A stretch of 39,745 nucleotides of DNA from Syntrophomonadaceae bacterium. Lineage in GTDB: Bacteria > Bacillota > Dethiobacteria > DTU022 > PWGO01. Below, piece by piece: positions 1 to 39,745 of this stretch. The notes under the pieces are model-generated. The model saw only the letters and a program-made list of their open reading frames with translations. It did not search any database and had not been told where the DNA came from. The DNA lies in the NCBI GenBank assembly GCA_003550565.1, contig PUKQ01000243.1, positions 1-39,745 of the forward strand, read 5' to 3'. The position numbers and the translations under genes were made by a program. Numbering within the stretch: the stretch's first letter is position 1; the number at the start of each line of letters is the position of its first letter.

Positions 1-1
1 C

Positions 2-307
2 ACCTGTAATTTAAACATTCCTGCAGTTGCTGAGGATGATGACGGCTTAAATTATTTAGCGAGTACTAATATGCATGAAGTAAATGAAAAGGCCTGGCAT
101 GGAACTGTAGAGGCCCATACTGCCGGTAGTGTTCCCAATTTGACAGTTAAATTGCCCGAAATGACCCCATTTTACTTCGGCCAACTGGTTTATTTTTTTA
201 TGAAAGCTTGCGCAGTTAGCGGATACTTAATGGGGGTCAACCCCTTTGATCAGCCGGGAGTGGAAGCTTACAAGAGAAATATGTTTGCCCTTCTCCGCCG
301 GGAGTGA
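2..307 (+). CDS. pgi: Glucose-6-phosphate isomerase, C-terminal fragment
   Basis: This is the last ~101 codons of a gene that begins before the window. The frame is open from base 2. The tail reads like phosphoglucose isomerase: [18 protein letters not shown], then a stretch ending in [14 protein letters not shown] and NMFALL, which is the classic C-terminal signature of the family, including the lysine of the VEAYK segment that contributes to the active site. The enzyme interconverts glucose-6-phosphate and fructose-6-phosphate in the cytoplasm, in glycolysis and gluconeogenesis. An internal ATG at 71 is in frame but is not the start, because homology continues upstream of it. The gene ends about 55 bases before a good promoter for the next gene, so the two are probably transcribed separately. 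Confidence 0.93.
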
Positions 308-362
308 AGTTTTAAGAGTTAATTGCGGCTAATAGATAATATTATTTTGATGGAATTATAAT

Positions 363-390
363 TTGATAATGTAAAAAAATATCGTATAAT
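363..390 (+). promoter_or_regulatory. Sigma-A-type promoter for the AI-2E-family gene
   Basis: TTGATA at 363-368 and a perfect TATAAT at 385-390 are separated by 16 bases. It lies about 40 bases ahead of the start codon at 431 and just after the pgi stop, so it is well placed to drive the next gene on its own. Confidence 0.6.
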
Positions 391-430
391 GGACAAAAAT
401 TGAATTGAATAAGGAGTACAAATAAGAAAA

Positions 431-1480
431 GTGCCGGAGAATTTACGTAACATCGTGAAAATAATTATTTTGGTAATAGTTGCCATAGGCATAATTTGGT
501 TTTTTACCAGTGTTATGTGGGTAGTAAGTCTTTTTGCTTTGAGCCTTCTTATTGTTTATGCTCTCTTACCCATCGTGGAATTACTTAAATCCAGGTTGAA
601 AGTGCCTCACGGTCTATCTGTGGGGATTGCCTTTCTGATATTTATTGGATTGATAGTGGTATTTTTGATTGTTGTTGTCCCCATTACAATTCAAGAGGTT
701 GAGAACATTATAAACGATTTACCGCTTTATTTTTCCGAAGTACAGTTTCAATTGGAACAACTGGAAGAAACTTTGGCGGAATTTGATATAGACATTGATT
801 TTATCTATGTGGAAAGTATTCCCCAGATACTTCAGGAACTGCAGCCGGCTTTGGAAAGGGTTGCCCATTTAAGCCTTGATTTTGTTTCCGGTTTGGTAAA
901 TATCCTGCTGGTATTTCTCATTGTTTTTTTCTTATTGTATGATTTCCACAATATTAGAAGTAACATTGTTTCTGTTTGTCCCCCTAAATACCAGGACCAG
1001 GCGCGGGATATTATCAGCATAGTCGATACCAATTTTGGAGGTTACATCAGGGGAACGATAATCAGACTATTTGTAGTAGGTTTTATTGTAGGTGGGACCA
1101 TGTATATAATCGGTATGCCCTATGCTTTTCTACTGGGCCTTTTTGCCGGAGTTATGGATATTTTCCCGTACATTGGCCCTTATATAGCTGTTATCCCGGC
1201 GTTGTTAATTAGCCTTTCACCTCTTGCTCCTTCTATTATATTAGTAATCATTATTTATGCCCTTGTCCAGGCGCTGGAAAGCTTTGTGCTTTCTCCACTG
1301 GTGCTGGGCAAGGCGGTAAGAATTAAACCGATAACAGTACTGGTTTGCATGTTAACGGGGCAGCAAATTGCCGGTATTTTGGGCATGATCCTTTTTGTTC
1401 CCCTGGCAGGGATAATTAGAAGTTTAATCCTCTATTATCAAGAAAGGCAAGAAATTTCCCAAGAAAAAATGATCGTGTAA
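431..1480 (+). CDS. AI-2E family transporter (UPF0118 / PerM-like membrane protein)
   Basis: A 349-residue polytopic membrane protein with hydrophobic segments near residues 8-60, 65-90, 150-180, 210-240, 245-285 and 300-335. A soluble loop of about 60 residues rich in Glu/Leu (roughly 95-150) follows the third helix. The late GxxAGVMDIFPYIGP segment and the region around SPLVLGKAVRIKP match the AI-2E/PerM family. Members export quorum-sensing AI-2 or act as Na+/H+ antiporters, and which applies here cannot be read from sequence. The start is GTG at 431. The upstream AAGGAG at 411-416 leaves a rather long 14-base spacer, so the start is less certain than the family. The gene appears monocistronic, with its own promoter upstream and 300 gene-free bases after it. 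Confidence 0.85.
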   Translation: MPENLRNIVKIIILVIVAIGIIWFFTSVMWVVSLFALSLLIVYALLPIVELLKSRLKVPHGLSVGIAFLIFIGLIVVFLIVVVPITIQEVENIINDLPLYFSEVQFQLEQLEETLAEFDIDIDFIYVESIPQILQELQPALERVAHLSLDFVSGLVNILLVFLIVFFLLYDFHNIRSNIVSVCPPKYQDQARDIISIVDTNFGGYIRGTIIRLFVVGFIVGGTMYIIGMPYAFLLGLFAGVMDIFPYIGPYIAVIPALLISLSPLAPSIILVIIIYALVQALESFVLSPLVLGKAVRIKPITVLVCMLTGQQIAGILGMILFVPLAGIIRSLILYYQERQEISQEKMIV

Positions 1481-1780
1481 AATACGACAGGGAAGGTTTT
1501 GTTTAGTGTTAATTTTCTGCGAGGTAATTAATATAATTACATATTCAAGGATCAAAAAGTTAATATTCGAGTTGCCGGTTATAATAGCATTATAATAACG
1601 GCTTCGGACTTGAACGATTTGCAATAATTTTGCAGGGCATAAAAAGCACCGTGTTATCCCGCAAAGTTTTGTGTTAAAAATTTTGAAGATTATGAAAAGG
1701 ATAAAGAAATTTTATAACGAATAATGATCTTAGTGATTCAGTGATTTAAAAATGCATGGGCGGTAAAGGAGATAATTATT
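1481..1780. other. Gene-free gap ahead of the etf cluster
   Basis: This 300-base A/T-rich stretch separates the AI-2E-family gene from etfA. It contains two close TATAAT-like hexamers (1580-1585 and 1591-1596), but neither has a well-spaced -35 box that I can find. I see no convincing terminator, riboswitch or small gene. The promoter of the etf cluster is presumably here. The etfA ribosome binding site AAAGGAG lies about ten bases before 1781. Confidence 0.4.
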
Positions 1781-2767
1781 ATGGACAATTACAGAAATGT
1801 CTACGTTATTGCCGAGGTAACTGACGAAAAGAAACCAACCGAGCATACTCTTGAGCTCGTTGGGCTTGGCAAGAATCTTGCTAAACAAACCGGAGGTAAA
1901 CTTTTTGCATTGCTTTTGGGATCTTCTCTTAGAGAAGCCGCGGAAGAAATTTCTATTTTTGGGGCAGATGTTACAGTTGTAGATAATGAGAAACTGGCAG
2001 ACTATAATCCCCTTATTTATTTTTCTGTGGTAGCAAAATTCCTGGAAAAGGATAGTTCTTTTGTAGTTCTTGCCGGGCATACTTCCCTGGGCGAAGACCT
2101 GTTGCTCCGGCTGGCTTATTCTTTTGAAGTCGGGCTGGTAACTGATTGTATCGGTATCGATGTTGAAAATAGCGCAGGAAATCTTGTTTTTAAACGATAT
2201 GTTTATGGGGGCAATGCCCTGGCTACCCAAAAAGTGCGGACCAATACGGCGATGTCAACCCTACGTGCCAGAGTGGGAGATGTCCCAACTGCGGCAGAGC
2301 AAAAAGGAGAGGTCAATTTAGCGGAAATAGAAATAGAAGAAGATCTTGCAATAAGAGTAAGAGAGAAAGAAGTTTCCCTTAAAGAACTGAATCTTGAAGA
2401 TGCGCCGGTGGTAGTAAGTGGAGGCAGAGGCATGGCCGGAGAAGAAGGTTTTGCCAAGCTTGAAGATTTGGCTTCTTTCTTAAACGGTGTTGTGGGAGCG
2501 ACGCGCCCGCCGGTGGATGCGGGCTGGATTTCTCCTACCAGGCAGGTGGGCATTACCGGCAAGATAGTAGCTCCGGAAATTTATATTGCGGTAGCTATTT
2601 CAGGCTCAAGCCAGCATCTTTCCGGCATGGGGGAATCGGGGACAATTATAGCTATTAATAAGGATGCGGATGCTTACATATTTAAAACTGCTAATTACGG
2701 TGTGGTAGGCAAATGGCAGGAAGTATTGCCTGCTTTCAGCGATGAAGTAAAAAGGTTGCTGGGCTAA
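1781..2767 (+). CDS. etfA: Electron transfer flavoprotein alpha subunit
   Basis: A 328-residue protein. Residues ~1-190 form the N-terminal Etf domain (VYVIAEV, then a Rossmann-like repeat). The C-terminal FAD-binding domain has VVSGGRGM, GATRPPVDAGW, QVGITGKIVAPE and the ISGSSQHLSGM loop that holds FAD in all EtfA proteins. Together with EtfB it makes a cytoplasmic heterodimer that takes electrons from dehydrogenases; in anaerobes it may instead bifurcate or confurcate electrons with NAD and ferredoxin. A good AAAGGAG site precedes the ATG. Unusually, etfA comes before etfB here; the more common order is etfB-etfA. It heads an eight-gene rightward cluster containing two FAD oxidases, an Fe-S protein and an acyl-CoA dehydrogenase, all plausible partners. 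Whether this Etf bifurcates cannot be decided from reading alone. Confidence 0.96.
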   Translation: MDNYRNVYVIAEVTDEKKPTEHTLELVGLGKNLAKQTGGKLFALLLGSSLREAAEEISIFGADVTVVDNEKLADYNPLIYFSVVAKFLEKDSSFVVLAGHTSLGEDLLLRLAYSFEVGLVTDCIGIDVENSAGNLVFKRYVYGGNALATQKVRTNTAMSTLRARVGDVPTAAEQKGEVNLAEIEIEEDLAIRVREKEVSLKELNLEDAPVVVSGGRGMAGEEGFAKLEDLASFLNGVVGATRPPVDAGWISPTRQVGITGKIVAPEIYIAVAISGSSQHLSGMGESGTIIAINKDADAYIFKTANYGVVGKWQEVLPAFSDEVKRLLG

Positions 2768-2851
2768 CAGTGAAAAGTTAATAAGGGGAGCAGATGTTAA
2801 AGCTTTCCCCTTATTTAAAAAAATTTTAGAATGAGTAGGTGATAATCTGTT

Positions 2852-3649
2852 ATGGGCATTCATATTTTAGTTTGTGCGAAATTAGTTGCTGATCCGGAAG
2901 TGCCGCCCTCTTCTATGGAAGTTAACGTAGAGGAGAAGCGGGTTATAGTAAGGGGGGCTTCCCCGGTGATTAGCCCCTTTGACGAAAGCGCATTGGAGGC
3001 TGCTATACGTATTAAAGAGACTCAAGAGGCAAAGATTACCTTACTAACTGCCGGTCGTAATTTATCCAAGGCAGTGGTTTTAAAGGCAATGGCCACCGGT
3101 GTAGATGAAGCCATAATAGCAGAAGATAATGCTTTAGACCCTGCATTGCTTGATTCGTGGTCAACGGCCAAGATTTTGGCGGAATTGGCAAAGCAGGCCG
3201 GTTCATTCGACCTTATTTTAACCGGAAGACAGGCTGCTGATACCAACGCGGGACAGGTGGGAGTTGGGCTTTCCTATTTTTTAAATATTCCTGCAGTAAC
3301 TGTGGCGCAAAAAGTAGAATTGGCTGATAACAAAGTGATAGTAGAAAGGGTTCTTCCTAACGGTTTTGAGGTAGTAGAAGCATCTACTCCCGTCCTGGTT
3401 ACGGTGGGCGGGGAATTGGGTGAACTTCGGCTTCCCAATGTAAAATCTATGAAAGCTGCCAAACAGCTGCCGCAAAAGAATTTTTCTTTAAATGACCTGC
3501 AAATAGATGTTCCTGGGCAGGCAATGGTTGAAACTACTGAGCTTACACCTCCTTCCCGGGAAAGAGATTGTGTATTGGTGGAAGGAGAAACTCAAGAAGA
3601 AGCGGGGAAATATTTAGCTCAAAAATTGCGAGAAGATAAAATAATATAA
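2852..3649 (+). CDS. etfB: Electron transfer flavoprotein beta subunit
   Basis: A 265-residue EtfB with the family N-terminus (IHILVCAKLVADPE), a conserved SPFDESALEAA segment and the nucleotide-binding loop GRQAADTNAGQVGVGLS near residues 125-141. This loop binds AMP in classical Etf and the second FAD in bifurcating Etf. The downstream VTVGGELGELRLPNVKSM region is also typical. It pairs with the EtfA encoded 84 bases upstream. The ribosome binding site (TAGGTGAT) is moderate. The DTNAGQVG loop differs from the DGDTAQVGP form I associate with several bifurcating Etfs, so membership of that class is open. The C-terminal arm (ERDCVLVEGETQEEAGKYLA) is of normal length and reaches over EtfA in known structures. 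Confidence 0.95.
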   Translation: MGIHILVCAKLVADPEVPPSSMEVNVEEKRVIVRGASPVISPFDESALEAAIRIKETQEAKITLLTAGRNLSKAVVLKAMATGVDEAIIAEDNALDPALLDSWSTAKILAELAKQAGSFDLILTGRQAADTNAGQVGVGLSYFLNIPAVTVAQKVELADNKVIVERVLPNGFEVVEASTPVLVTVGGELGELRLPNVKSMKAAKQLPQKNFSLNDLQIDVPGQAMVETTELTPPSRERDCVLVEGETQEEAGKYLAQKLREDKII

Positions 3650-3722
3650 ACAAGGTAGTTTGGACAAAGTAGATAATGGTCTTTTTTGATGAGCTAAAAT
3701 ATAAAAAAAGGAGGGACGGATA

Positions 3723-4076
3723 ATGGCGCTTGATCCTGATCGTGTTTATGATGCCATGGTTTGCGCTTACAGGCATGGTGTATTGGAAAAAATGGCGAAT
3801 ATCCAGGGCCATGCTATGCAGCGGGCCATGGAGAGGAAAGGTTTAAACATGAATGAATTTATTAATGGATTGGACGAGATGGAAGAAGAAAAATTATTTA
3901 AGTTAGATAGGATGTTAAATCGTTATAACTTTTTAGTTAAGATGGCGACTTCAAATTTATTGATGAAGATTGTATCCTGGCTGCTTAACCTTCGATTTAT
4001 CAGGAAGATCATGATCAAAATAAGTGAGTTAATATTTGCCCGGTTGCTGGGTACTCGGGAAGGAGCACTGACCTGA
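3723..4076 (+). CDS. Unknown 117-residue protein in the etf / FAD-oxidase operon
   Basis: I do not recognise this protein. It is clearly expressed with its neighbours: a strong AAGGAGGGA site precedes the ATG, and its stop codon is one base from the next start. The N-terminal half (about 1-70) is charged and predicted helical, with many Met, Glu and Arg residues. The C-terminal half (about 75-112) is an alternating hydrophobic/basic stretch (NLLMKIVSWLLNLRFIRKIM) that looks like amphipathic membrane-surface helices rather than true membrane spans. There are no cysteines beyond one near residue 14 and no cofactor motif. Its position suggests an accessory or docking subunit of the redox complex, perhaps holding it at the membrane. 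That role is inferred from position only. Confidence 0.75.
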   Translation: MALDPDRVYDAMVCAYRHGVLEKMANIQGHAMQRAMERKGLNMNEFINGLDEMEEEKLFKLDRMLNRYNFLVKMATSNLLMKIVSWLLNLRFIRKIMIKISELIFARLLGTREGALT

Positions 4077-4077
4077 G

Positions 4078-5562
4078 ATGAGAAAGGACATGTCTGGTTT
4101 TTTGCAAAAAATTGGGGATGTTATCGGAAAAGAACGGGTAATTTTTGATGAGGAATTACTGGAGACATACCGGGAAGCCGGGCCGGTGACAGGTGTTAGT
4201 CCGGCAGGTTTAGTGAAGCCTCATGGGGTGGAACAGGTCCGGGAGATAATTGAGTTGGCCCGGGAAGAATCTGCCAATCTCATATTTTCTTCATCTTCTC
4301 CACCAAGGTTTCGGGGTGACACGGTTCCGGAAGAAGAAGGTATTATTGTAGATATGTCCGGTATGGATAATATAGTGCGAATAGACAGGCGCAATAAGGT
4401 AGCTCTTATAGAGCCGGGAGTAACTTTCCCGGAATTATATGCTGCGGTGGAAAAAGAAGGTCTCAAGGTTCTTATGCCATTGTTGCCGAGGCAGGGCAAA
4501 TCAGTAATAGCAAGCTGCCTGGAACGCGAGCCCATTCAAATACCAAAATATCACTGGGACATGACCGATCCCCTGCTCTGCACTGAATTGGTCTTTGGAA
4601 CGGGGGATGTTTTCAGAACAGGTTCTGCTGCCGGGCCCGGCAGTTTGGAACAGCAATGGGCAGCGGGGGGCGCTCAAAAAAATCCCATGGGGCCTGCCCA
4701 AACTGATTTTGCTCGTTTGGTGCAGGGGTCTCAAGGTACTCTGGCGGCAGTGACCTGGGCTACGGTAAAACTCGAGCTTAAACCTACTATTCATAAAATG
4801 TACTTTGTTCCCGGGGATGGTTTGCCGGAATTGATGGAATTTACTTATCGAGCTTTGCGTCCCAAATTGGGTGATGAATTTTTTATTTTAAATTCTTATG
4901 CCCTGGCCACTATTATAACGGATGATGCTTCCCAAATAGAATCTATGGCTTCCCGGCAATCTCCCTACACAGTGGTTTATGGAGTTTCGGGGTATGCGCA
5001 CCTTCCTGCCAAGCGGGTTAGTTACCAGGAGAAAGATCTTTCTGATATCGCAGCGGAGATCGGCTGCCAGATCACCCGGGAAATTCCCGGCTGTAAAGCC
5101 GATGAGATGGAATCAATTCTTGAGAGTTGTTCTCCTGCCGATTATTATAAAATGCAGCCTAAGGGAGATTTTTTGGATATCTTCTTTTTAACCACTATGG
5201 ATCAGGTGCCTTTTTTCATCGGTAAGATGGAGGAAGTGGCCGAAAAGTTTGATTATCCCCCGGAACAGCTGGGAGTTTACATACAACCTATTCAACATGG
5301 ACGATCAGTGCACCTGGAATTTACCCTTTACTATGATGGGAAAGATGAGGAGAAAGCGCGGCAGATCAAACAACTTTTCCGGGAAGCAAGTGAAACCCTG
5401 GCCGGAGTCGGCGCATTTTTTTCCCGTCCTTATGGTTATTGGGCAGATCTTGCTTACAGCCGTTGTCCGGATTCTGTAGAAGTTTTAAGGAAGATAAAAA
5501 AAATGGTGGATCCCGACGGAATTTTGAATCGGGGTAAGCTTTGCTTTGAGGAGGTGAAGTAA
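4078..5562 (+). CDS. FAD-binding oxidase/dehydrogenase (GlcD/VAO-type), first of two
   Basis: A 494-residue flavoprotein of the FAD_binding_4 superfamily (glycolate oxidase GlcD, D-lactate dehydrogenase, vanillyl-alcohol oxidase). Residues ~40-230 hold the FAD domain: PAGLVKPHGVEQVREIIELA, a substituted pyrophosphate loop (SSSSPPRFRGDT rather than the usual Gly-rich one), VDMSGMDNIVRIDRRNKVALIEPGV and GSQGTLAAVTWATVKL. The C-terminus VDPDGILNRGKLCF is the usual FAD-oxidase tail. Such enzymes oxidise alpha-hydroxy acids or alcohols. The substrate is not evident. It starts one base after the preceding stop, and its own stop abuts the ATG of the Fe-S gene, so the three are almost certainly one transcript. 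The order FAD oxidase, CCG Fe-S protein, FAD oxidase recalls the GlcD-GlcE-GlcF complex. Confidence 0.85.
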   Translation: MRKDMSGFLQKIGDVIGKERVIFDEELLETYREAGPVTGVSPAGLVKPHGVEQVREIIELAREESANLIFSSSSPPRFRGDTVPEEEGIIVDMSGMDNIVRIDRRNKVALIEPGVTFPELYAAVEKEGLKVLMPLLPRQGKSVIASCLEREPIQIPKYHWDMTDPLLCTELVFGTGDVFRTGSAAGPGSLEQQWAAGGAQKNPMGPAQTDFARLVQGSQGTLAAVTWATVKLELKPTIHKMYFVPGDGLPELMEFTYRALRPKLGDEFFILNSYALATIITDDASQIESMASRQSPYTVVYGVSGYAHLPAKRVSYQEKDLSDIAAEIGCQITREIPGCKADEMESILESCSPADYYKMQPKGDFLDIFFLTTMDQVPFFIGKMEEVAEKFDYPPEQLGVYIQPIQHGRSVHLEFTLYYDGKDEEKARQIKQLFREASETLAGVGAFFSRPYGYWADLAYSRCPDSVEVLRKIKKMVDPDGILNRGKLCFEEVK

Positions 5563-6858
5563 ATGTCGTTGCAAGATTATCAAAGAGACATGGAAGGTTG
5601 TTCTCGCTGCTCCTCTTGCAAGTGGGTCCCCTTTAACCAGGTAAAGAGTTGGCGGTATGCTCACAATTGCCCTGCTGTTAGCCGGTATAACTTTCATGCT
5701 TATTCCGGTTCCGGCAAAATGATCATGGGCCTTTCCATGCTTACCGGTCGTTCGGAGTTAACGGAAGAAGTCATGAACATAATATTTAGCTGTCAGCTTT
5801 GTGGAGCTTGTGATACTGCCTGCAAGGTTTATCGGGATGATATAGATTTAATGGAAGTACTGTTGGAGCTGCGATCTCATTGTATAGAAGAAGGGGAACT
5901 GCTTGTGGAGCATATGGCTGTTATGGATGCCCTCAAGCGTGAAGGTAATATGTTGGGAGAAGAGAAAGACTTGCGGGGGGTATGGGCCGAAGGTTTGAAT
6001 GTGAAAGACATTAATGAAGAGACGGCGGAAGTTATCTTTCATGCGGGTTGCCGTTATTCTTACGACCCGGAATTAAGGGAAACTATCCGCGAAACCATTA
6101 AGTTGCTAACTGAAGCGGGGGTAGATGTAGCTATTGCCGGTGCAACAGAATACTGCTGCGGTGGGCGCGCATATAAATTTGGCTATCGGGGAGAAGCGGA
6201 AAACTATGCCGATGACATGCTGTCGCGGGTTAAATCTTCGGGAGCTAAAACATTAGTAACCCCTTGTTCAGACTGCTTTTCCGCATTTATTTATTATTAT
6301 CCCCGCCTGCAAAAAGAGCTCCCGGTTGAGGTTTTACACCTGGGCCAATACGTGGAAAGGCTAATAGCGGAGGGGAAACTACAGCTCAAACAAGAAATAC
6401 CTCTAAGGGTAACTTACCATGATCCCTGTTACCTGGGAAGAATGGGTGAACCTTACTTGGGAGAATGGCAGGATAACAAACTGCTGAGGCCTATGAGCAT
6501 GAAGCGAGCCGGCCGAAAAGGAATTTACGACATGCCCCGCCGAATTATCAACTCTATTCCCGGCCTTGATCTGGTAGAGATGGAGCGGATCAAAGAATAT
6601 TCCTGGTGTTGCGGAGCAGGCGGAGGTGTGCTGGAGGCTGACCCCGATTTTGCTGCCTGGACGGCTGCGGAAAGAATAGATGAAGCTTTATCTACGGGAG
6701 CGGATGCCCTGGTTACCGCTTGCCCATGGTGTTTGAAAATGTTTAGGGAAAGCATAGCCGAAAGCGGAGCCCAAATTGGTATTTATGATTTGACAGATCT
6801 GGTTTTAGAGTCTGCAGGAATCAAAGAACCGGTGGCAGTAAAAAGGGGTGGATTTTAA
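5563..6858 (+). CDS. CCG-domain Fe-S oxidoreductase (GlcF/HdrB-like)
   Basis: A 431-residue electron-transfer protein. An N-terminal ferredoxin-like part carries two Cys sets: C13-x2-C16-x2-C19 with C36-Pro, and C77-x2-C80-x2-C83-x3-C87, each able to bind a [4Fe-4S] cluster. Two CCG domains follow. One has HAGCRY, EYCCGG and TPCSDC; the other has YHDPCYLGR, SWCCGAGGG and TACPWC. This is the GlcF/LutA/HdrD-type arrangement, in which CCG cysteines hold a noncubane Fe-S cluster or disulfide-reducing site. The first ATG directly follows the upstream stop and has GAGGTGA before it. It probably collects electrons from the flanking FAD oxidases and hands them to Etf or to a membrane carrier. I see no membrane segment, so it would be cytoplasmic or peripheral. 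Confidence 0.9.
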   Translation: MSLQDYQRDMEGCSRCSSCKWVPFNQVKSWRYAHNCPAVSRYNFHAYSGSGKMIMGLSMLTGRSELTEEVMNIIFSCQLCGACDTACKVYRDDIDLMEVLLELRSHCIEEGELLVEHMAVMDALKREGNMLGEEKDLRGVWAEGLNVKDINEETAEVIFHAGCRYSYDPELRETIRETIKLLTEAGVDVAIAGATEYCCGGRAYKFGYRGEAENYADDMLSRVKSSGAKTLVTPCSDCFSAFIYYYPRLQKELPVEVLHLGQYVERLIAEGKLQLKQEIPLRVTYHDPCYLGRMGEPYLGEWQDNKLLRPMSMKRAGRKGIYDMPRRIINSIPGLDLVEMERIKEYSWCCGAGGGVLEADPDFAAWTAAERIDEALSTGADALVTACPWCLKMFRESIAESGAQIGIYDLTDLVLESAGIKEPVAVKRGGF

Positions 6859-8484
6859 ATGATACATGATGAAGCATATCAAGCGTTGGAAGAAGCGGTG
6901 GGCGCGGTAAACGTTTCTCGCGAGCCGGCGGTGCTGGATACTTATGCCTGGCAGCCCACTATAAATGATGACCCTGCCAGGTGGGTTTACCGTCCTGTGG
7001 CAGTGGTGCTTCCCGGTTCTGCCGAGGAGGTGCGGGGGGTAGTTAAGGCCTGTAACGAGCACGGGTATAAATTTAAGGCCACCACTACCGGTTGGGGAGT
7101 ATACAGCGGCCCTACCAGCGAGAGAGTTGTGCAGTTGGATATGCGGCGCATGAACCGCATCATCGAAATAGACGAAAAAAACATGTTTGCCATTGTAGAA
7201 CCTTATGTGACGGGAGCGCAGCTGCAGGCGGAAGCTATGAAGCTGGGCCTGAACACGCATATTATCGGGGCGGGCCCGGTCTGCTCACCCCTGGCAAGTG
7301 CAACTTCCGGCTGGGGGGTGGGTTGGGACTGCATTTATATGAGCTACAGCGCCCGGAATGTTTTGGGCGTGGAATGGGTTTTGCCTAACGGGGAAATTTT
7401 ATATTTGGGAACTCCCGGCTCCGGTCTGGGCTGGTTCTGTGGCGATGGCCCCGGTCCTTCCCTGCGGGGTATTTTAAGAGGGACATCCGGTGCTTTAGGC
7501 GGGCATGGTGTTTTTACCAGGTGTGCTATTAAGCTTTTTCCCTGGCCGGGCCCCAAGCAGTTGAAACATGAAGGATTATTAATGGATGCTCAAACGGAAA
7601 TACCTGAAAATATGAGGTTTCACATTTGTATGTTACCGGACAAGAAAAGCTTGGCAGATGCCGTTTATGAAATAGGGGAGGCAGAAATAGGATACCTGGC
7701 TACCAGGGTATCTCCCACCGTTTTTTTGTATGGAGCAACTCCCCGTTTATTCAGGAAGATAACGCAAACTTCGGCCATCAGGAATATATTAAGTAAAACC
7801 ATGAAATGGACGTTTATAATTGTATTAGCGGGCTTTTCAGAAAGAGATATTGATTTTCAAGAATCGGCCCTGAAAAAGATTTTGGCTGATTACCGCGGGC
7901 TTTCTCTGGAAATGGCGGATGTTCCCATGCTGGGCCCGGTATTACCCCTGAACTTCTTACGTGTATCGGCCATACCTGCTATTTTTAGATTAGGGGGGCT
8001 TTTTACCACTGCTTTGGGAAGAAACGAAACATGGGATACCCAGCTTGATTGGGCAGATGTAGGCGAAGAAATGAGAAAGGAAAGAATTGAACGGGGAGAA
8101 GTGCTTGACGATCTTGGTGATAACCCATTTATGGCGCTTTATGAAAACAATACCTTTTCTCATTGTGAAAACATTTTTCAGTATGACATTCGCAATCAAA
8201 CCCATCTGGATGCTTTGCATACGATATTTTCGGAATCTACAATCAGAGCCATTGAGTTGTGTCAGGAACCGCTATCTTCTTTCGATCTGAGGTTGAGAAA
8301 ACTATTGAGCCCGCTTCTTGGGAACTATAACCACTGGCAGAAGCAAATATCCCAGAACATTGATCCTGAAGGGGCAGCAGATACCGGCTTTTATTGCGAT
8401 GAGAAAGATTATGACATTACGGGGGGCAATCCGGAATTGAAAGAGAAATTGGAAAAACTCATTGCAGAAAGAAAAAGCTTATAA
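6859..8484 (+). CDS. FAD-binding oxidase/dehydrogenase, second of two
   Basis: A 541-residue FAD_binding_4 protein, longer than and quite different from the one at 4078. The FAD domain spans about residues 45-240: RPVAVVLPGSAEEVRGVVKA, a pyrophosphate loop ATTTGWGVYSGP, MNRIIEIDEKNMFAIVEPYV and a Gly-rich segment SATSGWGVGWDC. GTSGALGGHGVFTRCAIKL closes the fold. The long C-terminal half (250-540) is the substrate cap, and I do not recognise its specificity. The ATG follows the Fe-S gene stop directly (TAAATG), so it is translationally coupled. Sharing one Fe-S subunit between two different FAD oxidases suggests either two substrates or a pseudo-dimer like GlcD/GlcE. Both copies keep a recognisable FAD domain, unlike GlcE, which is shortened. 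Confidence 0.85.
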   Translation: MIHDEAYQALEEAVGAVNVSREPAVLDTYAWQPTINDDPARWVYRPVAVVLPGSAEEVRGVVKACNEHGYKFKATTTGWGVYSGPTSERVVQLDMRRMNRIIEIDEKNMFAIVEPYVTGAQLQAEAMKLGLNTHIIGAGPVCSPLASATSGWGVGWDCIYMSYSARNVLGVEWVLPNGEILYLGTPGSGLGWFCGDGPGPSLRGILRGTSGALGGHGVFTRCAIKLFPWPGPKQLKHEGLLMDAQTEIPENMRFHICMLPDKKSLADAVYEIGEAEIGYLATRVSPTVFLYGATPRLFRKITQTSAIRNILSKTMKWTFIIVLAGFSERDIDFQESALKKILADYRGLSLEMADVPMLGPVLPLNFLRVSAIPAIFRLGGLFTTALGRNETWDTQLDWADVGEEMRKERIERGEVLDDLGDNPFMALYENNTFSHCENIFQYDIRNQTHLDALHTIFSESTIRAIELCQEPLSSFDLRLRKLLSPLLGNYNHWQKQISQNIDPEGAADTGFYCDEKDYDITGGNPELKEKLEKLIAERKSL

Positions 8485-8516
8485 CTACTTATTAATCAAT
8501 GGAGGAGGTTTAATGG

Positions 8517-9185
8517 TTGTATTTTCTGGATGCTGCCCAGTTGGAACCGGGTCGGGAATTGATATTATCGCGTATCCCCAATGAATTATCCCGCCGGCAG
8601 GAAATTGATTATTATATAGATTTAGCCTTCGAAGTTATGGAACTGCAAGGTGTTTATTGCTCTGCGCGGGTGAAAGAAAAAAAATATTCACAGGTAAAAA
8701 TTGAGAATGTTTGGCTTGATAGCCGCGTCTTGAGAGTGAATTTGGAAAATGCTCGCGAGGTGTTTCCATACCTTATAACATGCGGCGAAAAGTTTGATCA
8801 GTGGTATGCCGGGCAGAAATTTTTACAAAAATACTACCTTGATGTGGTAGGTAGTGCTATAGTTTCCATGGCCCAAGAATCTATGATGAGATTTATTGAA
8901 GAAAATCATGCCATTGATAATTCTGCGCGGATGAACCCGGGTTCTTTGCCGGATTGGCCTTTAGAACAGCAAAAATTACTTTTCACGCTCTTGGGCGAAC
9001 AAAATCTTTTAGAAAAATTAAATGTTTATTTGACCAAAGATTGTTTGATGCGCCCCACAAAATCTGTGTCGGGTATAATATTTCCCACGGAGCATGACTT
9101 TGAAAGCTGCAAATTATGCGCCCGGAAAGACTGCCCCGGAAGGAAAGCAGATTATGATCCCTGCCTGGAAGATTACTATAAATAA
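8517..9185 (+). CDS. MetH-activation-domain-like protein (corrinoid reactivation fold)
   Basis: A 222-residue protein resembling stand-alone proteins annotated as B12-dependent methionine synthase activation domain. The diagnostic parts are PYLITCGEKFDQW, a helix with DVVGSAIVSMAQESM, NPGSLPDWPLEQQKLLFTLLG, and MRPTKSVSGIIFP followed by Cys198-x2-Cys201-x4-Cys206, a possible metal or Fe-S site. In MetH this domain binds the methyl donor and reductant to reactivate the cobalamin. No corrinoid protein or methyltransferase is encoded nearby, so its partner is unknown. The start is TTG at 8517, eight bases after a perfect GGAGGAGG (8501-8508). The ATG at 8513 is out of frame and only four bases from that site, and would give a 23-residue peptide. 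Confidence 0.8.
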   Translation: MYFLDAAQLEPGRELILSRIPNELSRRQEIDYYIDLAFEVMELQGVYCSARVKEKKYSQVKIENVWLDSRVLRVNLENAREVFPYLITCGEKFDQWYAGQKFLQKYYLDVVGSAIVSMAQESMMRFIEENHAIDNSARMNPGSLPDWPLEQQKLLFTLLGEQNLLEKLNVYLTKDCLMRPTKSVSGIIFPTEHDFESCKLCARKDCPGRKADYDPCLEDYYK

Positions 9186-9297
9186 TTTTCTGGCTTTTTA
9201 AACTACTGGAGAAAAGCAGGAACATACTCCTTTAAGGCAGAAATAATATTTAAATAAAAAAAATTGCATAGAGAAATATATTTAGGAGGAAAATGAA

Positions 9298-10548
9298 TTG
9301 TATGACTATCTTTTAAATGCAAAACAATTAAAGATGCGCGATGAAGTTAGGGATTTTGTAAAACAGGTACCCAGACAAATGATAGTGGACATGGATGAAG
9401 AGAATATCCGTTTTCCCAAAGAATTTTTACAGGAAGCGGGGCGTCGTAATCTCTTGGGCTGTCGTTATCCTCAAAAGTGGGGAGGGCGTGATTTAGATTG
9501 GCCCACTACTGCTATGATTATGGAAGAAGTTGGGACCCTGGGGTATATTTTTGCTTGTACTTTCGGAGTGGGTGCTGAGTTGGTTTGTGATGCCATAATT
9601 CAACACGGGACCGATTTTCAAAAAGAAAAGTATGTTAAACCTCTGTTAGCGGGAGAAAAATTTGCTGCAGAGTGCCTTACGGAACCACGGGGAGGTTCGG
9701 ACTTTTTTGGCGCCACGACCAAAGCGGAAGACAAAGGGGATCATTTTTTGCTTAACGGCCAGAAGAGATTTATTGTGGGTGCTGAAGGAGCAGATTTTTT
9801 CCTGGTATATGCCAGGACCAATACCGATCCCAATGCTTCACCTCAAGATGCCCTTACCTGTTTTATTGTGGATCGCACCGATGATGTAAGGGTAGATTAT
9901 ATTTATGGCCTTATGGGCTGCCGGGGCGGCGGAACCGGGCGCATTGTCTTTGATAATGTTAAAGTGCCAAAAGAAAATATAGTGGGAGAATTGAATGGAG
10001 CATACCCGGTTTTTAATACCATGATGATACCCGAGCGTTTGGGAACATCGGCGATGACACTCGGGCCTGCTCGTTCTGCCCTGGATGTAGCTACTCGTTA
10101 TACTTCTAAACGCAAGCAATTTGGCCAAACAATTAATCGATTTCAGGGAGTTAGCTTCCAGGTTGCCGATGCGGCAATGCTTGTGGATGCGTCCCGCTCT
10201 CAAGTTTATACTACTGCCCTGGCTGTGGAAGCCGGAATTGATTACAGGCGGATTCGCCGTTTAATTTGTGAAACTAAAAAGTTTGTAACCGAATCATGCC
10301 AGCAGGCAGTTAGGAACTGTATGCAGGTAATGGGCGGTATTGGTTACACTAATGTATATCCCATTGAGCGCCATTCCAGAGATTTAGGCCTGGCATCTAT
10401 CTGGGTGGGCACAAATGAAGTTATGTCTGTGGTAGCTGCCCATGAGTGGTACCGGGAATGTGGAATGAATAAAGAGACTACATGGGAAAGAAATTATGAA
10501 AACGATGCCGCAGAAGCAGATGCTGAAGATGAAAAAATTTATGAGTAA
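9298..10548 (+). CDS. Acyl-CoA dehydrogenase with relocated catalytic glutamate
   Basis: A 416-residue acyl-CoA dehydrogenase, the normal family length. FAD-binding segments are present: AAECLTEPRGGSD (about 123-135), YTSKRKQFGQTINRFQ (268-283) and the C-terminal MGGIGYTNVYPIERHSRD. The usual catalytic glutamate in the YEGT motif is missing: the sequence reads IWVGTNE, with Val370 in its place. A glutamate does occur in PERLG (Glu246), the position used by isovaleryl-CoA and long-chain acyl-CoA dehydrogenases. The protein should form an FAD tetramer in the cytoplasm that oxidises a CoA thioester and passes electrons to EtfAB, encoded in the same cluster. The start is TTG at 9298, eight bases after AGGAGG. 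A nearby ATG at 9293 is out of frame. Confidence 0.92.
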   Translation: MYDYLLNAKQLKMRDEVRDFVKQVPRQMIVDMDEENIRFPKEFLQEAGRRNLLGCRYPQKWGGRDLDWPTTAMIMEEVGTLGYIFACTFGVGAELVCDAIIQHGTDFQKEKYVKPLLAGEKFAAECLTEPRGGSDFFGATTKAEDKGDHFLLNGQKRFIVGAEGADFFLVYARTNTDPNASPQDALTCFIVDRTDDVRVDYIYGLMGCRGGGTGRIVFDNVKVPKENIVGELNGAYPVFNTMMIPERLGTSAMTLGPARSALDVATRYTSKRKQFGQTINRFQGVSFQVADAAMLVDASRSQVYTTALAVEAGIDYRRIRRLICETKKFVTESCQQAVRNCMQVMGGIGYTNVYPIERHSRDLGLASIWVGTNEVMSVVAAHEWYRECGMNKETTWERNYENDAAEADAEDEKIYE

Positions 10549-10612
10549 TAAGCATGAGCAATAAACGTGCGAATAAAAGACACCAAACCGTAGACTTATT
10601 TTATGATTTGAG

Positions 10613-10655
10613 AATAAGCAAGCTTGAAAGGCTAATACTTTCAAGCTTGCTTATT
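10613..10655. terminator. Bidirectional hairpin terminator, 18-bp perfect stem
   Basis: AATAAGCAAGCTTGAAAG (10613-10630) is perfectly complementary to 10638-10655, around a 7-base loop. It sits between the convergent acyl-CoA dehydrogenase and PAP2 genes. A TTATTTT run belongs to the right arm and its flank, giving U-rich RNA for rightward transcription. The PAP2 stop codon (10641-10643) and its last codons lie inside the right arm. Confidence 0.88.
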
Positions 10656-11639
10656 TTCACGGGCGGCAAGCCCGATGCTTGCAAATAAGAGGGGTGCCAG
10701 GAAAGTGACCCAGAATCCCGCAAGAGCGTAACGAATAAAGCCCAGGGCAATAACGTCGGATGGAAGGAAACTACTTAATCCCATTACTATGCCGAACAAG
10801 ACAACTGCTCCCATCAAAGATTTGATAATATGTTGGTACCATTTACCTTGAGGCGAAAAGGCAATCAATTTTCTTTCCAGAACATACCCGATACTTATAC
10901 CCGCTAGATAACCCATAAGCCTGGTTATATCATCGGGTAAAAGAATAGTCAGAATTACGGGAACAACAATGGAAATTATTAACAAAGCGGGAAAAGTAAA
11001 TTTTTCCACCCAGCCTTTTTCTACAAAGAGAGCACTAAGCCATACAAAAAGCGCCAGGAAAATAAATCCTAACACCAGTCCTCCCAATACATCACTTACG
11101 AAATGATACCCCAAAATTAGCCGGGAAAAGCCAATTAAAACAATAATGATAACTGCCCAGGTCCAAAAAGCGGTGGACCTTAGCCTTACGGCCAGGTAGC
11201 CCCAAACCGTTAAGGCTGTCAGGGTATGCCCGCTGGGGAAAGCGTCGTTTCCCGGATGTTCAATTCCTAAATCCGGGCGAGGTATGCCGAAAAAGTCTTT
11301 AAAGTAAAATGTGTAGGCTGCGGACAGCAATAACACTACCGCTGTCCAGAAAGCTAATGATTTATGCACACACCAAAGTAAGATGGAAATAAATATCATG
11401 TAAAATTCGTCATCACCCAGGAAGGTAATGCCGCGGAAGAGATATTCCACCGACACCCTTTCCGCTTGAAAATAAAAAAGCGGCTCAATAAGTTTTTGAA
11501 GCCCCAAGAATTCCCAATAAATAATTAAGATTGCTGCTATGGCCGCCATGATTAACCAGCAAAAAAGCCGCCAGTAAAATTCGGTTTTGCGATTTTCCGA
11601 AAAATAAGTATGGCTTACAGTAGGAACTCTCACGTTCAT
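10641..11639 (-). CDS. PAP2-family membrane phosphatase
   Basis: A 332-residue membrane protein with all three PAP2 motifs: KDFFGIPRP (KX6RP), PSGH, and SRLILGYHFVSDVLGG (SRX5HX3D). These carry the phosphate-binding Arg/Lys and the two catalytic His residues. Hydrophobic segments occur near residues 23-42, 80-105, 140-160, 162-200, 215-235 and 270-330. The last four or so lie beyond the phosphatase core, making this longer than a minimal PAP2 protein of about 200 residues. The active site should face outwards, acting on phosphatidic acid, undecaprenyl diphosphate or similar lipid phosphates. Good AAGGAGGGTT precedes the ATG. The gene is alone, converges on the etf cluster, and its final codons (ENKQA-stop) are embedded in the shared terminator stem. 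Confidence 0.9.
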   Translation of the reverse strand: MNVRVPTVSHTYFSENRKTEFYWRLFCWLIMAAIAAILIIYWEFLGLQKLIEPLFYFQAERVSVEYLFRGITFLGDDEFYMIFISILLWCVHKSLAFWTAVVLLLSAAYTFYFKDFFGIPRPDLGIEHPGNDAFPSGHTLTALTVWGYLAVRLRSTAFWTWAVIIIVLIGFSRLILGYHFVSDVLGGLVLGFIFLALFVWLSALFVEKGWVEKFTFPALLIISIVVPVILTILLPDDITRLMGYLAGISIGYVLERKLIAFSPQGKWYQHIIKSLMGAVVLFGIVMGLSSFLPSDVIALGFIRYALAGFWVTFLAPLLFASIGLAARENKQA

Positions 11640-12043
11640 AACCCTCCTTAACAGTTTGGATTCTTAAGGCTGTTTTATGCAAAGGAGCTATGGCAACTGC
11701 TGCTTTCCAGCACTTAAGTATTGAATATATCGTGAAAAATACTTAAATTTATATTATCCTATCACGACTCCGGGAGCAAGTCAATTAATGCAGATCTTAA
11801 TATTTATTTTGAAGGATTATAAAGTCCATAAAATAAAAAGGTATGTAATCGTCTTATATAATAAATGTCCTCATACAGAATGATTTTTTAGTTTTAAAAA
11901 AAGGATTTTAAAAGGTATGTAAAGAATCTTATATGGTACGGAAAGATTAATAAATTTTTAAGCTGAGGCACATTTTGGGAGAAGACGGGCGTGTAAATGT
12001 GAATGCTCATATAAACGTAATTTACAGAAAGGAGGGAAATTAG
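11640..12043. other. Divergent intergenic region with a 13-base direct repeat
   Basis: This 404-base A/T-rich region lies between the leftward PAP2 gene and the rightward HTH/phasin-like gene, and must hold both promoters. Its one clear structure is an imperfect direct repeat, listed separately. I find no small gene or RNA element that I can support. Confidence 0.4.
11836..11934. repeat. Two-copy direct repeat upstream of the HTH/phasin-like gene
   Basis: AAAAGGTATGTAA occurs at 11836-11848 and again at 11910-11922. Each copy is followed four or five bases later by CTTATAT (11853-11859 and 11928-11934). The copies are 74-75 bases apart, close to seven helical turns, and lie 110-210 bases ahead of the gene at 12044. 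This could be a pair of regulator sites or a duplicated promoter segment. Confidence 0.5.
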
Positions 12044-12781
12044 ATGCCATCAAAAGATTATTCCAAGAAGGAAGCTGCAGATCTTTTAGGAACTACACCG
12101 GATGCGATACAAAAACGGATCAAGCGTAACAAAATAGAGGCTTATAAAAATGAAAAAGGCCACTGGCGAGTTGTTTTAGATGATAAAGAAATTAATAAAA
12201 AACAAAGTTCTGCCAAAAGCGGGGCAAAGAGTAAAGCTAAGAAATCAACCGGTACTTCTTCAAGCCGGAAGACCGGTAAAAAAGCTGCTTCAGGGAGCGC
12301 TGCCGGCCAAAAGGCTGCTTCCAGCAGTAGTGGTGAAAAATCTGTATCACCTGAAGAAACAGTTGCCACAGTTACAGAAGAAGAAACGCCTAAAAGCCCG
12401 GTATTTAGCAGGCATACCCAGGATATTAATCTGAATGAACAAACTCAACGGGGAAGTGCTGCAAAGTTGAATTATTTAATGAAAGGGGGGCCTATTATGG
12501 TAGACGATTTAATTAACAAAGCTAAGGAAATGATTGATGAACTCAAGGAAAAAGCACCGGAATCTGTAGAGCACTTAATAGAAAAAGGTGAAATGCAAAG
12601 GGAAGAAGCTCGTAAAGTAACAGAAAGATTTACCGAAACAAAAGACGAAATAATAACGGAATATCAGGCGAAATTTGCCGAAATAATAGGTGGACTAAGG
12701 AATAAGGTTGTTACCAGAGAAGATATAGAGGAGCTTGATAGAAAAATTGAGGCTTTAAACCGTAAGTTGCAAGATATGTAA
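12044..12781 (+). CDS. HTH domain fused to phasin-like coiled coil through a Lys/Ala/Ser linker
   Basis: A 245-residue protein in three parts. Residues 6-46 form an excisionase/MerR-type helix-turn-helix (YSKKEAADLLGTTPDAIQKR, then RNKIEAYKNEKGHWRVV). Residues 50-100 are a low-complexity Lys/Ser/Ala/Gly linker resembling histone H1 or AlgP/PhaF tails. Residues 152-245 are a charged coiled coil (VDDLINKAKEMIDELKEKAP and onward) like short phasin-family or PHA-granule regulator proteins. Met152 is preceded by AAAGGGGGG at a good distance, so the C-terminal 94 residues may also be made alone. The first ATG follows AAAGGAGGGAAATTAG. The protein may link DNA to polymer granules or condense the nucleoid, but the function is inference. 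A hairpin terminator follows the gene. Confidence 0.78.
   Translation: MPSKDYSKKEAADLLGTTPDAIQKRIKRNKIEAYKNEKGHWRVVLDDKEINKKQSSAKSGAKSKAKKSTGTSSSRKTGKKAASGSAAGQKAASSSSGEKSVSPEETVATVTEEETPKSPVFSRHTQDINLNEQTQRGSAAKLNYLMKGGPIMVDDLINKAKEMIDELKEKAPESVEHLIEKGEMQREEARKVTERFTETKDEIITEYQAKFAEIIGGLRNKVVTREDIEELDRKIEALNRKLQDM
12482..12499 (+). promoter_or_regulatory. Internal ribosome binding site and start codon in the phasin-like gene
   Basis: AAAGGGGGG ends at 12490 and the in-frame ATG at 12497 (codon 152) follows after six bases. This is exactly where the phasin-like domain begins. It could direct a separate 94-residue product, or be the relic of an ancestral stand-alone phasin gene. Confidence 0.45.
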
Positions 12782-12810
12782 AAATTATTTTTTGAGGAGT
12801 TGTTTGCAAA

Positions 12811-12852
12811 AGCGAGGTAAGCGTTTTAAAAGCCGCTGCCTCGTTTTTGTTT
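12811..12852 (+). terminator. Rho-independent terminator after the HTH/phasin-like gene
   Basis: CGAGG (12813-12817) pairs with CCTCG (12839-12843) and inner GCG (12821-12823) with CGC (12834-12836), around an A/T loop. TTTTTGTTT follows directly. The stem has a small internal mismatch. Confidence 0.7.
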
Positions 12853-12940
12853 AAAAACAAGCAAGTATTTAGATAGATAATCAACGCATAAGTTCTCAAA
12901 TTTAGCAGCATATTATAGTACTTTAATTTTAAAGAGTGGA

Positions 12941-13771
12941 GTGATGAACTCAGTTATGGATGATTCCCCATATTTAAGAAGTCATGGTTTTTTAGCCAAT
13001 GTTAAAAGGCCCGTCATGGTTGCGCACCGAGGGGCATCCGGTGAATATCCCGAAAATACCATTCCTTCTTTTGAGGCTGCTTTAGAGAGTGGTGCCGATG
13101 TTTTAGAAATGGATGCCAGGCTAACTGCTGATAACGAAGTAGTGCTTGTACATGATAGAGATGTAGGGAGAACTACTGATGGAGAGGCCAGGGTAAATGA
13201 GTTAACCCTGGAAGAAATCAAAAATCTGGATGCAGGCTACAAGTTTGAACGTGAGGGCAGTTATCCTTTTCGAGATAAAGGGATAAAAGTTCCTGCTTTA
13301 TATGAAGTTATGGAAAGGTTTCCCGGGCAGGAAATGGTGATAGAAATAAAAGAGTTCGAAGATGAAGAAATTGTGCAAAAGATTGCCGAGCTTATCAAAC
13401 ATTATGGATTGGATGACAAAGTTTTGATAACCAGCGCGAGCGATCCTTTGCTGCAAAGCTTTAGGGATATTATGCCCTCAGTGCCCACATGTGGAGGAAT
13501 AAGAGAAAGCCTTATATTTTATTTGCTTGCCCACATGGGCGCTGCAAGGTGGGTGGAATGGGCTTTTGACTGTCTTTTTGTAGTTCCGGGTTTTGGGATG
13601 TTAACCGAGTCCTTTAAAATTGATGCTCGTCTGGCCGGCTTGCATATTTATGTGTGGACTATCAACGACAGAGATGAAATGCACACACTCTTAGAAGATG
13701 GAGTCGAAGGCATATTAACCAATTATCCGGCAATTCTGGCTGAAGTAGTAACCCGGGGAGGTTTCAAATAA
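12941..13771 (+). CDS. Glycerophosphodiester phosphodiesterase
   Basis: A 276-residue GDPD-family TIM barrel of normal length. Visible active-site residues are His29-Arg30 in VAHRGASGEYPENT, Glu56 and Asp58 in LEMDARLT, and His71 in VLVHD. The C-terminal GLHIYVWTIND and VEGILTNYPAIL are also typical. It hydrolyses glycerophosphodiesters to glycerol-3-phosphate and an alcohol, which would feed the GlpA-like dehydrogenase near 27 kb. There is no signal peptide, so it acts in the cytoplasm. The start is uncertain: GTG at 12941, ATG at 12944 and ATG at 12956 are all in frame, with only GAG/GGAG upstream. The core begins about residue 22, so any of these gives a complete domain. Confidence 0.92.
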   Translation: MMNSVMDDSPYLRSHGFLANVKRPVMVAHRGASGEYPENTIPSFEAALESGADVLEMDARLTADNEVVLVHDRDVGRTTDGEARVNELTLEEIKNLDAGYKFEREGSYPFRDKGIKVPALYEVMERFPGQEMVIEIKEFEDEEIVQKIAELIKHYGLDDKVLITSASDPLLQSFRDIMPSVPTCGGIRESLIFYLLAHMGAARWVEWAFDCLFVVPGFGMLTESFKIDARLAGLHIYVWTINDRDEMHTLLEDGVEGILTNYPAILAEVVTRGGFK

Positions 13772-13775
13772 TAAG

Positions 13776-13806
13776 GTCCATAACATTTAATGTATATGGT
13801 TTTTAT
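13776..13806. terminator. Hairpin terminator between convergent genes
   Basis: CCATAACAT (13778-13786) pairs with ATGTATATGG (13790-13799) with a single-base bulge and a 3-base loop. TTTTTAT follows, serving the GDPD gene. The leftward hydrolase gene ends 70 bases further on. Confidence 0.6.
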
Positions 13807-13844
13807 CTGGTAAGTGGAGGTATTTTAACTAAATTATTTGATTT

Positions 13845-15047
13845 TTATTTCTGATATTTGTCTTTTAGCCATTCGGCAGTGGGCTTCCAAACTTGCTCAC
13901 AAGCATTATTACCCACAATGATGTCTATGTGGCCGGCTATATTTGAGCGGACAAGGTTATCAGGATCATCGGGTGCTATAACTTCACGGGCTAAAAAGAT
14001 ACTATCGGGAGTGGCGATTAGATCGTCAGTTCCGTAAAAAAACAAGAAATTTTTATCTTTATATCTCATGAGGCGCAATTGTTTGAGATAGTTTGAAATT
14101 TCTTCTTGTTTGGTGTTTCCACCTTTATGCACAAAGTTAAGGAAGAATTTTTGTAGTTCCTTGGGCATAGGTTCGCTTATTTGTCCCAGTAGCGTGCGGA
14201 TAGTAGCGTTATTAATATTCATGGGGTTAAAAAGATAAGGAGATATTAAATTGAAGCGGACAAACCAGTCCGGAAGTGTACGTATAGTGCGGGTCAAAGG
14301 TACCATATTTTGCGCAAGATTACCCAGGACAGCATCTTCTTCAAAGCCCAGTAGTGTTGAAGTAAAATTAATATAACGAATAAACCTGAAAAATAATTTA
14401 TTTAAAGCCATGGGACTGGAAATAGTTACCAGGTTTTTAATAGGGTTATCCGCATTTTTGGCAAAGTATGAATATGCTGTCATTCCACCTAAACTGTAGC
14501 CAATCCAGGATATTTCTTTATGACCGCTATATTGGCACACAAAATCAATGATTCCCGGAATTTCTTCATTCACCAAATTTTTATAACTATAATTTGCAGT
14601 AATACGGTAACGTTTTTGGTAGTAAATGCTGTTTTCGCAGTGTTGACTTACATAACGGTTATAAATCCTTTCAGCATAACCCGGATGATATAAATATACA
14701 TCGAAGCCTTCCGCAGCCAAAAGGTTTGCAAATGACTTATTGTGATCCATATGAAAACAATTGCCTTCATTGTCGATGCGGAAGAGGTTAGCATTGGTAG
14801 AAACTCCCGGGGTCATAATTACCGGGCCGTATCTCGATAGATTTTTCGCAGTTGAGTAGATATGCTTGATAAAAATATCACAGTTTTGCAAATGAGCTAT
14901 CAAGTCTTCAGCCACCAGGTAATAAGGCGCTGCCGGAGGTTTCGCATCCACCAGTTTTTTGTTTCTTGACCAACTAAAAGCATTTATTTTTGGCATAATT
15001 TTTTTATTTAGAGATTCCATGACTATTGTTATTTTGTCCCTATCCAA
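13845..15047 (-). CDS. Alpha/beta hydrolase (acid-lipase / PHA-synthase-like)
   Basis: An alpha/beta hydrolase of about 400 residues. The nucleophile elbow is WIGYSLGGM (Ser185 counting from the longest start). A plausible acid is in FFYGTDDLIATPDS and the His in NIAGHIDII, completing a Ser-Asp-His triad. The N-terminal segment PVIMTPGVSTNANLF, the DHNKSFANLLAAEGFDVYLYHPGY region and the EEIPGIIDFV stretch resemble acid lipases and PhaC-like proteins. A true PHA synthase would have Cys, not Ser, at the elbow. The start is doubtful: TTG at 15047 gives 400 residues, but ATG at 15020 (391 residues) avoids overlap with a small upstream frame. Neither has a good ribosome site. Its nearness to the phasin-like gene may hint at lipid or polyester inclusion turnover. 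Confidence 0.8.
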   Translation of the reverse strand: MDRDKITIVMESLNKKIMPKINAFSWSRNKKLVDAKPPAAPYYLVAEDLIAHLQNCDIFIKHIYSTAKNLSRYGPVIMTPGVSTNANLFRIDNEGNCFHMDHNKSFANLLAAEGFDVYLYHPGYAERIYNRYVSQHCENSIYYQKRYRITANYSYKNLVNEEIPGIIDFVCQYSGHKEISWIGYSLGGMTAYSYFAKNADNPIKNLVTISSPMALNKLFFRFIRYINFTSTLLGFEEDAVLGNLAQNMVPLTRTIRTLPDWFVRFNLISPYLFNPMNINNATIRTLLGQISEPMPKELQKFFLNFVHKGGNTKQEEISNYLKQLRLMRYKDKNFLFFYGTDDLIATPDSIFLAREVIAPDDPDNLVRSNIAGHIDIIVGNNACEQVWKPTAEWLKDKYQK

Positions 15048-15130
15048 GCTTCATCAGTTTGCCGGGGAACAGTTTTATCTTTTTCATCTTTAAACCCTGA
15101 GCGCATTTCCTCAAAGAAGAGAATGGCCAT
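15029..15130 (-). CDS. Possible 33-codon leader ORF or gene remnant
   Basis: From the ATG at 15130 the leftward frame reads a 33-residue peptide starting MAILFFEEMRSGFKDEKDK and ending eight bases before the hydrolase ATG at 15020. The composition is protein-like, and the frame stays open nine more codons upstream. No convincing ribosome binding site precedes it, and I recognise no family. It may be a leader peptide, a decayed gene end, or chance. Confidence 0.25.
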   Translation of the reverse strand: MAILFFEEMRSGFKDEKDKTVPRQTDEAWIGTK

Positions 15131-15276
15131 ATTGTGAGTTTGTTCCGCTTCGGCGGCTTACAATCCGTTCCCCTCTGGCGCAGCTTATTTGTTTGTGCCA
15201 TTATAAGTCATATTATTTTCAATATTACCATGTTTAATAAAGTCAGTCAATTTCACGCGGTGCAATAAATTAAAGC

Positions 15277-16029
15277 TCATTCCCACCATTCACCTAATTC
15301 AGATAATATGACTTCTAAATCGTCAACTTCCCCTTTAGCAGAAGAGGTTTTTATCTCTCTTTTGTCTGCTTCATGGAAGGCCTCTTCTATCGAGCCGCTA
15401 AACATAATTTGCCCACAACTTAGCAGGGCTAAGCGGTGGCAGAGCTGGGTAATTTCCCGCACATCATGGCTCGTGTAAATAATAGTTTTGCCCCAATGAG
15501 AAAGGGTATTTATAAAATCCACGATTTCTTTTTTAGATTTTATATCTACCCCCAGGGTGGGCTCGTCCATAATGAGCACCGAAGGATTGTGTATAAGTGC
15601 GACTCCAATATTAAGCCTTCTTTTCATTCCTTCCGATAATTGTTCAACCCTTTCGTTGAGGCGTTCCTGCAAGTCGATTATACCGGCAATATATTCTACA
15701 TGCTCAGTAGAAACTTTAGTGTCTGAGATGTTACCCCAAAATTTCAAGTTATCTTTGACCGTTAAAGACATATGCAATGCGATGCGTTGGGGGACATAGC
15801 TTATAATTTTTCGAATTTTTGACCTGTCTTTAAGCACGCTGTTGCCATCGATATAGATATCACCGGCTGTCGGGGTAATTACCGTGGCTATCATGCCTAA
15901 TATCGTGGATTTTCCAGCCCCGTTAGGGCCCATTAAACCAAATATTTCCCCCTTGTTTACCTGGAAGCTAACTTTGTTAACCACCGGTTTTTTACCGTAT
16001 TTCTTTGAAACTTCACGTACATCAATCAT
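15277..16029 (-). CDS. ABC transporter ATP-binding protein (ABC-2 export type)
   Basis: A 250-residue ATPase. Walker A is GPNGAGKS (about 35-42), the Q-loop is YVPQ, the signature is LSEGMKRR (a variant of LSGGM), Walker B is VLIMDEPTLGVD and the switch His is in TSHDV. This is the CcmA/DrrA/NatA type that powers ABC-2 exporters. Its ATG overlaps the end of the upstream permease gene by eight bases, so the two are coupled. It is the last gene of a leftward operon of four: anchored protein, permease, permease, ATPase. A short C-terminal extension (about 215-250, acidic) follows the core. The substrate is unknown. Confidence 0.93.
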   Translation of the reverse strand: MIDVREVSKKYGKKPVVNKVSFQVNKGEIFGLMGPNGAGKSTILGMIATVITPTAGDIYIDGNSVLKDRSKIRKIISYVPQRIALHMSLTVKDNLKFWGNISDTKVSTEHVEYIAGIIDLQERLNERVEQLSEGMKRRLNIGVALIHNPSVLIMDEPTLGVDIKSKKEIVDFINTLSHWGKTIIYTSHDVREITQLCHRLALLSCGQIMFSGSIEEAFHEADKREIKTSSAKGEVDDLEVILSELGEWWE

Positions 16030-17254
16030 ATTTTTTACCCACCTTTTGCCCGAGGCTTAAAAATACAAGCGTTAATGCTGTTAATGCCATTAATGGTTGT
16101 GTTAAGGCCGCCCAGTTTTGTTGGTAAAAAAGAAATTCTCTGGTGCCGTGAATCAGCCAACTTTGGGGCGCAAGTTTAATTATGAAATCAAGATATATGG
16201 AGGTATCTTCCAGGTGGAAGAAAATGACTCCAAAGGCACTGGTAAATAATGTAACCATAATTCCCAGGAGTTGCATTTGAGCTGAAGTTTGAGCTATGGA
16301 GGCCAGGAACAACGATATTCCCGCGCAACTCAGCAAATAGAAAAATATAACTACCAGTAATTGCGGGGAAAATGGAGTGGCCACAGGTAAAAAAAGTGTT
16401 CCCAGCCCCAGAGCTAACAGAGAAGATAGCAATAGTGCCCCGAGGACTGCCAGTGAATTTCCGGCGGTATAAAGACTTAAGCCTGCCGCAGAAGATTTTA
16501 TGCGGGTTCTTATTCCGTTTGCTCTCTCCTGGACTATCCAACCATGTAAAAAAATGCTTAAAAACATCATTGCCACCGCAAATATGCTTATCATAAAAAT
16601 GAGGTTGCGCGCTTCAGCCCGGTAATCAGGCGGTATGGTTTCACTTAGCCCTTCGGCCCTCACGTAATGGCTTTCAAGCTGCACCAAAGGGGTGGGTTCC
16701 CACTGTTTGTCGGAAAAGTCCCAGGCTTTTTGCCATAAGGCATTTATTTCTTTTTCATTGTAGGGGATATCATAGTATCGATAATTTTCCACTACCAGGT
16801 TGGCGGAAACAACATTACTGGTGAGCCGGGTTATTTCGCCTGCTGCTATTTCGTTTAGCATTTCTGTGAGCAGGGAGGAAGGAGAGTTTAATACCGTGAG
16901 TAAATTATCCACTTCACCTTCATTTATTTTTTCAGTGAAACCGGATTTTAAAATAAAAGCCACTTCCTTGTTTCCGCTTATTACCTCCTGACGGGCTAAA
17001 GTTTTTTCCATTTCTTGAACCCGGAGGGTGGGGTTTTCTGCGAGTCTGTGGGTTATAATGCGGGAATAATTGCTATCATCTTCATCTACCACGGCCACAG
17101 GAACTTCAGAAGGATCTACCGCTTCCTGCATAACCTGGCCCATTATTAGAATTAATAGGGGAGGCAACACAAACAATACCAGTAAATTTTGATAACTCCT
17201 GCTTAATATTTTGAGGCGATAAATGGCGAACTTAATTAATTGTAATGAAATCAT
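16022..17254 (-). CDS. ABC-2 family permease, second of a pair
   Basis: A 410-residue permease: one N-terminal membrane helix (about 20-40), an extracytoplasmic loop of roughly 170 residues (41-215), then five to six helices between about 220 and 405. This is the ABC2_membrane_3/YhgE-like layout. The start codon overlaps the previous stop as TAATG, with GGAGGGAGGAG just upstream, so it is tightly coupled to the paralogous permease at 17254-18468. The two probably form a heterodimer powered by the ATPase at 15277. The large external loop and the separate membrane-anchored protein in the operon suggest export or remodelling of a cell-envelope or peptide substrate, which is inference. Confidence 0.88.
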   Translation of the reverse strand: MISLQLIKFAIYRLKILSRSYQNLLVLFVLPPLLILIMGQVMQEAVDPSEVPVAVVDEDDSNYSRIITHRLAENPTLRVQEMEKTLARQEVISGNKEVAFILKSGFTEKINEGEVDNLLTVLNSPSSLLTEMLNEIAAGEITRLTSNVVSANLVVENYRYYDIPYNEKEINALWQKAWDFSDKQWEPTPLVQLESHYVRAEGLSETIPPDYRAEARNLIFMISIFAVAMMFLSIFLHGWIVQERANGIRTRIKSSAAGLSLYTAGNSLAVLGALLLSSLLALGLGTLFLPVATPFSPQLLVVIFFYLLSCAGISLFLASIAQTSAQMQLLGIMVTLFTSAFGVIFFHLEDTSIYLDFIIKLAPQSWLIHGTREFLFYQQNWAALTQPLMALTALTLVFLSLGQKVGKKYD

Positions 17255-18468
17255 TACTCCTCCCTCTTTTTGATGATCAAGCTTGCAAGGTAAAGTACTG
17301 TTATAGTTGTAACAGCCAAAACGGCTGTGCTGCTCATTATAGCGGCGGGTTTATATGCATCGAAAAGCGCATAATGGAGCCCGTGAGAAGCCCACCCGAA
17401 ATATGAAACCAATTCAAAAGGTTTTAACCATGCGGGCAGCAGGCTCAAGGGGATTATACTCCCGCCGGTTATGGCCATTAATATAATAAACAGAAACCCT
17501 ATGCCATTGGCTGCAGCCAGGTTATTCGCCCCGTATGATAGCAAAGTTAGCAATGCAGCGGAAGAAAAAATTATGGCAGCTATTACCACCAAAGCATGAA
17601 TGAAATCTCCTCGAAAATAATCATCCAGGAAAATTGAAAACAGGACTAAAATACCGGCTAACTGCAGGGCCAGAAAAAAGCTTTTGGCTAAAAATTTAGA
17701 GGATACTATTTTAGCCGGAGAAATACCACCGGCTAAAAGCCTTTGGAGGGTTCCCTCTTTGTTTTCTGTTTCTACCCGCAGGGTAGTCAACCCTCCCAGC
17801 AGTAAGAAAATGAGTATGAGGGAAACGGAGTAATACTCTTGAAGCGTAATTTGCCCCCATGGAGACAAAGTTTCTGTTTCCAAAACTTCCCTTCTTCCCA
17901 GGGAGTGAAGCAAAAAAGAAAGGGTTGCCTGCCGCGTACTGCTACTTATTTCCTGCGCAGGAACTTCTGCTTCCTGCAAAAAATGGTGAACGGTAATTAA
18001 TCCGCTTTGAGCTGCTGTTATTAATTTAGTGGCACTATGGAGCATTGTTTCCGTGAAAGCTGACGGTATGGGTTGGCGATGATTGCCAATGAACCAGATC
18101 TCTTGTGTTTCTCGCCGCATCAGGCCCCTACTAAAATCAGGGGGAATTATAACAGCTCCCGCTACTTGATTCTGATCAAGCTTTTGGAGAGCTTGGGAGT
18201 AGTTTACGAGAGAAAGATAAAATAACTGATTTAGTTTTTCATCTTCCAAGACAAAATCTACAATTGTTTGTGCTTCAGTGGTTTCATCCCGGTTAACTAC
18301 TGCTACGGAAAAAGGTTCTCCTAAATCTTGTTCCTGCACAATAGGCGCTGCAAAATACCCGATGATCAAAAGAAAGATTAAGGGTGCCAAAATTATTAAT
18401 AGAGTTGTTTTAATATCCCGGAGATAACTTTTTAATTCAAAAAAAACCATTAAAAAAAATTTTTTCAT
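17254..18468 (-). CDS. ABC-2 family permease, first of a pair
   Basis: A 404-residue permease with the same plan as its downstream neighbour: helix at about 20-42 (TTLLIILAPLIFLLIIGYFA), an external loop to about 215, then six hydrophobic segments. The region NKEGTLQRLLAGGISPAKIVSSKFLA is a typical coupling-helix segment of ABC-2 exporters. It ends with positive residues (LIIKKREE), the usual cytoplasmic tail. The ATG has only a weak GGGTG site. It follows the 563-residue anchored protein by 64 bases and shares a TAATG junction with the next permease. Low sequence likeness between the two permeases argues for an old heterodimer rather than a recent duplication. Confidence 0.88.
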   Translation of the reverse strand: MKKFFLMVFFELKSYLRDIKTTLLIILAPLIFLLIIGYFAAPIVQEQDLGEPFSVAVVNRDETTEAQTIVDFVLEDEKLNQLFYLSLVNYSQALQKLDQNQVAGAVIIPPDFSRGLMRRETQEIWFIGNHRQPIPSAFTETMLHSATKLITAAQSGLITVHHFLQEAEVPAQEISSSTRQATLSFLLHSLGRREVLETETLSPWGQITLQEYYSVSLILIFLLLGGLTTLRVETENKEGTLQRLLAGGISPAKIVSSKFLAKSFFLALQLAGILVLFSIFLDDYFRGDFIHALVVIAAIIFSSAALLTLLSYGANNLAAANGIGFLFIILMAITGGSIIPLSLLPAWLKPFELVSYFGWASHGLHYALFDAYKPAAIMSSTAVLAVTTITVLYLASLIIKKREE

Positions 18469-18532
18469 TTTATTAACACCCGGCTCTGTTAATTACTTTG
18501 GAAATAATGTTTATTAAAATAGATATAGTCGG

Positions 18533-20224
18533 TTATTGAAGTATAAACCTAAATTGATCTATATAATCTCTCAGGTTATTTTTTATATTAGAAGTTAGTT
18601 CCTTCCACTCATCTTTTTCTATGGTGGAAAGATTTACCGCTTTATCTTCATCAGGTTTCACCACCGTGGTTTCTTCCACGCGTTGGGCTTTTATGTTTAC
18701 GTTTAGCAAAAGGTGGATTTCTCCCCACCCGAAGTACTTATCGTAAATCTTTAGGTCTAATTCATTATCCATGGCATAATCTGTATCCGGCATATTCCGG
18801 TTTATTTCTTGAACCATGCTTCCTTTCATGCCTGTTTCGAGTTTATCTGTATTCTGGGTTACTCTTGGCGCTGTTTCTGTTCCCCGGTCCGCGGAAAAGG
18901 AAATATCAAAATCAGTTTCGTAGTGATCAATATCTGTTTCAGGGTCAGTTCGCTGAATTCGCTCAATTTCCATAGAAAAAAGTTCTGTGGGGTTATTATC
19001 TTCATTAGATTTTTGAGATCTTCTTGCTTTTAAATAAAGATTCGTTTTGTCACCTTCTTCTCCGGAGGCAGAGATCCAGTTGTAATCAAACACCAAGGCA
19101 CTGTTATTTTCTCCGCCTTTAATTTCTAACTTGCCCTGAGTGTTTCTTTCATGGGGCGCGGGTTCCCAGTTAGAAGAACTATAATTAATTGTGAGTCCCT
19201 TATTTTCTGCAGCCGGGTCTGCTGCTAAAGAAAAAGATAATTCTCTATCTACTATTTCTCCTTTTTCGTTTACAAAAATATCCATTTCTATACCATGGGG
19301 AAAATAAAGCTGATCTTGGCCTTCAAGATACTCATATTCCTTGCTTGAAATAATAGAATGAAAATTTTCATTGTCGGTGTAATTCATAACAAATACTTTG
19401 AGCATGCCTGATAGTAGTTCAATTAGATTCTGTGTTTCTTCTTTATCCTTGAAACTCTTTTGCAGCCCTCGGAAAAAATTCTCACTTTCTTCCGGGCTCA
19501 TGGAAAAATTTAGTTGGTCTACTTTTATTTCTCCCATGGGAGAATCGTGTTTAGCAGCCGGAGTATATTCTACGTAATCATCCTTTATTTGTTCTTCTAT
19601 AATTTCTACGAAATTTTCTGTTGACGGAAGGATTGGTATTCCAATGTTTTCCGGCAATGCAAGCCGGGGTGTGGTTTGTTGCAAAGTTTCTCCGAGTTTT
19701 GCAGTTTCAATCAATAAACTTTCGTCATAAAAATCTGCGCAATTGAAGGCAATAAGCTTTTCGGTAAAGTTAAGTTCAAAACCCAGCAGTTTTAACCCAT
19801 GAACTGTCAGGGAAGCACTGTTATTTATTATTCCCTGCTGCGGATCTCCGGCTGTATTTATGTTTAATGTTCCCTGTTCAAGCACTTCATGGACCATTTG
19901 CAGTTCCCGTTGAAAACGGGCCGGGTCAAAATCTTCAATGCTTCCGCTTACAGTTGAGTCAATTTCGTAGGGGGTTGCCTCTATTAGATTAGAAAGGTTA
20001 TTCCATTCCTTCCAGGTATTTTCCCACCTTTCCGCTATTGCAGCCATATTTTCACTTTCGGCATGAATCAATTTTTCTTTAGGGGTTTTATCTATAAAAA
20101 ATGTGTATGCAGTAAAAGCTACTACTATAATTACTACTGCTATTAGGCCAATTGTTATTTTTCCCCGACGTGAATTGATCTTATTTAAAATGGAATGACC
20201 GGGCATACTATTTTTTGTTGACAT
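18533..20224 (-). CDS. Membrane-anchored extracytoplasmic protein of an ABC operon, unknown
   Basis: A 563-residue protein from the ATG at 20224, which has AAGGAGGGGAGG right before it. A TTG seven codons upstream is open but lies ahead of this ribosome site. An N-terminal helix (about 23-44, ITIGLIAVVIIVVAFTAYTF) with basic residues before it anchors the protein, leaving some 515 residues outside. The rest is beta-rich, acidic and without cysteine pairs: repeated strands such as LYFPHGIEMDIFVNEKGEIVDRELSF and DYNWISASGEEGD suggest a lipoprotein-like or LolA/DUF-type barrel. I do not recognise the family. It is the first gene of the ABC-2 operon, so it probably binds or presents the exported substrate. 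A TACCAAA/TTTGGTA inverted repeat lies just upstream of the ribosome site. Confidence 0.78.
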   Translation of the reverse strand: MSTKNSMPGHSILNKINSRRGKITIGLIAVVIIVVAFTAYTFFIDKTPKEKLIHAESENMAAIAERWENTWKEWNNLSNLIEATPYEIDSTVSGSIEDFDPARFQRELQMVHEVLEQGTLNINTAGDPQQGIINNSASLTVHGLKLLGFELNFTEKLIAFNCADFYDESLLIETAKLGETLQQTTPRLALPENIGIPILPSTENFVEIIEEQIKDDYVEYTPAAKHDSPMGEIKVDQLNFSMSPEESENFFRGLQKSFKDKEETQNLIELLSGMLKVFVMNYTDNENFHSIISSKEYEYLEGQDQLYFPHGIEMDIFVNEKGEIVDRELSFSLAADPAAENKGLTINYSSSNWEPAPHERNTQGKLEIKGGENNSALVFDYNWISASGEEGDKTNLYLKARRSQKSNEDNNPTELFSMEIERIQRTDPETDIDHYETDFDISFSADRGTETAPRVTQNTDKLETGMKGSMVQEINRNMPDTDYAMDNELDLKIYDKYFGWGEIHLLLNVNIKAQRVEETTVVKPDEDKAVNLSTIEKDEWKELTSNIKNNLRDYIDQFRFILQ

Positions 20225-20239
20225 GATCCTCCCCTCCTT

Positions 20240-20262
20240 TACCAAAGGAAGATTTTTTGGTA
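20240..20262. promoter_or_regulatory. Inverted repeat upstream of the ABC operon
   Basis: TACCAAA at 20240-20246 and TTTGGTA at 20256-20262 form perfect 7-base arms with nine bases between. The repeat borders the ribosome binding site of the first gene, so it could be an operator or a translation-controlling hairpin. Confidence 0.4.
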
Positions 20263-20604
20263 CTTATATTTATTGTTGATAGCTTTTTCCCTTTAATTCG
20301 ATGTTTATGGAGCGTTTTCCTACATGCTTTAATGAATAAATTAATGTTTGCCTTAAAGGTAATGGGCAGGTAAGGCCATATTGAAATGGTAACAGGAGTA
20401 TATGGATTTATCCTTTATTTGTATTAATATAACACTTATAATATTGAAAAGAAATGTAGATGAATATATCTAAATGGAAGGCTTAGTTAAGAATTTGGCG
20501 AATTAATTTTAAAATACCGCGGTATTGCAGACAAAGGAGGTAAAGCAAACCATTTAAGAACGAATTAAAACTTTAATTAATATTATGAAAGGTGGTATTA
20601 ATAT
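20263..20604. other. Divergent intergenic region with a palindrome
   Basis: This A/T-rich region between the leftward ABC operon and the rightward voltage-sensor gene must hold two promoters. I see a 14-base palindrome (listed separately) and a strong orphan AAAGGAGG at 20534-20541 with no start codon at a useful distance and only a very short frame after it. No RNA gene is evident. Confidence 0.35.
20513..20526. promoter_or_regulatory. Perfect 14-base palindrome, candidate operator
   Basis: AATACCGCGGTATT is fully self-complementary. It stands out in an A/T-rich stretch about 80 bases ahead of the voltage-sensor gene, a good place for a dimeric repressor or activator. Confidence 0.45.
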
Positions 20605-21438
20605 ATGCGTAGTGAAGAAGCCGGTGTGCAAATAAATAATGGTATGAACTCCGGAAAAGAGCAACAGGAAGAAAAAAGCAGCATTACTTTTATAGATATT
20701 TTCATGATAACCCTGGCTGCAATTTCTGTAATTTTACTACTTCTGGAGTACATATTCCCTTTAACTCCTTTGCAGAAGCAGATAATAATATATGCGGATC
20801 TGGGTATTGTGGCAATTTTTATTGCTGAATTTGTATATAATATCCGCAAAAGTGAATCCAAACTCGATTATGCTATTGAACGCTGGTACGAGATTATTGG
20901 AATGATTCCGGCGGCACATCCTTTGCTGCGTGGATTTAGGCTCTTCAGAATATTTAGGATTTTTGTTATAGCTTCACGATTTTTAAGAACAATCAATCTT
21001 ACCTTTGGAGAGAATATTTTATTTAGAATTATAGGTAAATATAAGAATATAATAGTAGAAGAGTTATATCAAATGATGACAGTAAGGGCACTGGATATGA
21101 TCGAAGAAATTACCTCTAAAACAGACTATACGCAGTCAGTTCAGAAGGTGATTGAACGTCGTCAGGACGATATAAACACCATGGTGAAAGAGAAGATGGA
21201 TAAATATACTCAACCCGAATGGTTAACGGGTACGTTTTTTTACAGAAAGCTTCGCGATCAGAGCTCTGATCTTGTTACCAGGGTTGTGATTGATACTTTG
21301 GAGGATAAAAAAACAAATGAAATATTAAGCGATGTATTGAAAGAGATATTGGGCGATGTAAAAAATGATGTGAGAGGCATAAATAACAATCAAATAAAAG
21401 AAATGACCTATGTTCAACAAAATATACCCCAAGAATAA
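20605..21438 (+). CDS. Voltage-sensor-domain protein without a pore
   Basis: A 277-residue protein whose first half looks like the S1-S4 voltage sensor of bacterial ion channels. S1 is about 27-52; S2 about 58-80, with the typical IFIAEFVYNIRK acidic segment; S3 about 88-103 (DYAIERWYEIIGMIPA); S4 about 109-128, with arginines at 109, 112, 115, 118, 125 and 128 (RGFRLFRIFRIFVIASRFLR). A channel would continue with S5, a selectivity filter (TVGYG-like) and S6. None is present. Instead there is a soluble, helical, charged tail of about 145 residues. Standalone voltage sensors are known as proton channels (Hv1) and voltage-sensing phosphatases. This tail shows no phosphatase CX5R motif. A ribosome site AAAGGTGG precedes the ATG. 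Confidence 0.72.
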   Translation: MRSEEAGVQINNGMNSGKEQQEEKSSITFIDIFMITLAAISVILLLLEYIFPLTPLQKQIIIYADLGIVAIFIAEFVYNIRKSESKLDYAIERWYEIIGMIPAAHPLLRGFRLFRIFRIFVIASRFLRTINLTFGENILFRIIGKYKNIIVEELYQMMTVRALDMIEEITSKTDYTQSVQKVIERRQDDINTMVKEKMDKYTQPEWLTGTFFYRKLRDQSSDLVTRVVIDTLEDKKTNEILSDVLKEILGDVKNDVRGINNNQIKEMTYVQQNIPQE

Positions 21439-21600
21439 TTTTCATTTTGGGGGTCAGGAAAATAATTATATATTAAGCGTATTGGCAGGAATTATACATT
21501 TGTTGAAGAATAATCATAAAGGTGTAAAAAGTTCTCTACATAATTTAGCGTTGGTTTGACGTGGTACAGAGGTTATATATTATAAAAAGGAGGAAATTTA

Positions 21601-22017
21601 ATGTTAAACAGAGTTGTTTTAATAGGAAGGTTGACCGCTGATCCTGAATTGAGGCACATACCTTCATCGGGTACGCCGGTTACAAACTTTACCCTGGCTG
21701 TTGATCGTCCTTTTACTAACCAGCAGGGAGAAAGGGAAACTGATTTTATTAATATTACCGTATGGAGAAAGCAGGCGGAAAATTGTGCCCAATACCTTGG
21801 AAAGGGAAGTATGGCAGCGGTGGAAGGACGCCTGCAGATTAGAAAATATGATGACAAAGAAGGCGTTCGCAGAATAGCTGTAGACGTGGTTGCAGATAAT
21901 GTGCGATTTTTAGATAGCAAAAAATCCCAAGGCCAAGGCGCACAGGCAGAAAGTGGCTATGAGGGACAAGATAGCGGGGAAGAATTAAGCTTTAATGAGG
22001 AAGATATACCATTTTAG
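21601..22017 (+). CDS. ssb: Single-stranded DNA-binding protein, orphan copy
   Basis: A 138-residue SSB. The OB fold covers residues 1-105 ([55 protein letters not shown]). A short Gln/Gly/Ser linker follows, and then an acidic tip, EEDIPF, that recruits repair and replication proteins. A strong AAGGAGG lies nine bases before the ATG. The replicative ssb of Firmicutes normally sits between rpsF and rpsR. This copy does not, so it is probably a second, specialised SSB, as used in competence or stress, or the mobile remnant of a larger element. Nothing else mobile is nearby. Confidence 0.95.
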
Positions 22018-22135
22018 CTTCGGCAAAAGTTCTCATTAAAAATTGAAAAAACATGAGAGTATAGTTGCTTTGAATATGCTCATTGAAAAACTGTGCGTAT
22101 TTATTTACGATTAATGTGAAAGGAGGAAGTGTTTC

Positions 22136-22303
22136 ATGGAATTTAAAGAAGGAGATATAGTTAGATTAAAATCTGATGAAAACCAAACAAAAATGACTGT
22201 GGAAAAAGCAGGAGCGGGATTTATTTTTTGCAGCTGGCTTGTAGGAGAACAGAAAAAAACAGGCATGTTTCAACCGGACACACTGGAAAAAGTCGAGGAA
22301 TGA
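22136..22303 (+). CDS. DUF2158 (YodC-like) miniprotein
   Basis: A 55-residue protein: MEFKEGDIVRLKSDENQ, then KMTVEKAGAGFIFCSWLVGE and a MFQPDTLEKVEE tail. The pattern of EGDxVxLKS, KMTVE, FxCxW and a final LEKV matches DUF2158, a small SH3-like domain exemplified by E. coli YodC. Its function is unknown. AAAGGAGGAAG lies eight bases ahead of the ATG, which makes expression likely. It follows ssb by about 120 bases with no obvious terminator between, and its stop is 21 bases from the convergent DUF89 gene. Confidence 0.75.
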   Translation: MEFKEGDIVRLKSDENQTKMTVEKAGAGFIFCSWLVGEQKKTGMFQPDTLEKVEE

Positions 22304-22324
22304 TGCTCCCGAGGTTTAAGGTGA

Positions 22325-23185
22325 TTAGTTTAACATAACCATTGTGTACGAATCCAAATCCACGCCCAGGGAGCAGGCTACAGTTTTACATTTGGCTTTC
22401 ATTAAGAGAAAAGTGGGGGCGGGCAATGCTAATTCAGTTAAAGTTTCATAATGGCCCATTCCTTTGGCTATAATGAGATCTGCCTGTTGGAACAACTTTA
22501 AAAACTCGGTGGAAGCGAGTCGAGTATCCAAACCCGGTGTGTCAGTCCCCGAACTTATGACAGATGGAAAGTGCTCTAAAATATTACTTTCTTTTAAATC
22601 TTCTAAGGTGAGGTCATTTTGGACGGGGTTTTCTTTTACCACGTAATATAGAAAGCCATAAGTAGATAATTGCTGGCACAGTGGAAGATCAAAATAACAT
22701 TCTCCGGCATTATCGGCCAGATAAAGGATACGGGGAGTTTGGCTATAGTGTGTAAATTTTTCCAGCAGTTTTAGTAATTGATAAGTATCGTCGTAAGTAA
22801 GAGTTGCCGGGTTTTTAATATTATCACGCAATTGCTCTAAATTAACAAAAAAATCGATGCTGTTTCCTTTAATTGCAAAATCTATTAAAGTGATAATATC
22901 TGTTGAAGATGAAGGTTGAAATTCCTGAAAGAGATGTGCCGCTAATTTTAGCTCCTGCTGTTTTATATTGGCAAATGGGTCCGGGCAGTTTGCTTTTTCC
23001 CTTATAAGCCGCTGCATCTCTCCGGCAACAACAGTGGGGATAATGTACTTTGAAAAATTTTCAGATAGATAAAATAAGCTTATTTGCAGCAGTTCTTCTT
23101 TTTGTTTTTGATTTTTACCGGTGAGCTCGACTGTTTGGCGGGCAAGATTTTCCAGGCAGTTATAACAGTCTTTTTGGGCTCGCAT
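22325..23185 (-). CDS. DUF89 / ARMT1-like damage-control phosphatase
   Basis: A 286-residue DUF89 protein. The start is the ATG at 23185, preceded by GGAGGT at a good distance; the frame is open 30 codons further upstream but without a start signal. N-terminal CYNCL (Cys7, Cys10) is the metal- or structure-linked motif of the archaeal-type subfamily. Catalytic landmarks are YLADNAGECYFDLPL (metal-binding Asp/Asn), SGTDTPG and DLIIAKGMGHYETL. These metal-dependent phosphatases remove damaged or excess sugar-phosphates and phospho-metabolites in the cytoplasm. The gene is 99 bases downstream of the Pr6Pr gene on the same strand. The substrate here is unknown. Confidence 0.9.
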   Translation of the reverse strand: MRAQKDCYNCLENLARQTVELTGKNQKQKEELLQISLFYLSENFSKYIIPTVVAGEMQRLIREKANCPDPFANIKQQELKLAAHLFQEFQPSSSTDIITLIDFAIKGNSIDFFVNLEQLRDNIKNPATLTYDDTYQLLKLLEKFTHYSQTPRILYLADNAGECYFDLPLCQQLSTYGFLYYVVKENPVQNDLTLEDLKESNILEHFPSVISSGTDTPGLDTRLASTEFLKLFQQADLIIAKGMGHYETLTELALPAPTFLLMKAKCKTVACSLGVDLDSYTMVMLN

Positions 23186-23284
23186 ATATTTTACCTCCAC
23201 TTTGATTTTTATTATTTCCATATTTGTTGTATTATAATTTCGGCACGGAGCAAAAAAATCTTTCCCGCATTGCATTAAAAAATT

Positions 23285-23917
23285 TTAACTGTTTCTTTGC
23301 AGGTTTTTTCTTTCTTCCATGGAGATATCAATTTTTAATATTAATAAGGCGATTAAAAGAAAGGCTGCTAATAAACCTGCCAGCCAAATTAAGACTCCTC
23401 TATATCCAACGGCACCGGGGTCCATAAAAAAATACGGATAATAATCGGTAATTGTTCCCTGTGATACGAAAGCAATCCCGTATAAGAGAGGATAAATAAG
23501 CCAGAATGGCAGGTCGGCTATTTGCATTTGTCCCTTGCGGTCAAAAAGAAGCCAGTCAAGATAAAAACCCAGCGGAGATATGGTATGAGTTAAATGATTG
23601 GCCAGGATGAACTGATTAGAAGGTTCTGCCGGTAATTGAGGAGCTAAAATTAAATGAAAAATCAACCCTACTGCTAAGATACTCAGCAGGACACTGCCCC
23701 GGAAGATGCTTCTTAAGCGGGTGCTTTCTGTAAATCGCAAAAAGTATAATGTGGAGAGTAAAACCAGGATGTTGCTTTGAATTGCAAAAGAACATAGTGT
23801 TAACCTCGGAGGCAAATCATGGGGAGCATAAAAAATGCTCAGGTAAAGACCGTAAACGACGACAACCAGGAACAATATTTTAAATATCTTTGAAGCGAGA
23901 TAGTTGTTAATATACAT
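23285..23917 (-). CDS. Pr6Pr family membrane protein
   Basis: A 210-residue protein with six predicted membrane helices (about 10-27, 43-62, 72-90, 107-125, 138-156 and 178-198). The DYYPYFFMDPGAVGYRG segment between helices 5 and 6 is the usual marker of Pr6Pr-family proteins, which are related to the FAR-17a/AIG1-type family. No biochemical role is known for bacterial members. AAGGAG lies eight bases ahead of the ATG. It is probably cotranscribed with the DUF89 gene to its left. Confidence 0.82.
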   Translation of the reverse strand: MYINNYLASKIFKILFLVVVVYGLYLSIFYAPHDLPPRLTLCSFAIQSNILVLLSTLYFLRFTESTRLRSIFRGSVLLSILAVGLIFHLILAPQLPAEPSNQFILANHLTHTISPLGFYLDWLLFDRKGQMQIADLPFWLIYPLLYGIAFVSQGTITDYYPYFFMDPGAVGYRGVLIWLAGLLAAFLLIALLILKIDISMEERKNLQRNS

Positions 23918-24107
23918 GCCGATACTCCTTTTTCGTTGGGAATTACACGGACAAATATGTGAACAGGTCGATATATTAATTACAATATAGCGGAATAAAA
24001 AGTGCCCGTCAAAATAGAATAGTTCCGGCAGATAGAACTTGGATTTATGAATGTTGAATTTTAGAGAATTACAAAATGAAAATAGTTTTTTTTAAGGTGG
24101 CTTAGAC

Positions 24108-24281
24108 ATGCCTGATTGGGCTCACGCTGTGCTTTATATGTTTATCTGGTTGGCGGTTATCATTTTGTTTATGGACTTAATGGATAATTTGCAGGGAGCA
24201 ATTATAGGCATTGTAGTAGGGCAAATTACAGCCACGCTCATAGTATCCCGGTTACCCGGATTTTGGGGCGGAAGCAATTAG
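24108..24281 (+). CDS. 57-residue two-helix membrane protein
   Basis: MPDWAHAVLYMFIWLAVIIL begins the first helix. A second, Gly-rich helix follows a short acidic turn (FMDLMDNLQG, then AIIGIVVGQITATLIV), and the end is basic/aromatic. A good TAAGGTGG site lies seven bases before the ATG. The helices, the ribosome site and the clean stop argue for a real gene. I recognise no family. It lies between two leftward genes, so it has its own transcript. Confidence 0.6.
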   Translation: MPDWAHAVLYMFIWLAVIILFMDLMDNLQGAIIGIVVGQITATLIVSRLPGFWGGSN

Positions 24282-24388
24282 GAGTTTTCATGGGAAAGCT
24301 TTAAATGCTTTTTTTGTAGCTAATCATCTTGTTTAAAATATTTTGATGCAAACGCTTCCGGCTAATAATGGGGTTAAAGGGCCATTAC

Positions 24389-24778
24389 TCAAATATAAAG
24401 GCCAAAGCCAAATAATCCCCAAATAGCAATTATTAAAATATCCAAAGCAATGCCAATCCACCCTACAATAATGCCTGCCGTTGCAAGTCCTTCTCCGGTT
24501 AATCTTCCTTGAGACTCCTGAATTTCTTTTCTTGCCTGATAACCAAAAATAATCCCTAAAATTTGACCCACAAAAAAACAGATAAAAAAACCCACCACAG
24601 AGCAAATTAGCGAAGCTATGGCCATTCCGGAAGTTTTGGGAGATTCGTAAATAAAGGTTTTGCCGGTAGAGACCCCGCATTTGATGCAATATGGAGTCTC
24701 TTTGGGAATTTGAATTCCACAATTTGAGCAAAATATGGTGCTTGAGGGGATATTATTATTACTATTTTCGGATTCCAA
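24389..24778 (-). CDS. Zinc-ribbon DUF4190 membrane protein
   Basis: A 129-residue protein. Residues 17-37 hold a zinc ribbon: FCSNCGIQI followed by YCIKCGV, two CxxC knuckles. Two membrane segments follow (about 52-78 and 96-125), joined by GYQARKEIQESQGRLTGEGLATAG, the classic DUF4190 loop. The family is widespread in Gram-positive bacteria, with no known activity. The start is TTG at 24778 with AGAGGTGA seven bases away; no ATG lies near the N-terminus. The Gly-rich second helix is complete, so the gene is intact. Confidence 0.85.
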   Translation of the reverse strand: MESENSNNNIPSSTIFCSNCGIQIPKETPYCIKCGVSTGKTFIYESPKTSGMAIASLICSVVGFFICFFVGQILGIIFGYQARKEIQESQGRLTGEGLATAGIIVGWIGIALDILIIAIWGLFGFGLYI

Positions 24779-24818
24779 AAGTATTCACCTCTTTTATCCT
24801 AATATTTTTAACGTAATA

Positions 24819-25190
24819 TTAAATATCTGGCAAACTCCTGGTAGCTAATATATTCACTTCAGTACCCCGGACATTTTCAATGATTATATCTCCCATTTTA
24901 ACCGGGGCTGTTAATTTTATTTTATTTATTTCATTCATACACTCAAATATTTTGCCTTTAGGGATGGGCTCGCTTGTTTTTACAGGCAATCTAGTTAGGT
25001 GTGCTCCTTCGATGCAGACGGTGGAAGCTATATTTCGTGTAGGATTGGTTAATTCTTCTATGGCATAATTTATTCCTTTTTTGCATTTATTTCCTTCTAT
25101 ATCGTAACCCAATTCCGCGTCTTTGTTTTCAGCAATGCTTATTTTGCAGCCGACAGGGCATACCACACAGATAACATCATTTTTACTCAT
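24819..25190 (-). CDS. DUF1667 protein of the glycerol-3-phosphate dehydrogenase module
   Basis: A 123-residue DUF1667 protein. The N-terminus VICVVCPVGCKISI carries a CxxCPxGC motif, with another Cys in EGNKCKKG and one in STVCIEGA, enough for an Fe-S or metal site. RLPVKTSEPIPKGKIFE is also typical. DUF1667 proteins almost always follow a GlpA-like flavoprotein and a small FAD/NAD oxidoreductase, as here, and are thought to be the electron-accepting third subunit. The ATG at 25190 overlaps the preceding gene by eight bases, with GAGGAGGTG upstream. An ATG nine codons earlier is open but would enlarge the overlap. Confidence 0.87.
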   Translation of the reverse strand: MSKNDVICVVCPVGCKISIAENKDAELGYDIEGNKCKKGINYAIEELTNPTRNIASTVCIEGAHLTRLPVKTSEPIPKGKIFECMNEINKIKLTAPVKMGDIIIENVRGTEVNILATRSLPDI

Positions 25191-26457
25191 TTTTGTCGGG
25201 CACCTCCTCGACTTCAACAGTTAGGTTGGAGTTTTGACTTCCCTCAAGAATATCGGATTTAATCTTGATCATTTCCATTTCGCCGGGGTACATGCGAGCC
25301 TTTTTTTTGGATTTAACTGTTTCACCATCTTTTTTTACAACTATCCTGGAGTCATCAAACAACTCGGATACCCGGAACATGAGTTCTATTTCCTCTTCAA
25401 CTTTTTCCGGGTCTATGGTATGGGGCACTATATAATTAATATCTTTCCCCGGAGTGACGCTGATGGTTGAAGCCGATGCCGGTGCCCTGTCTAATACATA
25501 AGCGGCAGCTGCTCTCCCGGCTGTTCGGCTTTCCTCGGTAACGAAATCTACCACGTCGTGAACATGAAGAACGTTTCCGCAGGCAAATATGCCCTCAACA
25601 TTGGTTTCACGAGATTCGTTAACAAAGGGCCCGTTGGAGTTTTTGTCCATAGTAACTCCGGCTTTTCGTGATAACTCGTTTTCCGGAATCAATCCCACGG
25701 AAAGTAAAAGTGTATCGCATTCCATATATTGTTCGGAACCGGGTATGGGTTTCCTGTTTTCGTCAAGGGAGACTATTGTTACCCCTTCAACACGTTCTTT
25801 GCCATGAATTTTAGTGACTGTGTGCTGAAGCATCATGGGGATATTGTAATCATACAAGCACTGCACCACATTTCTCATTAAACCTGCCGGATAAGTTCTG
25901 CGTGACATTACAGCCTTAACACTGGCGCCTTCCAGTGTAAGCCGCCTGGCCATGATGAGCCCAATATCGCCGGTGCCCATTATTACTGCTTGTCTGCCTA
26001 CCATGTATCCTTCGATGTTAATGAGTCTCTGGGCTGCCCCGGCGGTAAGAACCCCTGAAGGACGCGAACCGGGAATTCCTATAGCTCCTCTCGTATTTTC
26101 TCTGCATCCCATAGCAAGCACTACTGATTTGGCTTTGAGGGTTTGATAGCCGTCTACGGCATTCACAAATACCACCGTTTTGTCATCAGTTACATCCAGA
26201 ACCATGGTATCCGTTTTATATTCTATGCCTAATTCTTTGGTTTCATTAATAAAATTTTCGGCGTATTCTGGGCCGGTTAATTCCTGGTTAAATACATGTA
26301 AGCCAAAACCGTGGTGAATGCACTGCTGCAATATTCCTCCCAGTTCGATTTCTCTTTCCAGAATGAGAATGCTGTCCACTCCATTCTTTTTTGCTTCGAT
26401 TGCCGCAGCAAGCCCTGCCGGTCCACCACCCACAACAATGATATCGTAGTCTCTCAT
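25183..26457 (-). CDS. FAD/NAD(P)-dependent oxidoreductase of the GlpA/DUF1667 module
   Basis: A 424-residue pyridine-nucleotide-disulfide-type flavoprotein. The FAD Rossmann fold begins DIIVVGGGPAGLAAAIEAK; the second, NAD-type fold reads AVIMGTGDIGLIMARRLTLEGA. NVEGIFACGNVLHVHDVVD is the FAD ribityl-binding end. There is no redox-active CxxC pair, so it is closer to the opine/sarcosine-oxidase-like family than to thioredoxin reductase. In this module it works with the GlpA-like dehydrogenase upstream and DUF1667 downstream to move electrons from glycerol-3-phosphate to NAD or another acceptor. TAATG coupling joins it to the upstream gene, with GAGGAGGAAC before the start. The C-terminus (about 330-424) is an additional beta-rich tail. 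Confidence 0.9.
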   Translation of the reverse strand: MRDYDIIVVGGGPAGLAAAIEAKKNGVDSILILEREIELGGILQQCIHHGFGLHVFNQELTGPEYAENFINETKELGIEYKTDTMVLDVTDDKTVVFVNAVDGYQTLKAKSVVLAMGCRENTRGAIGIPGSRPSGVLTAGAAQRLINIEGYMVGRQAVIMGTGDIGLIMARRLTLEGASVKAVMSRRTYPAGLMRNVVQCLYDYNIPMMLQHTVTKIHGKERVEGVTIVSLDENRKPIPGSEQYMECDTLLLSVGLIPENELSRKAGVTMDKNSNGPFVNESRETNVEGIFACGNVLHVHDVVDFVTEESRTAGRAAAAYVLDRAPASASTISVTPGKDINYIVPHTIDPEKVEEEIELMFRVSELFDDSRIVVKKDGETVKSKKKARMYPGEMEMIKIKSDILEGSQNSNLTVEVEEVPDKNE

Positions 26458-27905
26458 TAATGTTCCTCCTCACTGCACTTGGTCTTTCCGGTCAAAATTT
26501 TTGATTCGGGTGAATCTTTCACTACTTCATGCATCTCCATGTTGAGCTCTCTGGAAAGAATTTCCATGACCCGGGGGCCGCAGAATCCTCCCTGACATCT
26601 TCCCATGCCGGCTCTTACTCGCCTCTTGATAGCGTCCAAAGAGGTTGCCCCGGCTTTTCGATGAATAACATCTATGATTTCGCCTTCTGTAACCAGTTCA
26701 CATCTACATACTATCCGCCCGTAGGAGGGGTTTTTTTTGACTAAATCAGTTATCTCTTGGGGAGTTAATTCATTAAACCGTACCACCTTGCGGCGATAAG
26801 GATTAAAATTTTCTTTTTCCTTTAATCCTTCCCACTTATCAAGGAGTAGATCTTTAACATAATTACCAATAGCCGGAGCGGAGGAAAGCCCTGGAGATTC
26901 AATGCCGGCAACGTTTATAAACCCTTTTACTTTTTCAGATTCACCTATAATAAAATCTCCGGTATCGGGAACAGCCCGCAATCCGGCGAAAATGTTTATG
27001 GTAAGATGAAAGGGGATATTCTCTGAAGTCTTTTTAGCATTTTCCCTAACAAAATTAAGGCGTTCCCTGGTGTTATCAAGATCGGTTTTATCGTTTAAAT
27101 CTTCTGCATCCGGTCCCACCAGCAAATTGCCATGTACGGTAGGAGTAACCAAAACACCCTTACTTTGAGGAGTAGGGCACTGGAATATCACAGTGTTTGC
27201 AAAATTACCGGCTTCTTTATCCAGCACAAAGTATTGCCCTTTACGGGGTGTAATATGGAAATCTGTAGGCGTAACCATGTGGTAAATTGTATCAGCAAAT
27301 ACTCCGGCACAATTTACCACATATTTGGCCGTAAATTTTTCTTTTTGGGTAATTACTTTAAATTCCTTTTCATTTTTCTCAATATCTATTACTTGTTGAT
27401 TTAAGAAAAGATCTACGCCATTTTCCACGGCATTTTCCGTTAATGCTACTGTTAATTCAAAAGGACATATGATGCCGCCGTCCGGGGCATGAAGAGCTCC
27501 TTGCGCAGAATCAATGAGGTTGGGCTCAAGTTCCATGGTTTTCGCTTTATCTAAGATGTGGATGTTTTCTATCCCATTTTTAATACCCTGCTCATATAAA
27601 CTTTCGAGGGTTTTCATTTCTTCCTCACTAAATGCAATTACCAGAGAACCAATCCTTTTGAAAGGCACATCCAGCTCTTTGCAAATTTGGTCAAACATAG
27701 GAGCTCCCAAAGCGTTAAATTTGGCTTTGAGGGTTCCCGGTTTGGCATCATAACCGGCATGGATAATGGCGCTGTTTGCTTTGGTTGTTGCATCGGCTAC
27801 GTCATTATTTTTATCCAAAATGCAAACTTTTAGGTCGTAACGGGATAGCTCTCTGGCTATGCTGGCTCCGGTTACCCCTGCGCCGATAATTAAGACATCG
27901 TACAA
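26457..27905 (-). CDS. glpA: Anaerobic glycerol-3-phosphate dehydrogenase, GlpA-like
   Basis: A 482-residue flavoprotein of the GlpA/DAO family. FAD-binding LIIGAGVTGASIARELSRYD opens the protein, and KANSAIIHAGYDAKPGT is the conserved active-site region. The C-terminus holds a BFD-type [2Fe-2S] domain: Cys400-x-Cys402 with MGRCQGGFCGP (Cys437 and Cys442). It oxidises glycerol-3-phosphate to dihydroxyacetone phosphate. L-2-hydroxyglutarate-type substrates are possible for the wider family. The start is TTG at 27905, six bases after GGAGGGG; no ATG competes. It is the first gene of three with TAATG and 8-base-overlap junctions. No glycerol kinase or facilitator is in the window. The GDPD at 12.9 kb could supply substrate. 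Confidence 0.88.
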   Translation of the reverse strand: MYDVLIIGAGVTGASIARELSRYDLKVCILDKNNDVADATTKANSAIIHAGYDAKPGTLKAKFNALGAPMFDQICKELDVPFKRIGSLVIAFSEEEMKTLESLYEQGIKNGIENIHILDKAKTMELEPNLIDSAQGALHAPDGGIICPFELTVALTENAVENGVDLFLNQQVIDIEKNEKEFKVITQKEKFTAKYVVNCAGVFADTIYHMVTPTDFHITPRKGQYFVLDKEAGNFANTVIFQCPTPQSKGVLVTPTVHGNLLVGPDAEDLNDKTDLDNTRERLNFVRENAKKTSENIPFHLTINIFAGLRAVPDTGDFIIGESEKVKGFINVAGIESPGLSSAPAIGNYVKDLLLDKWEGLKEKENFNPYRRKVVRFNELTPQEITDLVKKNPSYGRIVCRCELVTEGEIIDVIHRKAGATSLDAIKRRVRAGMGRCQGGFCGPRVMEILSRELNMEMHEVVKDSPESKILTGKTKCSEEEH

Positions 27906-28035
27906 TTTTACCCCTCCCTTGGCTGTTTACTTAATTAAAACTTAGGAAGCAATATTGTTTAACATGGGCAGAGGGGAAAACATAAAAAAACTTGCTTAAG
28001 GGATTTGGCTTTAGCTTGGCAGGATATACGAGTTT

Positions 28036-28061
28036 ATATTTATCACCGGTCTGATAAATAT
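28036..28061. promoter_or_regulatory. 26-base perfect inverted repeat upstream of the GlpA-like operon
   Basis: ATATTTATCA (28036-28045) and TGATAAATAT (28052-28061) are perfect 10-base arms around CCGGTC. The centre lies about 145 bases upstream of the operon's start. It suits a dimeric regulator; as RNA it would be a hairpin with no following T run. Confidence 0.5.
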
Positions 28062-28380
28062 GTGAGCTAATCCGGGGTTGGTATAGCCCGGCTACATAAC
28101 ATTCCTCAACAATATTTTGTGCTGATGTCATATGCCGCTGCTAGATCCCCTAATTGTTGCTATTATTGCTCCCTTTCTGCCATATGTATTAAAAATTGTT
28201 ATTAATTAAGAATGTATGCCTCCGGATATTAAAGTTATACCTTTTAAAAGGCTGTTTGATGATACTTTAACTATTAAAATTATATTTTTTATTTGTTTTT
28301 TTGTCAATTGAAAGGGCGAATGATTGAATAGTGATAAAAATCAGTAAATACCCGGTTGATTAGTAAAATTATTTGTATGT

Positions 28381-28389
28381 TGATATAAT
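28381..28389 (+). promoter_or_regulatory. Extended -10 promoter of the iron-sulfur flavoprotein gene
   Basis: TGATATAAT is a perfect -10 hexamer with an upstream TG. No good -35 box is at the right distance, which is usual for extended -10 promoters. It lies about 40 bases before the TTG start. Confidence 0.5.
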
Positions 28390-28428
28390 GAAGTAGGTAT
28401 AAAGCATTTGCATAAAGGGGGTTTTGAT

Positions 28429-29016
28429 TTGAAGAGCATTTTGGCTATCTCTTCAAGCCCTCGGCGTAATGGCAACAGTGAGTTGCTGCTGCAGTCATTT
28501 GCCAAAGGGGCGGAAGAAGAGGGGTGTGATGTTTCTTTGGTGCGAATTAATGAACTGAATATTAAGCCCTGCCAGGCTTGTGATGGCTGTGCTGCTACCG
28601 GAGAATGTGTACAGAAGGATGATATGAAAAATATATACCCGCAGGTGGCTTCAGCAGCGGGTATAGTGTTGGCTACCCCGGTTTATTTCGGTTCTCTTTC
28701 AGCACAGTTAAAGGCTTTTATTGATCGTTTTCAATCCTGGTGGCATGCAAAATACAGGCTTAATATGTCTAAGGTAAAACCGGAGGAGGGGAAAAAAGCA
28801 TTTTTCATTTGTGTGGGCGCTCTGCAGAAAAAAGAATATTGTGAAAGTGCCTTGGCAGTGGCCAAAATTTTTTTTCACAATATTAATTATCAATATAAAG
28901 ATTGTATTTGCCAGAGGGGTGTAGACGAGAAAGGCGCTATTAAAGAATACCCCGAGGCGCTGCAAAATGCTTTGGATGCAGGTCGGGATTTTGCCGGGCA
29001 AACTCCGGATCTTTGA
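28429..29016 (+). CDS. Iron-sulfur flavoprotein (NADPH-dependent FMN reductase fold)
   Basis: A 195-residue flavodoxin-like protein. The FMN phosphate loop is ISSSPRRNGNSE (about 8-19) and a second flavin contact is ATPVYFGSLSAQLKAFIDRF. Between them lies CQACDGCAATGEC (Cys48, 51, 54 and 60), a C-x2-C-x2-C-x5-C set matching the compact [4Fe-4S] motif of the Isf family. Isf proteins are cytoplasmic dimers that pass electrons from ferredoxin to FMN and can reduce oxygen or quinone-like acceptors. I prefer the TTG at 28429, seven bases after AAAGGGGG. The TTG at 28408 lies upstream of that site. A small Cys-rich gene follows within 50 bases. Confidence 0.87.
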   Translation: MKSILAISSSPRRNGNSELLLQSFAKGAEEEGCDVSLVRINELNIKPCQACDGCAATGECVQKDDMKNIYPQVASAAGIVLATPVYFGSLSAQLKAFIDRFQSWWHAKYRLNMSKVKPEEGKKAFFICVGALQKKEYCESALAVAKIFFHNINYQYKDCICQRGVDEKGAIKEYPEALQNALDAGRDFAGQTPDL

Positions 29017-29063
29017 AATTTTGGGTTAGAAGTATTTTGGGGAAAATGATAGGAGGTATGAAA

Positions 29064-29228
29064 TTGTGTAATGAAAAAAAGAAACCTTCTTTGAAAAGTG
29101 TGTTCAGCAATTGGAAAAGCAACAGGGCCTCTTTCTTTTCCAAAGTAAAAATGGCTGTGAGAAATAATCTAATAAAAATAAAAAAGAAAGATAACTGCTG
29201 CGGGCATTATGGTGAGGTAGGTTGTTGA
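29064..29228 (+). CDS. Tiny Lys-rich protein with CCGHYGEVGC tail
   Basis: A protein of about 54 residues, very basic in the middle (KSVFSNWKSNRASFFSKVK) and ending NCCGHYGEVGC. The Cys-Cys-Gly-His and terminal Gly-Cys residues suggest a metal or Fe-S ligand set. TTG at 29064 sits seven bases after AGGAGG; the ATG at 29058 is only one base from it and is less likely. It is on the same strand as the Isf gene and 47 bases behind it, so probably cotranscribed. I have a vague memory of similar short CCGH-tailed proteins in Clostridia but cannot name a family. Confidence 0.6.
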   Translation: MCNEKKKPSLKSVFSNWKSNRASFFSKVKMAVRNNLIKIKKKDNCCGHYGEVGC

Positions 29229-29319
29229 ATAACTGCGGATGCACCTGGTACAGGTGAAAATGAATGAGTATTTTTCGGATATTATGATGTCATAAAGTTA
29301 AGATAGAGTTATGAATTAT

Positions 29320-30174
29320 TTAGGTGTTTTCAGGGGAAGATTTCGGAAGTGAACTTTTAAATTCGGTTTTCCAGGTTAAGGACCCCGAAGGACAGTTATC
29401 TCTACATTTCAAGCAGCGTATGCATTCCGCCGAATTAGACTCTTGGGGTAAATTAAGGTCAACGGGACAAATGCGAGAGCATCTCTTACAGTTTTTGCAG
29501 TTAGATTTATCATAATGAAGCCGGAAAAGAGAAATTTTGTTAAAAAGGCCGTAAAATGCGCCCAGAGGGCAGAGGGTGCGGCAAAATGGCCGGTAAATGA
29601 ATACTGATCCCAGAAGTATTATTCCCAGAATAAACAGCTTGATCCAGAAAATTACACCGATGAGAGGAGAGAGGGAGGCATAATTACTTGCCAGTAAAGG
29701 AAGGCCTGCGCTAAGAGTCCCCTGGGGACAAAGATACTGGCAGAAGTAAGGCGCGCCAAAACCTGCTTCATTTACCCATATAATAGGCAGTACTACCAAA
29801 AGGGCTAAAACCAGGTACTTTGCCCGGGTTACACCATAAGGGAGTTTTTTCTTTATCTTAGACAACCGCCCCAGTAAGTCTTGTATAAGCCCGAAAGGGC
29901 ATAACCAACCACAAATCCACCTTCCCGCTACTGCTCCCACTAATATCATAAAACCGCCCACGTAAAAAGGAATCCGAGTAAAAGGCGCTGCCAAAGCATT
30001 TTGGAGGGCTCCCAGGGGGCAAGACCCCACTGCAGCAGGGCAGGAATAACAATTCAAAACAGGGACACATATCCCTTTGAGGTTCCCTTGATAAATATTT
30101 CCCCTGAAGAAATTAAGTAAAAAAGGGTTTGCCACCAGGGCGGCTATCAATTGCGTGGTTAGACGTTTAGACAT
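29320..30174 (-). CDS. Polytopic 4Fe-4S membrane protein (NapH/NosR-type polyferredoxin)
   Basis: A 284-residue membrane ferredoxin. CYSCPAAVGSCPLGA (about 42-56) is followed by helices at roughly 68-85, 120-140 and 185-205. Between these lie CGWLCPFG and CQYLCPQG loops, then RPFCRTLCPLGAFYG. The C-terminus has two classical [4Fe-4S] sites: CKNCKRCSRICPVDL and CIRCLKCRDNCPSGS. This is the NapH/CcoG-like plan of proteins that carry electrons across or along the membrane. ATG at 30174 follows the stop of the 45-residue CXXC gene by two bases. An earlier ATG at 30207 would overlap that gene and lacks a better site. It is the last gene of the operon with the UGA-containing TlpA-like protein. Confidence 0.9.
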   Translation of the reverse strand: MSKRLTTQLIAALVANPFLLNFFRGNIYQGNLKGICVPVLNCYSCPAAVGSCPLGALQNALAAPFTRIPFYVGGFMILVGAVAGRWICGWLCPFGLIQDLLGRLSKIKKKLPYGVTRAKYLVLALLVVLPIIWVNEAGFGAPYFCQYLCPQGTLSAGLPLLASNYASLSPLIGVIFWIKLFILGIILLGSVFIYRPFCRTLCPLGAFYGLFNKISLFRLHYDKSNCKNCKRCSRICPVDLNLPQESNSAECIRCLKCRDNCPSGSLTWKTEFKSSLPKSSPENT

Positions 30175-30176
30175 TG

Positions 30177-30314
30177 CTAACCCCCCAGCCCCATACATTC
30201 CAAGCATATTACGCTGCCTATTTGATTAACTTGCTGGAATCCACCTTCCCACAGCCCCCAGGCTATCATAAGCAATCCTGCTGCTAAAATGATGAATGTG
30301 ACCTTTTTACCCAT
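30177..30314 (-). CDS. CD1871A-family CXXC miniprotein
   Basis: A 45-residue protein: MGKKVTFIILAAGLLMIAWG, an aromatic turn (LWEGGFQQVN), then a C-terminal ICLECMGLGG. One N-terminal membrane helix and a C-terminal CxxC followed by Gly-rich residues are the features of the CD1871A CXXC-motif family (typical end ICLECIGIG). The family occurs in Clostridia next to a 4Fe-4S membrane protein and a TlpA-like redoxin, as here. AAGAGG lies seven bases before the ATG. With CxxC at the membrane surface it could be a dithiol carrier between the TlpA-like protein and the polyferredoxin. That role is inferred. Confidence 0.82.
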   Translation of the reverse strand: MGKKVTFIILAAGLLMIAWGLWEGGFQQVNQIGSVICLECMGLGG

Positions 30315-30404
30315 AAAATAACCTCTTGTCGTCATTATTTATTTCGTAAATGAATTATACCTAATGTAATATAACGAGCAATAATGATCCTTAAATATAA
30401 GCTT

Positions 30405-30980
30405 TTAGTCAGTTCCCAATAAATTGTCGGCTTTTTGTTGCCACTCTTCTAAAGAACCCTCCTGCCAGCCTGTTGATTCATGTTTTATTGTACCTTCCCT
30501 GTCTATAAAGATCCCTTCCGGAAGGTACTGAACTTCGTATTGACGTGATAATTCTCCCGTGGCATCTATAAATACCTCGCCGGGGATATTTTCTTCTTCC
30601 CAGAAATCTTTAATTCTTTCTTCACTATCGGAGGTAATTGTAATGATTTGCAGGTCTTCTTCCGGGTAATCTTCCAACATTGGCTGCAACTGCAGCATCT
30701 TATCTATGCATGCAGGTCAACCGGTAGAAAAGAAGTTAAGATAAATTACTTTTTCTTCCCAGTCATCCGGAAATTGTTTAGTTTCTCCGGAAAAAAGCTC
30801 GTCTGCCTGAAATTCCGGGGCAAGAGGGGCATCGTTTTCTTCATCCGGAACGCCGTTTTCTTCCACCGGCGCTACCTCGTCGTTCACCACTTCCCCATTG
30901 TCAGGTTCACAGGCAAGAGACATGACAACGAGTAATGTGAGCAAAAGTCCCACGCCGGTTATTTTTAAATAAATTTTCAA
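30405..30980 (-). CDS. TlpA/thioredoxin-like lipoprotein, predicted selenoprotein (UxxC)
   Basis: One 191-codon frame interrupted by a single TGA at 30717-30719 (codon 88). Residues 1-24 are a signal peptide ending MSLAC, a near-lipobox; an acidic Glu/Asp-rich linker follows. The TlpA fold reads VIYLNFFSTG-U-PACIDKM, then ITITSDSEERIKDFW, FIDATGELSRQYEVQYLPEG (cis-Pro) and IFIDREGTIKHESTGW. UGA is exactly where the nucleophilic Cys of CxxC belongs, giving Sec88-Pro-Ala-Cys91. The downstream half has no start signal of its own: its first ATG (30698) is inside the active-site helix. The start is TTG at 30980, nine bases after GGAGG. Likely extracytoplasmic thiol/selenol oxidoreductase. The alternative is a nonsense mutation or sequencing error. 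Confidence 0.75.
30683..30715 (-). promoter_or_regulatory. Candidate bacterial SECIS element
   Basis: Just after the UGA, the RNA can form GCUGC-AGUU-GCAGC (30683-30696), a 5-bp stem whose 4-base loop has its G 26 nt after the UGA. That matches the spacing and loop-G rule I know for bacterial SECIS. A competing fold (30690-30715) has a 9-bp stem with a bulged U and loop AGAUAAG, but starts only one base after the UGA. Confidence 0.45.
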
Positions 30981-31138
30981 AACAAATCACCTCCGGTTAA
31001 AATATATGTAATTATTTGACGGCATAAATTAAATATTTTTTCAGCATTTATGATAAAGTATAATTGATAAAAGCACTTTTTAAAATAGTAAATTGGGATC
31101 AAAGAAACCATATAAAAAACGATGACAATAACGAAAAA

Positions 31139-31167
31139 TTGACATATTATAATATAAGCATACAAAT
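31139..31167 (+). promoter_or_regulatory. Sigma-A-type promoter of the lyase-like gene
   Basis: A perfect TTGACA (31139-31144) is followed 16 bases later by TACAAA(T) at 31161-31167. A TATAAT at 31148-31153 is also present but has no well-spaced -35 box. The region is shared with the divergent TlpA operon. Confidence 0.5.
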
Positions 31168-31205
31168 CTTTAAACTGCAAGTAATAGTTAAACAAGGAGT
31201 TTGTG

Positions 31206-33347
31206 ATGACATTTATTTATGTTTTATTAGGCGCGGCAGGATTAATTGTTTTATGGATTTTGGCGGACATTTTAATTGCTTTGAAGCAAAAACCAATTCC
31301 GGACTTACCGGAAGAGTTTTTAGATCCCACCGGCCTTTCCCTGATTTATTATTACCTGAGCGAGCCGTCCCGGGTACCCGCTCATATTACTGTTGATGAG
31401 GAATATATAAAAGATTGCCTTATGCCTTCCCTCCAATTTATCAATAATCGTTATGACTGCGCGGACTTTCGTCTGCAGCTTCTTTTCAGGCTTTATAAAG
31501 ATTGCTTCCATGATCTGCCGCAGAGTATACGCGGCCTAATTAAACAAACCTTCCTTGATTTTAAATACTGGATGGATGAACCGGGGGAAGACAGTATGTG
31601 TTATTGGTCGGAGAATCACCAGCTGCTTTTTGCTGTCAGTGAATACCTGGCAGGTCAAGAATGGCCCGAAGAGATATTTACCAACAACGGAATGACCGGA
31701 AAAGAGCATAAAGAAAAAGCAAAAAAACGTATTGATTACTGGATGGAGCAAAAATTCAGGTATGGATTCTATGAATGGTATAGTAATAATTACTATGCGG
31801 AAGATATTGCTCCTATGTCTAATTATATTCAGTATACTGCAGAAGATGAGGACGACAATTCCGTGGAAAGAATGAAAATAATTATGGATTTGCTCTGGTT
31901 TGATGTAGCCACTCATTCCGTAAATAATACTTTCGTGCCTGTAAGCAGCAGGATGTATGGTGATAACAAATCCAGCGATTTATACGGTAACAGGATAAAG
32001 GCGGCCATGGAATCTATATGGGAAGGAGCGGATTTAGAAAGGTTGATTAAAGCCCAATCGCCCTTGGAACAGCATATTAAAGCAGGCGGTGAGGATGCAG
32101 AAACTACTATAAAGTTGGTAGGCGTTGATGCCCAGATGATGCAAAATTTTATAGCCATGTACAGGGCGGGTTATTATGAATTGCCGCAGGTTATTTATGA
32201 TATTGCCTTAGATCCGGAGCCTGTGGTGATAAAAGCCTCATCGGGAATGAACGTGAGTGAACTAAAAGAAGAGGGACTGGTGGGGCCAGATGATAACCAA
32301 ATTATGGCCCAGTTTGGATGTGAAGCGTTTACCAATCCCGAAGTTGTAACCAATACCCTGCAATACCTTAACCGTCACCGGATGTTTAGGAATAAATTTG
32401 TTAACCCGTTCAGGTTTATCAATATAACCTTTTTAAAGTTATTAAAAGTCCCTCGTTTTATTAGTTCCAAGTTCGAATTGATGACCCATGGAATTGCTTT
32501 AAACAGGGGCAATGTTTACTCTTACAGAACTAAATATTATATTCTCAGCACGGCAATAGCTTACGGGGTTGATGGTTGTGGAGCCCAGGAGCATGTATGG
32601 TCCGCCAACATTTCTCCGGACCTGGCTCTATATACCACGCATCCGGCAAAAGATGATGACAGCAGGGAAAAACATGCCGCGTCTCCGGGATACTGGGTAG
32701 GAAATGGCAGGCAACCCATGAGTGTTCAAGACTTGAATGTAAATATTACCATCTACAAAATACCGCAAAAAAAGCGGCTATTGGAATTTAGCCTGGCTGA
32801 TATTACTCATGCTTATGTGCCCCGGGAGTGTTATGATATTTTGGAAATAGAAGGTAATTATGTGTTTGGCAAGCGTGATAAAGTGCTGGTAGCGATGATA
32901 GCCAATGGGAAATTGCAATACAGGCCTTTTGACAGTTATGCCGCAGCTTTGCTTAAGTGCCATGATCAGATCGAAGAAGAAAATCAGCAAAAACATTTGG
33001 AGAAAGAGTTTGACCTGGTAAGAAAAGGGGGGCGCTATCACACCTATATCACTGAACTGTCTGATACTGATATCGAGAGTTATCAAGATTTTAAACAAAG
33101 GATTTTACACAACCCCGTGGAAGTGGGGGAGGGCAATGTAAAATATGTCACTCACGGCAAGGAATTATATGCCGATTATGAAGGGGACTTTCGAATTGAT
33201 GGGCTTACCCAGGAAATGGAGTATCAAAGATATGATAGCAAATATGCCCAAGTTAAAAGAAACCCCGAAACCATTAACATTCATTATGAAGGCAAAGAAT
33301 TACAGCTAAATTACCGGCGGGCGGAAAGATTAGAAAAAAATGACTGA
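31206..33347 (+). CDS. Large membrane-anchored protein, polysaccharide-lyase-toroid-like
   Basis: A 713-residue protein from the ATG at 31206, six bases after AAGGAG; GTG three bases earlier is too close. Residues 2-26 form one membrane helix with no cleavage site, and the rest is soluble. Around residues 130-260, YWSENHQLLFAVSEYLAGQEWP, then RYGFYEWYSNNYYAEDIAPM and RMYGDNK, resemble the (alpha/alpha) toroid of alginate and heparinase-type lyases: the ENH motif, a G-x-x-EW-S-x-x-Y motif and a later Arg-Tyr pair. C-terminal residues 440-700 are beta-rich, as in the lyase sandwich. I know of no characterised protein like it. If the resemblance holds it acts on an envelope or extracellular polysaccharide. 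The fold call is tentative. Confidence 0.6.
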   Translation: MTFIYVLLGAAGLIVLWILADILIALKQKPIPDLPEEFLDPTGLSLIYYYLSEPSRVPAHITVDEEYIKDCLMPSLQFINNRYDCADFRLQLLFRLYKDCFHDLPQSIRGLIKQTFLDFKYWMDEPGEDSMCYWSENHQLLFAVSEYLAGQEWPEEIFTNNGMTGKEHKEKAKKRIDYWMEQKFRYGFYEWYSNNYYAEDIAPMSNYIQYTAEDEDDNSVERMKIIMDLLWFDVATHSVNNTFVPVSSRMYGDNKSSDLYGNRIKAAMESIWEGADLERLIKAQSPLEQHIKAGGEDAETTIKLVGVDAQMMQNFIAMYRAGYYELPQVIYDIALDPEPVVIKASSGMNVSELKEEGLVGPDDNQIMAQFGCEAFTNPEVVTNTLQYLNRHRMFRNKFVNPFRFINITFLKLLKVPRFISSKFELMTHGIALNRGNVYSYRTKYYILSTAIAYGVDGCGAQEHVWSANISPDLALYTTHPAKDDDSREKHAASPGYWVGNGRQPMSVQDLNVNITIYKIPQKKRLLEFSLADITHAYVPRECYDILEIEGNYVFGKRDKVLVAMIANGKLQYRPFDSYAAALLKCHDQIEEENQQKHLEKEFDLVRKGGRYHTYITELSDTDIESYQDFKQRILHNPVEVGEGNVKYVTHGKELYADYEGDFRIDGLTQEMEYQRYDSKYAQVKRNPETINIHYEGKELQLNYRRAERLEKND

Positions 33348-33370
33348 TAAAACGGCTGCATCTTGATAGC

Positions 33371-33440
33371 AAGGCACGGGGAAAGGCACGGGGACGGTTC
33401 CGTTGCCTTGGAAAGGCACGGGGACGGTTCCGTTGCCTTG
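33371..33440. repeat. Tandem REP-like hairpin repeats
   Basis: A 30-base unit beginning GAAAGGCACGGGGACGG and ending CGTTGCCTTG occurs twice without a gap (33381-33410 and 33411-33440). A 12-base partial copy (AAGGCACGGGGA) precedes it. Each unit is an imperfect hairpin (AAGGCA...GGAC with GTTC...TGCCTT). The GGGGACGGTTC core resembles REP-like elements spread through Clostridia genomes. It sits in the gap after the lyase-like gene. Confidence 0.75.
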
Positions 33441-33612
33441 CGGTTTTCGTTTCACTACGGGACGCTCAAATCTTCCCCGTGGCTTAGCGGAGCCCTTTTA
33501 CCATAAAAGTTTTGCTGTAATGCTAGAGAAAAAAAAATAGAGGAGATATATTCTGATTATAAAATTATAGTATAGTAAAGTAAAAAAATTAGCTAAAGGA
33601 GTGTATCCAGTT

Positions 33613-34587
33613 ATGACAAAGATTGTTTCTATGTCGCCTCTACCGGCTGAGTTTATTCAGAGTATGCTTGAGAGTAAAGGTTTGGAAGGGATAAAGGTAG
33701 TTAACGTTACTTTTTCTTCCCCCCATGAAGTAAAAGAAGAACTGCAGGATGCCGAGGTGGTGGTGGGGGATTTTTCATTCAAAAATGAAATAACCGCCGA
33801 AACAGTTGCTTTGTTGAAAAATGCCGGGTTTATTCAGCAGCCCAGTGTGGGGTATCAGCACATAGATATTGAAGCTTGTGCCAAATCAGGCATCAAAGTG
33901 GCAAACTGCGCCGGGGCTAATACTATTGATGTAGCCGAATATACGGTAATGAGCGGAATAGCTCTCATGAAAAAAATTATGATGTCTTCACGCACCACCC
34001 GCATGGGAGAATGGCGGCAAATGGAAATAGGCCCGGTAGAGCTAAAAGACAAAACATGGGGAATTTTAGGCATGGGCCGTATAGGAAAGGCTGTGGCGGA
34101 GCGGCTTTATCCTTTTGGAGTTAACATGGTATATCATGATCTGACTCGCCTTGATGAGCACACGGAAAAAGAAATGAAATTAACCTACCTTAACGACATT
34201 AATGACTTGTGGGAAAATGTGGATGTTTTAAGCCTGCACTGCCCGCTTACCCCTCAAACTAAGAATTTGATCAATAAAGATACCATCGGGGGCATGAAGT
34301 CGGGAGCAGTGATTATAAATGTGGCGAGAGGTGAAATTGTAAATGAACAGGACCTTGCCGATGCTTTGCAGGAAGGCAAGCTTGCCGGAGCCGCGGTTGA
34401 TGTTTTTTCTAAGGAACCCATCAAACCGGATAACCCTTTATTAGAAGTAAATGCGGATAACTTGATATTGTCGCCTCATGTAGCCGGCGTTTCCGAAGAA
34501 TCTAAAATGCGCATTATGAATATGACCATTGAAAACCTTGCCCGATTTATTCAGGGGAAGCAGCCTCATAATCTTCTCACCGATTAG
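33613..34587 (+). CDS. D-2-hydroxyacid dehydrogenase (NAD-dependent)
   Basis: A 324-residue enzyme from the ATG at 33613, eleven bases after AAAGGAG. GTG at 33601 overlaps this ribosome site and is rejected. The NAD fold is GILGMGRIGKAVAERL (about 148-163), followed by VDVLSLHCPLTPQTKNLI. The catalytic Arg is in NVARGEIVNE, Glu in VFSKEP and His in LSPHVAG. Relatives reduce hydroxypyruvate, glyoxylate or 2-keto acids, or are phosphoglycerate dehydrogenases. The C-terminus is too short for the regulatory ACT domain of SerA. It lies 123 bases before the fatty-acid transporter gene, a context that fits organic-acid metabolism. Confidence 0.9.
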   Translation: MTKIVSMSPLPAEFIQSMLESKGLEGIKVVNVTFSSPHEVKEELQDAEVVVGDFSFKNEITAETVALLKNAGFIQQPSVGYQHIDIEACAKSGIKVANCAGANTIDVAEYTVMSGIALMKKIMMSSRTTRMGEWRQMEIGPVELKDKTWGILGMGRIGKAVAERLYPFGVNMVYHDLTRLDEHTEKEMKLTYLNDINDLWENVDVLSLHCPLTPQTKNLINKDTIGGMKSGAVIINVARGEIVNEQDLADALQEGKLAGAAVDVFSKEPIKPDNPLLEVNADNLILSPHVAGVSEESKMRIMNMTIENLARFIQGKQPHNLLTD

Positions 34588-34710
34588 AAGTTAGATATTT
34601 TTAAAAATTTTAATGCATCTAGCAGGAAGTAAATGGGAATACATAGAATAGTGCTTTAAACATATTATTAATAATAAAGAAGCCCATATTAAATAAAGGA
34701 GGCCATAAAA

Positions 34711-36087
34711 ATGCTGGAAAGAGTGGGAATATTTTTTGCGGACAAGGTTAAACGAATACTCCCGGACACTTTTGTGGTGGCTTTAATTTTTACTATCCTG
34801 GCTATCATTTTAGCATTTATTCTTACCGGATCTGCGCCCATGGATATCGCGGAATCATGGATTCTGGGGGTTTTCGATGGAGAAATTTTGTCCTTTGCAG
34901 TCTTGATGATTATGATACTTACCTTTGGTTATACTATCGGTGTTTCACCTCCATTTGTGCGGTTTTTTAACTGGTTGACCAATTACATCAGGCAGCCATG
35001 GCAAGTGTACTTTTTTCTTACCCTTATTTCTATTTTCTTAATGTTGATTAACTGGGGGCTTGCTCCCATACTGGCGATTCTTGCTGTGGAAGTTTGCAAG
35101 CGGGTAAAAGGAGTAGACTACAGGGTGGCAATAGCAGCTTTTTATTCGGGGCTTTTGGTTTGGCACGGCGGCTTGTCTTCTTCATCAGCTCTTATGATGG
35201 CAACTAGAGACACCGCTCAATCATTTATTGATAGAGGCATCATTGCCGATGTAATACCGGTTTCCGAAACTTTGCTTACACCGGTTAATTTTGTTTTGAT
35301 TGCTTCGGTGATTATTCTTTTGCCTCTTTTTGTGTTTTTGATCAAACCCAGGCAGGTGGATGAAAAATGGGATGCAGCCGCTCAATATGAAAAACGATAC
35401 GGAAAACCGGGGGATTCTACCTTTTCGGGCCTCTCGAGGTCAATCGACAAAAAATCACTTTCCACCGTGGAGAGACTGAATAATTCACCGCTGTTAAGTA
35501 TTTTCCTCTTTTTGCTCTGCCTGATAGGATTTTTGGGAATTTTAATGGAAGAAGGCCTTAACCTGGGGGCTATTGCCTTTTTAATGTTGGGTTTTGGGGT
35601 ATTGCTTCAGTGGAGGCTTACCAATTTCATGGACACCATGAAAGGCGCCATTACAGGCGCTGCTGAAATTGTTATTTTGTTTCCTTTATTTGGTGGTGTA
35701 ATGGGCATTTTTCAACATACCGGCCTGGCTACAGTTTTTGCTGAAGGGCTTATGGGCTTTGCTACGGAAGTAACCATTCCCTGGTTTTCATTTGTAATAG
35801 CAGCGATTGTAAACCTTTTTATACCCTCTGGAGGGGCGGAGTGGCTTGTTGTCGGGCCGCCGGTACTTGAGGCTGCAAGTTTGTTAGGAGCTGATGCAGG
35901 CAAGACAATTATTGGTTTTGCTTACGGAGATTCCCTCACTAACCTTATAAATCCTTTTTGGACTTTAACCTTTCTGCCCATAGCGAGCCAGTTAATGGAT
36001 ATAAAACCCAGGGACTTTATGGGCTATACAGCTTTAGTTTGCTTAATCTTTTTTGTCATTATATCGGCGATACTTCTTTTAATGTAA
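34711..36087 (+). CDS. atoE: Short-chain fatty acid transporter, AtoE family
   Basis: A 458-residue membrane protein with about 11-12 helices. MLERVGIFFADKVKRILPDTFVVALI, the LINWGLAPILAILAVEVCKRVKG segment, SGLLVWHGGLSSSSALM, FIPSGGAEWLVVGPPVL and YGDSLTNLINPFWTL are all AtoE/TTC-type motifs. AtoE-type proteins move short-chain fatty acids such as acetoacetate or butyrate. AAAGGAGG lies nine bases before the ATG. The next gene, an amidohydrolase, begins about 145 bases on. Together with acyl-CoA dehydrogenase and Etf elsewhere in the window, this fits an organism that handles short fatty acids, though it is not in that cluster. An inverted repeat follows the stop codon. Confidence 0.92.
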   Translation: MLERVGIFFADKVKRILPDTFVVALIFTILAIILAFILTGSAPMDIAESWILGVFDGEILSFAVLMIMILTFGYTIGVSPPFVRFFNWLTNYIRQPWQVYFFLTLISIFLMLINWGLAPILAILAVEVCKRVKGVDYRVAIAAFYSGLLVWHGGLSSSSALMMATRDTAQSFIDRGIIADVIPVSETLLTPVNFVLIASVIILLPLFVFLIKPRQVDEKWDAAAQYEKRYGKPGDSTFSGLSRSIDKKSLSTVERLNNSPLLSIFLFLLCLIGFLGILMEEGLNLGAIAFLMLGFGVLLQWRLTNFMDTMKGAITGAAEIVILFPLFGGVMGIFQHTGLATVFAEGLMGFATEVTIPWFSFVIAAIVNLFIPSGGAEWLVVGPPVLEAASLLGADAGKTIIGFAYGDSLTNLINPFWTLTFLPIASQLMDIKPRDFMGYTALVCLIFFVIISAILLLM

Positions 36088-36122
36088 TGCGGGGAATATG
36101 TTATTAAAATCTTTCCCGCATT
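36086..36122 (+). terminator. Inverted repeat after atoE, possible terminator
   Basis: AATGCGGGGAA (36086-36096) pairs with TTTCCCGCATT (36112-36122), one G-U pair, around a 15-base A/T loop. It overlaps the atoE stop codon. No T run follows directly, so it may only slow or stabilise the transcript. Confidence 0.4.
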
Positions 36123-36233
36123 GCGGGGATTAATTTTAATGCCAATTTATCCGGAAAATCATTATTATCTTATGAGCATTTTATATTTATAGGAGTAATC
36201 TCAGGTAAAGAACAGGAGGAAAGGTGCTGTTTC

Positions 36234-37139
36234 GTGCGGGCAATTGACATACACACGCATTTAGAATTGAATTTACCCGGGGTGCCTCCGAATCGATTTC
36301 GTAAAAAACCACCCCGCCTTTTTATGCATTTTAATGAGCTCTTAAAATTTCGATCTATTATCTGGAAAAATGGAAATTACCCCGAATTAGTGCGCATGTT
36401 AATTTCCCTGGACAACCAGGTAAGGCTTTCCATGGCTTCGCGAGATAATCTGCTCAGAGAGATGGATTCCAGCGGGGTATCAGTGAGTGTTACCATGCCC
36501 ATCGAACCTTATGTAAAAAGCAAGGATTACCTAAATGAAATTGCCGATGAGCCCAGGCTGCTTACTTTTGCCAGCGCGCATCCCGATGATAAATACTGGC
36601 AAAATAATTTGAAAGAAGCCATGAACTCGGGATGCCGGGGGGTGAAAATTCATCCTATTTTGCAAGAACTACACCCGGAAAATGAATTTTACTTCCAATT
36701 GCTGGAGGAATTCAGGCAGTATGGTAGACCGGTGCTAACCCACAGCGGTGAGTTTGAATATTTTATTCCTCAGAGTAGATACCGTGAATACGGCGGCGTT
36801 TTTCTTATGAAAAAACTTATTTCCTCTTTTCCGGATGTGCCGTTTATACTTGGCCATATGGGCCTGTACGATGCGGAAGGAGCTTTAAAGCTGGCTGCCG
36901 GGCATGAAAATGTATACCTGGAAACTTCTTTTCAATCTGCAGCTACCATTAAACGTGCTTTAAATACAGTGGGAAAAGATAGGGTGGTTTTTGGCTCTGA
37001 TTGGCCCGAGTCAAGACAGCATGTTTCTTTTAAGATTGCCCGTATGGCAACTCGCACCCAACCTCATCTACAAGAAAAAATCCTTTGGGAAAATGCGGAA
37101 TCCCTCATCGGCCCTGTTCAATGGGAAAGTATTTCTTGA
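36234..37139 (+). CDS. Amidohydrolase family protein (TIM-barrel, PF04909-like)
   Basis: A 301-residue amidohydrolase_2-type protein. The metal-binding HxH is in AIDIHTHLEL (His7, His9). Later landmarks are CRGVKIHPILQELHPEN, THSGEFEYF, FILGHMGLYDAEG (His) and VVFGSDWPES (catalytic Asp). Relatives include decarboxylases and hydrolases of cyclic or carboxylated compounds. The substrate is not evident. The start is GTG at 36234, seven bases after AAAGGTG, with a second AGGAGG a little further up. It is downstream of atoE but the 145-base gap with an inverted repeat suggests separate control. It converges with alanine dehydrogenase. Confidence 0.85.
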   Translation: MRAIDIHTHLELNLPGVPPNRFRKKPPRLFMHFNELLKFRSIIWKNGNYPELVRMLISLDNQVRLSMASRDNLLREMDSSGVSVSVTMPIEPYVKSKDYLNEIADEPRLLTFASAHPDDKYWQNNLKEAMNSGCRGVKIHPILQELHPENEFYFQLLEEFRQYGRPVLTHSGEFEYFIPQSRYREYGGVFLMKKLISSFPDVPFILGHMGLYDAEGALKLAAGHENVYLETSFQSAATIKRALNTVGKDRVVFGSDWPESRQHVSFKIARMATRTQPHLQEKILWENAESLIGPVQWESIS

Positions 37140-37192
37140 ATGAGTATTCTTAAAGACTGGCCTCTCCGCTTAAAACCGTTTTACAATTTTAA

Positions 37193-38302
37193 TTACCAGA
37201 GCTCTTCTAGGGGCACGTAAGGAAGACCTTGTGCTTCCGCCACCGCCTGGTTGGTTATTTCTCCCTTAAAAACATTGACCACTTTTGCGAGAGTAGGATC
37301 TTCTTTAAAAGCTTCTACTCCTTTTTGGGCCAAGTCCTGAATATATGGCATGGTAGCATTGGTCAAGCTTACTGTAGCTGTGCGGGGAACCGCTCCCGGC
37401 ATATTGGGAACTGCATAATGAATTACACCGTGTTTCTTATAAGTGGGATTAGCATGGGTGGTCTCCCGATCGATAGTTTCCACTGCCCCTCCCTGGTCGA
37501 TAGATACGTCTAAAATTACAGAGCCATTTTTCATACTTTTAACCATATCTTCGGAAACTAATCGCGGGGCACGCGCTCCGGGTAACAGTACTGCCGAAAT
37601 AAGCAGGTCAGAGTACTCCACAACTTTAGCAAGGTTAAACTTATTGGAAATAAAGGTGATGATCCTTTCTCCGTAGATATCTGAAAGTTCCCTGAGCCTC
37701 TGCGGGCTTCTACTTACCACCGTAACTTGTGCCCCCATTCCCAGGGCAACGCGGGCGGCGTTTTTACCTACTACCCCACCTCCAATAATCACAACATCAG
37801 CTGCAGGGACGCCCGGCACTCCCCCGATAAGGATCCCTCGGCCTCCATGAATCTTTTCCATAAAGCGGGTTCCGCTTTGGATGGCCATTTTTCCTGCGAT
37901 TTCGCTCATGGGGGTTAGCAGGGGGAGATAACCTTCGGCTTCTACGGTTTCGTATCCGATAGCCGTTACTTTTTTTTCCCTCAACACTTTAGCCAGTTTC
38001 TTTAAAGGGGCGAGATGTAAAAAGGTAAAAACAATCTGGTTTTCCCGTAATAAATCGTATTCCGGGGGTAGGGGTTCTTTTACTTTTAAAATCATATCAG
38101 CGCGGGAAAATATTTCTTCCGGGGTATCTACTATCTCAGCTCCTACATCTTGGTACTCTTGATTGCTAAATCCGCTTAAGAAACCGGCATTATTTTCAAT
38201 TATAACGTGGTGACCATCGGAGGCCAACATTTCCACTACAGAAGGGATGGCGGCTACACGTCCTTCGTCAGGTTTAATTTCTCTGGGAACTCCAACAATC
38301 AT
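37193..38302 (-). CDS. ald: Alanine dehydrogenase
   Basis: A 369-residue enzyme starting at ATG 38302 ([17 protein letters not shown]), with AGAAAGG about eight bases upstream; GTG at 38311 is open but overlaps that site. Active-site residues visible are Arg15 (EGRVA), a Lys in LKVKEPLP, His95 in FTFLHLA and Asp in VSIDQGGA. The NAD fold reads [22 protein letters not shown]. It converts alanine and NAD to pyruvate, ammonia and NADH in the cytoplasm. Length and motifs are normal. A well-formed promoter lies about 50 bases upstream. It is monocistronic and follows the ABC exporter operon on the same strand. Confidence 0.96.
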
Positions 38303-38351
38303 TTCTTGCACCCTTTCTAATTAATTATTTTTGTATTGCTTTAACGCAAAA

Positions 38352-38380
38352 ATGTTATCACAGTAAATGATACATGGCAA
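38352..38380 (-). promoter_or_regulatory. Promoter of alanine dehydrogenase
   Basis: On the minus strand, TTGCCA (38375-38380) and TAACAT (38352-38357) are separated by exactly 17 bases, with TG one base before the -10 (extended). It lies about 50 bases ahead of the ald start. Confidence 0.6.
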
Positions 38381-38525
38381 CCTTTCAAATATTATTTTTT
38401 ATAAACCAATACAGGAATAATATAAGCATTTACGGGAAATGATTACAAAATTTTCGGGGCAAGAACTTGTTGAGACTTCCGTAATTAAAGTGTTTAGAAA
38501 ATAATTAATCCTGCCCTCCGGTGTT

Positions 38526-39272
38526 TTAGATTTGAATTTTGGAAAAGAAATAAGCACCGATTGTAAGTAGAAGAATTGCTATTGCGGAAAGGGCCCCTAA
38601 ATTTAACCACAATCCCATTTCATAAAGGCCCAGTAATGAGCCCCTTATTCCATCTACACCGTAACTAAGGGGATTTATGTGCACAATAATGTTTAAAGCT
38701 GCCGGTAAGTTTTTCAGAGGAAATAGAGCTCCGGAAAGGAGGAATAAAGGCATAATTAAAAAGTTCATAATGAGAGGAAAACCCTGCATATCTTCCAGCT
38801 GTGAAGCAATTGCGATGCCCAGGGCGCTGAATAATAGGGCAGTCAATAACATGAATAATATTGCTGCAGGTATAATTAAGGGGTTATGGGGCTGGAAACC
38901 CACTAATAGCGAAATAGAAAGAATTATTATTCCCTGAAAAACAGCAATGGTAGCTCCTCCCAAAGTTCTGCCCAGCATAATATAAATTCTGGATACGGGG
39001 GCTACCAGTGTTTCTTTTAAAAAGCCAAATTGACGATCCCAGATAATATCAATTCCATTAAACATAGAAGTAAAAAGTATACTCATGCCTATAATACCGG
39101 GGACCAAGAATTGGAAGTAGTCGGTTTCCCCGGCTTGCTCAAAAACAGGGCCGAAACCCAGGCCGAAAGCAAAAAGAAAAAGCAGGGGTTGGCCAATTGA
39201 CCCGATAATACGGGAACCCGAACGAAAATAGTGTTTCATCTGGCGTAACCAAAGGATGTATACTGTATCCAC
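38526..39272 (-). CDS. ABC-2 permease (DrrB-like)
   Basis: A 248-residue permease with six predicted helices: about 25-45, 55-75, 105-125, 135-158, 168-188 and 220-242. The IGSIGQPLLFLFAFGLGFGP region and the segment LIMPLFLLSGALFPLKNLP are typical of DrrB/NodJ-type ABC-2 exporters, which move drugs, polyketides or polysaccharides. The start is GTG at 39272, eight bases after AAGGAG; the ATG at 39277 is out of frame. It follows the ATPase gene with a one-base gap, so the two are translated together. No ATPase other than the upstream one is needed. Confidence 0.9.
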   Translation of the reverse strand: MDTVYILWLRQMKHYFRSGSRIIGSIGQPLLFLFAFGLGFGPVFEQAGETDYFQFLVPGIIGMSILFTSMFNGIDIIWDRQFGFLKETLVAPVSRIYIMLGRTLGGATIAVFQGIIILSISLLVGFQPHNPLIIPAAILFMLLTALLFSALGIAIASQLEDMQGFPLIMNFLIMPLFLLSGALFPLKNLPAALNIIVHINPLSYGVDGIRGSLLGLYEMGLWLNLGALSAIAILLLTIGAYFFSKIQI

Positions 39273-39273
39273 T

Positions 39274-39745
39274 TCATTTTCTCCTTAAGGCCATGTTTCT
39301 CAATATTTGCCTTCCATTATCGGGCCCTTCTTCCCGGATAGTTTTCCCTGTTAATGATAAAAAGGCTTCCTCCAGAGTAGTTGTACCGGTATGCTCACAT
39401 AGCTGTTGGGGTGAGCCCATTTTTATAATTTTGCCTTCATCGATTATGGCCACGGTATCTGCCATTCGTTCCGCTTCTTCCATAATATGAGTAGTTAGGA
39501 AAATAGTTGTTTTTTCTTGTTTGTTTAAATCGTGGATGTATTCCCAAATGAGATTACGGGTTTGGGGATCCAGCCCCAGGGTAGGCTCGTCCAGGAAAAG
39601 GATATCCGGAAGGTGAAGAAGCCCCCTGGCAATTTCCAACCTTCGTTTCATGCCTCCGGAGAATTTTTTTACCTGTTCATTTTTGCGATTCCAGAGTTGT
39701 ACCAGTTCAAGGAGATTTCTGATGCGTTCTTGCCTTATATTTTTA
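39274..39745 (-). CDS. ABC ATP-binding protein (DrrA-like), partial at right edge
   Basis: The C-terminal ~156 codons of an ATPase whose start lies beyond the window. The frame is open to the edge. The signature FSGGMKRRLEIARGL, Walker B ILFLDEPTLGLD and switch His in TTHIMEEAERM are present; Walker A is outside. A C-terminal arm with TTTLEEAFLSLTGKTIREE is the DrrA-type regulatory tail. It pairs with the DrrB-like permease to its left to form an exporter. An in-frame ATG at 39651 lies inside the signature motif and is not the start. Confidence 0.92.
   Translation of the reverse strand, partial: KNIRQERIRNLLELVQLWNRKNEQVKKFSGGMKRRLEIARGLLHLPDILFLDEPTLGLDPQTRNLIWEYIHDLNKQEKTTIFLTTHIMEEAERMADTVAIIDEGKIIKMGSPQQLCEHTGTTTLEEAFLSLTGKTIREEGPDNGRQILRNMALRRK

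Follow-up and report, generated by a model that had tools for sequence, protein, structure and literature searches.

The question raised by this locus is whether a TGA within a thioredoxin-like reading frame of a Syntrophomonadaceae bacterium ends a broken gene or is read as selenocysteine. In the window (the whole 39,745-nt stretch of DNA that was analysed), an earlier note, made from the sequence alone, had recognized a single 191-codon frame with a TGA at codon 88, had placed this TGA on the first Cys of a CxxC motif within an unbroken thioredoxin fold, and had predicted a selenoprotein; it pointed to the selenium genes, to codon 88 in homologues, and to the bases after the UGA as places to look. 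Translation confirmed the frame, which lies on the minus strand (no strand had been given) and has the TGA as its sole internal stop (Table 1). The Pfam profiles AhpC-TSA and Redoxin run across the TGA (residues 54–167, E = 1.3e-17), and the alignment to the best structure match, PDB 3hdc, sets the first Cys of its CPYC motif against the TGA, giving a UxxC motif (U-P-A-C). Other solved structures of the TlpA/ResA/StoA type, among them 3erw, 4nmu, and 1st9, also match, and the best Pfam family is AhpC-TSA (PF00578; 64.3 bits, cut-off 26). Gene calling with table 11 breaks the gene at the UGA, and the window copy shows up as two unrelated ORFs. An AlphaFold model made without an alignment had a mean pLDDT of 42 and was set aside. 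Taken with the conserved UGA, the hairpin, and the sel genes described below, the prediction stands: this gene almost certainly encodes a selenoprotein, hereafter Sec-TlpA.

Table 1 Features of the Sec-TlpA locus (positions in the window)
Feature	Position	Strand	Remarks
Sec-TlpA gene (predicted selenoprotein)	30405..30980	minus	191 codons; TTG start (30980-30978), TAA stop; codon 88 is an in-frame TGA
Sec88 codon TGA (first position of UxxC, U-P-A-C)	30717..30719	minus	TGA at this codon in 20 distinct Bacillota sequences
Codon TGC of the presumed resolving residue Cys91 (last position of UxxC)	30708..30710	minus	TGC/TGT in 20/20
Shine-Dalgarno GGAGGTGA	30987..30994	minus	6 nt upstream of the TTG start
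bSECIS apical hairpin GCUGC-AGUU-GCAGC	30683..30696	minus	Within the M-LQLQP codons, 25 nt after the UGA
CD1871A-family CXXC membrane peptide (probable member)	30177..30335	minus	52 aa; second start MGKK at 30314
NapH-like membrane polyferredoxin	29320..30207	minus	295 aa; next gene, presumed operon

A scan of genome contigs with the single Sec-TlpA protein as query recovered no relative, whereas a four-sequence alignment of the source protein with those of genomes G001, G030, and G032 retrieved further relatives from Bacillota, the phylum being assigned from the titles of the sequence records. The G001, G030, and G032 proteins share 35–40% identity and have TGA at exactly the equivalent of codon 88. 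In total, 20 distinct sequences, including that of the source genome, from several Bacillota families have TGA at the equivalent codon, and the active site across the Sec proteins reads [FY][FY]xxxUxxC or a near variant of it, with LQLQP downstream in every case. A pseudogene or a sequencing error, in which TGA arose from the active-site Cys codon through a nonsense mutation or a wrong base call, could be suspected in a draft assembly of 279 contigs with 6.4% contamination but is very improbable, as the frame is otherwise intact, as in bacterial selenoproteins with an in-frame UGA, and the same TGA recurs at low sequence identity in the 20 sequences together with an identically coded hairpin.

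Homologues have either UGA or Cys at this codon. A tree built from 70 sequences split the 20 Sec proteins, together with one Cys protein (L144), from 49 more distant Cys homologues with a support of 100/100. L144 has Cys at the UGA position in the same operon, and thereby supplies the kind of Sec/Cys pair by which selenoprotein families are supported. L144 is likely a Sec-to-Cys reversion, the direction being not proven because L144 sits on a long branch. The L144/L190 locus (G409) encodes the same TlpA in its Cys version (NCPAC) with the same neighbours, and has lost the SECIS hairpin.

The hairpin comprises bases 24–37, numbered from the U of the UGA. Published bSECIS elements have a loop of 3–9 nt, a stem of 4–16 bp, a G as the first or second loop base, a distance of 16–37 nt from the UGA, and an MFE of at most -7.5 kcal/mol; the source hairpin, with its 4-nt loop AGUU (G second), 5 bp, 25 nt, and -7.7 kcal/mol, fits this model in every respect. 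The two strands of the window together hold 1180 TGA triplets, and three of these, that of Sec-TlpA counted, are followed by a 5-bp hairpin with an early loop G at exactly this offset. All five base pairs form in each of the 20 Sec sequences, with C-G replaced by U-G in two, and in the variant LQLRQ of G241 the stem is kept through a G-U pair. The stem is nearly invariant and therefore has little covariation to offer. The hairpin is absent from the Cys homologues.

The same bases write the protein motif. LQLQP after the UGA is encoded as (C/T)TGCAGTTGCAGCC in all 20 Sec sequences, i.e., (C/T)TG CAG TTG CAG CCN; apart from the C/T, which differs in two sequences, the coding is identical. For the second Leu, 20 of 20 sequences use TTG, which makes up 14% of the Leu codons in the rest of these genes, and the Gln codons are CAG in 40 of 40 cases, as against 60% elsewhere, although probabilities derived from this bias are not to be taken literally because the sequences are related. 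Codon 7 after the UGA encodes four different residues, and its third base is always the pairing G. The Sec-TlpA family is a clear case of an RNA signal fixing a protein motif (LQLQP) over long evolution.

Three of the four selenium genes that the earlier note had named were recovered: selA (597.6 bits), selB (394 bits), and selD (358 bits) all score above their NCBIfam cut-offs and are clustered on contig C235 of the source genome. The selD gene (G000:C235, L048:1333-2598, minus strand) has an in-frame TGA of its own (SAGUAAKIG), and a possible hairpin, GCACAA-GUU-UUGUGC, comes after it. The fourth, tRNA-Sec (selC), was not found in the draft assembly: ARAGORN detected no tRNA on the sel cluster, blastn of the G001 tRNA-Sec against the source genome gave an 18-nt match only, and an Rfam search of the window and the sel loci returned no match. 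An assembly gap is the likely cause, since tRNA-Sec scored above the Rfam cut-off in both genomes of the same family and in 44 of the 60 genomes searched. The missing tRNA-Sec is also what would speak for a reading of UGA as Cys, Trp, or Gly through an altered code or an odd tRNA. Such decoding is scarcely credible: TGA terminates normal genes of the window, such as the one at 28408-29016, which argues against a general change of code; selA, selB, and a UGA-bearing selD are present; and a bSECIS would serve no purpose. We rejected the changed-code reading, like those of a pseudogene and of a base error, on the conserved UGA and the hairpin.

Selenocysteine is the preferred reading, and under it UGA codon 88 would be decoded by SelB with Sec-tRNA, guided by the bSECIS inside the coding sequence. 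The product would be a TlpA/ResA-like thiol:disulfide oxidoreductase whose N-terminal segment holds it outside the cytoplasmic membrane. This N-terminus consists of a hydrophobic segment followed by a Cys in SLAC, a poor and non-canonical lipobox, so of the TlpA-type lipoprotein described in the earlier note we retain the TlpA type and a likely membrane anchor; lipidation is less sure. Judging by fold and motif, Sec88 would be the nucleophile that attacks a disulfide (or a peroxide) outside the membrane, and Cys91 would resolve the resulting selenenylsulfide, after which the pair would be re-reduced. By analogy with ResA or StoA, the substrate is most likely an extracytoplasmic protein disulfide. 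ResA and StoA are the best NCBIfam relatives and have a membrane-anchored thioredoxin fold in common with Sec-TlpA, but they carry CxxC in place of UxxC, and Sec-TlpA stays below both cut-offs (54 and 41 bits as against 170 and 210).

What re-reduces the Sec/Cys pair is a separate question, to which the neighbouring genes suggest an answer. In Bacillus, ResA and StoA are served by CcdA, whereas no CcdA was found in the source genome. More broadly, CcdA/DsbD_TM was not found in 10 of the 13 genomes searched, the source genome among the 10, and CcdA was present in three of these 13; 10 of 14 control genomes encode CcdA/DsbD_TM. The CD1871A and polyferredoxin neighbours reported in the earlier note are real and conserved. 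The source CXXC peptide scores below the cut-off of the CD1871A model NF040920 (22.6 bits as against 32) and the peptides in the equivalent position of sister operons reach 42–50 bits; it is probably a divergent member of this family. On the other side of Sec-TlpA, a divergent gene (31203-33347, plus strand) encodes a 714-aa protein without a Pfam or NCBIfam match.

The polyferredoxin adjoins Sec-TlpA at most loci. A polyferredoxin profile run against 399 genomes gave 16 matches above 380 bits, every one of which adjoins a UGA-containing TlpA. Among the next 14 polyferredoxins, one adjoins a TlpA recognized by the motif search, which would miss a TlpA more than 1.5 kb away or with another motif, and this TlpA also has UGA (UGYC). 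It lies beside the CD1871A/polyferredoxin pair of G245 (L177/L192), is not of the LQLQP type, and has a SECIS-like hairpin CAGCCC-UGGAA-GGGCUG; it possibly represents an independent gain of Sec in this neighbourhood.

Because of the conserved neighbours and the missing CcdA, we propose that the polyferredoxin, perhaps together with the CXXC of the CD1871A peptide, carries electrons across the membrane in place of CcdA/DsbD. Re-reduction of Sec-TlpA by this pair is the most likely route, at a confidence near even. Against it, Sec-TlpA of G030 and G032 lacks polyferredoxin neighbours, and three genomes also have CcdA. The alternative is a selenoprotein that acts as a peroxiredoxin-like or general disulfide reductase and is recharged by other means, with the polyferredoxin and the CD1871A peptide doing a separate job. 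That AhpC-TSA is the best Pfam family would suit such an enzyme, as would the occurrence of Sec-TlpA without either partner gene in G030 and G032 and the lower-scoring polyferredoxin/CD1871A pairs, most of which have no recognized TlpA within 1.5 kb. Set against this are the unbroken association of the 16 closest polyferredoxins with UGA-containing TlpA, the further polyferredoxin next to a different TlpA that again has UGA, and the mostly missing CcdA. We regard this alternative as a real possibility that falls somewhat short of an even chance.

If the operon is read as serving Sec-TlpA, anaerobes without CcdA/DsbD would have a ferredoxin-type route by which reducing power crosses the membrane, and the so far unexplained CD1871A peptides would gain a role. 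The full proposal is an undescribed, Bacillota-wide, selenium-dependent membrane redox module, in which a Sec TlpA with its LQLQP motif fixed by the SECIS is recharged by polyferredoxin and CD1871A instead of CcdA, an Fe-S protein thereby feeding an extracytoplasmic selenol. We put it forward tentatively, with rather more doubt than confidence in the whole.

The earlier note had suggested that a Sec-containing protein in such an operon may be undescribed, and had called UxxC proteins of the thioredoxin fold an established selenoprotein class. The latter agrees with reviews that list PF00578 and cd02966 members (PMC9312934, PMC13188914). The former may hold for the operon setting, of which we found no report, but not for the protein kind, UxxC selenoproteins of this fold being already catalogued (PMC9312934, PMC13188914). 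Literature searches returned no paper on CD1871A and none linking NapH, TlpA, and selenocysteine in such a setting. Prx-like thiol:disulfide oxidoreductase selenoproteins (PF00578, UxxC/UxxU) are known mainly from Geobacter and other Deltaproteobacteria (PMC1794560, PMC9312934, PMC13188914); compared by description, they share with Sec-TlpA the Pfam domain, a UxxC with Sec first, and a bacterial SECIS, and differ in their reported hosts, mainly Deltaproteobacteria as against Bacillota here. The thiol-disulfide isomerase-like selenoprotein of the Sargasso Sea and marine metagenomes (cd02966 TlpA-like, UxxC; PMC1088965, PMC13188914) shares the TlpA-like fold and UxxC, and, again compared by description, differs in that no report of a polyferredoxin/CD1871A neighbourhood was found for it.

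The ResA-like WAxxUGC motif protein (NF041054) and SaoT (NF040730) are likewise Sec-containing thioredoxin-like proteins. The NF041054 motif is UGC and relatives of Sec-TlpA reach only 26–29 bits against its cut-off of 300, a search of NF040730 with Sec-TlpA gave no match, and a SelL-related model scored 23 bits against 120; no NCBIfam model covers the Sec-TlpA sequences tested. Sec-TlpA would be a new subfamily of selenoproteins whose general kind is already known. The 'distant Prx-like' selenoprotein that a 2006 survey noted in Syntrophomonas wolfei might belong to this subfamily. Two AhpC/TSA-like proteins in relatives also have an in-frame TGA in a UPFC motif (L024 in G012 and L027 in G051), and L027 has a hairpin GGCGC-AGUU-GCGCC at a spacing from the UGA equal to that of Sec-TlpA.
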